Assembly: GCF_030450055.1 (NCBI RefSeq)
Contig: NZ_CP118480.1
Span: 1,701,415 to 1,765,414, forward strand
Reading direction: 5' to 3'
Source: Gallaecimonas kandeliae
GTDB lineage: Bacteria; Pseudomonadota; Gammaproteobacteria; Enterobacterales; Gallaecimonadaceae
DNA length: 64,000 nt
Position numbers and translations under genes: made by a program. The notes beneath the pieces are model-generated. The model ran no database searches. It saw nothing but the letters and a program-made list of their open reading frames with translations, and was not told the origin of the DNA. Shown in pieces: positions 1-64,000 of the stretch. Every line of letters starts with the position of its first letter. Within the stretch, counting starts at the first letter, position 1.

Positions 1-554
1 CGGCGGCGGGCGCCGCTCTGGTTGAGGCTGCCTGCATGAACGAGGTCTGCATCGAACACCAAGATGTCGCCGGCCGAGCCTGACAGCTGCACCGAGCGGG
101 ACTCGTCGTTGAAATCGAAGGGCGGCTCGTTTGGCCTGGTGCGATGGCTGCCGGGCACCAGGCGGGTTGCCCCGTTCAGGTGACCGTAGTCGTCGAAGAA
201 GGCGAGGGCGTTGACCGTATCGCCGGGCCTTTGGGCCGACAGATCCCGGTGCAGCTGCTGATGGCCACCCCCGGCCAGAGGTTCGCGGCCCTCCACCTGC
301 GACAGAAAGAAGCGCTCGCCTATAAGGGCCCCCACGGCGGCCAGTACGGCAGGAAGACGGCACAGCGCCTGCACCCCGGGGTCGAGATCCAGCAAGGCAT
401 GGCGCCAATCCCGGCCACGCGGTACAGGCCATTGCTCAGACGGCTTCACCCCCGCATCGAAGGCACTCCTAAGCTCCCCCAGCCAGTCTGCCGGTATCGC
501 CTGCCTGAGCAGGACATAGCCGTCCCGCTGGAGTTGCTCGTGATCAATCGTCAT
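1..554 (-). CDS. PhyH-family 2-oxoglutarate/Fe(II) dioxygenase, 3' end cut by window edge
   Basis: The reading frame is open from an ATG at 554 to the window edge (about 184 codons), so the C-terminus is missing. The translation has the double-stranded beta-helix pattern of phytanoyl-CoA dioxygenase-like enzymes: a GHQQLHRD segment near residue 100 gives the HxD iron ligands, and DADLVHAGSLN near residue 172 gives the distal histidine. GSxR-type residues follow LVPGSH. Such enzymes hydroxylate small molecules using Fe(II), O2 and 2-oxoglutarate; the substrate cannot be inferred here. It is not in an obvious operon with the next minus-strand gene. The family call is firm, the specific function unknown. 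Confidence 0.8.
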   Translation of the reverse strand, partial: MTIDHEQLQRDGYVLLRQAIPADWLGELRSAFDAGVKPSEQWPVPRGRDWRHALLDLDPGVQALCRLPAVLAAVGALIGERFFLSQVEGREPLAGGGHQQLHRDLSAQRPGDTVNALAFFDDYGHLNGATRLVPGSHRTRPNEPPFDFNDESRSVQLSGSAGDILVFDADLVHAGSLNQSGARR

Positions 555-744
555 AGGTCCAATCCATCGGTTGTAAGCTGGGCCTGCCGCCAACATCCCT
601 GGTTACTCAGGCAACGGCTCAGCGCGTCACTTGACGGGCTCCGGGGTTTCACCAGAAAGGACTTGAATGGCCGCCGCTTCGGCCCACGACAGGCAAGTGC
701 ATGATGACCAACAAGACTGAAAAGAGGGTGTCCCATTGAGCGAC

Positions 745-963
745 TTATTTTATCAGCAGGGTCTTGGCGTACATAAAGATCCGCTGTTTGACCTGAGACC
801 TCAAGCCCATACTGAAGAGGGCTGCGGACATGGCGACGATAAAGAGAATGCTTTTGACAATTTTCACGCCAGTGAAGGCAACCAGGATAATCAGCAAGGC
901 CGCATAGGCCATGCCTATCAGGCCCAGGAAAAGACAGACTCCCTTAATATCGTTACTCAGCAT
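745..963 (-). CDS. Small two-TM membrane protein, unknown function
   Basis: This 72-residue protein starts at an ATG preceded by AAGGAA at an 8-nt spacing, which favours it over the opposite-strand frame. Residues about 8-30 (FLGLIGMAYAALLIILVAF) and 35-53 form two hydrophobic segments, followed by a basic tail (RSQVKQRIF, KTLLIK). It is probably an inner-membrane protein with a short cytoplasmic end. I recognise no family. It stands alone, with about 100 bp to the OsmC-like gene upstream. Confidence 0.55.
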   Translation of the reverse strand: MLSNDIKGVCLFLGLIGMAYAALLIILVAFTGVKIVKSILFIVAMSAALFSMGLRSQVKQRIFMYAKTLLIK

Positions 964-1063
964 AAATGGTTCCTTGTTTTAAAAAATACCCTTGTGAGTT
1001 CCTACTGCTTGACGAAACTTTTGATGCCCAACTCTCCGTCAGGCGTCATTTCTCGGTAAACCC

Positions 1064-1576
1064 CTAAGGGCTGATGTGCTCGACAGGCACTCCCGCTTGC
1101 AGGGTCTGCCCCACGACACAGCAGGCCTCGGCGGTGCGCATCAGTCGCGCCACTTCGGACGGGCCGCCATTGCGCAGGCTGACCTTCGTTTGCACGCGCA
1201 TTGCCTGAAAGCCGACCGGGGCCGTACCCATGCCGAGGGAGCCGCGCAGGTCCACGTCACCCTCTACCCGCACTTCCAGGGTGTCTATCTCAAGGCCCAT
1301 GAGGTTCGCCACCATGCGCAGGGTCAGCTCATGGCAAGCGCAGAGCGCGGCGCACAAGAGGTCGCCAGGGGTGGCAGCGTCGTGTGGGCCGCCATGCCCC
1401 CTATGCGTCGCCACCAGCATGGTATTCGCCGCGCCCTGGGCGGAGACGGACGCGTGAAAGGGGTCGGTCACATCATGGTCGGCCGTCGCCGCGCGATCGA
1501 CCACAAGGGCAGCGGACGGGTCGCCCTTGTAGCGGTCTCGCAGCGGTGCTTGCAGCTCTCTAACGCTCGTCATCAT
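1064..1576 (-). CDS. OsmC/Ohr-family protein
   Basis: This is a 170-residue OsmC-like protein. The helix segment LLCAALCACHELTLRM near residue 75 and AEACCVVGQTL near residue 150 carry the paired cysteines typical of the fold. Members reduce organic hydroperoxides or are thiol-dependent relatives of unknown substrate. The first conserved position lies in a cysteine-rich stretch (C-x3-C-x-C), which is more like the YhfA/OsmC-like branch than classical Ohr. Two adjacent ATG codons (1576 and 1573) follow a strong GGAGGGGG ribosome site, so the start is ambiguous by one codon. It appears monocistronic. Confidence 0.85.
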   Translation of the reverse strand: MMTSVRELQAPLRDRYKGDPSAALVVDRAATADHDVTDPFHASVSAQGAANTMLVATHRGHGGPHDAATPGDLLCAALCACHELTLRMVANLMGLEIDTLEVRVEGDVDLRGSLGMGTAPVGFQAMRVQTKVSLRNGGPSEVARLMRTAEACCVVGQTLQAGVPVEHISP

Positions 1577-1859
1577 GCCCCCTCCCAGTCGAAATGGGTG
1601 ACGCCTAAGATCTGATTAAAGCAGAGCCGCAAAGCGGTATTGGCTTTAAAGAGGGGTCAGACCGCCACTAGCGGTGCTTCCCGGTTCCCTGCGTGGGAGT
1701 AATGCTGGTCCTGCCGCCGGCGATCCTGGGTCGAGCTCCAGCAATACATGGCGTCAGTCCCGTCCCGCACCAGCTCAGGCTCTCGGCGGTGAAGGGATAC
1801 ATAGCTTCACCAACAAAGCCAAAAGTCGATGTCCTGACGGCGGTGAAATACCAATTTTT

Positions 1860-2681
1860 TCAATCCCCCGAATTGATTGCTGTAATACCGTTAATCAAGG
1901 TGACTAAATCCTTGGTCACTTTGGCTTTTTCTATGAGTTCATGTAGATACTCTTTGTCAGACTTCCCGAAGTGAACGGCTATCAATTCTTTTTGATCGTC
2001 GTTGTAGTAATTGTCTAAAGCGTATTGCATCAACGCCGGATTTACATCTCGAATGCCGGCTGAAAATAGCCCCATGAAGCTGGCAGCCCATTTAGAGGTT
2101 GAGGAATTTTCTAATGTCTTTATATCGGTCAAAATGTCACCCTTCTTGAACCTGAAAAATTCATCATTAAGATTGACATCGATCTTGCTTGGAACGAAGA
2201 AACTGGTAGCTGTGCCCCCATGGCCCCAGTTTTGCTCGTAGTACCACAGAGAAAATCCATTTTTTAGTGGCTTGATTAACGGTATTTCCTTGGAAATGAA
2301 GTTTTTTGAATGGTAAGAGGACTCATCCCCTTCATCAGGAATTATCAGTTCTACGTTATAAGAGAACGTGTTTCCACAAACTCCACCACCAGTTAACATC
2401 CAACCAGCTTGTTTTTCAACGGTATTTAAAGGGACAATATTGAGCTTTTCGTATTTGCAGCTGAAGAATCGCCCGTCATCTATTTTTTCGGAGTGAATAA
2501 ACTTTCCATTTTTATAAACACTGAATAAAACTAGATCTTCGGGACCACGAATAGTAGTCACATCTTTGGTCTTATATTTCAACTCGAAGGAGTTATTTCC
2601 TAATTTGAATGAGTGTGATCCCTCTCCTGAGAAGCAGAATGCAGGAAATAGTAAAAGAAAAGGAAGTATTTTTATTTTCAT
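1860..2681 (-). CDS. Secreted/periplasmic orphan protein in AT-rich DNA
   Basis: This 273-residue protein begins with a signal peptide (basic MKIK, then a hydrophobic LPFLLLFPAFCFS core, cleavage near residue 19). The mature part is beta-rich, with single Cys residues in FFSCKYEK and GGGVCGNTF that could form a disulfide, then a more helical C-terminal third (YLHELIEKAKVTKDLVTLI). Base composition is clearly more AT-rich than the flanking core genes, which suggests recent acquisition. No family is recognised. Confidence 0.7.
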   Translation of the reverse strand: MKIKILPFLLLFPAFCFSGEGSHSFKLGNNSFELKYKTKDVTTIRGPEDLVLFSVYKNGKFIHSEKIDDGRFFSCKYEKLNIVPLNTVEKQAGWMLTGGGVCGNTFSYNVELIIPDEGDESSYHSKNFISKEIPLIKPLKNGFSLWYYEQNWGHGGTATSFFVPSKIDVNLNDEFFRFKKGDILTDIKTLENSSTSKWAASFMGLFSAGIRDVNPALMQYALDNYYNDDQKELIAVHFGKSDKEYLHELIEKAKVTKDLVTLINGITAINSGD

Positions 2682-2807
2682 AATTTCAGTCTTTTAATTA
2701 TAAATTTTTAGTGTCTGCGCTTACTTCAGACGTACTGAATGGTCGATCATCAAGATGGCCGTCCCATTACTCTTAGAGATCCGTCGTTGCGCAGAATGGT
2801 TTTTACT

Positions 2808-3158
2808 TTAGAATATCGCCACATGATCAACAAGGTAACTGCCACCTTCCTTCACCAGCACCATTTCCGCCACGAACTCACCGGGCGCCTTTGAGAAATA
2901 CTGCTTCCAGATGACTGCCACTGAATCTGGCCGCTTGAAGACAGCCACCGGCAGGCGCTGAGTAAAAAAGCCCTTCTCCGCCTGGTACTGCCGGCAGACC
3001 CGCTCAAGGTACTCCGGCGTCACGATATTGCGCATCCGCTCGGTGAAATCCCGAACATGGCTGCCATGATCGATGCAGGTAGAAGCTTCCATAAGGTTGT
3101 CCATGATGGGGTTGGCAATGTCCCAGACTTCCTGGTCCGTCATTGTGTCAAAACCCAT
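2808..3158 (-). CDS. Hypothetical protein, 116 aa
   Basis: The start is placed at ATG 3158 because AAAGGGAG lies 6 nt upstream; an in-frame ATG 13 codons earlier has no such site. The product is cytosolic: an N-terminal helical segment (TDQEVWDIANPIMDNLMEA) and an alternating beta pattern at the end (SVAVIWKQYFSK, FVAEMVLVKEGG, YLVDHVAIF). The shape is reminiscent of small NTF2-like or DUF4019-type proteins, but no signature confirms that. It lies in the accessory block between the signal-peptide protein and the cassette-like genes. Confidence 0.65.
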   Translation of the reverse strand: MGFDTMTDQEVWDIANPIMDNLMEASTCIDHGSHVRDFTERMRNIVTPEYLERVCRQYQAEKGFFTQRLPVAVFKRPDSVAVIWKQYFSKAPGEFVAEMVLVKEGGSYLVDHVAIF

Positions 3159-3212
3159 TGTTGCTCCCTTTAAACAGTGGGCCCTGACCGTGGTCATATG
3201 TGGAGAAACTGC

Positions 3213-3383
3213 CTAGTCGATTGACGAGATATCATGGTCACTTGTATGAACATACATAGAGAAAGTCTCAGAACAAATCCAAGACACATTTTTATAAAAT
3301 GTATGTATAAGAGTGTCTAATGGGGAGTATAAAAGTTCATGAGTCTTTTTATCATTTGGGAAAATGATTTGTATAAAATTCAT
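3213..3383 (-). CDS. Small ORF (56 aa) following the 131-aa cassette gene
   Basis: The ATG at 3383 follows AAGGAG with a 7-nt spacing and lies 18 nt beyond the stop of the 131-aa gene, so the two are probably co-transcribed. The predicted peptide (starting MNFIQIIFPNDKK, ending DHDISSID) is polar, has no membrane segment, and is rich in Asn, Asp, Ser and Ile, matching the AT-rich surroundings. Its function is unknown. The translation signal is good, but there is no independent support from homology. Confidence 0.45.
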   Translation of the reverse strand: MNFIQIIFPNDKKTHELLYSPLDTLIHTFYKNVSWICSETFSMYVHTSDHDISSID

Positions 3384-3401
3384 GGTAACACTCCTTGTTG
3401 G

Positions 3402-3797
3402 TTATCTACGTTTAAATATTTTCTTTAAATCTAGGAGGATTTGTAAAACATGAGGAATATTTTGTGTTATTTCAGCTTCGCCATCAGAATTATAGTAGCT
3501 ATAACTGCTGTATGCTTCTTTGTATTTTGTCTTACAGCTTTCATAGCTTCCTTGGTGGCGCAATGGAATATAATCACAGACAGCCTCCAATTCTGGGATA
3601 AGCCTGTCACTAATACTGTTTTTGTTGTCAGAGAGGTGGCGTATTTCGGTATTGAGCAACTGTCGTATTTGTTCAGTCGCATCGTTGAACTCTTTCCGTT
3701 TATCTCTGAAAAGATGGAAGTAGTTGCCGACAATGCAACCAATTATGAAAATAACCACTTTTTGTACGAATGGATCGTGGAAAATGGCTGGGATCAA
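3402..3797 (-). CDS. Membrane-anchored orphan protein with TTG start (cassette gene)
   Basis: The protein has 131 residues. The start is a TTG at 3797 with a near-perfect AAGGAGGT site 6 nt upstream (3804-3811). One membrane span (about residues 11-29, VQKVVIFIIGCIVGNYF) is followed by a charged cytosolic domain (FRDKRKEFNDATEQIRQLL) with heptad-like helices and a basic end (KKIFKRR). No family is recognised. It lies immediately downstream, in transcription order, of the attC-like site at 3863-3967, as expected for a gene cassette. A 159-aa frame on the other strand overlaps it; I prefer this one because of its better ribosome site and more protein-like composition. Confidence 0.6.
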   Translation of the reverse strand: MIPAIFHDPFVQKVVIFIIGCIVGNYFHLFRDKRKEFNDATEQIRQLLNTEIRHLSDNKNSISDRLIPELEAVCDYIPLRHQGSYESCKTKYKEAYSSYSYYNSDGEAEITQNIPHVLQILLDLKKIFKRR

Positions 3798-3862
3798 TTT
3801 ACTACCTCCTTATTATTTGGCATGGGAGTCGCTGCTACATATAGGTGGGATGGTGATGATGA

Positions 3863-3967
3863 ACATAACGCCGCCAGCAGCGGCAAAAAATTGATGGCAC
3901 TTTTATTGCGCCGTTTGCAAGAAAAGTAACAGCAAGTTTTTGTCCGATTTGACTGGCCTTGTTAGAG
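3863..3967 (-). other. attC-like recombination site (site B)
   Basis: On the minus strand the 105-nt segment begins with CTCTAAC (R''-like) and ends with GTTATGT (R'-like). Just inside, GCCAG pairs with CTGGC, giving the imperfect palindrome expected of an integron attC. The stop codon of the upstream lipoprotein gene lies within CTCTAAC, a typical cassette arrangement. On the plus strand its 3867-side arm (TAACGCCGCCAGCAGCGGC) closely resembles the matching arm of site A (TAACGCCAACAGCAGCGGC), which argues that both are members of one family. Confidence 0.55.
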
Positions 3968-4375
3968 GCCACCCAAGACTTGCTTGTCACGCATACCTGC
4001 TGATTTAAACCAGCGCTTACCATCTGATAGCTGAAGGGTATTGCTATTTAGGCTAATGACTGTCCAACTGTCTTTTGCATGAGGACACCATTGTTCATTG
4101 CAATCGCGTGTCAAGGTAGTTCCATCAAAATACCAAGTTCCTGCAAATGAATACGACTGCGCCTCGCAAAAATTGCCACTGCATCCTCTGTCAATGACCG
4201 TACATTTAAATATGCCATCAGATTTATATAGACAATCACTTAGCTGATAATCAGTTCCATTTAAGGACTGCCCAGAGTGCCAATACCCATAGATATCAGT
4301 GGTAGTTGGGCTAACCACTTTGTTGGCACATGAAACTAGTGGGATGATCAATAAAGGAATAATGGTTAGTCTCAT
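3962..4375 (-). CDS. Predicted lipoprotein (cassette gene)
   Basis: The start at ATG 4375 follows GAGGGC and produces a lipoprotein signal: MRLTIIPLLIIPLVSC with lipobox LVSC and lipidated Cys16. The 137-residue product has several mature cysteines (LSDCLYK, FKCTVIDRGCSGNFC, RDCNEQWC) consistent with disulfides and an exported location. The segment IYGYWHSG...GTWYFDG...LQLSDGKRWFK resembles small lipocalin-like beta barrels, but this is only a pattern impression. It is flanked on both sides by attC-like palindromes (sites A and B) and its stop overlaps site B, so I read it as one integron-type cassette. Confidence 0.65.
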   Translation of the reverse strand: MRLTIIPLLIIPLVSCANKVVSPTTTDIYGYWHSGQSLNGTDYQLSDCLYKSDGIFKCTVIDRGCSGNFCEAQSYSFAGTWYFDGTTLTRDCNEQWCPHAKDSWTVISLNSNTLQLSDGKRWFKSAGMRDKQVLGGL

Positions 4376-4380
4376 ACGCC

Positions 4381-4458
4381 CTCTAACGCCAACAGCAGCG
4401 GCCGACTGAAAGGAGGTCCAGTGCCCGCAGGGCACGATGCTGCCTGTTTTTGTTATGC
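4381..4458 (-). other. attC-like recombination site (site A)
   Basis: On the minus strand this 78-nt site starts with GCATAAC and ends with GTTAGAG, matching the inverted RYYYAAC/GTTRRRY core sites of attC. CAGGCAGC near the start pairs with GCTGCTG near the end if one G is bulged, which is the extrahelical G expected in the L'' box. The centre holds a perfect GTGCCC/GGGCAC hairpin. It lies between the stop of the 140-aa membrane protein gene and the start of the lipoprotein gene. Confidence 0.6.
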
Positions 4459-4461
4459 ATT

Positions 4462-4884
4462 TTATTTGCCCCATGGCAAGAACACGCCAACGAGTGCCAA
4501 ACCATAAAATATTGGTATTAAAATCATTGTCAATTTTAACAACCCTTTTTGAGCCTCTAGAAAAGTAGTACCTCGCACCCCTTTAGCTTCAGTGTCCAAA
4601 GCCTTTCTTGCTGGATGCACCAAAAAAACAATATAGTTACCAATTAACATTGATAGCGGTATAAGCCCTAAAAATGGGGCTATAGCAGAAAGAATTACAC
4701 CTATTCCATTGGGAGTGTCTTGAAAGTTTTGCATAGAATAGATTTTTGAATGAATACTTTCTAGTGCAATAAACGTTACCCACCACAATAATAATAAAGT
4801 TGTCGAAATACTAGGAATAAGCAAAAGATTCCATTTGCTTTTTCTTCGTGTCGCTCTTCTTCTTGCTTCTTCTATGTAGTTCAT
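4462..4884 (-). CDS. Three-TM membrane protein (cassette gene)
   Basis: The 140-residue protein has a very basic N-terminus (EEARRRATRRKSK) followed by three hydrophobic stretches at about residues 20-42 (LLLIPSISTTLLLLWWVTFIA), 60-85 and 115-135. No family is recognised. The ATG at 4884 has no clear ribosome site; the GTTATGC end of an attC-like site lies 11-17 nt upstream, a common layout in cassettes. The stop is followed at once by attC-like site A. Composition is AT-rich compared with core genes. Confidence 0.6.
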   Translation of the reverse strand: MNYIEEARRRATRRKSKWNLLLIPSISTTLLLLWWVTFIALESIHSKIYSMQNFQDTPNGIGVILSAIAPFLGLIPLSMLIGNYIVFLVHPARKALDTEAKGVRGTTFLEAQKGLLKLTMILIPIFYGLALVGVFLPWGK

Positions 4885-4894
4885 ACTTGATTAT

Positions 4895-5034
4895 GCATAA
4901 CAGCGTAATAGTGCGCATGCGCGCTTTGTCTCATTAGACCAGTGCCTATAAGGTTGTACAAGGTGCTGATCCCCCTATGCATTTCACCAGTGTCATAATA
5001 TGTCCAAGGATGAAAACGAGCATGCGCGTTATCA
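4895..5034 (-). other. Possible third attC-like site (site C)
   Basis: Minus-strand TGATAAC (5028-5034) and GTTATGC (4895-4901) delimit 140 nt, near the upper length limit for attC. The internal arms share complementary GCGCATGC/GCATGCGC separated by unpaired bases. This is weaker than sites A and B: the left core is degenerate and no recognisable gene precedes it. Confidence 0.3.
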
Positions 5035-5249
5035 TTCCAGCCTTGGCTCGACTATCTACTCATCGGATCACGATAAAACCCACCCCATCAACCACTTACT
5101 ACTGGTTGGAGGTGTGAAAACGCGCATTAGCCGTGGGGATAGTGCGCATTTGTCAGCGTCCAATACCGTTCATACTGTATGTCCATCCAAAACACTGAAC
5201 AGCGTCACCAACCCTTTCACAACCAGCCGAACCTGTGGATAAGGCCCCG

Positions 5250-5467
5250 GAGCCCCTTTTAAGTGGAGCGCCTTACCGCCGGGAGTGAAAGGCCAGCCGA
5301 GACAGGACGTCAAGGCAGGCGAATACGTGCCGGGAGCGCGTATGAGCCGGTGGCCTCCGAGCGACCAGAGGTAAGGACATCGCGTAACGTCAGGGGCGGT
5401 GCTTTTGGATACTTTGTGCGAAAACAAAGTATCCCGCCCGCCGGTGCGGGAACCGGCATATAAAAGC
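5250..5467 (+). repeat. Dispersed hairpin-tailed repeat, copy R1
   Basis: This shares words such as CAGCCGAGACAGG, TACGTG, GCGTATGAGCCGGTG and GACCAGAG, in the same order, with copies at 48850-49038 (minus) and 51235-51482. It ends in a perfect 11-bp inverted repeat, GGATACTTTGT/ACAAAGTATCC (5407-5434), then CCGGCATATAAA. No convincing reading frame runs through it. The remaining gene-free stretch from 5035 to 5249 and from 5468 to 5700 shows no gene I can support. Confidence 0.7.
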
Positions 5468-5700
5468 CCGTGCCCGCAGGTTCCTTCAAGACACGCTACC
5501 GCCCTTGAGTCACAGCTCCCAATTGCTGATCGCTTCCCTATCATCAGTCTTGCTTTTGAGACGCCATCATATGGTCCCCCTTGGGAAACCATCATCCTCA
5601 AGCTCCAACATAACCCCCTAATCCAAAAGGGTAAACCCGAAAAGAGTAGGGGGCCCAGCCGCCCCCAGGCCTTACAACCATAGGGTGCGGCGCTACGCCG

Positions 5701-6258
5701 CTAAAGCTCCGCCCTGCTGTACTCGAGTCGGACTGTGAGCATCTCGGGGCCGCCGTGCTGTTCGTAGTACTCGTAGACGAAGTGGTTGGCGTCGCTGACG
5801 CGCAGCACTTCACGCAGCGGCGCGGCGTGGCCGTCAAGGGGTATGGAGCCGGTGAAGGTGTAGGTCTGCTTGGCTTCATCATAGCTGCCGTGGGCCAGGA
5901 TCACCCCCGAGAAGTTGACGTCCATCCAGAGGCTGTCGTAGCGGCCGCTGGCGTCGTCGTAGCCGAGGAAGCCCAGCCCCTGGAAGGGCTTGGCCGCGGA
6001 GTCGATATGCAGATCCTGGCGCAGGTGGTGGCCATCGAGGATCTCGCTGAAGGTGGCGAAGCCCTTGTCGACCTGCGGCGCTTTGCCTGGGGCCGTCCAC
6101 AGGGACTGGCGCACCTGCCAGTGCCCGGCGAAGGCGGCCAGGCGGGCCTGCGGCGTTGTTGCGGGAGAGATAGAGGACCCGCTTTGAGGGGGATTGCCGC
6201 TGGCTGAAACGGCGGAGAGGGCGGCGGCGACAGACAGCGCCAGTACTTTGGAATGCAT
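5701..6258 (-). CDS. Exported DUF1579-family protein
   Basis: The start is ATG 6258, preceded by AAGGAG; upstream in-frame ATG codons lack a ribosome site. The 185-residue product has an N-terminal signal (MHSKVLALSVAAALSAVSASG) and a DUF1579-like domain: AGHWQVRQSLW, then LGFLGYDDASGRYDSLWMD, and a C-terminal beta segment (MLTVRLEYSRAEL). DUF1579 proteins have no defined biochemical role. It is monocistronic and separated by about 190 bp from the convergent-side antiporter gene. Confidence 0.8.
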   Translation of the reverse strand: MHSKVLALSVAAALSAVSASGNPPQSGSSISPATTPQARLAAFAGHWQVRQSLWTAPGKAPQVDKGFATFSEILDGHHLRQDLHIDSAAKPFQGLGFLGYDDASGRYDSLWMDVNFSGVILAHGSYDEAKQTYTFTGSIPLDGHAAPLREVLRVSDANHFVYEYYEQHGGPEMLTVRLEYSRAEL

Positions 6259-6448
6259 GTCACTTGCTCCTTGTGAATGGACGCTTGGGGCCAAGCCGGT
6301 TTGGCTGGCCCCGTTGCAAGGGAAGTGAAGCCCAACAAAGGCCGCCATGCCACTTTCCCTTGGCTAAAAGGTAGCGCTGGCCCCATGGCGCTCCGGCATC
6401 AGCGCCTTGGCACCTTATGCTGTCGATGCCGGCCCGGCCTTGGCTCCC

Positions 6449-8203
6449 TCAGAGCTCCGCATCCTCCCGCAGCAGCTTCGCCAGCTGGGCCCGGCTGGCC
6501 CGCACCAGCTTGATCCTTTCCTTCTCGTCCTCCACTTGCTCCACGGCCGATTCCAGCAGGGCCTCGTCGTGTTCGCGGAACTTGCCGACGATATCCCGCA
6601 CCTCGGGCTCGGGAATGCCCAGCTCCATCAGGGTGGCGTGGGTGGCTTCCAGGCCCGAGGTGAAGGTCTCCCGAAATACCTGCCTGACGCCGCTGATGCG
6701 CTTGAGCTCGATGGCGTGCTGGCGATCCACGGCCCGCACCAGCAGCTTGAGGTGGGGGAAGCGGGCCTGGCTGAGGGCCACTATGGCCATGGCGTCGCGT
6801 TTGTCGTCCACCGCCACCACCAGGATCTCGGCGTCACCGGCCCTGGCCTTGTCCAGCAGTTCGAATTCGGTGGCGTTGCCGAGGAACACCTCGGCGCCGA
6901 AACGGCGCACCAGGGAGACGTGCTGGGCGTCCTTGTCCAGGGCGATGAAGGGGATGCGGTAGGCGGCCAGCACCCGGCCCACTATCTGGCCGAAGCGGCC
7001 GAAGCCCGCCACTATCACCCTCGGCTTGCCGCTGGGGGCAGGGCCTGGCACGTCCGGGCCCTGTTCGGCCAGGGTGCAGAGCCTTTTCACGGCGGCGAAC
7101 AGCCAGGGGGTCAGCACCATGGACAAGCCCACCACCAGCACCAACAGCTGTTGCTGGAAAGGGCTGAAGAGGCCGCGGCTACCTGCCTGGCTGGCCAGCA
7201 CGAAGGCGAACTCGCCCCCTTCGCTGAGGATCACGGCCAGTTGCAGGGCCTTGACGCCGTTGTGGCCCCAGAGCCGGGCCAGGGGCCAGAGCACGCCAAC
7301 TTTAACCAGCAGGAAGAGGGCGAGGGCGCCCAGTACCGTCAGCGGCGCCGTCCACAGCAGCTCCAGCTTGAGCACCATGCCGATGGCCATGAAGAAGAGC
7401 CCCAGCAGCAGGCCCTTGAAGGGCTCGATGTCGGCGTGCAGCTGGTGGCGATAGGAGGAGTTGGCCAGCAAGGTGCCGGCCAGGAAGGCGCCCATGCCGG
7501 CGGAAAGGCCGAGGGTTTCCATCAGCCAGGCGCTGCCCAGCACCAGCAGCAGGGCCAGGGCGGTGAGCACCTCCCGCACCTTGGCGCCCACCACCGCTTC
7601 CATCAGCGGCGCCAGGCCGAAGCGGGCGAAGAGGCCGACGGCGGCGAAGGCCGCCACTATCGCGTACCAGGGGGCCAGCTGGCTGGCGCTGCCGTCCGGG
7701 GCCAGGGCGGCCAAGAGCAGCAGCAAAGGCACCACTGCCATGTCCTGGAAGAGCAGTATGGCGAAGCTGTCCTGGCCGCGCTGGGACGCCAGCAGGCCGT
7801 GTTCCTTCAATAGCTGCACCGCGAAGGCGGTGGAGGAGAGGGACAGGGCGGCGCCGGCGATGAGCGCCGCCTGCCAGCCGAGCCCCAGGGCCAGGCCGGC
7901 GCCGGTGAAGGCGGTCGTGGTCAGCAGCAGTTGGCCGCCTCCCAGCAGGAAGATGGCGCTCTTGAGCGCCACCACCCGGGCCGGGGACAGCTCCAGCCCC
8001 AGCACGAACAGCATCAGGATGATGCCCAGTTCGGAAAAGTGCAGCAGGGTCTCGGCGTCGCTGACCAGGTTGAAAACAGAGGGGCCCAGCACCAGGCCGG
8101 CGGCCAGGTAGGCCAGTACCGGGCTCAGGCCCAGGCGGCGAAAGAGGGGCACGCCGACGACGGCGGCCAGGAGGAAGAGCAGTACCAGCTCGGTGTTGGA
8201 CAT
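6449..8203 (-). CDS. KefB/KefC-type monovalent cation:proton antiporter (CPA2)
   Basis: A 584-residue inner-membrane protein. Residues about 1-380 form the multi-span Na+/H+ exchanger domain (starting MSNTELVLLFLLAAVVGVPL; FSELGIILMLFVLGLELSP is the family hallmark; DSFAILLFQDMAVVPLL follows). An RCK/TrkA-N domain starts near residue 393 with PRVIVAGFGRFGQIVG, a Rossmann dinucleotide-binding loop, and GNATEFELLDKARA downstream. Length and order match KefB/KefC glutathione-gated K+ efflux systems (about 600-620 aa), but no KefF/KefG ancillary oxidoreductase gene is adjacent, so gating is unproven. The start at 8203 has GGGGAC upstream. It diverges from the symporter gene. Confidence 0.88.
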   Translation of the reverse strand: MSNTELVLLFLLAAVVGVPLFRRLGLSPVLAYLAAGLVLGPSVFNLVSDAETLLHFSELGIILMLFVLGLELSPARVVALKSAIFLLGGGQLLLTTTAFTGAGLALGLGWQAALIAGAALSLSSTAFAVQLLKEHGLLASQRGQDSFAILLFQDMAVVPLLLLLAALAPDGSASQLAPWYAIVAAFAAVGLFARFGLAPLMEAVVGAKVREVLTALALLLVLGSAWLMETLGLSAGMGAFLAGTLLANSSYRHQLHADIEPFKGLLLGLFFMAIGMVLKLELLWTAPLTVLGALALFLLVKVGVLWPLARLWGHNGVKALQLAVILSEGGEFAFVLASQAGSRGLFSPFQQQLLVLVVGLSMVLTPWLFAAVKRLCTLAEQGPDVPGPAPSGKPRVIVAGFGRFGQIVGRVLAAYRIPFIALDKDAQHVSLVRRFGAEVFLGNATEFELLDKARAGDAEILVVAVDDKRDAMAIVALSQARFPHLKLLVRAVDRQHAIELKRISGVRQVFRETFTSGLEATHATLMELGIPEPEVRDIVGKFREHDEALLESAVEQVEDEKERIKLVRASRAQLAKLLREDAEL

Positions 8204-8283
8204 CGAGGTCGTCCCCTGAGGGCAAAGGCCCAGTGTGGCAAATGCCGCCATTCTCGCCAAGAACCCGGGGCGCCACAACAAGA

Positions 8284-8327
8284 TGTGAAATGGATCACAG
8301 GTATGGGCCCGCGACTTTGGGTATAGT
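8284..8327 (+). promoter_or_regulatory. CRP-binding site and -10 box of the symporter promoter
   Basis: TGTGA-AATGGA-TCACA (8284-8299) carries both perfect CRP half-sites with the 6-bp spacer. A TATAGT hexamer lies at 8322-8327 with no good -35. If transcription starts near 8334, the CRP site is centred about 42 bp upstream, the class II position replacing the -35 contact. The arrangement predicts cAMP-CRP activation of the symporter gene. Confidence 0.7.
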
Positions 8328-8360
8328 CCGGGGCCACTACCATAACCAGAAACCCGACTT

Positions 8361-9629
8361 ATGCAGCTTTCCCTGACCACCAAGATCTTCATCGCCCTGG
8401 CGATGGGCCTGGCCTTTGGCGCCCTGAGCCGCCTCTTTCCCGGCGCCGACTTCCTGCACCAGACGTTGATCCACGACCTCTTCGGCACCGCCGGCGGCCT
8501 ATTCGTGTCGTTGATCAAGCTCCTGGTCGTGCCCTTGGTGTTCATCTCCATCGTCAACGGCGTCTGCTCCCTGGAGAACCTGGGCCAGTTCGGGCGCCTC
8601 GGCACCAAGACCTTCCTGCTCTACCTGGTCAATACGGTGCTGGCCATCGCCGCCGCCCTTATCATCGGCCTCTGGCTGGCCCCGGGAGCCGGCGCCGGCC
8701 TGACCCTGGACGGCAAGCCCTTCGTGCCGACCCTGACAGAGGCCCCGAGCCTGTTGGCCCTGATCGCCTCAGTGGTGCCCAGCAACCCCTTCCAGGCCTT
8801 TGCCGAAGGCAACATGCTGCAGATCCTGTTCATGGCCATCATCACCGGCATCGCCATCAAGGGCCTGGGTGAGGAAGAGTCCAAGGCCGCCGCCAAGGGC
8901 TTTGCCGTAGCCAACGAGCTGATGATGAAGCTGGTGACCATGGTGATGTCCCTGGCCCCTTACGGCGTCTTCTTCCTGACAGTGGGCCTGGCCGCCACCC
9001 TGGACACCGGCGCCATCAAGGCCGTGGGCGCCTACGTCGGCACCAACGTCGGCATACTGCTGCTTTGGATGCTGGTCTTCTACCCGCTGGTGGTGTCCTT
9101 CTTCACCGGCATCAAGCCGACCCTGTACCTGGCCAAGCTGCGCGAACAGATCTTCTTCTCCCTGTCCACGGCCAGCTCCAACGCCACCATCCCCGTGACC
9201 TTCAAGACCCTCACCGAGAAGCTGGGCGTGGACAAGTCCGTGGCCGGCTTCGGCGTACCCCTCGGCGCCACCATGAACATGTCCGGCTCCGCCATCTACA
9301 TGACGGTGGCCACCATCTTCGTGGCCAACGCCTACGGCACCGGCCTCGAGAGCAGCCAACTGGTGACCCTGGGCGTGACCACCTTCCTGCTGGCCATCGC
9401 CACCGGCGGCGTGCCGGGCGGCGCCGCCGTCACCACAGGGGTGCTGTTGCACCAGCTGGGCCTGCCCATGGAGGCCATGGCCATCATCCTCGCCACAGAC
9501 CGCATCTGCGACGCCTTCGTCACCACCACCAACGTGGTGGGGGACACGGCCGTGTCCACCCTGGTGGCCAAGAGCGAGCGCTCCATCTGCCACGACACCT
9601 TGAAGGACAAGAGCCTGGTGCAGGCCTGA
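8361..9629 (+). CDS. Dicarboxylate/amino acid:cation symporter (DAACS, GltP/DctA-like)
   Basis: A 422-residue secondary transporter of the sodium/proton:dicarboxylate or glutamate family. Diagnostic segments are SLSTASSNATIPVTF (the serine-rich hairpin), GATMNMSGSAIY (equivalent of the NMDGT loop), ATGGVPGGAAV (second re-entrant loop) and DRICDAFVTTTNVVGD, where the Asp contributes to substrate and ion binding. The R to C/D change in the last motif relative to glutamate-specific members leaves substrate uncertain; Asp/Glu, C4-dicarboxylate or neutral amino acid are all possible. It is preceded by a class II CRP promoter and followed by a strong terminator, so it is a single-gene unit. Confidence 0.88.
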   Translation: MQLSLTTKIFIALAMGLAFGALSRLFPGADFLHQTLIHDLFGTAGGLFVSLIKLLVVPLVFISIVNGVCSLENLGQFGRLGTKTFLLYLVNTVLAIAAALIIGLWLAPGAGAGLTLDGKPFVPTLTEAPSLLALIASVVPSNPFQAFAEGNMLQILFMAIITGIAIKGLGEEESKAAAKGFAVANELMMKLVTMVMSLAPYGVFFLTVGLAATLDTGAIKAVGAYVGTNVGILLLWMLVFYPLVVSFFTGIKPTLYLAKLREQIFFSLSTASSNATIPVTFKTLTEKLGVDKSVAGFGVPLGATMNMSGSAIYMTVATIFVANAYGTGLESSQLVTLGVTTFLLAIATGGVPGGAAVTTGVLLHQLGLPMEAMAIILATDRICDAFVTTTNVVGDTAVSTLVAKSERSICHDTLKDKSLVQA

Positions 9630-9645
9630 GTCCAGACCCAGCAGG

Positions 9646-9676
9646 AAGGGGGGAGCCATGGCTCCCCCCTTTTTTG
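9646..9676 (+). terminator. Rho-independent terminator after the symporter gene
   Basis: GGGGGGAGCC/GGCTCCCCCC forms a perfect stem with almost no loop, followed by a run of T residues. Confidence 0.9.
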
Positions 9677-9802
9677 TGGCGGCGAGTGCTTGGACCTGAC
9701 AGCGGCCGCAGGGCCGCGATGAAATCCGGCGCAGGGCAGGAACAGCGCCTAGACTGCTAGAGCCATGATGGCATTTTGCATTCAGTTCAAGGAGGAACCG
9801 CC

Positions 9803-11788
9803 ATGAGTTTTCGTCAGCGCGTGACCCTGCTTATCCTGTCCATAGGCCTGGTACCGGCCCTGCTGGTCGCCCTCATCCTCTGTCCCCTTGCCTCCAGCGC
9901 CCTCAAGGGCCAGATCTTCGACCAGCTCACCTCTATCCGTGCCCTCAAGCAAAGTGAACTGAAGACACTGCTGGACGCCAAGCAGCACCAACTGCTGACG
10001 CTGCGCCAGGTGGTGGCGAGCCTGCCCAGCAACGGCGACTGGCAGCAGCACCAGGCGTTGTTCGAACACTTCATCAAGGAAAACCGCTTCTATGACCTCT
10101 TCGTCATAGATCCAGAGGGGATAGTGCAGTACAGCGTCATGAAAGAGCCGGACTTCCACACCGACCTGCAGCATGGCCCCTTCAGGGACAGCGGCCTGGC
10201 CCGGCTCTATCACCAGGTGGAGGACGGCGCCAACTACGCCCTGGTCGACTTCAGCCCCTATGCCCCCAGCAAGGGGGAGCCGGCGGCCTTCCTCGGCGTG
10301 CCCATGGCCTGGCAGGGCAAGCAGATGGTGCTGGGGCTGCAGCTGGACCCCACCGAGATCAACGAGCTGATGCAGCTGCGCGCCGGCATGGGCCGCACCG
10401 GCGAGTCCTACCTGGTGGGCCAGGATCTGCGGATGCGTTCCGATTCCTTCCTGGCCCCCAAGAGCCATTCCCTGAGCGCCTCTTTTGCCGGCAGCGTCGC
10501 CGAAAATGGCGTCGACACCCGCGCCAGCCGTGAGGCTCTGGCAGGGAAAAGCGGCACCGAGATCCTCACCGACTACAACGGCCACCAGGTGCTGTCGTCC
10601 TTCGCCCCCGTGGATGTCGCCGGGATGCGCTGGGCCCTCATCGCCGAGATGGACCTCAGCGAGGCCATGGCGCCGGTGCTGAAGATGCGCTTTGCGGCCC
10701 TGATGGTGCTGCTGCCGGTATTGCTGCTGGTGGTGCTGGGGGTGGCCCTGGTCGGCCGCTGGGTGCTGAGGCCCCTTGGCAACGAGCCCGAGGTGATGCA
10801 GCGCCTGGCCAACCGGATCGCCAGCGGCGACCTCAGCGAACCCCTGGCCGCCAACGGCCAGGGCGCCAATGTCCACAACGGCCTGGCCCAGCTGCAGACC
10901 ATGTTCATCGAACTGCTGGGGCGCATCCGCCATGCCAGCAACCAGCTCAGCCAGGAATCGGGCACCACCACCCAGATAGCCAACGAGACCTCCAGCTCCA
11001 TCGTCACCCAGTCCCAGCAGGTGGAACTGTTGGCGGCCGCCATCGAGGAGATGAGCCTGGCGGCCAACGAGATCAGCAACAACGCCGTTCATGCCAGCCA
11101 GCGTTCGGAGCTGATGACGGAGCTGTTGACCGGCGTCGGCGATCAGGTGGGCAGCACCCGCCGCCAGGTGGGCATGACGGTCGAGCACTTCGACGCCATA
11201 GGCCGGGACATAGCGCTGCTGGACCAGGAAAGCCAGCAGATCCGCCAGGTGGTGGTGGTGATCGCCAATATCGCCGAGCAGACCAACCTGCTGGCCCTCA
11301 ACGCCGCCATAGAGGCGGCCAGGGCAGGGGAACACGGCCGTGGCTTTGCCATAGTGGCCGACGAGGTGCGCAAGCTGGCCACCCGGGTCCAGGAGGCCAC
11401 GGCCGATATCGAGGGCCTGATCGGCAGCGTGTCAGGCAAGACCTCGGCCCTGACTGGCGCCATGCAGCAATGCAACGGCCTGGCCGAGCAGAGCCTGGTC
11501 GATGTCGACGCCATGGCCCAGAGCCTGCCGCAGATCTTCGAGGCCTTGAAGGCGATGGGGGACGCCGTCAGCCAGACGGCCACGGCATCGGAGCAGCAAT
11601 CCCAGGTATCCAAGGAACTGGCCCAAAACGTCAGCAGTATCAGCGTCTCGGCCCAGCAGAACTCCCAGGCCGCCAGCCAGGTCTCGGAAGCCAGCCGACA
11701 CCTGGCCCGGCTGTCCGAGGAGCTTGCCGCCCAGCTTGGCCGTTTCCGGTTGCCGGCCCAGGCCTGGACTAGGCTTAAAAACCGCTGA
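9803..11788 (+). CDS. Methyl-accepting chemotaxis protein
   Basis: A 661-residue chemoreceptor. The start at 9803 follows AAGGAGG; an earlier in-frame ATG at 9776 lacks a site. TM1 spans about residues 7-29, the periplasmic sensor about 30-295 has a Cache-like pattern ([51 protein letters not shown]), TM2 lies at about 297-319, then HAMP. The signalling hairpin near residues 488-525 carries the conserved [20 protein letters not shown] and [14 protein letters not shown]. The C-terminus lacks a NWETF-type CheR pentapeptide. The Cache sensor suggests small-molecule ligands such as organic acids or amino acids, but the ligand is not inferable. Confidence 0.93.
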
Positions 11789-11816
11789 TAACGTATTGGC
11801 AAAACAGCAAATAAGA

Positions 11817-11841
11817 CCCCGGCTCGGCCGGGGTTTTCTTT
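11817..11841 (+). terminator. Rho-independent terminator after the chemoreceptor gene
   Basis: A CCCCGGC/GCCGGGG stem with a 3-nt loop is followed by TTTTCTTT, just before the ydiJ-like gene. Confidence 0.85.
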
Positions 11842-11878
11842 GATATACTGGCCGAAAACCCGTTCTGGCCCGGCCTTC

Positions 11879-14800
11879 ATGATCCCAAGACTCGACACAG
11901 CACCGCAGCTCAGCGCTCCCTACCTGGCCTTCCTCGATGCCCTCAAGGCCGCCGGCTTTCGCGGCGATATCGAGACCCGCTACAGCGAAAGGCTGAGTGT
12001 CGCCACCGACAACTCCGTCTACCAGCTGCTGCCCCAGGCCCTGGTGCTGCCGAAAGACCATGAAGACGTGCTGCTGCTGGCCCGGGTCGCCAAGGGCCAC
12101 CCGCAGGTGCAGTTCAGCGCCCGCGGCGGCGGCACCGGCACCAACGGCCAGAGCCTCAACACCGGCCTGGTGGTGGACATGTCCCGCCACATGCGCACCA
12201 TTCTCGAGTTCAACGCCGAAGAGGGCTGGGTGCGGGTCCAGGCCGGGGTCATCAAGGACCAGCTCAACGACTTCCTGCGCCCCCACGGCTTTTTCTTTGC
12301 CCCGGATCTGTCCACCTCCAACCGGGCCACCGTCGGCGGCATGGTCAGCACCGACGCCTCCGGCCAGGGCTCCCTGGTCTACGGCAAGACCTCGGATCAT
12401 GTGTTGGGGTTAAGGGCCGTGCTGGTTGACGGCGAAGAGCTGGAAACGAGAGCGCTGCCCCTGGCCGAGCTGGAAAGGCTGCCGGGCCGGGCAGGGCAGT
12501 TGCACCGGGATATCGCCAAGCGGCTCAAGGACAAGCGTGCGCAGATCCTCGAGACCTTCCCGCGCCTCAACCGCTTCCTGACCGGCTATGACCTCGAACA
12601 CGTCTATGACGAGGCCTTGGAACATTTCGACCTCGGCAGGCTCATCTGCGGCGCCGAAGGCTCCTTGGCCTTCGTCACCGAGGCCAAGCTCCATGTCAAC
12701 CGCATCGAGCCCTTCAAGACCCTCATCAACATCAAGTACGACAGCTTCGAAAAGGCCCTGCGCAACGCCCCTTTCCTAGTGGCGGCCAAGGCCACCTCGG
12801 TGGAGACGGTGGACTCCAAGGTGCTTTCCCTTGCCCGTGAAGACATCATCTGGCACCAGGTGAAGGACCTCATCAGCGAGGTGCCGGGCCACGACATGCA
12901 GGGCCTGAACATCGTCGAATTCAACGACGTGGACGAGGCGGCGCAAAAAGCGAAGGTGCAGAGCCTCTGCCAGCGCCTGGACGAGGCCCTGGGCGGCGAG
13001 AGCGGTATCATCGGCTACCAGCTCACCAGCGATCTCGGCGCCATCAACCGCATCTACGCCATGCGCAAGAAATCGGTGGGACTGCTCGGCAACACCAAGG
13101 GCAGCGCCAAGCCCCAGCCCTTTGCCGAAGACACGGCGGTGCCGCCCCAGAACCTCGCCGACTTCATCCTGGAGTTCCGCGCCCTGCTGGACGCCAAGGG
13201 CCTGCACTACGGCATGTTCGGCCACGTGGACGCCGGCGTGCTGCACGTGCGCCCGGCCCTGGATCTCTGCGATCCCCAGCAGGAACTGCTGCTACGGGAG
13301 ATCTCAGACCAGGTGGTGGCCCTGGTGGCCAAGTACGGCGGCCTGATGTGGGGCGAGCACGGCAAGGGCTTTCGCTCCGAATACGCCCCCACCTTCTTCG
13401 GCGAACTCTGGGACGAGCTGCGCTGGGTCAAGAGCCAGTTCGACCCGGACAACCGCATGAACCCCGGCAAGATCTGCACGCCGCTGGAAGGGGAGCATCG
13501 ATTGGTGTCGGTGGACGGGCCCAAGCGCGGCGCCCTGGACCGGCAGATCCCCGTCCAGGTGCGGGACAGCTTCAGCGGCGCCATGAGCTGCAACGGCAAC
13601 GGCCTCTGTTTCAACTACGACGCCACCAGCCCCATGTGCCCCAGCTATCGGGTCACGGGCGACAGGCGCCACAGCCCCAAAGGCCGCGCCGGCCTGGTGC
13701 GCGAATGGCTGCGCCTCCTGGCCGAAAGTGGCGTGAACCCCGACGCCCTCGAAGCAGGCAACCGCAAGCTGCCCTTCTTCAACCGGCTGCGCAACAGCCT
13801 GGGCAGTGAATACGACTTTAGCCGCGAGGTCAAAGAGGCCATGGACGGTTGCCTGGCCTGCAAGGCCTGCTCCAGCCAGTGCCCCATCAAGGTGGACGTG
13901 CCGAGTTTCAGGGCTCGCTTCATGAACCTCTACCACCAGCGCTACCTGCGGCCTCTCAAAGACCACCTGGTGGCCAATGTGGAGCTAAGCAGCCCGCTGA
14001 TGGCCCGCTGGCCCAAGCTGGTCAACGCCCTGCTGGGCCAAAACTGGTTCCAGGGATTGCTCAAGAAGACAGTCGGCATGGTGGACTCGCCGCTGCTGTC
14101 CGCGCCGACCCTCAAGGACCAGCTGGCCGGCCACGACGCCCTGGACTGGGATCTCGCCAGCCTCGCCAGCCACCCCCAGAAGGACAAGCTGGTGCTGGTG
14201 GTCCAAGACCCTTTCACCAGTTTCTACGACGCCAAGGTGGTGGCCGACCTGGTCCGCCTCATCGAAAAGCTGGGCTTTGTGCCCAAGCTGCTGCCTTTCA
14301 AACCCAACGGCAAGCCCGAGCACGTCAAGGGCTTCCTGGCCCGTTTCAACAAGACAGCCCAGGCGGCGGCGGACTTCCTCAATCCCCTGCATGCCCTGGG
14401 GTTGCCCCTGGTGGGGGTGGATCCGTCCCTGGTGCTTTGCTATCGGGACGAGTACCGCAAGGCGCTTGGCGACAAGCGCGGCGACTTCCAGGTGTTGCTG
14501 GCCCAGGAGTGGCTGGCCAAGCTGCCTGAAGAGGCTTTCGCGGCCCTCCGCCAAGACAGCGCCACTGCAGGCCGGGCCAATGCAGGCAGCGCCACCCTCT
14601 TTGCCCATTGCACCGAAAAGACGGCCGAGCCCACCAGCGAGAAGGCCTGGCAGCAGATCTTCGACAAGGCCGGCCTGAGCCTGTCCGTCGCCAGCGTCGG
14701 CTGTTGCGGCATGGCCGGCACCTACGGCCACGAGGCCGAGCACCAGGAGACCTCCAAGGCCCTCTATGAGCTGTCCTGGCGCGGCGCCGTGGCCAAGGCC

Positions 14801-14902
14801 GATACCGTGCTGGCCACCGGCTATTCCTGCCGCTGCCAGGTTGGGCGCATGGAAGGACAAAAGCCCCTGCACCCTGTGCAGTGGCTGCTGGAGATGAGCT
14901 GA
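11879..14902 (+). CDS. ydiJ: YdiJ-type FAD-linked oxidase/Fe-S D-2-hydroxyacid dehydrogenase
   Basis: A 1007-residue fusion matching E. coli YdiJ (about 1018 aa) throughout. The FAD-binding domain (RGGGTGTNGQSLN near residue 83, STSNRATVGGM near 145) and FAD-oxidase C-terminal domain (FGHVDAGVLHVRP; WGEHGKGFRSEY) come first. They are followed by a ferredoxin-type segment with GCLACKACSSQCPIKVDVP near residue 657 and a CCG domain with VGCCGMAGTYGHEAE near residue 940. YdiJ homologues oxidise D-2-hydroxyglutarate (and possibly related D-2-hydroxyacids) and pass electrons to the respiratory chain. ATG 11879 aligns with the family N-terminus (MIPRLDTAP). The next small gene overlaps its stop by one base. 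Confidence 0.93.
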   Translation: MIPRLDTAPQLSAPYLAFLDALKAAGFRGDIETRYSERLSVATDNSVYQLLPQALVLPKDHEDVLLLARVAKGHPQVQFSARGGGTGTNGQSLNTGLVVDMSRHMRTILEFNAEEGWVRVQAGVIKDQLNDFLRPHGFFFAPDLSTSNRATVGGMVSTDASGQGSLVYGKTSDHVLGLRAVLVDGEELETRALPLAELERLPGRAGQLHRDIAKRLKDKRAQILETFPRLNRFLTGYDLEHVYDEALEHFDLGRLICGAEGSLAFVTEAKLHVNRIEPFKTLINIKYDSFEKALRNAPFLVAAKATSVETVDSKVLSLAREDIIWHQVKDLISEVPGHDMQGLNIVEFNDVDEAAQKAKVQSLCQRLDEALGGESGIIGYQLTSDLGAINRIYAMRKKSVGLLGNTKGSAKPQPFAEDTAVPPQNLADFILEFRALLDAKGLHYGMFGHVDAGVLHVRPALDLCDPQQELLLREISDQVVALVAKYGGLMWGEHGKGFRSEYAPTFFGELWDELRWVKSQFDPDNRMNPGKICTPLEGEHRLVSVDGPKRGALDRQIPVQVRDSFSGAMSCNGNGLCFNYDATSPMCPSYRVTGDRRHSPKGRAGLVREWLRLLAESGVNPDALEAGNRKLPFFNRLRNSLGSEYDFSREVKEAMDGCLACKACSSQCPIKVDVPSFRARFMNLYHQRYLRPLKDHLVANVELSSPLMARWPKLVNALLGQNWFQGLLKKTVGMVDSPLLSAPTLKDQLAGHDALDWDLASLASHPQKDKLVLVVQDPFTSFYDAKVVADLVRLIEKLGFVPKLLPFKPNGKPEHVKGFLARFNKTAQAAADFLNPLHALGLPLVGVDPSLVLCYRDEYRKALGDKRGDFQVLLAQEWLAKLPEEAFAALRQDSATAGRANAGSATLFAHCTEKTAEPTSEKAWQQIFDKAGLSLSVASVGCCGMAGTYGHEAEHQETSKALYELSWRGAVAKADTVLATGYSCRCQVGRMEGQKPLHPVQWLLEMS

Positions 14903-15246
14903 TGCGATTGCTGCGCTGGATACTCTACGCCCTGATCCTGGTCGGCCTCGACCGGGAGCTGGAAGGGGGCTGGCACTGGCCGACGGCGGTGCTGCTGGGC
15001 CTGGTGTTCGCCCTGGTACTGCTCGAATGGGGCCTTGGGATCCGCCAAGGCCGGGCCCTCGGCCAGGCGACGGCGGCCTGGCTCGAAGCAGGGCAGCTGG
15101 TTGTGCGTTTCGGCGACCTGGAGCTGCGCAGCCCAAGGGCGGGGGTGCGCAGGGAAGGGCGCCTGGTGCTGGCCAAGGCCGGGCCTTATCGGCTGCGCCT
15201 GCCCCTCGAGTTGTTCAGCGAAGCCGATCGGCAAGCCCTGGATTGA
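14902..15246 (+). CDS. Small membrane protein translationally coupled to ydiJ
   Basis: A 114-residue protein whose ATG overlaps the ydiJ stop (TGATG), so translation is probably coupled. Two hydrophobic helices occur at about residues 6-20 and 30-48 (TAVLLGLVFALVLLEWGLG), followed by a soluble beta-rich tail (GQLVVRFGDLELRS, RLVLAKAGPYRLRLPLELF). No family is recognised; the bipartite shape resembles small DUF-type envelope proteins. Co-expression suggests a link to the dehydrogenase, but nothing shows a function. Confidence 0.65.
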   Translation: MRLLRWILYALILVGLDRELEGGWHWPTAVLLGLVFALVLLEWGLGIRQGRALGQATAAWLEAGQLVVRFGDLELRSPRAGVRREGRLVLAKAGPYRLRLPLELFSEADRQALD

Positions 15247-15404
15247 CATTCCCTTGACGTCAGCGTCAACAATTACCCTCTCATGCATCTAGCGCAACGC
15301 ACTGATTTTCAAGAATTTAAAAAACTTGAAAAAAGGAGTTGTGCTTTTCTTTTTGGCTGTGCTAGTTCTATTAGCAACTTGATAACCTCTAGTCGGACAG
15401 CCTT

Positions 15405-15500
15405 GTGAACGCCTTTACACAACAAGCCATTCTTCTCGTCCTCGTGCTCGTGGTGGTGATTATTCGCCAGCCGCGCGGGGTGCTTTTGTGTAAACGCTGA
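15405..15500 (+). CDS. ilvL: ilv operon leader peptide
   Basis: A 31-codon frame starting with GTG 15405 contains 12 consecutive branched-chain codons (residues 9-20: I-L-L-V-L-V-L-V-V-V-I-I) and 15 Ile, Leu or Val residues in all. This is the signature of an attenuation leader: scarcity of charged Ile, Leu or Val tRNA stalls the ribosome here. The stop is followed 18 nt later by the attenuator hairpin. The ribosome site (GGAC) is weak and the start codon non-canonical, so the exact start is less certain than the peptide itself. Confidence 0.85.
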   Translation: MNAFTQQAILLVLVLVVVIIRQPRGVLLCKR

Positions 15501-15550
15501 CAAAGCAGAAATCCAAAAACCCCCCGCGCTGAGAAGCCCGGGGGGTTTTT
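15473..15550 (+). promoter_or_regulatory. ilv attenuator: antiterminator and terminator pairings
   Basis: The terminator is AACCCCCCG/CGGGGGGTT (15518-15547) followed by T residues. GCGCGGGG at 15473-15480, within leader codons 23-26, is perfectly complementary to CCCCGCGC at 15522-15529, the 5' arm of the terminator. A ribosome stalled on codons 9-20 (15429-15464) leaves 15473-15480 free to form the antiterminator. A ribosome running to the stop at 15498 covers it and the terminator forms. This is inferred from pairing, not measured. Confidence 0.8.
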
Positions 15551-15575
15551 CGTTTTAGGGCCAAGGAAAAAAGCC

Positions 15576-17249
15576 ATGAACCAAGCAAGACCCCTCATCG
15601 ACAGCATCACCGGCGCCCAGTGCCTGGTGGAATGCCTGCAACAGCAAGGCGTCCATACCCTGTTCGGCTACCCAGGCGGCGCCATCATGCCCATCTACGA
15701 CGCCCTGGTGGATGCCGAGCTGACCCATGTGCTGTGCCGCCACGAGCAGGGCGCCGCCCTGGCCGCCATCGGCTACGCCAGGGCCAGCAACCAGGTGGGG
15801 GTGGTGATGGCGACCTCGGGCCCGGGGGCTACCAACCTCATCACCGGCCTGGCCGACGCCATGATGGACTCCATCCCCCTGGTGGCCATCACCGGCCAGG
15901 TGCCCAGCAATGCCATCGGCTCCGATGCCTTCCAGGAGATCGACGTGCTGGGCCTGTCCCTGGCCTGTACCAAGCACAGCTACCTGGTGACCGATCCTGC
16001 CGAGCTGCCGGCCATCATCGAAGAGGCCTTCGCCCTGGCCAAGAGCGGCAAGCCGGGCCCCGTGCTGGTGGATATCCCCAAGGACGTGCAGCAGGCCGCC
16101 GTCGGCCGCCGCCCGGCCGCCAAGGGCCCCGCCCAAGGGGCCACCCGGGTGGACTTTGTCGCCCTGGGCCGCGCCGAGACCTTGCTGCGCAGCGCCAAGA
16201 GACCCATCGCCTACGTGGGCGGCGGCATCGGCATGGGGAATGCCATCGAGGAGCTGCGCGACTTTCTGGCCGCCACCGGCATGCCGGCGGTGGAGACCCT
16301 CAAAGGCCTGGGCAGCTGTGGCCTGGACTATGAATACAACCTGGGGATGCTGGGCATGCACGGCAGCCGCGGCGCCAACATGGCGGTACAGGAGTGCGAC
16401 CTGCTGCTGGTGCTGGGGGCCCGTTTCGACGACCGCGTCACCGGCAAGCTGATTGAGTTCGCCCCTCATGCCCGGGTGATCCATGTCGACATCGACGCCG
16501 CCGAGCTCGGCAAGCGCCGCCATGCCGACGTGGCCCTGGCCATGGATGCCAAGGCGGCCCTGAAGCAGCTGGCGCGGGTGCCTGCCGGTGCCGACTGGCA
16601 GGCCCACTGCGCCGCCTACAAGGCCGAGCACAGCTTCAGCGCCCCCAGGGCACCGGACCATATCCATGCCCCCTGGCTGCTGGCGGAGCTGTCCCGCAAG
16701 GCGGGTCGGCAGGCGCGGGTTTGCTGCGACGTGGGCCAGCACCAGATGTGGGTGGCCCAGCACATGGGTTTCGACCACCCCAGCCGCCATATTTCCTCCG
16801 GCGGCCTCGGCACCATGGGTTTTGGCCTGCCGGCGGCCATCGGCGCCAAGCTGGCCGAGCCCGGCACCCAGACCCTGCTGGTGACCGGCGACGGCTCCAT
16901 CATGATGAACATCCAGGAGCTGGCCACCGTCAAGCGCATGGGGCTGGCGGTGAAGATCCTGCTGCTGGACAACCAGCGCCTGGGGATGGTGCGCCAGTGG
17001 CAGAGCCTCTTCTTCGACGGCCGCCATTCCGAGGTGGACTTGTCCGACAACCCGGACTTCCTGACCATCGCCAGCGCCTTCGAGATCCCGGGCGAGCGCC
17101 TGAGCCACCCCGACCAGGTGGACGGCGCCCTGGACCGCTTCCTGGCCGCCGACGGCAGCTACTTCCTGCATGTGGCCATCCCCAGCGACCTGGGGGTCTG
17201 GCCCCTGGTGCCGCCGGGCAAGGGCAACCACCAGATGATGGAGGCCTGA
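15576..17249 (+). CDS. ilvG: Acetolactate synthase II large subunit
   Basis: A 557-residue ThDP enzyme (E. coli IlvG 548). It condenses two pyruvates to acetolactate, or pyruvate with 2-oxobutyrate, at the start of Val/Leu and Ile synthesis. The catalytic glutamate lies in [16 protein letters not shown] (about residue 56), the ThDP/Mg motif [12 protein letters not shown]...LLDNQ begins near residue 438, and the FAD-binding middle domain includes [11 protein letters not shown]. The frame is intact, unlike the frameshifted ilvG of E. coli K-12. AAGGAA precedes the ATG. It is the first structural gene of the ilvGMEDAC operon, expressed through the attenuator. Confidence 0.96.
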
Positions 17250-17252
17250 GCC

Positions 17253-17471
17253 GTGGCCCAGACGACCCTGTTGATCACCTTAAGACCCGCCCCGGCGGCC
17301 CTGGAGCGCCTGCTGCGCCTGGTCCGCCACCGGGGCTTCGAACCCCTCTTGGTGCAATGGCAGCCCGATGGCCTGCGCCTTTGCGTCAAGCACGAACAAC
17401 CCTTGACCCTTTTGACCCGGCAGCTGGAAAAGCTGGCTGACGTGGTATCCCTGACGGAGGAAGCAGCATGA
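17253..17471 (+). CDS. ilvM: Acetolactate synthase II small (regulatory) subunit
   Basis: A 72-residue ACT-domain protein starting at GTG 17253, 3 nt after the ilvG stop. The beta-alpha-beta pattern (TTLLITLRPAPAALERLLRLVRH; LCVKHEQPLTLLTRQLEKL) matches IlvM, although it is shorter than the E. coli protein (87 aa). Small subunits of isozyme II stabilise and activate the large subunit, and the E. coli enzyme is insensitive to valine. The stop overlaps the ilvE start (ATGA). Confidence 0.9.
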   Translation: MAQTTLLITLRPAPAALERLLRLVRHRGFEPLLVQWQPDGLRLCVKHEQPLTLLTRQLEKLADVVSLTEEAA

Positions 17472-18403
17472 CCCGCGCCGATTTTATTTGGATGGATGGC
17501 CAACTGGCGCCCTGGAGCGAAGCCCAGATCCACCCCATGAGCCACAGCATGCACTACGGCACCGCCTTTTTTGAGGGGATCCGCGCCTACGACACCCCAA
17601 GCGGCTCCGTGATCTTCCGCCACCGCGAGCACATGCAGCGGCTCCACGATTCGGCCCGCATCTACCGTTTCACCCTTCCCTACAGCGTCGACGAGCTGAT
17701 GGCGGCAAGCCGCCAGGTACTGGCCGCCAACAACCTGAAAAGCGCCTACATCCGCCCCCTGGCCTACCTGGGGGAAGTGGGCATGGGCATAGTGCCGCCA
17801 CAAAACGAGATGTCGGTGCTGGTGGCCGCCTTCCCCTGGGGCCGTTACCTGGGGGCCAGCGCCATCGAAGAAGGGGTGGACGCCTGCGTCGCCTCCTGGG
17901 CCAGGAGCGCCCCCAACACCTTGCCCACAGGCGCCAAGGCGGCCGGCAACTACCTGTCGTCCCTGCTGATAGCAAGCGAGGCGCGTCGTAACGGCTTCCA
18001 CGAGGGCATTGCCTTGGACAGCCGCGGCCAGGTCTCGGAAGGGGCAGGGCAGAACATCTTCATGGTCAAGAACGGCGTCCTCTACACGCCGCCTGCCACC
18101 GCTTCCATACTGCCGGGCCTGACCCGCGACGCCATCATCACTCTGGCGAGGGAAGAGGGCATGGAGATCGTCGAGGCCCCCATTGCCCGCGAGGCCCTCT
18201 ACATCGCCGACGAGATCTTCTTCACCGGCACCGCCGCCGAGATCTCCCCGGTGCGCAGCATCGACCGCTTGGCGGTGGGCAGCGGCAAGCCGGGCCCCGT
18301 CACCCAGTTGCTGCAGCAGCGTTTCTTCGGCCTCTTCAACGGCGAAACCCAGGACAAATGGGGCTGGCTGGATCCGGTGGAGGCCCAAGATGCCGCCGCG
18401 TAG
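17468..18403 (+). CDS. ilvE: Branched-chain amino acid aminotransferase
   Basis: A 311-residue fold-type IV PLP transaminase that converts branched 2-oxo acids to Ile, Val and Leu with glutamate as donor. The Schiff-base lysine is Lys157 in [11 protein letters not shown], followed by [19 protein letters not shown] and the C-terminal [17 protein letters not shown] loop. Length and motifs match E. coli IlvE (309 aa). The start overlaps ilvM by 4 nt and the end overlaps ilvD by 14 nt, which implies tight translational coupling. Confidence 0.96.
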
Positions 18404-20216
18404 GAGTGACACTACCCTGAAGGGCCGCCGCAACGCCGGGGCCCGGGCCTTGTGGCGCGCCACAGGCCTGGCTGATGGCGACCTGCGCAAGCCCATCATC
18501 GCCATCGCCAACTCCTACACCCAGTTCGTGCCTGGCCATGTGCATCTGAAAGACCTGGGCGAGCTGGTGGCGGGGGCCGTGCGGGAAGCGGGTGGCACCC
18601 CCAGGGAATTCAACACCATAGCGGTGGACGACGGCATCGCCATGGGCCACGACGGCATGCTCTATTCGCTGCCGTCGCGGGAGCTCATCGCCGACGCCGT
18701 GGAGACCATGGTCAACGCCCACTGCGCCGACGCCCTGGTGTGCATCTCCAACTGCGACAAGATAACCCCTGGCATGCTGAACGCGGCCCTGCGCCTCAAC
18801 ATCCCCACCATCTTCGTGTCCGGCGGGCCCATGGAGGCGGGCAAGACCAAACTGTCCGATCAGCTAATCAAGCTGGATCTGGTGGACGCCATGGTCAAGG
18901 CCGCCGACCCCAGGGTGTCCGACGCCGAAGTAGAGCAGGTGGAAAAATCCGCCTGCCCCACCTGCGGCGCCTGCTCGGGGATGTTCACGGCCAACTCCAT
19001 GAACTGCCTGACCGAGGCCCTGGGCCTGGCCCTGCCGGGCAACGGCTCCATGCTGGCCACCCACAAGAAGCGCAAGGCGCTGTTCCTGGAGGCGGGCAAG
19101 CGCATCATGGCACTGGTGGAAGCCTGGTACGACAGGGGCGACGAAAAAGCCCTGCCGAGAACCATCGCCAGCCGGCCAAGCTTCATGAACGCCATGGCCA
19201 TGGACATCGCCATGGGCGGCTCCACCAACACCATACTGCACCTGCTGGCGGCGGCCCAGGAAGGGGAACTGGACTTCGGCCTGGCCGACATCGACGCCCT
19301 GTCCAAGAAGGTGCCCCAGCTGTGCAAGGTGGCCCCGGCCACCAGCCAATACCACATGGAAGACGTGCACAGGGCCGGAGGCGTCATGGCCATACTCGGC
19401 GAGCTGGCCAAGGGCGGCCTGCTGACGACCGACACCCCTAACGTGCGGGGCGAGACGCTCAAGGAGACCTTGGCCGCCTTCGAGACCAGCAAGCAGGCCG
19501 AATTCTACCTGGCCGGCCCCGGCGGCATCCCCTCCAGCACCGCCTTCTCCCAGGACAGCTACTGGCCCAGCCTGGACGTCGACCGCGACCAGGGCTGCAT
19601 CCGCTCAGTCCAGGGCGCCTACCGCCAGGACGGCGGCCTGGCGGTGCTGACCGGCAACCTGGCCCCCCGCGGGGCCGTGGTCAAGACGGCCGGGGTGCCG
19701 GACGCCCTGCTGCACTTCGAAGGGCCAGCCCGGGTCTTCGACAGCCAGGACAGCGCCGTCGAGGCCATCCTCGGCGGCCAGATCCAGGCCGGCGACGTGC
19801 TGGTGATCCGCTTCGAAGGCCCCAGGGGCGGCCCCGGCATGCAGGAGATGCTCTATCCCACCAGCTACCTCAAATCCATGGGGCTGGCCGAGAGCTGCGC
19901 CCTTATCACCGACGGCCGCTTCTCCGGCGGCACCTCTGGCCTGTCCATCGGCCACATAGCCCCGGAGGCGGCGGCCAAGGGGCCCCTGGCCCTGGTGGAG
20001 GAAGGGGACGTCATCGTTATCGATATCCCCAGCCGTGCGCTGTCGGTGACATTGACCGACGACGAACTGGCCGAGCGCGCCAAGACCGCCACCTACCGCC
20101 CAGGCCCCCGCCAAAGGGCCATCAGCGCCTGGCTGCGCACCTACTCGCTGCTGGCCACCAGCGCCGACCAGGGCGGGGTGCGTGACCCACAAATCCTGAA
20201 GGGGGCGCCATGCTAG
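18390..20216 (+). CDS. ilvD: Dihydroxy-acid dehydratase
   Basis: A 608-residue Fe-S dehydratase (E. coli 616) producing 2-oxoisovalerate and 2-oxo-3-methylvalerate. Cluster cysteines lie in [11 protein letters not shown] and [49 protein letters not shown] and [15 protein letters not shown] are also conserved. ATG 18390 lies inside the end of ilvE and matches the family N-terminus ([26 protein letters not shown]). The stop overlaps ilvA. Confidence 0.96.
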
Positions 20217-21709
20217 ACGGCCAGGCCTACCTGCGCGAGGCGCTCTGCTCGCCGGTTTACGAGCTGGCCAAGGCCACGCCGGTGAACCGCCTGCCAAGGC
20301 TCTCTGAGCGCCTTAGCCTGGACATCTGGCTCAAGCGCGAAGACCTGCAGCCGGTGCACAGCTTCAAGCTGCGCGGCGCCTACCACAAGCTGGCCAGCCT
20401 GCCGGCGGGCAGTGGCGTGGTGGCGGCCTCGGCCGGCAACCACGCCCAGGGGGTGGCGCTGTCGGCCAGAGCCCTGGGGCTCAAGGCCATCATCGTCATG
20501 CCGACCCAGGCCCCGGCCATCAAGGTGGAGGCGGTGCGCGCCCTGGGCGCCGAAGTGGTGCTGCTGGGCGACAACTTCGACGCGGCCAAGGACCACGCCC
20601 AGAGCCTGGCCAAGCAGGACGGCCTGGTGTTCGTGGCACCCTTCGACGACGAGCAGGTCATCGCCGGCCAGGGCACCCTGGGCCTTGAGCTCATCAAGGA
20701 TCTACCCAAGCTCGAAGTGCTCTTCCTGCCGGTGGGCGGCGGTGGCCTGGCTGCCGGGGTGGCGGCCGTGATCAAGCAATTGAAACCCTCTCTTCATATC
20801 GTCGGCGTCGAACCGGAGGACTCGGCCTGCCTCAAGGCCGCCCTGGCCGCAGGCGGCCCCGTGACCCTGGACGAGGTGGGCAGCTTTGCCGACGGCGTCG
20901 CCGTCAAGCGCATCGGCACCGAGACCTACCGGCTGCTGAGCCAGTATCTGGACGAGGTGGTATTGGTGTCCAACGACGCGATCTGCGCCGCCATCAAGGA
21001 CATCTTCGAGGACGTCAGGGCCGTGGCCGAGCCGGCCGGCGCCTTGTCGTTGGCCGGACTCAAGGCCTGGGCCGAGGGCCACGGCGGCGACAAGCGCCAA
21101 CTGGCGGCGGTGCTGTCCGGGGCCAACCTCAACTTCCACCTGCTGCGCCAGGTCTCGGAGCGCTGCGATCTGGGGGAAGGCACCGAAGCGGTGTTGGCGG
21201 TGACCATCCCCGAACGCCCGGGCAGCTTCCTGGCCCTGTGCCGCACCTTGAAGGGCAGGGCGGTGACCGAGTTTTCCTACCGCTTTCGCGACAAGGAGCA
21301 GGCCCAGATCCTGGTGGGGGTCCGCATCGGCTCCCAAGGCGAGCGGGTCTCCCTGCTGGCGGACGTGCACAGCACCGGCTTCGACGTGCTGGACTTGTCC
21401 GACGACGAGCTGGCCAAGCTCCACGTCCGTTACATGGTGGGGGGCAAGCCGCCGGTAGCCCGGCCCGAGTCCCTGTACAGCTTCGCCTTCCCGGAGCACC
21501 CCAGGGCCCTGCTCAATTTCCTGGAAACCCTGGGCAGCCATTTCGACATTTCGCTTTTTCACTACCGCCATCATGGCGCCGACGTCGGCCGGGTGCTGGC
21601 CGCCTTTGCCGACGCGGATAAGACCAGCCTGGTCAGGCACCTGGACTCCATCGGGTACCCCTACAAGGCCGAAGACACCAATCCCGCCTACAGCCGCTTT
21701 TTATGTTGA
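20210..21709 (+). CDS. ilvA: Threonine deaminase (biosynthetic)
   Basis: A 499-residue enzyme making 2-oxobutyrate from threonine, the committed step to isoleucine. The PLP lysine is Lys53 in [10 protein letters not shown]; the phosphate-binding glycine loop is [24 protein letters not shown] is conserved. Two C-terminal ACT-like regulatory modules (from about residue 320, [23 protein letters not shown], and about 415, [20 protein letters not shown]) give isoleucine feedback control, which separates it from catabolic TdcB. It overlaps ilvD by 7 nt. Confidence 0.95.
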
Positions 21710-21720
21710 AGGAGTAATAG

Positions 21721-23157
21721 ATGACTGCGTTTCACCACAAGCCCCTGCGCGAGCAGTTGACCGCCCTGCGCCACTGCCACCCTCTGCCGAAGAGCGCCTT
21801 CGAGGACGGCGTCAACGCCCTCAAGGGCAAGCAGATCGTGATCCTCGGCTGCGGCGCCCAAGGCCTGAACCAGGGGCTGAACCTGCGCGACTCCGGCCTC
21901 AACGTGGCCTATGCGCTGCGCCAGTCCTCCATCGATGGCCAGAACGCCTCCTACCGGCGGGCCAGCGACAACGGCTTCTTCGTCGCCAGCTTCGAAGAGC
22001 TGGTGCCCAAGGCCGATCTGGTCATCAACCTGACCCCCGACAAGCAGCACGGCCCCGTGGTGAACGCCATCATGCCGCTGATGAAGGAGGGGGCGGCCTT
22101 GGGTTATTCCCACGGCTTCGATGTCATCGAAGCCCAGCGCGCCATCCGCAGCGACATCACCGTCATCATGGTGGCGCCCAAGTGCCCCGGCACCGAAGTG
22201 CGGGCCGAGTATGTGCGCGGCTTTGGGGTACCGACCCTTATCGCCGTCCACCAGGATCCGGAAGGAAAAGGCCAGGCCTGGGCCAAGGCCTGGTGCGCCG
22301 GCACCGGCGGCCACAGGGCCGGGGTGCTGGAGTCCAGCTTCGAAGCGGAAGTGAAATCCGACCTGATGGGGGAACAGACGGTACTGTGCGGCCTGCCCCA
22401 GGCGGTGTGCGTGGCCGGCTTCGAACGTTTGGCCGAGCTCAAGGTGCCGGCCGACCAGGCCGCCGCCTTCTTCCAGTACGGCATAGAGCAGGTGGCCGAG
22501 AGCATGAAGGCCGGCGGCGTGCGCCTGGCCTTCTCCCGCCTGTCCCCCGGCGCCAGGGCGCATGCCCGTGCCCAGGCCGATGCCGTCAAGGCGGCGCTGC
22601 GGCCCCTGTTCGAGAAGCACATGGACGACATCCTGGCCGGCCGTTTCGCCGAGCGTATGATGACCGACTGGCAGAACGACGACGTGGAGCTACTGACCTG
22701 GCGCCAGCAGAGCAGCGAAAGTGCCTTCGAGCAAGCCCCGCCCAGCACGCCCTTCAATCTCGACTTCGACCGTGCCAGCGGCCTGGTGGCCCTCTTCGCC
22801 GCCGGCGTGGAGCTGGCTTTCGAGGTGATGGTGGCAGCGGGCATCAGCCCGGCCTCGGCCTATTACGAGTCCCTGCACGAACTGCCGCTCATCGCCAACA
22901 CCCTGGCCCGGCGCCGCCTGCACGAGATGAACCTGGTGATCAGCGACACCGCCGAGTACGGCAACTACCTCTTCGCCGACCAGGCCACCGGCATCCTCAA
23001 GACGGTGATGGCCGGTTGGGATCTGCGCGAGCTGGGGGAGGGCGGAAGCTTCGCGGCGGTGGACGACGCCAAACTGGCCGCCGTCGACGAGCAGAACCAG
23101 CAACATCCCATCGAAGCCATAGGGGCTTCCCTGCGGGCCTATATGCGCGGCCATTGA
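21721..23157 (+). CDS. ilvC: Ketol-acid reductoisomerase, class II
   Basis: A 478-residue NADPH enzyme converting acetolactate to dihydroxyisovalerate. The Rossmann loop GCGAQGLNQGLN lies near residue 44, PKCPGTEVR and GGHRAGVLESSF follow, and the duplicated C-terminal helical domain contains AYYESLHELPLIANTLARRRLHEMN, typical of the long class II form (E. coli 491). It sits 11 nt after ilvA in the same orientation, whereas enterobacteria keep ilvC apart under divergent ilvY; no ilvY is present here. A terminator follows. Confidence 0.96.
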   Translation: MTAFHHKPLREQLTALRHCHPLPKSAFEDGVNALKGKQIVILGCGAQGLNQGLNLRDSGLNVAYALRQSSIDGQNASYRRASDNGFFVASFEELVPKADLVINLTPDKQHGPVVNAIMPLMKEGAALGYSHGFDVIEAQRAIRSDITVIMVAPKCPGTEVRAEYVRGFGVPTLIAVHQDPEGKGQAWAKAWCAGTGGHRAGVLESSFEAEVKSDLMGEQTVLCGLPQAVCVAGFERLAELKVPADQAAAFFQYGIEQVAESMKAGGVRLAFSRLSPGARAHARAQADAVKAALRPLFEKHMDDILAGRFAERMMTDWQNDDVELLTWRQQSSESAFEQAPPSTPFNLDFDRASGLVALFAAGVELAFEVMVAAGISPASAYYESLHELPLIANTLARRRLHEMNLVISDTAEYGNYLFADQATGILKTVMAGWDLRELGEGGSFAAVDDAKLAAVDEQNQQHPIEAIGASLRAYMRGH

Positions 23158-23168
23158 GACCGGTAACA

Positions 23169-23196
23169 AAAAGGCCCCGGGATGGGGCCTTTTCTC
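23169..23196 (+). terminator. Terminator of the ilv operon
   Basis: AAGGCCCC/GGGGCCTT hairpin with TTTTCTCGTTT. Its A-rich left side may also serve the convergent fabH-like gene. Confidence 0.85.
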
Positions 23197-23205
23197 GTTT
23201 GGGCT

Positions 23206-24276
<1,071 letters not shown>

Positions 24277-24327
24277 GACCTTTCCTCAGGAAACCGGGTT
24301 CATTCCAAGATTTTTGCCCAACCCAAT

Positions 24328-24357
24328 AAAAAAGGCCCCGCGAAGGGGCCTTTTTTT
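24328..24357 (-). terminator. Terminator after leucine dehydrogenase gene
   Basis: AAAGGCCCC/GGGGCCTTT stem with T runs on both strands, located between the leucine dehydrogenase stop and the KAS III start. The two genes are therefore probably separate transcripts or partly coupled. Confidence 0.85.
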
Positions 24358-24368
24358 CCGCTGCAGCC

Positions 24369-25403
24369 TTACTTGCCGCCGCGGGCGATGATCTCGCGGG
24401 CCATCACGTCGGCAACGATACCGGTGCCTTTGTTCTCTGCGTCGGCGCGCTGGAAGATATCCATCAGAGTGGCGTAGATCTCTTCGACCTTGGCGGTGGC
24501 CTTGGCCGCATCATAGTCCTTCTCGAAGGAAACGTTGATGATGCCGCCGGCGTTGATCACGTAGTCGGGCGCGTAGAGGATGCCCTTGTCGCGAACAGCC
24601 TGGTCATGGCGGGCTTCAGCCAGCTGGTTGTTGGCGCAGCCGGCGATGATGCTGGCCTTGATGCGACCCAGGGTGTTGTCGTTGACGGTGGCGCCCAGGG
24701 CGCAGGGCGCGTAGACGTCCACGTCCAGGTCGTAGATCTCGTCCAGACCAACGATGGTAGCGCCCAGCTCGGCTTCGGCCTTCTTGAGGGCATCCTGGTT
24801 GATGTCGGTCACGAACAGCTTGGCGCCGGCCTTGTTCAGGTGCTCGCACAGGTAGTAGCCGACAGAGCCCAGGCCCTGCACTGCGACTGTCAGGCCTTCC
24901 AGGTCGTCGCGACCCAGCTTGTGCTTAACGGCGGCCTTGATGCCCAGGTAGGTACCCAGGGCGGTGAAGGGGGACGGATCACCGGACATGCCTTCGATAC
25001 CGGCAACATAGTCGGTTTCTTTAAGGATGTGGGCGATGTCGGTGGTGGAGGTACCCACGTCCTCGGCGGTGACGTAGCGGCCGCCCAGGGTGTTCAGGTA
25101 ACGACCGAAGGCGCGGAACAGGGCCTCGGACTTCATGGTCTTGGCATCGCCGATGATGACGGACTTGCCGCCGCCGAAGGGCAGGCCGGCCATGGCGTTC
25201 TTGTAGGTCATACCACGGGACAAGCGCAGCACATCGGTCAAGGCTTCATCGTCTGAGGCGTAGTTCCACATGCGGCAGCCGCCGACGGCAGGACCACAGT
25301 TGGTGTTGTGAATAGCGATAATTGCCTTGAGGCCGGTCTCCGGGTCATGGCAGAACATGACCTGCTCATGCCCATCGAACGCAGTGTGATTGAATACAGC
25401 CAC
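24369..25403 (-). CDS. ldh: Leucine (branched-chain amino acid) dehydrogenase
   Basis: A 344-residue NAD-dependent enzyme of the Glu/Leu/Phe/Val dehydrogenase family. It interconverts Leu, Ile or Val with their 2-oxo acids and ammonia. I place the start at GTG 25403: GGAG lies 11 nt upstream, the N-terminus VAVFNHTAFDGHEQV matches family members, and the catalytic lysines then fall at Lys68 (GMTYKN) and Lys80 (GGGK), as in Bacillus LeuDH. Longer in-frame starts (ATG 25451 or earlier) add low-quality sequence. NAD-binding GLGSVGYYLCEHL follows. Confidence 0.92.
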   Translation of the reverse strand: MAVFNHTAFDGHEQVMFCHDPETGLKAIIAIHNTNCGPAVGGCRMWNYASDDEALTDVLRLSRGMTYKNAMAGLPFGGGKSVIIGDAKTMKSEALFRAFGRYLNTLGGRYVTAEDVGTSTTDIAHILKETDYVAGIEGMSGDPSPFTALGTYLGIKAAVKHKLGRDDLEGLTVAVQGLGSVGYYLCEHLNKAGAKLFVTDINQDALKKAEAELGATIVGLDEIYDLDVDVYAPCALGATVNDNTLGRIKASIIAGCANNQLAEARHDQAVRDKGILYAPDYVINAGGIINVSFEKDYDAAKATAKVEEIYATLMDIFQRADAENKGTGIVADVMAREIIARGGK

Positions 25404-25654
25404 GTCGTTGTTCTCCGTGTAGGGGTAATAGTGACACCAGTGGGTACGCATGGTACTTAACGTTGCCGTAAACGTAAACCAATGGTGTTCGTGACGGCGA
25501 CATCTTAGATAAGTCTGGCCCCGCTGACCAGATGGCCGGAAGGTTATAGCCTCTGCTCCAACCAGTAAAGCAATCTGGACAGGGCCCCTCTTGCCTTGGG
25601 TCCAGGCCCCGGCTATGGTAGGCCGCGTGCCGTATTTGAAAAGAGGTTGTAACA

Positions 25655-26113
25655 ATGGCCGAACAAGAACAACAGCAAGCCGCCGAGCCGCTGAGCGAAG
25701 AGCAGCGCCAGGAGCTGGAAGCCCAGTGGGTACGCCAGAGCTTCCAGAAGGCCAATGCTTATCTGGCTTCCAAGGGCATACTGCCCCAGGGCGTGCGCCA
25801 GAGCGACAGCCGGGTGCTGGCGCCTTTGGTTGCGGTGTGGCGCATCAAGGCCAAGGAAAGCAACAAGGTGTCTGACTTCTGGGTCATCACCGGCAACCTG
25901 CCGGCCGATCACCTACCCCACAGCACTGCTGCCAGTGCCCGTGAAGCACTGCGTCACTTTGCCCTCAACTGGCAGATGCAAGCCGAAAACATCCTTCGCG
26001 GCCCCGGCCGCAACGACAAGGTGCAGGTGGATTTCGCCAACCTGCTGATAGGGCGTGCCGAAGGGCTCTACAAGATTTATGACGAGCCCGGCCTCTGGCA
26101 ACAGGAAGCCTGA
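25655..26113 (+). CDS. DUF4826-family protein
   Basis: A 152-residue cytosolic protein. A glutamine- and glutamate-rich N-terminus (MAEQEQQQAAEPLSEEQ) leads into AQWVRQSFQKANAYLASKGILP, then SRVLAPLVAVWRIKAK and DFWVITGNLPADHLP with REALRHFALNWQMQAEN, the pattern of DUF4826 proteins found in Shewanella and Vibrio relatives. The function is unknown. GAGGTTGTAAC precedes the ATG. The gene is divergent from ldh and convergent with roxA, ending in a shared bidirectional terminator. Confidence 0.8.
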   Translation: MAEQEQQQAAEPLSEEQRQELEAQWVRQSFQKANAYLASKGILPQGVRQSDSRVLAPLVAVWRIKAKESNKVSDFWVITGNLPADHLPHSTAASAREALRHFALNWQMQAENILRGPGRNDKVQVDFANLLIGRAEGLYKIYDEPGLWQQEA

Positions 26114-26143
26114 AAAAAGCCGCCCAGAAGGGCGGCTTTTTTA
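26113..26143. terminator. Bidirectional terminator between DUF4826 gene and roxA
   Basis: AAAAAAGCCGCC/GGCGGCTTTTTT forms a symmetric hairpin usable on both strands; it overlaps the roxA stop region. Confidence 0.85.
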
Positions 26144-27259
26144 TTCCTCGAAGAACCAGTAACCGCGGTTGATAAGGCGGGTCAGGGGCCTGAGGGCCGC
26201 AGGATGGGCCGCCAGCAGGCCTGTGTCGGGGCAGCCCTGGTTGGCAAGCTCCTCGGCCACGGCCTGGGGCAGGGCATGGGCTTCGCCATCCACGAAGAGG
26301 CAATCGGCAACGCCGGCCAGGTAGAGGGCGCGGGTGCCGGCCAGGCGATGCAGGACTGTGCCGGCCTCCAGCAGCTGCGCTACTTCCTCTTCATGGTATT
26401 CGGGTTCGCAGGGGGCCAAGTCCAGCTCGTGTTTGGCTTCCGACAGGTAGAGGCCGAAGAAGCGGTAGAGGGTGGCTTCGTCGTCGAAGATCTCGGTCAG
26501 GCAGCGCTTGAGGCGGTTGAGCTCGGGGAGGCTTACCTCGCCGCGCTTGTCCCGTACCCGCAGATCCGGGTCGCCATAGCGGTGGTTGTAGCGCTCTTCG
26601 TCGATGGCCAGATCGGCAAAGTGGGTCAAGAGATCGCGGCCAGAAGGAGCGCGGAAGCCCACAGAGTAGTTGAGTGCCGCCGTCACCGCGTAGCCTTCAT
26701 GGGGGAAGCCGGGGGGGATATAGAGGATATCGCCGGGCTCCATCTCCACGTCGATCAGGGCTTCCTTGAAGGGTTCGACCTGCAGCAGGCTGGGGTGGGG
26801 GGTCAGGGTCTTGAGTGGCTGCTTGTCGCCCACCCGCCAGCGGCGCTTGCCTTCGCCTTGGATGATGAAGACGTCGTACTGGTCCAAATGGGGGCCGACA
26901 CCGCCGCCCGGTACCGAGAAGCTGACCATCAGGTCGTCCACACGCCAGCCAGGCATGAAGTCGAAGAGCTGCATCAGCTCATTGCTCTGTTCGAACCAGT
27001 GATCCACGGCCTGGACCAGCAATGTCCAGTCCTTGTCGCTGCTGGGGAAACTCTCGAAGGGGCCGTGCTGGACGTCCCAGTTCTCACCCATCCGTACCAC
27101 CAACCGCGATTCCACCTCGGCCTCCATGGCCAGGCCCGCCAGGTCGTTGGCGTCCAGGGGATCCTTGAACTGCATTATGCCGCCTTTGATGAGGCAGGGT
27201 TTCTTTTGCCAGTATTCGCTGAGGAAGGCCTGGGGACCACCGGGTAATGCCAGTTTCAT
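26141..27259 (-). CDS. roxA: 50S ribosomal protein L16 arginine 3-hydroxylase
   Basis: A 372-residue JmjC-type 2-oxoglutarate oxygenase (YcfD/RoxA, 373 aa in E. coli), which hydroxylates an arginine of ribosomal protein L16. Iron ligands lie in GPHLDQYDVF (HxD) and the distal His in GFPHEGYAV; the C-terminal winged-helix/dimerisation part follows. The start at ATG 27259 (MKLALPGG) is chosen from family length; the longer frame to 27334 adds unrelated residues. It lies next to purB, as in enterobacteria. Confidence 0.93.
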   Translation of the reverse strand: MKLALPGGPQAFLSEYWQKKPCLIKGGIMQFKDPLDANDLAGLAMEAEVESRLVVRMGENWDVQHGPFESFPSSDKDWTLLVQAVDHWFEQSNELMQLFDFMPGWRVDDLMVSFSVPGGGVGPHLDQYDVFIIQGEGKRRWRVGDKQPLKTLTPHPSLLQVEPFKEALIDVEMEPGDILYIPPGFPHEGYAVTAALNYSVGFRAPSGRDLLTHFADLAIDEERYNHRYGDPDLRVRDKRGEVSLPELNRLKRCLTEIFDDEATLYRFFGLYLSEAKHELDLAPCEPEYHEEEVAQLLEAGTVLHRLAGTRALYLAGVADCLFVDGEAHALPQAVAEELANQGCPDTGLLAAHPAALRPLTRLINRGYWFFEE

Positions 27260-27332
27260 AAAGTCTCTTACGTAAGGAACAGCAGATGCGCTAATGCTAA
27301 CCCAAGAGCGGCAAAGGCGCTTGTGGGGGATC

Positions 27333-27361
27333 AAAAAAGGCGGCTCTAAGGCCGCCTTCTT
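27333..27361 (-). terminator. Terminator of the rluE-purB operon
   Basis: AAGGCGGC/GCCGCCTT hairpin with A/T-rich flanks, located after the purB stop on the minus strand. Confidence 0.85.
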
Positions 27362-27375
27362 TCATGACTCGCCGC

Positions 27376-29347
<1,972 letters not shown>

Positions 29348-29351
<4 letters not shown>

Positions 29352-30463
29352 TGGCCACCCCGGATGTAGCTGTTGATGATGCCGCCGCCCAGGCAGACCT
29401 CGCCGTCATAGAAGACGGCGCTCTGGCCGGGGGTGACGGCGATCTGCGGCTCGTCGAACAGCACCTTGACGTCACCGTTTTCCAAAGGTTGGACGGTGCA
29501 GGGGATGTCCTGCTGGCGGTAGCGGGTCTTGACGGTAATCTTGACCGGGCCTTGTGGGCCCTTGCGGTCGACCCAGTCGAGCTGGGTGGCGATGAGGCCG
29601 TCGGAGAAGAGCAACGGATGGTCGTGGCCCTGGCCGACGATCAGCACGTTGCGCGCCACGTCCTTGTCCACCACGTACCAAGGCTCGTCGCCGGCGTCTT
29701 TCATGCCGCCGATGCCAAGGCCCTTGCGCTGGCCCAGGGTGTGGTACATCAAGCCTTCGTGGCGGCCTATGACGTCCCCTTGGGGGGTCTCGATGTCACC
29801 GGGCTGGGCCGGCAGGAAGCGCTGCAGGAAGTCCTTGAACTTGCGCTCACCGATAAAGCAGATGCCGGTGCTGTCCTTTTTCTTGGCGGTGATGAGCCCC
29901 TGCTGCTCGGCGATCTTGCGCACCTCTGGCTTGGGCAGGTCGCCGACCGGGAACAAGGTCTGGGCTATATGCTCTTCCCCCAGGGTATAGAGGAAGTAGG
30001 ACTGGTCCTTGTTGGCGTCCAGGCCGCGCAGCATCTGCCAGTGACCTTCATGGCAGCGGCGGCGCACATAGTGGCCTGTGGCGATGTAGTCGGCACCCAG
30101 GGCATCGGCGGCGAAGTTCAGGAAGGCTTTGAACTTGATTTCCTTGTTGCACATGATGTCCGGGTTGGGGGTCCGGCCGGCTTTGTACTCGGCCAGGAAA
30201 TACTCGAAGACGTTGTCCCAGTATTCGGCGGCGAAGTTGATCTTGTGCAGCTTGATGCCGAGCTTGTCGCACACCGCTTGGGCGTCCGCCATGTCCTCGG
30301 CGGCCGTGCAGTAGTCGGTGTCGTCGTCCTCTTCCCAGTTCTTCATGAACAGACCTTCCACCTGGTAGCCCTGGGCCTGCAAGAGGTAGGCGGACACGGA
30401 GGAATCGACGCCGCCGGACATGCCGACGATGACTTTGGTCTGGGAAAGGGGTTTGTCGCTCAT
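29348..30463 (-). CDS. mnmA: tRNA-specific 2-thiouridylase
   Basis: A 371-residue enzyme that thiolates U34 of tRNA-Lys/Glu/Gln, taking sulfur from the TusE relay. It has an N-terminal PP-loop [15 protein letters not shown], the catalytic cysteines in [11 protein letters not shown] and [12 protein letters not shown], and a C-terminal beta-barrel domain ([15 protein letters not shown]). A complete tusDCBE set occurs at 54.2-55.5 kb in the same window, so the sulfur-relay partners are present. The start overlaps neither neighbour; nudJ ends 49 nt upstream. Confidence 0.97.
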
Positions 30464-30511
30464 TGGACTTCACAACCTCGGCGAAAAAAGTGCGCGCATT
30501 GTAGCAAAAGC

Positions 30512-30937
30512 CTAAGCGCCGCGCAGCACGGACAGGGGATGATGGACACCGGCCTCGAAATCCTCGATGGCCGCCAATACCAGATGGCTGCGAAGGGGGC
30601 TTTTTTCAAGCTCGGCTTTGCTCAGCCAATGGCAGGCGAGGATGTCAGGGTCTTGTGGATTGGCCGCCAGCGGCGCCGGCAGCCGGGCATAAAAGACGTG
30701 GCGCCAGAAGGTCTTGTGGGGCAGCTCCAGCCGGTAGAGCCCCAAGAGGCCCTGGGGTTCGAGCTGAAGGCCCGTCTCTTCTTTCAGCTCCCGCTTGGCG
30801 GCCTCCAGCAGGGATTCGCCACTCTCCCAGTGGCCGGCAGGTTGGTTGAACACCGATTGGCCGTCGATATCCTCTTCCACCACAAGGTAAAGACCCTGTG
30901 CCTCTATGACCCAAGCGATGGTAGCGGCCTGGATCAT
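30512..30937 (-). CDS. nudJ: Nudix hydrolase NudJ
   Basis: A 141-residue Nudix protein with an intact box: G-x5-E-x7-REL-x-EE-x-GL in [23 protein letters not shown]. NudJ (YmfB) of E. coli hydrolyses thiamine pyrophosphate precursors and nucleoside triphosphates and has the same neighbours (rluE and mnmA). The start overlaps the end of rluE by 4 nt, implying translational coupling. Confidence 0.92.
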
Positions 30938-31545
30938 GGGGTCAGCTCCCTGTACTGCCCGCTCGGGATATCGTCCAGCCGGTAGGGGCCTATGGCGACC
31001 CGCACCAGGCGCAAGGTGGGAAAGCCGATATGGGCCGTCATGCGCCGCACCTGGCGGTTACGCCCTTCGGTGATGCGGATCTCCAGCCACTGGGTGGGGA
31101 TGCTTTTTCTAAAGCGCACCGGCGGGTTGCGGGGCCAAAGCTCGGGCTCGTCTAGCAGCCGCACCTTGGCCGGCAGGGTAGGGCCGTCGTTGAGCACGAC
31201 CCCTTTTCTTAGCGGCTCGAGATCGGCGTCGGTCGGCGCTCCTTCCACCTGCACCCAATAGGTCTTTTCGGTCTTTTTGCCGGGCTGGGTCAGGCGGGCG
31301 TTGAGGGCACCGTCGTTGGTGAGCAGCAAGAGGCCTTCGGAGTCCCTGTCCAGGCGGCCGGCGGCATAGACGCCAGGCACATCGACGAAGTCCTTGAGGG
31401 TCTGGCGGCCCGCTTCGTCGGTGAACTGGCAGAGCACATCGAAGGGTTTGTTGAACAGCAGTAGCCTGGGCGGCCCCGTGGGTGCAGGTGGCTTGCGGCG
31501 CTGCGGCCTGGGTTTGAAGGGGCCTTTGGCTGGAGCTTTTGGCAA
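30934..31545 (-). CDS. rluE: 23S rRNA pseudouridine(2457) synthase
   Basis: A 203-residue RsuA-family pseudouridine synthase with the catalytic Asp in [19 protein letters not shown]. There is no S4 domain at the N-terminus; instead there is a basic, proline-rich extension ([14 protein letters not shown]). That short architecture and the divergent position next to icd match RluE, which modifies U2457 of 23S rRNA. It is the first gene of the minus-strand operon ending in purB. Confidence 0.93.
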
Positions 31546-31691
31546 GGGAGGAAGCCTTCGTTAAGGGCGATTGGCGCAAGCCTAGCACCAAGGGCTGGAG
31601 CGGCCAAAGCCCGCAAAAATGCGAGCTGTACAAAAACTCGGCAACTGGTCGTACCCCAATTCCAAGGCAGCAAAAAATCGGGCGTTGTTGT

Positions 31692-34027
<2,336 letters not shown>

Positions 34028-34051
34028 CAAGGCAGCTGATGTGAAGGCAAG

Positions 34052-34082
34052 ACCGCCGGCAGCTGCCGGCGGTTTTTTTTTT
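34052..34082 (+). terminator. Terminator of icd
   Basis: A perfect 11-bp palindromic stem (ACCGCCGGCAG/CTGCCGGCGGT) is followed by ten T residues. Confidence 0.92.
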
Positions 34083-34087
34083 GCAAT

Positions 34088-34108
34088 AAAAAAGCCCTTT
34101 CGGGCTTT
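34088..34108 (-). terminator. Terminator of cspD
   Basis: AAAGCCC/GGGCTTT hairpin with a TTTC-type loop and T-rich end on the minus strand, 24 bp beyond the cspD stop. Confidence 0.85.
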
Positions 34109-34131
34109 CGTTACGACCGGTGACTACCGGC

Positions 34132-34341
34132 TCATTTCTCGTTGGGCTTGATATTCACCGCGTGGTAGCCCTTGGGGCCTTGGCTCATATCGAAGTCCAC
34201 TTCCTGGCCGGCCTTCAAAGTACGATAGCCGTCCATCTGGATAGTGGAGTAGTGCGCAAAGACATCCTCACCACCCCCTTCGGGGCAAATGAAACCGAAT
34301 CCCTTGGCGTTGTTAAACCATTTGACTGTTCCGGTAGCCAT
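34132..34341 (-). CDS. cspD: Cold-shock-like protein CspD
   Basis: A 69-residue single cold-shock domain with RNP1 (KGFGFI) and RNP2 (VFAHYS). CspD binds single-stranded DNA and inhibits replication in stationary phase in E. coli. Assignment to CspD rather than another Csp rests on its position divergent from clpS-clpA and on the GYRTLKAGQEVDFD segment. It is monocistronic. Confidence 0.92.
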   Translation of the reverse strand: MATGTVKWFNNAKGFGFICPEGGGEDVFAHYSTIQMDGYRTLKAGQEVDFDMSQGPKGYHAVNIKPNEK

Positions 34342-34530
34342 ACGTCATTCCCGTCGTCTATATACCTGTTTTCCTGCAGTCGGTTACCGCTAAAAAGTGG
34401 AGCCCCGACCTACCTCAAAGTACAATTTAGTGGAGAAAAAAACGGAGTCAAGTTTTTTTAACAACAGGTTAACAACGAGGCTGTGCTGATGCATGGTTGG
34501 TAAAAAATGCAGCCCTAGGACTTGAAAAGC

Positions 34531-34845
34531 ATGGCCGGCAGTACCGATATTCAACATAAAGAGCAGACAAAAACCGCCGACCCGGCGCTCAAAAGAGCGC
34601 CCATGTACAAGGTGGTATTGATGAACGATGACTACACCCCTATGGATTTCGTGGTACTGGTGCTGCAGCGTTTCTTCAGCATGGATCACGAGAAGGCCAC
34701 CCAGGTGATGTTGTCCGTACACTATCAGGGCAAGGGAGTCTGTGGTGTCTTCAGCGCCGACGTGGCCGAAACCAAGGTCGCCCAGGTGAATCGATTCGCG
34801 AGGGACAATGGCCATCCCTTGCTCTGTGCCATGGAACCGGCTTGA
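34531..34845 (+). CDS. clpS: ATP-dependent Clp protease adaptor ClpS
   Basis: A 104-residue N-recognin that delivers substrates with Leu, Phe, Tyr or Trp at the N-terminus to ClpAP. The folded domain begins at [27 protein letters not shown], which contains the acidic pocket residues (NDD) that bind the N-degron, and ends CAMEPA. ATG 34531 is preferred; a TTG 9 nt upstream is a possible alternative. clpA follows 27 nt later in the same orientation. Confidence 0.95.
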
Positions 34846-34872
34846 CCCATGCTGTAACTCAAGGGGGCGCAT

Positions 34873-37128
34873 ATGTTGAACAAAGAGCTGGAGCAGAGCC
34901 TGAACGACGCTTTCCGTCGGGCCAGGAACGAACGGCACGAATACCTCACTGTTGAGCACCTTCTGATGACGCTGCTGGACAACAGCGCCGCGGCCGAGGC
35001 CCTCCTCGCCTGCGGCGCCGATCTGGCGCAGCTGCGTTCCGAGCTTGGCAGTTTCATTGACCAGACAACTCCCCGCATTCCTGAAGACGACGACGATCGC
35101 GAGACCCAACCGACCCTGGGTTTCCAACGGGTGCTGCAGCGGGCCGTTTTCCATGTCCAGAGTTCCGGCAAGGAGGAGGTGACCGGCGCCAACGTGCTGG
35201 TGGCCATCTTCGGCGAACAGGAGAGTCAGGCCGTCTACATCTTGCGCAAGGCCGACATCACCCGCCTGGACGTGGTCAACTACATCTCCCACGGGGTGCG
35301 CAAGCAGGAAGACGAACCCAGCGCCAGCGAGCCTCAGCCCAAGGAGCTGGAAGGGGAGGGCAAGGCCGAAAGTTACCTGGAGATGCTCACCAACAACCTC
35401 AACGAACTGGCCCGCAGTGGTCGCATCGACCCTCTGATCGGCCGTGAGGCGGAGCTGGAGCGTACCATCCAGGTGCTGTGCCGCCGCCGTAAGAACAACC
35501 CGCTGTTCGTGGGGGAGGCCGGCGTCGGCAAGACCGCTATCGCCGAGGGCCTGGCCAAGCGCATCGTCGACGGCGAAGTGCCCGAACTCATAGAGCACTG
35601 CACCGTCTATTCCCTGGACATGGGAGCCCTGCTGGCCGGCACCAAATACCGTGGCGACTTCGAGAAGCGCTTCAAGGGCCTCTTGAAGGAACTGAAGGAA
35701 GAAGAAGGGGCCATCCTCTTCATCGATGAGATCCACACCCTGATCGGTGCCGGCGCCGCTTCCGGCGGCCAGACCGACGCCTCCAACCTCATCAAGCCGC
35801 TGCTGGCGTCCGGCAACATCAAGTGCATGGGCTCCACCACCTACCAGGAATACCGCGGCATCTTCGAAAAAGATGTGGCCCTGGCCCGGCGTTTCCAGAA
35901 GATAGACATAGTGGAACCCACAGTGGCGGACACCATCAAGATCCTCCAAGGCCTCAAGGGCCATTACGAGGAACACCACGATGTGCGCTACACCCAGGGG
36001 GCCCTGAAGGCGGCTGCCGAGCTGTCCGCCAAGTACATCAACGAGCGCCACCTGCCCGACAAGGCCATCGATGTCATAGACGAGGCGGGCGCCCGTGCCC
36101 GCCTGATGCCCAAGCGGCGCAAGACGGTCAACGAAGCGGATATCGAATCTGTGGTGGCCCGGATGGCGCGGATCCCGGAAAAATCCGTGTCCAGCAACGA
36201 CAAGAACACCCTGGAGGCTCTGGACCGCAACCTAAAGCTGGTGGTGTTCGGCCAGGATCAAGCCATAGAGGCCCTGTCAGCCAGCATCCGCCTCAGCCGT
36301 GCCGGCCTCGGCGTCGAGCACAAGCCGGTGGGCTCCTTCCTCTTTGCCGGCCCTACCGGCGTGGGCAAGACCGAGGTCACCCAGCAGCTGGCCCGGCAGA
36401 TGGGAGTGGAGCTCATTCGCTTCGACATGTCCGAGTACATGGAGCGCCACACTGTGTCCCGGCTCATCGGTGCCCCTCCGGGTTACGTGGGCTATGACCA
36501 GGGCGGCCTCTTGACCGAAGCGGTCATCAAGCACCCCCATTCGGTGGTGCTGCTGGACGAGATAGAGAAGGCCCACCCCGATGTCTTCAACTTGCTACTG
36601 CAGGTGATGGACAACGGCACCCTGACCGACAACAACGGCCGCAAGGCGGATTTCCGTAACGTGATCCTGGTGATGACCACCAACGCCGGCGTGCGGGAAA
36701 CCGAGCGCAAGTCCATGGGCTTCAAGGCGGTGGAACACGACGACACGGCCCTTGCCGAGATCAACCGCATCTTCTCGCCGGAATTCCGTAACCGCCTGGA
36801 CGGCATCATCTGGTTCAACCATTTGAGCCCGGCCGTTATCGCCCAGGTGGTGGAGAAGTTCCTGGCCGAGCTGGAGGCCCAGTTGGATGCCAGAGGCGTC
36901 ACCATGGAAGTGGATGCCGAGGCCAAGACCTGGCTGGCGGAAAAGGGCTACGACCATGCCATGGGCGCCAGGCCCATGGCCCGCGTCATCCAGGAGCATC
37001 TCAAGAAGCCCCTGGCCAACGAGCTGCTGTTCGGCAAGCTGTCGGAAGGTGGCAAGGTGCTGGTCGGCGTCAAGGACGGCGATTTGCGCCTCGAGGTGGA
37101 AGGCCAGGCAGCCGCCACCACGGCCTGA
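34873..37128 (+). CDS. clpA: ATP-dependent Clp protease ATPase subunit ClpA
   Basis: A 751-residue double AAA+ unfoldase for ClpP. An N-domain (residues 1-140) that docks ClpS precedes AAA-1 (Walker [16 protein letters not shown] near 217, Walker [16 protein letters not shown]) and AAA-2 (Walker [16 protein letters not shown] near 495, Walker [15 protein letters not shown]). AAGGGGG precedes the ATG. It forms an operon with clpS and ends in a shared terminator. Confidence 0.97.
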
Positions 37129-37138
37129 GAGCAAAAAC

Positions 37139-37166
37139 AAAAACCCGCCAACTGGCGGGTTTTTTA
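37139..37166. terminator. Terminator between clpA and infA
   Basis: AAACCCGCCA/TGGCGGGTTT hairpin with T run; probably serves clpA and, on the other strand, infA. Confidence 0.88.
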
Positions 37167-37177
37167 GCGGCTCGTCA

Positions 37178-37396
37178 TCAACGCTGCCGAAAGACGATGC
37201 GGCCCTTGCTCAGGTCGTACGGCGTCATCTGCACGGTAACGGTGTCCCCGGTCAGGATGCGGATGTAGTTCTTGCGCATTTTACCGGAGATATGGGCGGT
37301 TACCACGTGGCCGTTCTCGAGCTCGACGCGGAACATGGTGTTGGGCAGGGTCTCCAGGATAGTCCCCTGCAACTCAATCACGTCTTCTTTCGACAT
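37178..37396 (-). CDS. infA: Translation initiation factor IF-1
   Basis: A 72-residue OB-fold protein that binds the A site of the 30S subunit during initiation. The sequence ([26 protein letters not shown]... [16 protein letters not shown]) is canonical and full length. It lies between clpA and bpt; the clpS-clpA-infA-bpt-aat order is widely conserved. Confidence 0.98.
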
Positions 37397-37442
37397 TTAG
37401 ATGCAAAACCTCTTGTTACCATAAATCGGCGCAGATCTTGCC

Positions 37443-38168
37443 CTAACTGGCCCCGGGTGTAAAGCGTTGCCACGCGCCGCCCTTGTATCGCTCGTGGGGC
37501 AGGTACTGCGTCTTGTAATTCATTTTAGTGCATTCATCTATCTGGTAACCAAGGTAGAGCCAACTCTTACCCCGCCGTTTCGCCGCCTCCAGCTGCATCA
37601 GCACCCCCAGGGTGCCCAGAGAGCGCTTCTCCTCATCCGGATCAAAGAAAGTGTAAAGGGCCGAGTAGACCCCCGGGGTTTCATCGGTGATAGCACAGGC
37701 CATCAGCTGCCGCCCTCGGTAAAGGCAGAGTAAGGTCAAGGGCAGCCAAGTGGCCTTGGCGAAATGGGTGAGCTGGCTCTCCGACGGCGGATACATGCCG
37801 CCGTCCTGGTGGCGGGCATTGATGTAGCGGCAATAGAGATCGAAGTGTTGGTGCCGCAGCACATGCTCGATACGCAAGCTGAGATCGCTGTTCTTTTTCA
37901 GGATGCGCCGCTGGCGCCGGTCCGGCTCGAAGGCCTTCACATCCACCCGCAACGACTGGCAGGCCTGGCACTGGTTGCAGTAGGGGCGGTAGACGTCGGA
38001 GCCGTTGCGACGAAAGCCCATGGCCAGCAGCACCTCGTAGCGCTCGGCATCCATGGGTGACTGAGTGACCACCAGCAGCTGCTCGTCCTTGCCCGGCAGG
38101 TAGGCACAGGGGAAGGGTTTGGTGAGGCCGCAGTAAAGGCCCTTCAGGAGGTTAACGGACATGGCCAT
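37443..38168 (-). CDS. bpt: Aspartate/glutamate leucyl-tRNA-protein transferase
   Basis: A 241-residue bacterial protein transferase that attaches Leu from Leu-tRNA to N-terminal Asp or Glu, making them ClpS substrates. The N-terminal cysteine cluster (PFPCAYLPG; YRPYCNQCQACQSLRV) and C-terminal WLYLGYQIDECTKMNYK match Bpt/Ate-type enzymes absent from E. coli. The frame overlaps the end of aat by 25 nt. An ATG two codons downstream (MSVNLLKG) may be the real start. Confidence 0.93.
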   Translation of the reverse strand: MAMSVNLLKGLYCGLTKPFPCAYLPGKDEQLLVVTQSPMDAERYEVLLAMGFRRNGSDVYRPYCNQCQACQSLRVDVKAFEPDRRQRRILKKNSDLSLRIEHVLRHQHFDLYCRYINARHQDGGMYPPSESQLTHFAKATWLPLTLLCLYRGRQLMACAITDETPGVYSALYTFFDPDEEKRSLGTLGVLMQLEAAKRRGKSWLYLGYQIDECTKMNYKTQYLPHERYKGGAWQRFTPGAS

Positions 38169-38860
38169 TCTCCCGGGATCCAGAGTTCAGGCGCCATGGG
38201 CCTGTCGCGTTCGGCGGCCAGCAGGGCCAGATACTGGGCCCTGGGCATTTCGTACACCCCGAGCCGCGCCAGGTGGGGGTTCATCAGCTGGCAATCGATG
38301 AGGGCCGCCTTGCCCTCGAGGTGGGCGTGCAGGGCCACAAAGGCGGCCTTGGAGGCATTGGGGTGGCGGTGGAACATGGACTCGCCGCAGAAGATATTGC
38401 CCACCGTCACGCCATAGAGGCCCCCCACCAGTTTGTCTTCCAGCCAGACCTCGACGCTGTGGGCAAAGCCCAGGCCGTGGAGGCGGTTGTAGGCGGTGCG
38501 CATCTGCGGGCTCAGCCAGGTACCGCTCTGGCCCTCACGGGGGGCGGCGCAGCCGCCCAGCACCTGGTCGAAGGCGGTATTGCAGCGGTAGCGGTAGGGG
38601 GTCTTGCGCAGCCATTTTCGCAGGCTGGTGTTGATCACCACTTCCCCCGGCGCTATCACGCCGCGGGGATTGGGGGACCACCAGAGGATGGGTTCGCCCG
38701 GGTTGAACCAGGGGAAGATCCCCAGCCGGTAGGCCGCCATCAGCCGGGTAGGGGAGAGATCGCCACCAAACGCCAGCAAGCCGTTGGGTTGATCCAGGGC
38801 GTGGACAGGATCGGGAAAGAGGCAGGGATTGTCGGGCAGTTCAGGCAACGCTATGGTCAT
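38144..38860 (-). CDS. aat: Leucyl/phenylalanyl-tRNA-protein transferase
   Basis: A 238-residue L/F-transferase that adds Leu or Phe to N-terminal Lys, Arg or Met. Conserved blocks GGDLSPTRLMAAYRLGIFPWF, WWSPNPRGVI, LVGGLYGVTVGNIFCGESMF and LIDCQLMNPHLARLG are all present. It is the first gene of a minus-strand aat-bpt unit. Together with bpt and clpS-clpA it completes a local N-degron pathway. Confidence 0.96.
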   Translation of the reverse strand: MTIALPELPDNPCLFPDPVHALDQPNGLLAFGGDLSPTRLMAAYRLGIFPWFNPGEPILWWSPNPRGVIAPGEVVINTSLRKWLRKTPYRYRCNTAFDQVLGGCAAPREGQSGTWLSPQMRTAYNRLHGLGFAHSVEVWLEDKLVGGLYGVTVGNIFCGESMFHRHPNASKAAFVALHAHLEGKAALIDCQLMNPHLARLGVYEMPRAQYLALLAAERDRPMAPELWIPGEWPCPLTS

Positions 38861-38948
38861 GGCGATCTAAGGGCGTCGATGTCTTTTTTGAGTGTAGCGC
38901 TAACTGAAAGGGCCGCGATAGCGGCCCTTGTTTCGTGAAGCTCGATGT

Positions 38949-39926
<978 letters not shown>

Positions 39927-39943
39927 CTAGGGAAAAGGGCGCA

Positions 39944-39976
39944 AACAAAAAACCCCCGGCGAGGCGGGGGTTTTCC
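39944..39976 (-). terminator. Terminator of ald
   Basis: AAAACCCCC/GGGGGTTTT hairpin with a T run on the minus strand between ald and trxB. Confidence 0.85.
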
Positions 39977-39991
39977 GATCCAGCTAATCGC

Positions 39992-41110
39992 TTAAGTGTT
40001 CAGCAGGCTCATGGGCTCGGTGAAGGCCAGCTTGTGGGCTTCGGCCACTTCTTTGCAGGTGACCTTGCCGTGCATCACGTTCAGACCGGCCAGCAGGTGC
40101 TTGTCGTCCAGCAGGGCTTGTTTGTAGCCCTTGTTGGCCAGTTTGATGATGTAGGGCAGGGTGGCGTTGTTCAGGGCGAAGGTGGAGGTACGGGCCACGG
40201 CGCCAGGCATGTTGGCTACGCAGTAGTGCACCACGTCGTCAACGATGTAGGTGGGTTCGGCGTGGGTGGTGGCCTTGGAAGTCTCGAAGCAGCCGCCCTG
40301 GTCGATGGCGACGTCAACGATGGCAGCGCCTTGCTTCATGCGCTTGATGTGGTCGGCGGTGACCAGCTTGGGCGCGGCGGCGCCGGGGATCAGTACGGCA
40401 CCGATCACGAGATCGGCTTCCAGCACGTGGTGCTCCAGGGCGTCAGCGGTGGAGTACAGCACCTTGGCGCGGCCACCGAACTCGGCGTCCAGGCGGCGCA
40501 GGGTGTCGATGGAACGGTCGAGGATGGTAACGTCGGCGCGCATGCCGACAGCCATGCGGGCAGCGTTGGAACCCACCACACCGCCACCGATGATGACGAC
40601 CTTGGCAGGTTCAGTGCCGGGGACGCCGGAGATCAGTACGCCACGGCCACCGCGGGATTTTTCCAGGGCCTGGGCTCCGGCCTGGATGGACATGCGGCCG
40701 GCTACTTCGGACATGGGGGCCAGCAGGGGCAGGCCGCCGCGATCGTCGGTGACGGTTTCATAGGCGATGCAGACGGCGCCGGACTTGACCAGATCTTCGG
40801 TCTGGGCCAGGTCGGGGGCCAGGTGCAGATAGGTGAACAGCAGTTGGTCTTGGCGCAGGCGGGCGCGTTCCTGGGCCAGGGGCTCTTTGACCTTGACGAT
40901 CATCTCGGCCTTGGCGAACACCTCTTCGGCGGTGGCCAGGATACCGGCGCCGGCGGCGACGTAATCTTCATCGGTAAAACCGATGCCGAGGCCGGCGTTG
41001 GTTTCAACCAGAACCTGGTGGCCGTGGTTGACCAGCTCGCGGACGGAAGCGGGCACCATGCCGACGCGGTATTCGTGGTTCTTAATCTCTTTAGGTACGC
41101 CGATGATCAT
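39992..41110 (-). CDS. ald: Alanine dehydrogenase
   Basis: A 372-residue NAD-dependent enzyme interconverting alanine and pyruvate plus ammonia. Family blocks include [18 protein letters not shown] at the N-terminus, [10 protein letters not shown] with the catalytic His near residue 96, and the Rossmann loop [16 protein letters not shown]. Divergent placement opposite lrp, with an Lrp-like box in between, suggests Lrp control as seen for ald in other bacteria. Confidence 0.96.
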
Positions 41111-41202
41111 CTGCTGTTTCCTTTGTTATCAAACAGGTAGTGGAAAGTGCGGCTAGTATAGGGAGCACCCTAGAGAATAGGTTGCTTTATTTAGGGATTT
41201 TT

Positions 41203-41217
41203 CAGTATTTTGTGCTG
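41203..41217. promoter_or_regulatory. Lrp-box-like site between ald and lrp
   Basis: CAGTATTTTGTGCTG matches 13 of 15 positions of the E. coli consensus YAGHAWATTWTDCTR. It lies 26 bp before lrp and 92 bp before ald, suited to lrp autoregulation and control of ald. Confidence 0.5.
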
Positions 41218-41243
41218 ATGTGGCCCAGTGCGCTAGAGGATTT

Positions 41244-41735
41244 ATGCTGTCATCCGCCAAAAAAGGGGTCAAAGAGCTTGACCGCATCGATCGCAACATA
41301 TTGAAAGAGCTGCAAAATGACGGCCGGCTGTCCAACGTGGAATTATCCAGGCGCGTCGGGCTCTCCCCAACGCCTTGTTTGGAAAGGGTAAAAAGGCTCG
41401 AACGGCAAGGCTTCATTCAGGGTTATGCGGCCATCATCAACCCACGTTACCTGGGCTCGGCGCTGCTGGTCTTCGTGGAGGTGACATTGGAGCGCACCAG
41501 TTCCGAGGTGTTCGACCAATTCAACCTGGCGGTGCAGAAGCTCGACATCATCCAGGAGTGCCACCTGGTTTCTGGTGATTTCGACTACCTCCTCAAGACC
41601 CGGGTAGCAGATATGTCTGCCTACCGCGAATTATTGGGGGAAACCCTGCTGCGGTTGCCGGGGGTCAAGGAGACCCGAACCTACGTGGTGATGGAAGAAG
41701 TAAAGAGTGTATCCAAGGTACTGATCAATGGGTGA
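41244..41735 (+). CDS. lrp: Leucine-responsive regulatory protein
   Basis: A 163-residue Lrp/AsnC regulator (E. coli Lrp 164 aa). The N-terminal helix-turn-helix covers [42 protein letters not shown]; the C-terminal RAM domain ([26 protein letters not shown]) binds leucine and mediates octamerisation. The start at ATG 41244 has GAGGA upstream and gives MLSSAKKG. It is followed closely by ftsK, the arrangement found in many gammaproteobacteria. Confidence 0.96.
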
Positions 41736-41790
41736 GGCTGGTATCATCGCCAAGATAAGAAGCAAGTTTGGAGTGGGGTCTTTGGAGCGC

Positions 41791-44286
41791 ATGGAGCTCA
41801 GACGTTTATCAGGGGTACAGCGGCTGCTGGAAGCCGGTTTGGTGCTGTGCACCCTTTTTTCCCTGTTCCTGCTGGTGGCCCTGGCCAGCTTCAACCCGGC
41901 CGATCCCGGCTGGTCCCAGACCGGCGTGCCCGGCCAGATCCAAAACGCCGCCGGCACCATAGGCGCCTGGGTGGCGGACATACTGCTGTTCGGCACCGGC
42001 CTGCTGGCCTACCTGTTGCCCTTTGGGGTGGCCCTGTGTGGCTGGTTCTGCTTCCGCCATTACCGCACCCTGATGGACATCGACTACCTGGCGGCGGGGC
42101 TGCGCCTTATCGGCACCGTGCTGACCCTGCTGGGCCTGGCGGGCCTCTGTTCCGTTTATCTTGGTGACATCCACACCTATTCCGCCGGTGGCCTTATCGG
42201 CGACCTGGTGGCTACGGCCCTTCGCCCCTGGTTCAACTTCGTCGGCACCCTCCTTATCCTGCTGGGCCTCACCGCCGTCGGCATCACCATGATGACGGGC
42301 CTGTCCTGGGTGGCGGTGGTGGACCGCCTCGGCGCCCTGGTGGTGGAAGGCGCTTCCTGGACCTGGCAGCGCCTGGCCGGCATAGCCCAGCGCAGCCGCG
42401 CCGACCAGGTGCTGGACGCCGAGCCGCAGGAAGAAAGTCAGGCCGAGCCGGCCCGCAAGCTGCCCCGCATCAAGGAGCCGGTGCTGGCCATCGGCAACGC
42501 CCTCGACAGCAGCGCTGCCGAAGAAGCCAAGGCCAGCGAGCCCGAGTTCGACGCCGAACCCAGCTTCAACTTCGGTAGCGATCCTGAGCTCAGCCTGTCC
42601 CTGCCGGGCGATGACGACGAACTGGATCTGCCCTGGCTGGACGAGCCCGGCGCGGCAGACAGCGAGGTCGCCCTGGCGCCCAAGCAAGTGCATAAGCCGG
42701 CGCCCAAGGCTGCCCCCGCGGCTGCTCCCAAGGCTGACTTCCCACAGAGCCTGGCGGCGGCCATGGCCGACGGCCAAGAAGCAGGGCAGGGCGAGCTGCT
42801 GCCCCTGCCGTCCATGGATCTGCTGGACAGGCCCGACAAGAACCGCAACCCCATCAGCCAGGAAGAGCTGGACGCCGTCTCCCGCCTGGTGGAGGAAAAG
42901 CTGCTGGACTTCGGGGTCCAGGCCAACGTGGTGGACGTCCACCCCGGCCCCGTCATCACCCGTTTCGAGCTGGATCTCGCCCCCGGCGTCAAGGTCTCCA
43001 AGATCTCCAACCTCTCCAAGGACCTGGCCCGGGCCCTGTCCGCCATCTCGGTGCGGGTGGTGGAAGTCATACCCGGCAAGTCGGTGATCGGCCTGGAAGT
43101 GCCCAACAAGCACCGGGAAGTGGTGTACCTCTCCGAAGTCATCAACGACGACAAGTTCAACAACAACGACTCGCCGCTCGCCATGGTGCTGGGCAAGGAC
43201 ATCGCCGGCAATTCGGTGGTGGTGGACCTCGGCAAGATGCCGCACCTGCTGGTGGCCGGTACCACAGGCTCGGGTAAGTCGGTGGGGGTCAACGTCATGC
43301 TGGTGTCGCTCCTCTACAAGAGCACCCCGGAGGACGTGCGCCTCATCATGATCGACCCCAAGATGCTGGAGCTGTCGGTCTACGAAGGCATACCCCATCT
43401 CTTGGCCGAGGTGGTTACCGACATGAAAGACGCCGCCAACGCCCTGCGCTGGTGCGTCGGCGAGATGGAGCGCCGCTACAAGCTGATGTCGCTGCTGGGG
43501 GTCCGTAACCTCAAGGGCTTCAACAAGAAGGTCAAGGACGCCATTCTAGAGGGCCAGCCCATCAAGGATCCCATGTGGAACCCTAACGCCTCCATGGAGA
43601 CCGAGGCGCCGGACCTCGGGCCCCTGCCGCGCATCGTGGTGGTGGTGGACGAATTCGCCGACATGATGATGATCGTCGGCAAGAAGGTGGAAGAGCTTAT
43701 CGCCCGTATCGCCCAGAAGGCGAGGGCGGCCGGCATCCACCTGATCCTGGCCACCCAGCGCCCCTCGGTAGACGTCATCACCGGCCTTATCAAGGCCAAC
43801 ATCCCCACCCGTATCGCCTTCCAGGTGTCCAGTAAGATAGATTCGCGCACCATCCTCGACCAGCAGGGCGCCGAAAGCCTGCTGGGCCAAGGCGACATGC
43901 TCTACCTGCCGCCGGGCTCAGGGGTTCCGACCCGAGTCCACGGCGCCTTCGTGGACGACCACGAGGTACACAGGGTGGTGGAAGACTGGAAGAAACGCGG
44001 CAAGCCCCAGTACATCGACGCCATCTTGAGTGGCGAGATGACCCAGGAAACCTTGCTGCCGGGCGAATCCATGGACGAAGACGGCGAGCAGGACCCCCTC
44101 TACGACGAGGCCGTGGCCTTCGTCATCGAGAGCCGCCGCGGCTCCATATCCAGCGTGCAGCGCAAGCTCAAGATCGGCTACAACCGCGCCGCCCGCCTCA
44201 TAGAACAGATGGAAATGGCCGGCATCGTCTCGAGCGCCGGCCACAACGGCAACCGCGATGTGCTGGTGCCCCACCACGGAGATTGA
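41791..44286 (+). CDS. ftsK: DNA translocase FtsK
   Basis: About 831 residues. The N-terminus has four or so membrane helices that anchor the protein at the division septum. A linker rich in Ala, Glu and Pro (about residues 205-345) is shorter than in E. coli (1329 aa in all). The motor follows with Walker [15 protein letters not shown] and Walker [13 protein letters not shown], and a C-terminal winged-helix gamma domain ([24 protein letters not shown]) reads KOPS and activates XerCD at dif. I chose ATG 41791 (GGAG upstream, [16 protein letters not shown] aligned with the family); ATG 41728 overlapping lrp is an alternative. Confidence 0.95.
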
Positions 44287-44287
44287 T

Positions 44288-44890
44288 ATGCGCTTGATGT
44301 CCCTGGCCCTGCTGTTGGCCAGCAGTTCCGCCCTGGCGGACGATGCCGCCGCCCTCAAGGCCAAACTGGCCGGCTTCGACAGCTTCTCCGCCCACTTCAC
44401 CCAGAAGGTGGTGGACGGCGACGGCAACCTGGCCATGGAAGCCCAGGGGGAGATGGCCGTGGAGCGCCCCCAGAAGCTCTACTGGCACACCCAGTCCCCC
44501 GACGAGACCCTGATGGTCTCGGACGGCAAGACCCTCTGGCTCTACAACCCCTTCGTCGAGCAGGTCACCCTCTATTCCCCGACCCAGGCCGTGGGCCGCA
44601 CCCCCATGCTGCTGCTCTCCAGCCAGGATCCCAAGATCTGGGACCAGTTCGACATCAAGGCCGAGGGCAAGGACTTCTCCATCTCCCCGAAAGACGAGAA
44701 GGACGCCTACGTCACGGCCCTGACCGTGAAGTTTGACGGCGACAAGGTGGCGGGCCTGGTGATCCATGACGCCTCCGGCCAGCAGAACACCGTCACCTTC
44801 ACCGGCTTCAAGGCCCCCCGCACCACAGATGCGGCCGTCCAGTTCCACTTCACCCCCCCCGCCGGGGTGGCGGTAGACGACCAGCGATGA
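44288..44890 (+). CDS. lolA: Outer-membrane lipoprotein carrier protein LolA
   Basis: A 200-residue periplasmic chaperone that carries lipoproteins from LolCDE to LolB. The signal peptide [17 protein letters not shown] is cleaved before DDAAALK. The LolA half-barrel follows with [33 protein letters not shown] and [14 protein letters not shown]. The start lies 1 nt after the ftsK stop; the end overlaps rarA by 4 nt. The ftsK-lolA-rarA-serS order is conserved in gammaproteobacteria. Confidence 0.95.
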
Positions 44891-46227
44891 ACCTGGGTTT
44901 CGACTTCGGCGACGGCCCTGTCGAACCCCTGGCGGCGCGGATGCGCCCCAGGCGCTTCGAAGACTATGTGGGCCAGCAGCACCTGGTGGGCGAGGGCAAG
45001 GCGCTGCGCCGCGCCCTGGAGGCGGGCAAGCCCCACTCCATGATCCTCTGGGGGCCGCCCGGCACCGGCAAGACCACCCTGGCCGAGCTTATCGCCCGTT
45101 ATGCCGACGCCGAGGTGGAACGGATCTCGGCCGTGACCAGCGGCGTCAAGGACATCCGCGCCGCCATAGAGGCGGCCAAGGCCCGTGCCCGCAAGACATT
45201 GCTGTTCGTGGACGAGGTGCACCGCTTCAATAAGTCCCAGCAGGACGCCTTCCTGCCCCATATCGAAGACGGCACCATCATCTTCATCGGCGCCACCACC
45301 GAGAACCCCTCTTTCGAGCTGAACGGCGCCTTGTTGTCCCGGGCCCGGGTCTATGTATTGAAAGCGCTGGAAGAGGGCGATATCCGCGGCCTCTTGCTGC
45401 GGGCCCTGTCGGTGCCTGAGGGCCTGTCCGGCCTTAGCCTGGATGAAGAGGCTCTGGCGGTGCTGGTGAAGATGGCCGGGGGCGACGCCCGCCGGGCCCT
45501 CAATTACCTCGAGATGCTGTCGGACATGGCGGACGACGGCCGTATCACCAAGGATCTTATCGCCGGCACCTTGGGTAGGGAGGTCAACCGCTTTGATAAG
45601 GGTGGCGACCTCTTCTATGACATGATCTCCGCCTTTCACAAGTCGGTGCGCGGCTCGGCGCCGGACGCCGCCCTCTACTGGTATTGCCGGATGCTCGAAG
45701 GGGGCTGCGATCCCCTCTATGTGGCCCGCCGGCTGCTGGCCATCGCCTCCGAGGACATCGGCAACGCCGACCCCAAGGCCCTGACCATAGGCCTCAACGC
45801 CTGGGACACCTTTACCCGGGTCGGCCCCGCCGAAGGGGAGAGGGCCATAGCCCAGGCCGCCGTCTACATGGCCTGCGCCCCCAAATCCAACGCCGTCTAC
45901 ACCGCCTTCAAGGCCGCCCGCAAGGACGCCAGGGAGGCCGGGGACCTGCCGGTGCCGCTGCACCTGCGCAACGCCCCCACCAAGCTGATGGAAGAGCTGG
46001 GCCATGGCGCCGATTACCGCTATGCCCACTTTGAGCCCGGCGCCTACGCCGCCGGCGAGAACTTCTTCCCCGAAGCGCTCAAGGACAGGCGCTACTACCA
46101 GCCCAGCAACCGCGGCCTGGAACTGAAAATCGGCGAAAAGCTCGCCTATCTGGCCGAGCGAGACAGCCAAAGCCCGGTGCAGCGCTACACCACCGCCGAG
46201 GGCTCTGATACACTGCCCCAAGACTGA
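44887..46227 (+). CDS. rarA: Replication-associated recombination protein A (AAA ATPase)
   Basis: A 446-residue clamp-loader-like ATPase (MgsA/WHIP family) acting at stalled forks. Walker [16 protein letters not shown] near residue 58, Walker [16 protein letters not shown], sensor [18 protein letters not shown], and the C-terminal tetramerisation domain ([29 protein letters not shown]) are all present. The start overlaps the lolA stop (ATGA). Confidence 0.95.
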
Positions 46228-46237
46228 ACGGACCTGA

Positions 46238-47533
<1,296 letters not shown>

Positions 47534-47536
47534 GAA

Positions 47537-47566
47537 AAAAGGGCGCCATCGGCGCCCTGTCTCTTT
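47537..47566 (+). terminator. Hairpin between serS and nadE
   Basis: GGGCGCC/GGCGCCC with a 3-nt loop, followed by TGTCTCTTT rather than a clean T run; probably a weak terminator. Confidence 0.55.
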
Positions 47567-47585
47567 GGCAGAAGGATATTGACCC

Positions 47586-48422
47586 ATGTCCCTTGAACAA
47601 CAGATCCGCGACGAGATGCGCGTGTTGCCCGAGATAGACGTCGCCCACGAGGTGCGCCGCCGGGTGGATTTCATCAAGAGCAGCCTCAAGGGCGCCGGCC
47701 TGTCCAGCCTGGTGCTGGGCATCAGCGGCGGCGTGGACTCCACCACCTGCGGCCGCCTGGCCCAGATCGCCGTGGACGAGCTGAACGCCGAGAGCGGCGA
47801 CAACAGCTACCGTTTCATCGCCGTGCGCCTGCCCTATGGGGTGCAGCACGACGAGGACGAGGCCCAGCTGGCCGTCCAGTTCATCCAGCCAAGCCACGCC
47901 GTCACCGTCAACATCCAGGCCGGGGTCGATGGCCTTTCCGCCGCCGCCCACGACGGCCTGGCCCCCACCGGCCTGGTGCCGGAAGACGACTTCAAGCGCG
48001 ACTTCGTCAAAGGCAACGTCAAGGCCCGTAGCCGCATGATCGCCCAGTACGAAATCGCCGGCCTGGTCCACGGCCTGGTGCTGGGCACAGACCACAGCGC
48101 CGAGAACATCACCGGCTTCTACACCAAGTGGGGCGACGGCGCCTGCGATCTGGCGCCGCTGTTCGGCCTCTCCAAGCGCCAGGTCCGTTCCCTGGCCAAG
48201 CACCTCGGCGCCCCCGAGCTGCTGGTGGGCAAGGTGCCGACCGCCGATCTCGAGACCCTCAATCCCGGCAAGGCCGACGAAGTGGCCCTGGGCCTGACCT
48301 ACGACGAAATAGACGACTTCCTCGAAGGCCGGCCGGTGAAGGATGCCGTGCGTGACCGCCTGGTGCAGATCTACCTCGCCACCCAGCACAAGCGCAAACC
48401 CATCCCCACCCTCTATGACTGA
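47586..48422 (+). CDS. nadE: NAD synthetase, ammonia-dependent
   Basis: A 278-residue enzyme amidating NaAD to NAD. The PP-loop [21 protein letters not shown] near residue 44 binds [31 protein letters not shown] and [24 protein letters not shown] are typical of the short E. coli-type enzyme (275 aa) without a glutaminase domain, so ammonia is the nitrogen donor. The stop overlaps the following GIY-YIG gene. Confidence 0.96.
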
Positions 48423-48744
48423 CCAGAACGGGGCCGAAAGGCCCCTTTCGTCAGGTCCCGCCCCCAAGCCTTGGTATCTCTACCTGGTGCGCACCGCCAG
48501 GGGGCATCTCTATACCGGTATCACCCTCGATGTGGCGCGGCGCTTTGCCGAGCATCAAGCAGGGAAGGGGGCGAAGGCCCTTAGGGGCAAAGGGCCCCTT
48601 GCCTTGGTTTATGCCGAATGCGTTGGCTCGCATTCGGAGGCGCTTAGGAGGGAGATGGAGGTGAAGCGCTTTAGCAAAGCGCGCAAAGAAGCGTTGGTGG
48701 CTGCCGGCCAGGCGGCGCTTGAGGTGTGCAGCTCCGCTTGCTGA
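48415..48744 (+). CDS. GIY-YIG domain protein (YhbQ-like)
   Basis: A 109-residue single-domain GIY-YIG superfamily protein. [33 protein letters not shown] carries the Tyr, Gly-Ile-Thr and Arg positions of the nuclease core, and [18 protein letters not shown] the conserved helical end. YhbQ-type members are small nucleases of uncertain biological role. The ATG lies inside the nadE stop region, giving an 8-nt overlap and likely coupling. The C-terminal CSSAC tail runs into the repeat-containing region. Confidence 0.85.
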
Positions 48745-48849
48745 GGTGCGAGGGATTTTGAATCCTTTGTGTGACCCTGAGCCTTCACATCTGCTCGTAG
48801 AAACAGTCGATCTGATGTGGCTGCGCCACGGCTTTGATTTGCGGGGGGC

Positions 48850-49038
48850 GCCCCGCGGCGCCCTACTTTTGGGGTCAAAAGTAGGCAAAAACCTTGCCCA
48901 CGTTCCGCTTGGTCTTCGCCTCTGGTCGTTCCCGGTTCACCGGCTCATACGCGGGTCCAACCACGTACTCACCTGCCTCGACATCCCTGTCTCGGCTGCC
49001 CCTCCACTCCCGCCGCCTCAGCGCTGCACTTAACGGGC
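48850..49038 (-). repeat. Dispersed hairpin-tailed repeat, copy R2
   Basis: Read on the minus strand, GGCGGGAGTG, CAGCCGAGACAGG, GTACGTG, GCGTATGAGCCGGTG and GACCAGAGGCG appear in the same order as in R1 and R3. The copy ends in a 10-bp hairpin CCTACTTTTG/CAAAAGTAGG (48862-48885), followed by a second GC palindrome. The gene-free stretch 48745-49195 holds nothing else I can support. Confidence 0.7.
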
Positions 49039-49195
49039 GGGAGAGCGGCTCTCTCAGCCTAGAACTGGTCTAAAGTTGTGCGGACGAATACGACTATTGC
49101 AAGACGGTGGAGTGAGAGGTGGGCTCCAAAACTGTCAGAGACTAGTTGACTGCTCTCAAATTGGTACTAATAATGGTATCAAAGGAGTGAGCCTT

Positions 49196-49489
49196 ATGGC
49201 ATCTATTGAAGACATTGAGAACGCCTGCAGGGCCAACCCGGGTGACGTTCGCTTCAGCGACTTGGAAAGGCTATGTGAACACCATTTTGGTAAAGGCAGA
49301 CAGAACCGTACTAGCCACCGGATCTTCAAGACACCTTGGGTGGGAGACCCTAGGATAAACATCCAAGAAGGTCGGAATGGTAGGGCTAAGTCCTATCAGG
49401 TGAAACAAGTCTTAAAGGCCATTGATAAGCTCAAACGAATGGACTGTGACGGCGAAGATTTTGATGAGCGAGAGGTGAAACATGGTTAA
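49196..49489 (+). CDS. hicA: HicA-type toxin (mRNA interferase)
   Basis: A 97-residue protein; the start at 49196 follows AAAGGAG. It shows the HicA dsRBD-like pattern: FSDLERLCEHHFG, then TSHRIFKTPWVGDPRINIQ with the catalytic His, and KSYQVKQVLKAIDKL as the closing helix. It is longer than minimal HicA (about 60 aa). HicA toxins cleave mRNA and are neutralised by HicB. The toxin-first order with an 8-nt overlap into hicB is the standard layout. Confidence 0.8.
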   Translation: MASIEDIENACRANPGDVRFSDLERLCEHHFGKGRQNRTSHRIFKTPWVGDPRINIQEGRNGRAKSYQVKQVLKAIDKLKRMDCDGEDFDEREVKHG

Positions 49490-49808
49490 CTTTGATCACT
49501 ATACCTACCGGGTTACCTGGTCTGAGGATGATCAGGAGTTCGTTGGCCTGTGTGCTGAGTTCCCGAGCTTGTCGTGCCTGGATGAAACTAAAGTCGGGGC
49601 TTTTGAAGGTATCGGAGAAGTCGTTCGGGCGGTAATTGAGGAGCTTGTTGAGAGTGGTGAGCCTGTACCGCAGCCATACTCTGAGAGGAAGTACAGCGGT
49701 AACTTTCAGGTCAGATTGCTTCCTGAGCAACACCGGGCCTTGGCGATAGAAGCCGCTGAAACCGGTGTGAGCTTAAATCGCCTAGTTTGTGCCAAGCTAT
49801 CGACTTGA
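49482..49808 (+). CDS. hicB: HicB-type antitoxin
   Basis: A 108-residue protein with the partial RNase H-like HicB domain (YRVTWSEDDQEFVGLCAEFPSLSC; AFEGIGEVVRAVIEELVESGEPVPQP) and a C-terminal ribbon-helix-helix segment (SGNFQVRLLPEQHRALAIEAAETGVSLNRLVCAKL) that would bind the operator. It overlaps the hicA stop by 8 nt, and a terminator follows. Confidence 0.85.
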   Translation: MVNFDHYTYRVTWSEDDQEFVGLCAEFPSLSCLDETKVGAFEGIGEVVRAVIEELVESGEPVPQPYSERKYSGNFQVRLLPEQHRALAIEAAETGVSLNRLVCAKLST

Positions 49809-49828
49809 ATGACGGTCCTCTGAATTAA

Positions 49829-49853
49829 AATCCCGACGAGAGTCGGGATTTAT
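49829..49853 (+). terminator. Terminator of hicAB
   Basis: AATCCCGAC/GTCGGGATT stem with a GAGA loop and TTATT after it. Confidence 0.85.
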
Positions 49854-50133
49854 TATGGCATGTTCATTGACTTAAGTTCCGCTAAATAACTAATTATGCT
49901 AATAAAACCCATAAGTGGAGGCTATAACGAGGATTGGCGATAAGATCATCATATGATGCTCTCATTAGGAAAACCTTTCGCACTTTGACAGTCCTGTTGG
50001 GCAGCAATAGCCTGCCTGGCACCCTTTTGCGTTGGCTGCGTCAGAAATCCATTCAAACGCCGGGATGAATGGTGCCTGTGGCCCACTTGTGCGAGGATCG
50101 GCAGTCATTGAGACATGACGTTGAGTGACTTTC

Positions 50134-50478
50134 GTGAAAAAAATCTTGGTACTTCTTTCCGCCATATTGCTGTCAGCTTGTGCATCCACTAAGACGGCCA
50201 AGTCTGGCGTGGGTGTTACTGTCTCCTTCGAAGGGGCAACACCCATCTTCTATTTCACCCCAGCGTACCCCGAAGCGGCTTTAACCAAGCATCAAGAGGG
50301 GACAGTGAAGATTGGGTTCATCGTTGGTAAGGATCGTAAGCCAACCAATCTCAAGGTGCTGGCTTCGGCAGGAAAGACTTTGGACGCTGAGACCCTCAAC
50401 GCCCTTGAAAAGACGACATTTCAGGAGAAGTACATAGGACAGTCACTTTCAGCTACGGCCACATTCAAAGCGGACTGA
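50134..50478 (+). CDS. TonB C-terminal-domain lipoprotein
   Basis: A 114-residue protein starting at GTG 50134 (MKKILVLLSAILLSAC, lipobox LSAC, Cys16). The mature part is a TonB-C-like fold: FTPAYPEAALTKHQEGTVKIGFIVGKDRKPTNLKVLASAG, then LDAETLNALEKTTF. Free-standing TonB-C lipoproteins lack the transmembrane and proline-rich spans needed for energy coupling, so a structural or binding role is more likely than transport. A GTG three codons earlier (50125) is possible. Confidence 0.75.
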   Translation: MKKILVLLSAILLSACASTKTAKSGVGVTVSFEGATPIFYFTPAYPEAALTKHQEGTVKIGFIVGKDRKPTNLKVLASAGKTLDAETLNALEKTTFQEKYIGQSLSATATFKAD

Positions 50479-50589
50479 CCTAGCTAGCTGTAACCTGCTT
50501 CCCGAAGCCCGGCATAAGCCGGACTTTGTCGTTTTATGGGTAAGGGAGAATGACGCTGCGACCATTTATTCGGAGCTGAACGGAGCAGC

Positions 50590-50745
50590 TTTTAGGGCCC
50601 CTTAAAGTGAAGCACTGACCCTTCAGGGGAGTGAGCTGGCGCGAGACAAGGATGCGAGGCGGCCAGCTTGGTTGAGCAGAGGATGCGTTGGGAACCGTAC
50701 GCAGCGGTCAGCGGCAAGCGACCAAGGCAAGGAGCGAGGGGCGCA
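50590..50745 (+). repeat. Divergent member of the dispersed repeat family, copy R4
   Basis: GGCCCCTTAAAGTGAAGCACTGA, read with gaps, resembles the left end of R3 (GGCCCCTTTTAGTGAAGCG), and GGGAGTGA, GAGACAAGGATG and GCGACCAAGG follow in order. The right-hand hairpin is not recognisable. The rest of 50479-50841 shows only a short CCGGC/GCCGG hairpin after the lipoprotein gene. Confidence 0.4.
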
Positions 50746-50841
50746 GGACTATGGTTTTGTTGGGCGGAATTTTGCGCAAGTTTCTGGCGGTAGGGACTAT
50801 CCTAAATCCGGTTCCCCCTTACCAAAGGAAGGCAGGCAACA

Positions 50842-51156
50842 ATGGATACGGTACAACTGCGGGTCACCAATGCTGTCATGGAACAGGCCGTAAGAGGCAG
50901 GCACCAAGAGCAGATAGCCATCAGTGGCGCTGTCGGCGCCTTTGACCGGCTGCTTCGCTTTTGCAACCGCGAGCAGCGGATCATGGTGCGGCTGGCCGGA
51001 GCCCTGGATTTGGTCATAGGTGACACCAGCGCTATCTGGCGCAGTCATCAGGAAAGCCCAGCCGACTTTGACAGCCTCTACGCCCTGCTTGCCAGCAAGC
51101 CTGATACTAATTTCACCCTGCCCGTCACTGTTATTGCCAGTCCTTTTACCGGCTAA
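50842..51156 (+). CDS. Orphan protein of 104 aa between repeat copies
   Basis: The ATG at 50842 follows AAGGAAGGCAGG, and the frame gives a soluble, mostly helical protein (VTNAVMEQAVRGRHQEQIAISGAVGAFDRLLRFCNREQ; RLAGALDLVIG) with a proline-containing tail. I recognise no family. It lies between copies R4 and R3 of the dispersed repeat. The opposite strand also has open frames, so coding status is moderately certain only. Confidence 0.5.
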   Translation: MDTVQLRVTNAVMEQAVRGRHQEQIAISGAVGAFDRLLRFCNREQRIMVRLAGALDLVIGDTSAIWRSHQESPADFDSLYALLASKPDTNFTLPVTVIASPFTG

Positions 51157-51234
51157 CGCTAACGAACATCTGGCAGCGGCCTGTTTCGAGGCGGAAATAA
51201 TTCAAGATTCATGCGATGTTGCTCGAAGCGGCTT

Positions 51235-51482
51235 CGGGGCCCCTTTTAGTGAAGCGCTGAGTCGGCGGGAGTGAAAGGCCAGCCGAGACAGGATGGCAGG
51301 GGACCGCCCAGGTGCAGGTGAGTACGTGCCGGGATCGCGTATGAACCGGTGGCCTCCGAGCGACCAGAGACGAAGATTGAGCGTAACGCTGGGGTGTCAT
51401 TCTTTGCCTGGGTGGCCCCGCCTACTTTCTTGGACAAGCAAGAAAGTAGGTCGCCTGCCGGGGCGAGTCCCGGCATATAAAG
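51235..51482 (+). repeat. Dispersed hairpin-tailed repeat, copy R3
   Basis: Same ordered words as R1 (GGCGGGAGTGAAAGGCCAGC, CAGCCGAGACAGG, GTACGTGCCGGGA, GACCAGAG). The tail is a 12-bp hairpin CCTACTTTCTTG/CAAGAAAGTAGG (51421-51450), then CCGGCATATAAAGC as in R1. The IS element is inserted 17 bp beyond its right end. Confidence 0.75.
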
Positions 51483-51499
51483 CAACTTGGGTTAAAAAC

Positions 51500-52546
51500 G
51501 GCGTTGTTTCCCAAATCCGGTGAACCAATCCGCCTGACTGTGATCCGATCCCCGACGTATCGATGGGGAACAGCAGATGGGTCAGGCTAAACGCACTATC
51601 ACCAATTGGGCAGACTACAACCGCGCCTTGGTTAACCGAGGCTCATTAACCTTCTGGATGGATGAAGCGGCTACCCGCCATTGGCATTGCCAACAGCATC
51701 ACGGCGGTCGGGGTCGTGGTTTCGAATACAGCGACACCGCCATCGAGACAGCGCTGATGCTCAAGGGCCTGTTCGACCTGCCGCTGCGTGCCTTGGAAGG
51801 CTTTATCAACTCGCTATTCCAGTTGATGGAACTGCCGTTGACCTCGCCCAGTTACAGCTGCATCAGCAAGCGCGCCAAGACGGTCAACATCCGCTACCGC
51901 CTGCCCAGCAAGGGCCCAGTTGCCCACCTGGTTATCGACGCCACCGGGCTCAAGGTCTATGGCGAAGGCGAGTGGAAGCAACGCAAGTACGGCAAGGAGA
52001 AGCGCCGTGTCTGGCGCAAGCTACACCTGGCCGTCGATGCGCAGACCCATGAGGCTATCGCCGCCGAAGTCAGCCTGGAAAACGTCGGTGATAGCGAGGT
52101 ACTGCCCGGCCTGCTCAATCCTCTGCGCCGCCGTATCGACCAAGTCAGCGCCGACGGGGCTTACGACAGCAGAGCCTGCCACCGGCTACTGCAAAGAAAA
52201 GGCGCCAAAGCCAGCATCCCGCCTCGCAAGACAGCGGGGTACTGGGAGCAAGGTCACCCAAGGAACGAGGCAGTGGCGGCGCTGAAAGCCGGGCAACTGG
52301 CCGAGTGGAAAAGGGAAAGCGGCTATCACCAACGCTCAAAAGCGGAAACGGCTATGTCGCGATACAAGCAGCTCATCAGCCCGAAGCTGAGTCTGCGCGA
52401 CTACAACGGCCAAGTGGCAGAGGCTTTGGCTGGGGTGAAGGTGATGAACAAAATGCTGGGCCTCGGCATGCCTGTTCGCCAGGTCAGTTAAGGGCAGCAA
52501 GCCCTTTAGGAGCAGGCTTTCCAGGCTCTGATTTGATCAACAACGC
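51500..52546 (+). mobile_element. Intact IS5-family (IS903-group) insertion sequence
   Basis: The element is 1047 bp. Its ends are imperfect inverted repeats: GGCGTTGTTTCCCAAATC (51500-51517) and the reverse complement of GGCGTTGTTGATCAAATC (52529-52546), close to the IS903 type. It is flanked by a perfect 9-bp target duplication GTTAAAAAC at 51491-51499 and 52547-52555, the length typical of this group. The single transposase gene is full length, so the insertion is recent and the element may be active. Confidence 0.92.
51577..52491 (+). CDS. IS5-family DDE transposase
   Basis: A 304-residue transposase with an intact DDE triad: Asp in HLVIDATGLKVYG, Asp in VSADGAYDSRACH and Glu in RSKAETAMSRYK, with the Y-x2-R-x3-E-x6-K-like spacing of IS5 members. 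No frameshift or early stop. It fills the element apart from about 77 bp on the left and 55 bp on the right. Length matches IS903 (307 aa). Confidence 0.93.
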   Translation: MGQAKRTITNWADYNRALVNRGSLTFWMDEAATRHWHCQQHHGGRGRGFEYSDTAIETALMLKGLFDLPLRALEGFINSLFQLMELPLTSPSYSCISKRAKTVNIRYRLPSKGPVAHLVIDATGLKVYGEGEWKQRKYGKEKRRVWRKLHLAVDAQTHEAIAAEVSLENVGDSEVLPGLLNPLRRRIDQVSADGAYDSRACHRLLQRKGAKASIPPRKTAGYWEQGHPRNEAVAALKAGQLAEWKRESGYHQRSKAETAMSRYKQLISPKLSLRDYNGQVAEALAGVKVMNKMLGLGMPVRQVS

Positions 52547-52555
52547 CGTTAAAAA

Positions 52556-52879
52556 CGGTCCCTTAGGAGTAAAACCCGCTGCGCAGTAAGAATAAAAAGG
52601 CCACTCAATCTGGCTCGCTTGGCTAAAGGCGTCGCCACATGATTCGTCGTGCCCGTGCAGCGCACACTTTGCTACAGCACGACACACCTTGCTATGAGGT
52701 GAAGCCCAACTGGCCAGTGAGGCCCCCGACGCAAGGGGGGAAGGCCGGCGAGGCCGCGGCAGCCATGGCCCGGACTCTGGTTAAAGCCCAACCATCCGAG
52801 CGACTTTTTCAGGGGCGACGGTGGCGTTTTGGGGCTTTTTGGGATATTGATCACACTGCTTATCGACGAGGAGCGGGTC
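52556..52879. other. Gene-free stretch between the IS and lpxO
   Basis: I see no convincing gene, repeat copy or terminator here. Short open frames lack ribosome sites. It may contain the lpxO promoter, but no clear -35/-10 pair stands out. Confidence 0.4.
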
Positions 52880-53782
52880 ATGGGACTGACTGTTTTAGCC
52901 GTGTTTATTTTGTGTGGCATCTATGTTCAGAATCGTGGTGTGGTGCAACATGATAAGTTGCTCCGTAAGGTCACGGATCACGCCAACCTGATGGGGCCCA
53001 TCAACTGCATTTTCTATTTGTTTTCCGGCGTCAAGAATACCCCCTTTCTCGAGGTCAAGGACTTTCCCGAATTGAAAGTCATCGATGACCATTGGGAGAT
53101 GATCCGTGACGAAGCCTTGAGCCTGAACGAGGCCGCGCAAATCAAGGCCTCCGAGGATCTGGACGATCTCGGTTTCAATTCCTTCTTTCGCACCGGCTGG
53201 AAACGCTTTTACCTGAAGTGGTACGGTGGCACCAACCTCAAATCTGCCCAGCAACTTTGCCCCAAGACGGTCGAGCTGCTCTCCGGTATTCCCAGCGTCA
53301 AGGCGGCCGTATTCACCATGCTGCCGCCGGGCTCGCGCCTGGGCGAGCACAGAGACCCTTATGCCGGCTCATTGCGTTACCACCTTGGGCTGGTCACGCC
53401 GAACTCCGAAGACTGCAACATCGTCGTGGACGGGCAGAAGTACCATTGGAAAGACGGCGAGTCGGTGATCTTCGACGAGACCTTTGTGCACCACGCCGAG
53501 AACAATACCGATAAAAACCGGATCATCCTGTTCCTGGATGTCAAAAGGCCGGTGAAGTTCTTCCTTGTCGATTGGTTCAACAACGTCCTGTCTTATACGC
53601 TGATGGCCGCCTCCGCCACCAAGAACGTGAAAGGCGACAAGGTCGGTATCATCAACAGGGTTTTCCATTACCTGTTCAAGGTGCGGAACTGGGTTAGGCA
53701 GCTGAAGGGCATCAACAAGCCCCTCTACAACGTTGTGCAATACGGCTTTTACTTCGGCCTGATTTACCTCATCTTCTTCTAA
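52880..53782 (+). CDS. lpxO: Lipid A 2-hydroxylase LpxO-like Fe(II)/2OG dioxygenase
   Basis: A 300-residue protein of the aspartyl/asparaginyl beta-hydroxylase fold, matching Salmonella LpxO from end to end. It has an N-terminal membrane helix (MGLTVLAVFILCGIYVQ), TDHANLMGPINCIFYLFS, FRTGWKRFYLKWYG, the HxD iron site in LGEHRDPYAGSLRYHLGLV, the distal His in FVHHAENNTDKNRIILF, and a C-terminal hydrophobic end (FYFGLIYLIFF). LpxO 2-hydroxylates the secondary myristate of lipid A at the inner membrane. ATG 52880 follows GAGGAG. A terminator follows. Confidence 0.9.
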   Translation: MGLTVLAVFILCGIYVQNRGVVQHDKLLRKVTDHANLMGPINCIFYLFSGVKNTPFLEVKDFPELKVIDDHWEMIRDEALSLNEAAQIKASEDLDDLGFNSFFRTGWKRFYLKWYGGTNLKSAQQLCPKTVELLSGIPSVKAAVFTMLPPGSRLGEHRDPYAGSLRYHLGLVTPNSEDCNIVVDGQKYHWKDGESVIFDETFVHHAENNTDKNRIILFLDVKRPVKFFLVDWFNNVLSYTLMAASATKNVKGDKVGIINRVFHYLFKVRNWVRQLKGINKPLYNVVQYGFYFGLIYLIFF

Positions 53783-53797
53783 GCCTAATCAACCTTG

Positions 53798-53826
53798 AAA
53801 AAAGCGGGCCATGGCCCGCTTTTTTC
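53798..53826 (+). terminator. Terminator of lpxO
   Basis: AAAGCGGGCCATGGCCCGCTTTT is a perfect palindrome with T run. Confidence 0.9.
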
Positions 53827-53944
53827 TTTGCGCGTTTTGAGGATGGGAAGTCGCAGATAAAACGCCATACATCGGTTTCCCGGGTCATCCACGGCAACCT
53901 GGCTTCTATGCTGAGAAGACACCAGCCAGGAGAGAGGACGCCCC

Positions 53945-54115
53945 ATGACATACCGCAAGTTCGAATGCACCGTCTGCGGCCATATCTACGACGAGGAGAA
54001 GGGCGAGCCGGAGGACGGCATTGCCCCCGGCACCCTCTGGGACGAACTCCCTGACGACTGGGTCTGCCCCGAATGCGGCGCCGCCAAGGCCGATTATGTG
54101 GAGATCACCGAATAA
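53945..54115 (+). CDS. Rubredoxin
   Basis: A 56-residue protein with two iron-binding C-x2-C knuckles, [11 protein letters not shown] near residue 7 and [13 protein letters not shown] near residue 42, and the spacer [18 protein letters not shown] typical of rubredoxins. It carries one electron on Fe(Cys)4 to an oxidase or reductase partner; no rubredoxin reductase gene lies nearby. AGGAC precedes the ATG. Monocistronic with its own terminator. Confidence 0.96.
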
Positions 54116-54142
54116 AAAGCCCAGCAACCGCTGGGCTTTTTA
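54114..54142 (+). terminator. Terminator of the rubredoxin gene
   Basis: AAAGCCCAGC/GCTGGGCTTT stem with an AACC loop and T run. Confidence 0.88.
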
Positions 54143-54211
54143 TCAGAGGCACTGGATGGCCGGGCCGGGTCCTGCCACCAGGGACGGGTCAGAACGCCAC
54201 TGCTGAAATTT

Positions 54212-54529
54212 TTACAGGCACTTAGCGGGTTTAGGCAGCCCCGCTATCTTGGTCGCCTGCTTGGCTGGGCCTTCGGGGAAGAGCTTGAAAAGGTAGGGGG
54301 AGTTGCCTTTTTCCTCACCGTATTTTTCCTTCACGGCTTTGACCAGCAGGCGCACGGCGGGGCTGGTCTTGTACTCGCCGTAGAAGTCGCGCACGAAGCG
54401 CACTATCTCCCAATGGGCCTCGGTGAGCTCTATGCCTTCCTCTGCGGCCAGCAGGGGGGCCAGGGCTTCGGTCCAGTCGTTGGTGTTGAGCAGATAGCCT
54501 TGTTTGTCGCGGGCGATGTTGTCCAGCAT
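54212..54529 (-). CDS. tusE: Sulfurtransferase TusE (DsrC family)
   Basis: A 105-residue DsrC-like protein that takes sulfur from TusBCD and hands it to MnmA for tRNA 2-thiouridine. [36 protein letters not shown] and [30 protein letters not shown] are canonical; the penultimate Cys that carries the persulfide is present, while the second cysteine of dissimilatory DsrC is absent. Its ATG directly follows the tusB stop. Confidence 0.95.
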
Positions 54530-54793
54530 TTACCAGGTAACCGTGTTGTCGAAATCCAGGGTCAGGGCCACCACCCTGGGCCATTCGATGGCGGTGATGG
54601 CCGGCGGGCAGCGCGAGCAGAGGGCGCGGGCCCGGGCATCGCTCTGCAGCCAGTAGCAGGGCAGGGAGGGTAAGGCCTCCAGGGCCTGATAGCAACCGTC
54701 GCCGTGGAAGAGCACGGCGTCGCCGCTTTGCATCAAGGACTGGGCCCGGGCAAAGGCCTGGCGGTTGGAAATGATATGGAGTGTGCTCATCAT
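54530..54793 (-). CDS. tusB: Sulfurtransferase complex subunit TusB
   Basis: An 87-residue DsrH-like protein (MMSTLHIISNRQAFARAQSLM; GDAVLFHGDGCYQAL). Cysteines occur in DGCYQ, LPCYW and LCSRCPP. Two ATG codons (54793 and 54790) overlap the tusC stop as TGATGATG, so the start is uncertain by one codon. Part of the TusBCD hexamer. Confidence 0.88.
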   Translation of the reverse strand: MMSTLHIISNRQAFARAQSLMQSGDAVLFHGDGCYQALEALPSLPCYWLQSDARARALCSRCPPAITAIEWPRVVALTLDFDNTVTW

Positions 54794-55155
54794 CAGAACC
54801 TGTAGATGCACTGCTGCTGTGCCAGCAGCTCGGCCATTCCCTGGCTGTCCAGGACCTTGGCCTCAAGGCTGAGATCGGCAGCGCTCAGCCCCCTTTTTGC
54901 CAGGGCCTCGCCACAGACGTAGATGTCTTCCACCTCATAAAGCGGCAGGGCCCTGAAGGTGGAAAGATAGTCCTTGCTGCGCCCTTGTAAAGGGTCTTGG
55001 CCCTTGACCAGTTGCCAGAGGCCGTCGTCGAGGAAGAGCAGGCTAAGCTGTTGCTCATAGGCCGAGGCCGCCAGCACGGCGTCCAGGGCCTCGCGGCCTT
55101 GGAAACCGGCGAAGGGCGGGGCGCTGAAGATGACCAGGATGCGTTTTTCTACCAT
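54793..55155 (-). CDS. tusC: Sulfurtransferase complex subunit TusC
   Basis: A 120-residue DsrF-like protein (KRILVIFSAPPFAGFQGREALDAVLAASAYEQQLSLLFLDDGLWQLV; DIYVCGEALAKRGL). It overlaps tusD by 7 nt and tusB by 1 nt, so the tusDCBE set is one coupled unit. TusC is structural in the relay; the conserved Cys is in IYVCGE. Confidence 0.93.
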   Translation of the reverse strand: MVEKRILVIFSAPPFAGFQGREALDAVLAASAYEQQLSLLFLDDGLWQLVKGQDPLQGRSKDYLSTFRALPLYEVEDIYVCGEALAKRGLSAADLSLEAKVLDSQGMAELLAQQQCIYRF

Positions 55156-55517
55156 TGCACTGTCCTCTCTGAGGCGGCGCTGGCCGTGATGAGCTCGCCG
55201 AGGCCCGCCTGGCAGAAGGGGGCCGCCATGGCCGGGGCCAATTCCGCCTCCTCGGCCTGCTCGGCATCCAAAATGCCGCGCCGCTCGGCGGCGGCCACGC
55301 AGACGGCCAGTTCCAGGCCCTGGGCCTTGGCAAAGTCCGCCCAGGCCTTGCCGACATGGGGTTCGTCCCCTATCTGGGGCACCATGCCGTTGGCCGTGCG
55401 CACCGCCTCGCCGTAGAAGAAGATGCGCGCCAGGGCATGGCCTTCGGCCAGGGCCGCCTCGGCAAAGGCCAGGCCCGCCCAGGGATCGTCTGTGATTAGC
55501 AGGGTGAAAGTCGCCAT
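55149..55517 (-). CDS. tusD: Sulfurtransferase complex subunit TusD
   Basis: A 122-residue DsrE-like protein that accepts sulfur from TusA. The active cysteine lies in LELAVCVAAAERRGI; HALARIFFYGEAVRTAN is the family beta-alpha-beta. It is the first gene of tusDCBE. In enterobacteria tusDCB lies near rpsL and apart from tusE; here all four genes are joined and follow yccA. Confidence 0.94.
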   Translation of the reverse strand: MATFTLLITDDPWAGLAFAEAALAEGHALARIFFYGEAVRTANGMVPQIGDEPHVGKAWADFAKAQGLELAVCVAAAERRGILDAEQAEEAELAPAMAAPFCQAGLGELITASAASERTVQW

Positions 55518-55526
55518 GGTTCCACT

Positions 55527-55550
55527 AAAAAAGGCCCTGCCGGGCCCTTG
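55527..55550 (-). terminator. Terminator after yccA
   Basis: AAGG(G)CCC/GGGCCTT hairpin with a T run on the minus strand, between yccA and tusD; imperfect stem, so readthrough is likely. Confidence 0.6.
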
Positions 55551-55566
55551 TTGCCTCGGGTCTTTA

Positions 55567-56226
55567 TCAATCGTCGTTCATGATACCCAGAATGTTCAGC
55601 AGACTCACAAAGATGTTGTAGAGGCTGACGAAGAGGGTGACGGTGGCCATGATGTAGTTGCGCTCGCCTCCATGCACTATGGCGCTGGTCTGCAGCAGGA
55701 TCACGGCGCTGGAAAACAGCATGAAGAGGCCGGACATGGCCAGATAAAAGAAAGGCGCGTGCACGAAGAAGCTGCCGATCATCATCAGCAGCAGCACCCA
55801 GAAGCCGGCCTGGATCATGCCGGCCAGGAAGGACATGTCCTTGCCCGTGACCAGCACATAGGCGGAGAGGGCGAAGAAGATGAGGCCGGTGCCGCCGAGG
55901 GCCATGAACACCAGCTCGCCCATGCCGGCGTGCAGGTAGAGGCTCAAGATGGGGCCCAGGGTGTAACCCATGAAGCCGGTCAATGCGAACACAGAGAGGA
56001 TGCCGGCGCCGGAGTTGGCGGTCTTGGCGGTGAGGAAGAGCAGGCCGTAGAAACCCACCAGGGTGATGATGGGGCCGGGGTAGGGCAGGTTCAGGCTCAT
56101 GGCCACGAAAGCCACCAGGGCGCTGAAGGCCAGGGTCATGCCCAGCAGCCAATAGGTGTTGCGAAGCACCTTGTTGACGCCGACGGCGCGGCCTAGGGTA
56201 CGGGTCTGGGTTTGGTATTGCTGCAT
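55567..56226 (-). CDS. yccA: BAX inhibitor-1 family membrane protein YccA
   Basis: A 219-residue, seven-span UPF0005/BI-1 protein. NKVLRNTYWLLGMTLAFSALVAF opens the first span and the C-terminus ends FVSLYNIFVSLLNILGIMNDD, with the Asp pair that governs pH-dependent conduction in the family. E. coli YccA is an FtsH substrate and modulator. The order tusE-yccA-tRNA-Ser matches E. coli. Confidence 0.95.
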   Translation of the reverse strand: MQQYQTQTRTLGRAVGVNKVLRNTYWLLGMTLAFSALVAFVAMSLNLPYPGPIITLVGFYGLLFLTAKTANSGAGILSVFALTGFMGYTLGPILSLYLHAGMGELVFMALGGTGLIFFALSAYVLVTGKDMSFLAGMIQAGFWVLLLMMIGSFFVHAPFFYLAMSGLFMLFSSAVILLQTSAIVHGGERNYIMATVTLFVSLYNIFVSLLNILGIMNDD

Positions 56227-56406
56227 ATGAAGGCTCCTTGAGGAATGCGTCTAACCCTTTGAACCTCGCCATCTTAACAAAGTTCGCCGCGCCAGGCAGG
56301 GCGGGTTGCTCGGGATTTAGGCAAACAATTCAAGGGCCTCTTTACAGCCTTTCGGCATCTGGCTATAGTGCAGGCCGTCGATAGCGAGCCGCTTCGCTAT
56401 CGACTT

Positions 56407-56496
56407 GGAAGGTTGGCAGAGCGGTTGAATGCACCGGTCTTGAAAACCGGCATGGGTTAACGCCCATCCAGGGTTCGAATCCCTGACCTTCCGCCA
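56407..56496 (+). tRNA. serT: tRNA-Ser(TGA)
   Basis: A 90-nt class II tRNA: acceptor GGAAGGT/ACCTTCC with discriminator G and encoded CCA. The anticodon loop CTTGAAA gives TGA, a long variable arm (CATGGGTTAACGCCCAT) follows, and the T loop is GGTTCGAATCC. Confidence 0.97.
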
Positions 56497-56503
56497 AATC
56501 CTG

Positions 56504-56530
56504 AAAGGCCGCCCTTGGGGCGGCCTTTTT
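56504..56530 (+). terminator. Terminator of tRNA-Ser
   Basis: AAAGGCCGCCC/GGGCGGCCTTT stem, TTGG-type loop, T run. Confidence 0.92.
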
Positions 56531-56669
56531 GCATTCAAGCTTCTGACTTCCTTACTTTTTGCTTTATTTCTGGGCATTCGCGCCCGCGCCGTGCCGGAAT
56601 ACCTTGCCTGACCCCCGACCATTGCTTAGATTGTGGTGCAGAGACATTGGCCTTTTTTGGGGGCACGCT

Positions 56670-57314
56670 TTGATCAAGGTTCTGCTGGTCGATGACCATG
56701 ATCTGGTACGGACGGGGATCCGCCGGATCATCGAAGACACTAAGGGACTCAAGGTGGTGGGCGAAGCCCAGACCGGCGAGGAAGCCATCAAGCTGTGCCG
56801 TGACAATGCCCCCGACGTGGTGCTGATGGACATGAACATGCCCGGCATCGGCGGCCTGGAGGCCACCCGCAAGCTGGCCCGTTACTGCCCCGACACCAAG
56901 ATCATCGTACTGACCGTCGTCACCGAAGATCCCATCCCCCAGAAGGTGATGCAGGCCGGCGCCGCCGGTTACCTCACCAAGGGCGCCAACCCCGACGAGA
57001 TGATCAAGGCCATCAAGGCCGTCTGCACCGGCCAGCGCTACCTGGCCCCGGAGATCGCCCAGAAGATGGCCTTGCGCCAGTTCGATGGCGGCGACGAGAA
57101 CCCCTTCGGTCAGCTCTCCGACCGTGAGCTGCAGATCATGATGATGATCACCAAGGGCGAGAAGGTGCAGGACATCTCAGAGAAGCTGAGCCTGAGCCCC
57201 AAGACGGTCAACAGCTACCGCTACCGCTTGTTCGAGAAGCTGGACATCACCAACGACGTGGAACTGACCCACCTGGCGATCCGCTTCGGGATGCTCGACA
57301 CCAGCAAGCTCTGA
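56670..57314 (+). CDS. uvrY: Response regulator UvrY/GacA
   Basis: A 214-residue NarL-type regulator, partner of BarA, controlling CsrB-type small RNAs. The receiver has DDHD near residues 8-10, phospho-Asp in [19 protein letters not shown] (about residue 54), and Lys in [11 protein letters not shown]. The C-terminal LuxR HTH is [43 protein letters not shown]. The start is a TTG at 56670 with GGGGG upstream, chosen because the family begins with MI-VLLVDDH. It overlaps uvrC by one base, as in E. coli. Confidence 0.95.
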
Positions 57315-59122
57315 TGTTCGACCACAAGGCCTTCCTCAAGCACCTCACCAGCCAGCCTGGTGTCTACCGCATGTTCGATGTCGACGGCACCGTCATCTAT
57401 GTGGGCAAGGCCAAGGATCTGAAGAAGCGGGTCTCCAGCTATTTCACCCGCAGCCAGCACAGCGCCAAGACGGTGGCCCTGGTGGCCAACATCGCCAACA
57501 TAGAGGTGACGGTCACCAATACCGAGACCGAAGCCCTTATCCTCGAAAACCACCTGATCAAGGCCCACAGGCCCAAATACAACGTGCTGCTGCGGGACGA
57601 CAAGGGCTATCCCTATATTCTGGTGTCCGGTCATCAGCATCCCCGCATCGCCGTGCACCGCGGTGCCCGCCGGGAGAAGGGCGACTACTTCGGCCCCTAT
57701 CCGTCGGCCGGCGCCGTGCGTGAATCCTTGAAACTGATGCAGCGGCTCTTTCCGGTGCGCCAGTGCGACGACAGCTATTACAAGAACCGCTCCCGCCCCT
57801 GCCTGCAATACCAGCTCAAGCGCTGCCTGGCTCCCTGCGTGGCCGGCTATGTCACTGACCAGGACTACGCCGAGCAGGTGCGCCTGGCCAAACTGTTCTT
57901 GAGCGGCAAGAACCAGCAGGTGATAGCCCAGTTGGTGGCCCGAATGGAGCAGGCAGCCCAGGCCCTGGATTTCGAGCAGGCGGCGCGGCTGCGTGACCAG
58001 ATCCAGGCGCTTCGCAAGGTCCAGGAAAGCCAGTGGGTGAGCGGCAACGCCGAGGAGCTGGATGTCATCGCCTGCGCCGAGCGCCAGGGTACCTTGGTGG
58101 TGCAGGTGCTGGTGGTGCGTGACAACAAGGTGTTGGGCTCGCGCAGTTACTTCCCGAAGCTGCCCAGGGACACCGATCTCATCGAGGGCCTGCAGGGCTT
58201 CTTGCAGCAGTTTTACCTGGGGGGCCTGCACGGCCGCCAGGTGCCGGCGGAGGTGATCCTCGACCGCGAGCTGCCGGAGCTGGACCTGCTGGGTGAGGCG
58301 GTGGGCGCCGAGGCCGGCCGCAAGGTGCAGTTCAGGACCAAGGTCAGGGGTGAGCGCCGCCGTTACCTGGAGCTGGCGGCCAAGAACGCCGCCACTGCCC
58401 TCGATGCCCAGTTGGCCCATAAGGGCACCGTCAGTACCCGTTACAAGGCCCTGAAGACCTTCCTGGCGTTGCCCGACCCCATAGAGCGGATGGAGTGTTT
58501 CGACATCTCCCACACCCAGGGCACCCATACGGTGGCCTCCAACGTGGTGTTCGGCCCTGAGGGGCCGCTCAAATCCGATTACCGCCGTTTCAACATCGAG
58601 GGCATCACCCCGGGTGACGACTACGCCGCCATGGCCCAGGCCATGGCCAGGCGTTTCAAGAGCCCGGACGACAACCTGCCCGACATCCTCTTTATCGATG
58701 GCGGCAAGGGCCAACTGGCCCAGGCGGAAGCCCATTTCCAGGACTGGCCCAAGCCGCCGCTGCTGGTGGGGGTGGCCAAGGGCGTGGACAGGCGGGCAGG
58801 GCAGGAGGTGCTGATCCTCGGCTACAGCCACAAGGAACTGACGCTGCCCCCGGACAGCCCGGCCCTGCACCTGGTGCAGCACATCCGCGACGAGTCCCAC
58901 CGCTTCGCCATCACAGGCCACCGCGGCCAGAGAGCCAAGGCCGGGCGCACCTCGACCTTGGAGAACATCGAGGGGGTCGGGCCCAAGAAGCGCCAGGCGC
59001 TGCTCAAATACCTCGGCGGCCTGCAACAAGTGCGGGCCGCCAGTATCGACGAACTGACCAAGGTGCCCGGCATAAGCCGTGCCTTGGCCGAAAAGATCCA
59101 TGCTACACTGCACAGCCATTGA
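57314..59122 (+). CDS. uvrC: Excinuclease ABC subunit C
   Basis: A 602-residue nucleotide-excision endonuclease. The N-terminal GIY-YIG domain ([29 protein letters not shown]) makes the 3' incision; the UVR motif near residue 210 ([19 protein letters not shown]) contacts UvrB. The RNase H-like domain ([35 protein letters not shown]) makes the 5' incision, and tandem helix-hairpin-helix motifs ([30 protein letters not shown]) close the protein. Its ATG overlaps the uvrY stop. Confidence 0.97.
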
Positions 59123-59141
59123 AGGGCCCCGTCAGACAATC

Positions 59142-59690
59142 ATGACCATTCCAAATATCCTGACCCTGTTCCGCCTGCTGCTGATCCCCATCTTCCTGGT
59201 GATGTTCTATGTGCCTGTTTTCTGGGCGCATTGGGCCGCCGCTTTCGTGTTCTGGCTGGCCGCCATCACCGACTGGCTGGACGGCTACCTGGCCCGCAAG
59301 CTCCAGCAAAGCACCCCCTTTGGCGCCTTCCTCGACCCTGTGGCCGACAAGGTGATGGTCACCGCCGCCCTGGTGCTGATCGTCCAGGACTACCAGAGCC
59401 TCTGGGTAACGGTGCCGGCGATCATCATGATCAGCCGCGAGATCGTCATCTCGGCGCTGCGGGAATGGATGGCCGAGATGGGCCAGCGCGAGCAGGTGGC
59501 CGTGTCCTGGATAGGCAAGGTCAAGACCACGGCCCAGATGCTGGCCCTCATTGGCCTGGTGTCCGGCTGGGAGCCCTTCGTGTTCCTCGGCATGCCGCTG
59601 CTCTACATCGCCGCCGTGCTGACCCTCTGGTCCATGGTGAGCTACCTGGCGGCCGCCTGGCAGTACCTGTGGAAGCATGCCGGCAGTTAA
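59142..59690 (+). CDS. pgsA: CDP-diacylglycerol-glycerol-3-phosphate 3-phosphatidyltransferase
   Basis: A 182-residue inner-membrane enzyme for the committed step of phosphatidylglycerol synthesis. The CDP-alcohol phosphotransferase motif D-G-x2-A-R-x8-G-x3-D-x3-D reads [28 protein letters not shown] near residue 46. Four or five membrane helices. ATG 59142 gives the E. coli length exactly. It follows uvrC by 19 nt and precedes the Gly-Cys-Leu tRNA genes, the same order as in E. coli. Confidence 0.96.
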
Positions 59691-59755
59691 TGCTCAAAAC
59701 ACCAGCTGATTGCTGTTTTTTTGGCTAAACAGTCATAACCCCCTGTTTCACCTTA

Positions 59756-59783
59756 TTGACTCGGCGGGGCAGACAGGTAGAAT
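59756..59783 (+). promoter_or_regulatory. Promoter of the tRNA operon
   Basis: TTGACT (59756-59761) and TAGAAT (59778-59783) are 16 bp apart, followed by a GC-rich discriminator (GGCTCGC), as in stringently controlled stable-RNA promoters. Confidence 0.75.
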
Positions 59784-59820
59784 GGCTCGCACTTCCGGGG
59801 CCTCCCGGGGTAACGCAAAA

Positions 59821-59890
59821 CGTGAATAGCTTGGTGGCAAAGCCAACCTCACGAGGTTGGGGCGGGGCGCGCAGCCTCGCGAGTGAAAGC
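59821..59890 (+). pseudogene. Degenerate tRNA-Gly copy
   Basis: GTGAATAGCTTGGTGGCAAAGC and CAACC-TCACGA-GGTTGGGG follow the D-arm and anticodon-arm pattern of the intact tRNA-Gly 99 bp downstream, but the anticodon loop is 6 nt, the T arm is lost and there is no acceptor pairing. It would be transcribed from the tRNA promoter. Confidence 0.5.
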
Positions 59891-59919
59891 CTTTCCAAGC
59901 TGCTCCGGCAGCAAGACAA

Positions 59920-59994
59920 GCGGGAATAGCTCAGTGGTAGAGCACAACCTTGCCAAGGTTGGGGTCGCGAGTTCAAGTCTCGTTTCCCGCTCCA
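59920..59994 (+). tRNA. glyW: tRNA-Gly(GCC)
   Basis: A 75-nt cloverleaf: acceptor GCGGGAA/TTCCCGC, discriminator T, CCA encoded, anticodon loop TTGCCAA (GCC), T loop GAGTTCAAGTCTC. First functional gene of the Gly-Cys-Cys-Leu tRNA cluster after pgsA. Confidence 0.97.
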
Positions 59995-60029
59995 AACAAG
60001 ACAGGTGATGGGTCAATAGGCCGGTCACC

Positions 60030-60094
60030 GGCGGCAAGAAAGCGACAGGTCGCTCGGGCTAGGTGCCCCCTTCCAGTCTCCTTTCTCGCTACCA
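60030..60094 (+). pseudogene. 3' remnant of a tRNA-Gly-like sequence
   Basis: TTCCAGTCTCCTTTCTCGCTACCA (60071-60094, read with gaps) resembles the T-arm, acceptor and CCA end of tRNA-Gly (TTCAAGTCTCGTTTCCCGCTCCA). The 5' half does not fold as a tRNA. Confidence 0.35.
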
Positions 60095-60127
60095 ACCTAG
60101 AACAACGCCAGCGGCGATGTTCACCAA

Positions 60128-60201
60128 GGCGCGATGGCAGAATGGCTATGCAGCGGATTGCAAATCCGTGTATCTCGGTTCGACTCCGGGTCGCGCCTCC
60201 A
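60128..60201 (+). tRNA. cysT: tRNA-Cys(GCA), copy 1
   Basis: A 74-nt cloverleaf: GGCGCGA/TCGCGCC acceptor, discriminator T, CCA; anticodon loop TTGCAAA (GCA); T loop GGTTCGACTCC. Confidence 0.97.
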
Positions 60202-60256
60202 ATTCAAGACTGGGCTCCCTGCCTGGTCTGATGGACCCCAGGGTCCTGCACAATTT

Positions 60257-60330
60257 GGCGCGATGGCAGAATGGCTATGCAGCGGATTGCAAATCCGTGT
60301 ATCTCGGTTCGACTCCGGGTCGCGCCTCCA
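60257..60330 (+). tRNA. cysT: tRNA-Cys(GCA), copy 2
   Basis: Identical over 74 nt to the copy 129 bp upstream; the spacer sequences differ, so only the tRNA body is duplicated or maintained by conversion. E. coli has a single tRNA-Cys at this locus. Confidence 0.97.
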
Positions 60331-60341
60331 GCTTTACACCA

Positions 60342-60428
60342 GCCCGGATGGTGAAATTGGTAGACACAAGGGATTTAAAATCCCTCGACGTTCGCGTTGT
60401 GCGGGTTCAAGTCCCGCTCCGGGCACCA
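60342..60428 (+). tRNA. leuZ: tRNA-Leu(TAA)
   Basis: An 87-nt class II tRNA: acceptor GCCCGGA/TCCGGGC, discriminator A, CCA encoded. The anticodon loop TTTAAAA gives TAA, the variable arm is CGACGTTCGCGTTGT, and the T loop is GGTTCAAGTCC. Confidence 0.97.
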
Positions 60429-60604
60429 TTTTCCCTTATCTCCTTTTTCCTTTGAAAACAACAAGAAAGATGCCTTTCTAGTCCTCCTCGTGCTCGCTTT
60501 GTGACTATCGCCTGATTTTTATCCTTTTGTATTCTCCGTGAAATATTTTTGTTGTCGATCTCGGTTAGTTTGGCTGTGGCTTTACACAACCTAGAGAGAC
60601 AAAC

Positions 60605-61375
60605 ATGAAAAAATGGATATTGATCAGTGCCCTGGTGTCGGCTTCTGCCGCTGCCGTTACCTCACCCAACTGCCTTTACGGCTGTCCCGAGGGGGCTGCT
60701 GCGTCAGACGAGTTGATCTTCAGGGACATCTACACCTTGTCCAACAACAAGACCACCAAGTTCGCCGACTGGGCCGCCTATGTGGTGACCCAGGCCACCA
60801 TCGACGGCCCGACCCGCAAGCGTTACTGGAAGGCCGATCCCGAGCTGCCCGCCGCCGACACCCTGGAGCCGGCCGACTACACCGGCGCCAACGCCGAGCT
60901 GGGCACAGACCGCGGCCACCAGGTACCGCTGGCCAGTTTCTCCAACACCAGCAACTGGGCCGCCGCCAACTACCTCTCCAACATCACCCCCCAGAACGCC
61001 GACCTCAACGAAGGTGCCTGGGAAAAGCTGGAGAACGCCGTCAGGAGCCTGGTGCGCGCCCAGGGCGACACCTATGTGCTGACAGGCCCCCTCTACGAGC
61101 GCTACTGGGGCACCTTGCCGGGTGCCGACGAGAGCCATGTGATCCCGTCCGGTTACTGGAAGATAGTGGTGCGCAGCACCAGCCAGGGCCTCAAGGCCTC
61201 GGCCTTCATCATGGATCAGGACACCCCCCGCAGCGACAGCCATTGCGGCTACCAGACCACCATCGACGAGGTGGAATACCGCACCGGCCTCAATGTCCTG
61301 CCCCAACTGCCCGCCGCCACCCAGGACGCCCTGGAGGCGAGCTTCGGCGGCTTGGCCAGCGACCTCGGTTGCTGA
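60605..61375 (+). CDS. Secreted DNA/RNA non-specific endonuclease (NUC family)
   Basis: A 256-residue exported nuclease: signal peptide MKKWILISALVSASAAA. The beta-beta-alpha-Me active site lies in GTDRGHQVPLASFSN (DRGH, general-base His near residue 103), and the metal-binding Asn and Glu are in SNITPQNADLNEGAWEKLE. This is the Serratia NucA-type family, distinct from EndA. Cysteines in NCLYGC, SHCGY and the terminal DLGC probably form disulfides. GAGAGAC precedes the ATG. It lies after the tRNA cluster and ends at a bidirectional terminator. Confidence 0.9.
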   Translation: MKKWILISALVSASAAAVTSPNCLYGCPEGAAASDELIFRDIYTLSNNKTTKFADWAAYVVTQATIDGPTRKRYWKADPELPAADTLEPADYTGANAELGTDRGHQVPLASFSNTSNWAAANYLSNITPQNADLNEGAWEKLENAVRSLVRAQGDTYVLTGPLYERYWGTLPGADESHVIPSGYWKIVVRSTSQGLKASAFIMDQDTPRSDSHCGYQTTIDEVEYRTGLNVLPQLPAATQDALEASFGGLASDLGC

Positions 61376-61376
61376 T

Positions 61377-61406
61377 AAAAAAAGGCGGCCTTGGCCGCCT
61401 TTTTTC
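61377..61406. terminator. Bidirectional terminator between the nuclease and DUF2797 genes
   Basis: AAAAGGCGGCC/GGCCGCCTTTT hairpin with A and T tracts on both sides. Confidence 0.9.
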
Positions 61407-61421
61407 CTTCCCCATCTTCGC

Positions 61422-62246
61422 TCAGGCTAGAACTTCCACCTCGTAGGAGCTGAACTTGCGGACATTGAGGACGCCGCAGTCGAGGATCAGGTATTGGCCC
61501 TTGATCCCCAGCAGGGTGCCGTCGATAGCCGTGGTCTTGTCCAGGTTGAGGGCGCTCAGCTTGGCCGGGTACTGGCGTACCGGGTAGTTAAATTCCAGCA
61601 CGCTTTCGTCCAGCAGTTCCCAGGCGTCAGTCCCGAACTGCAGCTTGAGGCCGTCCAGTGACTGGCTTATCTGCGGCAGCAGCCTGGCCGCCTCCGCCTT
61701 GAGATCCAGCGGCTCGGCCTCGCCCTTGAGCAGGGCCCGCCAGTCGGTCTTGTCGTTGATGAAATCGGCCAATGCCACTTCCACCAGGCCGGCGATGCGC
61801 CTGGTGGCCACCTTGATGATGGGCAGGGCCTGGCTGGCACCCTGATCCATCCAGCGGGTCGGCGCCTGGCGGGTGATCCCGACCTTGAGCCCAGAGGTGT
61901 TGGCCAGGTAAACGAGGTGGGGGATCATGCAGTGGCTTTCGCCCCAGTCCGGCTCCCGGCAGGTGCCCAGGTGAAGGTGACAGGTCTCGGGCTTGAGGAT
62001 GCACATGTCGCATTGGGCCAGCTTCTTCATGCAGGGAAAGCAGTAGCCCTGGGAAAAGCTCTTCTTGGTCTTACGCCCACAATGGCAGCAATAGATGTTG
62101 CCGGTAAAGGCCAGGGAGATGGGCTTGCCGATCAGCGGATTGAGGTCCAGCAGCTGCTCGCCCACCACCAGCTGGTAGGCCACTTCATCCCCTTGGCGGG
62201 TGCGCATCTTGTCCAGGGTACCTAGCATCTGTCTTCGTCTTTTCAT
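61422..62246 (-). CDS. DUF2797-family zinc-ribbon-like protein
   Basis: A 274-residue protein matching DUF2797: LGTLDKMRTRQ at the start, then a cysteine-rich region (YCCHCGRKTKKSFSQGYCFPCMKKLAQCDMC; CHLHLGTC) likely to hold zinc, and LVYLANTSGLKVGITRQAPTRWMDQGASQA, which resembles a GIY-YIG-like core. No biochemical function is established. I chose ATG 62246; ATG 62228 is equally plausible. The frame upstream overlaps the GNAT gene and is not coding. Confidence 0.85.
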   Translation of the reverse strand: MKRRRQMLGTLDKMRTRQGDEVAYQLVVGEQLLDLNPLIGKPISLAFTGNIYCCHCGRKTKKSFSQGYCFPCMKKLAQCDMCILKPETCHLHLGTCREPDWGESHCMIPHLVYLANTSGLKVGITRQAPTRWMDQGASQALPIIKVATRRIAGLVEVALADFINDKTDWRALLKGEAEPLDLKAEAARLLPQISQSLDGLKLQFGTDAWELLDESVLEFNYPVRQYPAKLSALNLDKTTAIDGTLLGIKGQYLILDCGVLNVRKFSSYEVEVLA

Positions 62247-62281
62247 GGCTTGGCCCGCCAGTATACAGGGCCTGGGCCGCT

Positions 62282-62692
62282 TTAAAGATCTTTGGTCAGG
62301 TAATGGCGGGCCCCGTCCAGGGGGTAGTGGTCCAGGGTGAAGGCCAGCACATAGCCGTGGCGCTCGTAAAAGGGCCTGGCCTGGAAGTCCAGGGTGTCGA
62401 GGAAGGCCTTGGTGCAGCCGCGCTGACGGGCGGCGGTTTCCATGGCGGCCAGCAGCTTGCTGCCGGTGCCCTGGCCGCGCTGGGCCGGGTTGACCCAGAG
62501 GTGCTCGATAAAGAGCCAGTTGCCGAAGGTGTTGCCGTCGATGCCGCCCAGCAGCTCGCCCTGGTCGCCTGCCAGGGACACGGCCAGGGGTTTGCGCGCT
62601 ATGGCCGGCCAATGGGCCCTGTTGAAGCTGCGTATCTCAAGGCTCAGGCGCTCAAGCAGGGCCGGTTCAGGGTTGTCGTGGATTTGCATCAT
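62282..62692 (-). CDS. GNAT-family N-acetyltransferase
   Basis: A 136-residue single-domain acetyltransferase. The acetyl-CoA-binding motif A is in FIEHLWVNPAQRGQGTGSKLLAAMETAARQRG (the Q/R-x2-G-x-G/A signature), and the following strand is CTKAFLDTLDFQARPFYERHGYVLAFTLDHYPL. Substrate unknown. It is followed after 35 nt by the DUF2797 gene on the same strand, so they may be co-transcribed. Confidence 0.88.
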   Translation of the reverse strand: MMQIHDNPEPALLERLSLEIRSFNRAHWPAIARKPLAVSLAGDQGELLGGIDGNTFGNWLFIEHLWVNPAQRGQGTGSKLLAAMETAARQRGCTKAFLDTLDFQARPFYERHGYVLAFTLDHYPLDGARHYLTKDL

Positions 62693-62744
62693 GGTTCGGG
62701 CTGAAGGGAAAACGCCTGGACTATGACAAAATCCGCCGCCGCCG

Positions 62745-64000
62745 TCACCTGGCGCCCGGGCCTGCCAGCTGGGTGAGGATATCCCCCAGGATGTCGAGGG
62801 CCGGATCTATGTCGAGGGTCTCTATGGCGCCGTAGCCCAGCAGCAGCCCTTGGGCGCCTAGGCCTTCATGGTAGAAGCCGTCGATGGGGTAGAGCCCCAG
62901 TTGCCGCTGTCTTGCCTGGGCGATGAGCTGCACCAGATCCAGCTTCTGCCTGGCCAGGGCCGTCAGGTGGAAGCCGGCTACCGACGGCACCAGTTCGAAC
63001 CAGGGAGCCAGGTCCCCCTGGAAACGGGCCAGCAGCCGTTCGCGGCGGCTGCTGAAGAGCTCGTGGCAGCGGCGGATGTGCTTGAGCAGCAGGCCCTCCT
63101 CGATGAACTTGACCAGCGCCCATTGGCTGAGGGTCGGGCTATGCCTGTCGATGAGGTGGCGGGCGGCGATGACGGCGGTCTGCAGGGATGGCGGCAGCAC
63201 TGTGTAGCCCAGGCGCAGCTCGGGCAGCAACGTCTTGGAAAAGGTGCCGACGTAGGCCACCAGCCCGGCCTGGTCCAGGCTGTAGAGGGTGTCAAGGGGC
63301 CTGCCTTCGTAGCGGAACTCGCAATCGTAGTCGTCTTCGATGATGACGGCGCCAAGGGCCTCGGCCTTGGCCAGCAGGGCCTTGCGCCTGGCGTCGCTCA
63401 TGGGCATGCCGAGGGGAAACTGGTGGGACGGGGTCACGTAGATGAGGCGAACCCCTTCAGGGATGGCGTCCACCACCAGGCCCTCGGCATCCACCGGCAC
63501 GCCTTGCACCTTGGCGCCCTGGGCCTCGAAACACTGGCGGGCCGGAGGGTAGCCGGGCTCTTCCACCGCCACCAGGCAACCGGGCTCGACCAGCACCCTG
63601 GCCAGCAGATCCAGGGCCTGCTGGGCACCGTTGCAGACCACCAGATCGTCAGCCTGGCATTGAACGCCGCGGCTGAAGCCGATGTGGTGGGCTATGGCGT
63701 GGCGCAATGCCGGCAGCCCTGCCGGCTGGCTGTAGAGGCCACGGGACTTGTCGGCCTGGCGCAGGGCATGCTGCACGCAGCGCCGCCAATCGTCTTGGGG
63801 GAAATGGGTCTTGGTGACGGCACCGCCGAGAAATTCGTAGCGTAGGGCCTGGTCTGGAGGAGGGTGGCGCAGGTTGTTCGCTATGCCTTGCCAGCGGCGC
63901 AGCGTATTGGCACTGGCGAGCCGGGGTTGGTGGTCCCTGGTGTTGGGCTCGGGAGGCCTTGGGCTGACGAAGGTACCGACACCGACCTTGCCTTGCAGCA
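62745..64000 (-). CDS. MocR/PdxR-type regulator (GntR HTH plus aminotransferase domain), 5' end cut
   Basis: The frame is open to the window edge; the N-terminal winged helix is cut off except for its end (LQGKVGVGTFVSP). The fold-type I aminotransferase-like domain is clear: SRGLYSQPAGLPALRHAIAHHIGFSRGV, VCNGAQQALDLLARVL, IIEDDYDCEFRYEGRPLDTL, and the PLP lysine in VGTFSKTLLPELRLGY. Family members (PdxR, GabR, TauR, EhuR) sense vitamin B6 or amino acids through PLP and activate a neighbouring, usually divergent gene, which lies outside this window. Target unknown. Confidence 0.9.
   Translation of the reverse strand, partial: LQGKVGVGTFVSPRPPEPNTRDHQPRLASANTLRRWQGIANNLRHPPPDQALRYEFLGGAVTKTHFPQDDWRRCVQHALRQADKSRGLYSQPAGLPALRHAIAHHIGFSRGVQCQADDLVVCNGAQQALDLLARVLVEPGCLVAVEEPGYPPARQCFEAQGAKVQGVPVDAEGLVVDAIPEGVRLIYVTPSHQFPLGMPMSDARRKALLAKAEALGAVIIEDDYDCEFRYEGRPLDTLYSLDQAGLVAYVGTFSKTLLPELRLGYTVLPPSLQTAVIAARHLIDRHSPTLSQWALVKFIEEGLLLKHIRRCHELFSSRRERLLARFQGDLAPWFELVPSVAGFHLTALARQKLDLVQLIAQARQRQLGLYPIDGFYHEGLGAQGLLLGYGAIETLDIDPALDILGDILTQLAGPGAR

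Follow-up and report, generated by a model that had tools for sequence, protein, structure and literature searches.

Integron arrays led by attI sites and JUMPstart/ops sequences at many loci of Gallaecimonas kandeliae, possibly served by a single integrase

The stretch of 64,000 nucleotides analysed here (the window) holds on its minus strand three small genes set between imperfect palindromes. Is such a block an orphan array, the tail of a chromosomal integron, or an array organized in its own right? In the usual view an integron is one integrase with one adjacent attI, and arrays lacking intI are debris. Published accounts describe one attI per integron (PMC3607928, PMC9024848), and beyond class 1, attI sites are little characterized and are not searched for (PMC9024848). 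We found that the window block is a satellite integron array: it has an attI, two cassettes complete with attC and a third one in truncated form, and lacks an intI of its own.

Anatomy of the window array

We constructed a covariance model from 25 attC sites in other arrays of the genome, with the window excluded. In this training set the R-box core was invariant, and the L''/L' box pairs kept their pairing through double-compensated changes in 9-13 of the 25 sequences per pair. The sole match of the model in the 64-kb window was site A (4381-4458, minus strand; 32.1 bits, E 1.1e-4), which its fold supports as well. Site B (3863-3967, minus strand) escaped detection in one piece, probably owing to its 105-nt length, and without filters each of its halves gave a weak match of its own (11.5 bits, E 0.13, and 8.9 bits, E 0.49). 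Its bottom strand, at -24.7 kcal/mol (z -5.2, none of 200 shuffles as good), takes the standard attC fold, with a 5-bp R stem, 2-nt spacers and an L stem bearing an extrahelical base. Both window cassettes open with the complement of the 5' end of their own attC (GTTATGCAT/ATGCATAAC and GTTAGAGG/CCTCTAAC), a rule that was also read for many cassettes at loci L034 and L006. Because of the model match, the bottom-strand fold and this complementarity, sites A and B are identified as attC sites, one to each cassette. The marks by which an integron array is recognized, namely conserved R boxes, covarying L boxes and a bottom-strand fold, were thus all found, site B entering through its fold and its weak half-matches. 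A simple R/L-box stem score had failed to separate the sites from background, and the covariance model was used instead.

These results bear out the preliminary description, which had called A and B attC-like, had proposed covariance scoring of both, and had considered their common motif hard to attribute to chance. Exact copies of TAACGCC-N2-CAGCAGCGGC stand at 3866 and 4384; when three mismatches are tolerated, the matches number four, against 0.47 expected, a number that none of 100 shuffles reached. The palindromes could have been ordinary terminators or intergenic repeats, and site B does have terminator-like scores. This reading is refuted, and we give it next to no credence: the invariance of the R box, the covariation of the L boxes and the cassette rule all speak against it, as do the clustering of attC model matches in arrays and the ending of shared cassettes at GTT.

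The third palindrome, site C (4895-5034), had been listed as a weaker member of the same set. The sequence exists, but as an attC it was ruled out by its poor fold (z -1.1) and by its identification as an attI. The 160 bp around it occur in seven genome copies, the window's included, at 80-100% identity, and weaker matches lie at 3491.8 kb and beside intI. When the copies were aligned with their flanks, all were common up to ...CTGTTA and diverged abruptly right after GTT. On this alignment, the GTT that ends the common sequence appears to be the integron crossover point and site C the attI of the array, which would make the block neither a bare CALIN nor simply the tail of a chromosomal integron. 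CALIN-like remains correct for A and B, as at least two attC sites with no intI nearby; the tail reading fails, since the array has its own docking site and is one of many attI-headed satellites.

In the direction of its genes (all features are on the minus strand), the array begins with a JUMPstart leader at 5492-5528 (Rfam RF01707, 45.3 bits against a gathering threshold of 35), whose exact ops element, GGCGGTAGCGTG at 5492-5503, is aimed into the array. Between ops and attI lies an intergenic repeat (5262-5482), inside which a terminator scan marked a terminator-like hairpin (5451-5432). The attI-like head, with an upstream remnant of the intI-attI spacer, was delimited at 4898-5189 from its aligned genome copies. 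It includes half of a LexA-like box near 5175-5189; the attI itself, recognized by sequence, spans about 150 bp and ends exactly at the crossover GTT (4901-4899), and related sequence continues upstream.

The three small minus-strand ORFs of the preliminary description are all present. Cassette 1, whose limits were read from GTT to GTT as 4387-4900, carries a 140-aa gene (4462-4884) for a probable membrane protein of unknown family and ends in site A. Cassette 2, delimited in the same way (3869-4386), carries a gene for a putative lipoprotein (3962-4375) with a weak, lipocalin-like match to PF13648 (E 0.036, below the Pfam cut-off) and ends in site B. Directly behind site B, the third gene (3402-3797) starts with TTG after AAGGAGG; the covariance model recognized no attC downstream of it, also with filters off, and it is probably a cassette 3 that has lost its attC. 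Two further AT-rich ORFs without attC (1860-2681 and 3213-3383) lie past it and are possibly a decayed array tail.

attI copies, integrase and cassette sharing

No IntI homology, and no intI remnant, was detected in the 4 kb upstream of the window attI, and the array has no adjacent intI. The earlier statement that intI is absent therefore holds for the 64-kb window and not for the genome: the genome-wide search that had been advised found one integron integrase in the single 3.84-Mb contig (TIGR02249, 397 bits against a cut-off of 265), at about 2036.3-2037.3 kb, about 330 kb from the window array. Its gene is intact, with RKHRHY catalytic residues and an IntI-type insert readable in the sequence, and its locus has cassettes of its own, likewise read from sequence.

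attI-like heads were counted by reading and by pattern searches, for which reversed patterns gave no matches. There are at least 13 in this genome (12 without intI), 16 in G001, 14 in G002, 4 in G003 and 8 in G004, which brings the genus, with its five species, to about 55; satellites share descent, and the copies are therefore not independent events. Of the heads, 33 were aligned. A 14th, degenerate attI lies at about 1436.5 kb of this genome. A 28-mer of the attI core occurs 11 times in G001 and 9 times in G002, with none for the reversed control, and for a second attI type 17 copies were counted in the genus and none in 14 other genomes. Among six G002 satellites and the attI next to intI, roughly the last 36 bp vary hardly at all, and 174 bp of the intI-less satellite L172 match the intI-adjacent attI with 100% identity. 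Several satellites retain the LexA-like box of the intI promoter despite the loss of intI. Some satellites stand at the same position in two species, and part of the set is therefore old. Matches of the attC model are dispersed in all five species, and most satellites examined carry attC sites behind attI, a few having none that the model recognizes.

The integrase itself is not kept throughout the genus. IntI is missing from G001, and in G004 an in-frame stop interrupts intI; the arrays of these two species may therefore be inactive. At L176 a remnant of the IntI N-terminus (31 aa, about 2062-2154, E 0.003) was seen upstream of an otherwise intI-less attI. The other satellites tested showed no intI remnant, except for one marginal match (E 0.065).

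Some structural features of attI were also noted. A long-range hairpin was considered as a defining structure; it is present in some types and too poorly conserved to claim, and its arms look like paired operator-like dyads. Across the genus, palindromic boxes flank the attI core (for example at about 4330-4360 of L159); between types, compensatory changes preserve the dyad. IntI or a regulator may bind at these boxes. At L166 (6495-7488) and L190 (726.6-727.5 kb of G001), attI, cassette, degenerate attC, repeat and attI follow in tandem at a spacing of about 1 kb, a possible route for attI multiplication.

Cassettes with limits at GTT were found at more than one place for other arrays of the genome. 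The intI array and satellite L049 have in common a 751-bp cassette (99.87% identity), the match beginning one base ahead of the GTT of one attC and ending in the GTTA of the next. One first cassette is a tandem duplicate from GTT to GTT (449 bp, 100%), and arrays of different species share cassettes of 347 and 488 bp that are bounded by R boxes. For the window cassettes, we found no second copy or close relative in any collection searched. Neither gene had homologs in plasmids, and that of cassette 1 had none in viral contigs; for that of cassette 2, a search of 296 genomes from the order gave a single weak match (34% identity), with an attC some 1 kb away. The window array is absent from the kefB locus of the sister species, and only a distal flank gene (3-596) is common to the window locus and a G002 satellite.

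JUMPstart/ops leaders and RfaH

The ops element of the window is not an isolated case. With at most one mismatch, ops is present 312 to 2127 bp upstream of 31 of the 33 aligned attI sites, and its orientation is that of the cassettes in every case; all five species are represented. Two G003 attI sites lack it, and in complete integrons it stands beyond intI. The ops rate at random positions of this genome was 0.9%, and most genomes tested from other families had none, two having 1-2 copies. The 12-mer is nearly fixed while its flanks have strongly diverged; its conservation follows in part from choosing sites at one mismatch or fewer, which does not apply to the divergence of the flanks. JUMPstart exceeded the Rfam threshold at 11 attI-bearing loci.

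This genome contains 16 exact ops copies, 12 of which lead pattern-defined attI sites (13 such sites); owing to the common ancestry of the satellites, a binomial P for this coincidence comes out too small. The remaining four are found at the degenerate attI near 1436.5 kb, at a polysaccharide-export operon next to rfaH, at a JUMPstart with an AT-rich gene and in an apparent coding region. At L218 (12229-12266; 3432.2 kb) JUMPstart/ops and the repeat lead an AT-rich gene with no attI or attC visible. The repeat, about 220 bp with a GC-rich hairpin, accompanies nearly every attI, is also found without one, and has 43 full or partial copies in the genome.

RfaH is known to act on polysaccharide, toxin and conjugation operons. 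The genome encodes it (TIGR01955, 163.3 bits against a cut-off of 144.5); the gene was located with an E. coli RfaH query, was confirmed by NCBIfam, and adjoins the ops-led polysaccharide-export operon. Two marks of an RfaH regulon, an upstream ops/JUMPstart in the direction of transcription and an encoded RfaH, were found. No sigma-70 promoter was recognized upstream of the window ops, and the terminator-like hairpin between ops and attI may be one that RfaH is unable to overcome.

One integrase for many docking sites: alternatives and known systems

The simplest account of this anatomy is one IntI, many docking sites and an elongation factor. Working in trans, the single chromosomal IntI would serve many dispersed attI sites. 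RNA polymerase starting upstream of an array would pause at the ops of its JUMPstart/ops leader and recruit RfaH, and with RfaH bound it would then escape premature, Rho-type termination on its way through the attI region and the AT-rich cassettes with their many hairpins. We favour, with some reserve, the reading that one integrase serves the dispersed sites and that the arrays are expressed by RfaH anti-termination. Its fuller form is a polycentric integron, in which one integrase stocks a dozen or more attI sites and RfaH activates the arrays in concert, coupling cassette acquisition to control by anti-termination; for this we regard the case as evenly balanced.

The main rival is that the satellites are relics, that is, former complete integrons that lost intI and now decay unused, with ops merely duplicated along. 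CALINs are usually read as degraded integrons (PMC9024848), and the IntI remnant of L176 stands just where this reading expects it; moreover, insertion sequences break up many arrays, and in G004 and G001 the integrase is broken or gone. On the other hand, the other tested satellites have no such remnant beyond the marginal match, near-identical cassettes are common to the intI array and a satellite, the attI core is invariant in G002, and ops is nearly invariant amid diverged flanks. We consider decay unlikely overall, and a better fit for G001 and G004 than for this genome. The satellites may also be real and active, with ops/JUMPstart a passenger of the intergenic repeat that plays no part in cassette expression. 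The tendency of ops, repeat and attI to travel as one unit, and the many copies of the repeat, agree with this; yet ops is retained in the same direction each time where the flanks have little in common, an exact ops is missing from most copies of the repeat (16 ops against 43 repeat matches), and in complete integrons ops stands beyond intI. We judge this improbable. The insertion of cassettes by IntI at non-specific attG sites, which would yield a classic CALIN, is a known route to dispersed cassettes (cited in PMC12444791) and would fit an array with no adjoining intI. For these arrays it is contradicted by the shared attI heads: in place of varied genomic sites, a conserved attI-like sequence of about 150-300 bp stands at the start of each aligned array. 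We hold it to be very improbable.

The system resembles a sedentary chromosomal integron of the Vibrio or Xanthomonas type in its IntI, its attI with divergent cassettes, its attC arrays of genes of unknown function and the LexA-like box before intI, and differs in having at least 13 attI-headed arrays for one intI. With CALINs it shares attC arrays that lack an adjoining integrase in a genome that encodes intI at another locus; Xanthomonas is such a case, with CALINs at several chromosomal loci (PMC12444791). CALINs are defined by attC only, whereas here an ops leader and a conserved attI come in addition. Such attI sites are not among the targets of IntegronFinder (PMC9024848), and programs seeking only intI and attC would class all these arrays as CALIN. 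In delta-attI-type gene cassettes, too, attI sites can be multi-copy and recombined by IntI1 (PMC12901181), but those lie inside mobile-integron arrays, unlike the attI heads scattered over the chromosome here. The Rfam JUMPstart match with ops and the RfaH equivalog are those of known RfaH/ops operons; what would differ is the target, an integron array. The open-access literature searched, which leaves preprints and most subscription journals outside, contained no account of RfaH at integrons or of dispersed attI-headed arrays. Multiplied and conserved across the genus, the docking site would open many chromosomal positions to one integrase, and RfaH anti-termination is a concrete candidate for the expression of promoterless cassettes far from the cassette promoter.

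Finally, an IS3-family element with the ends TGGACCTCACCCG... and ...CGGGTGAACATCA was found in attC sites at L033 (about 10159-11390), at L050 (about 11443-12706) and at the array end of L051, as well as at the G001 loci L163, L164 and L168. In six cases it is inserted exactly 19 nt past the AAC of the R'' box, and it looks like an attC-targeting insertion sequence outside the IS1111/IS110 group.
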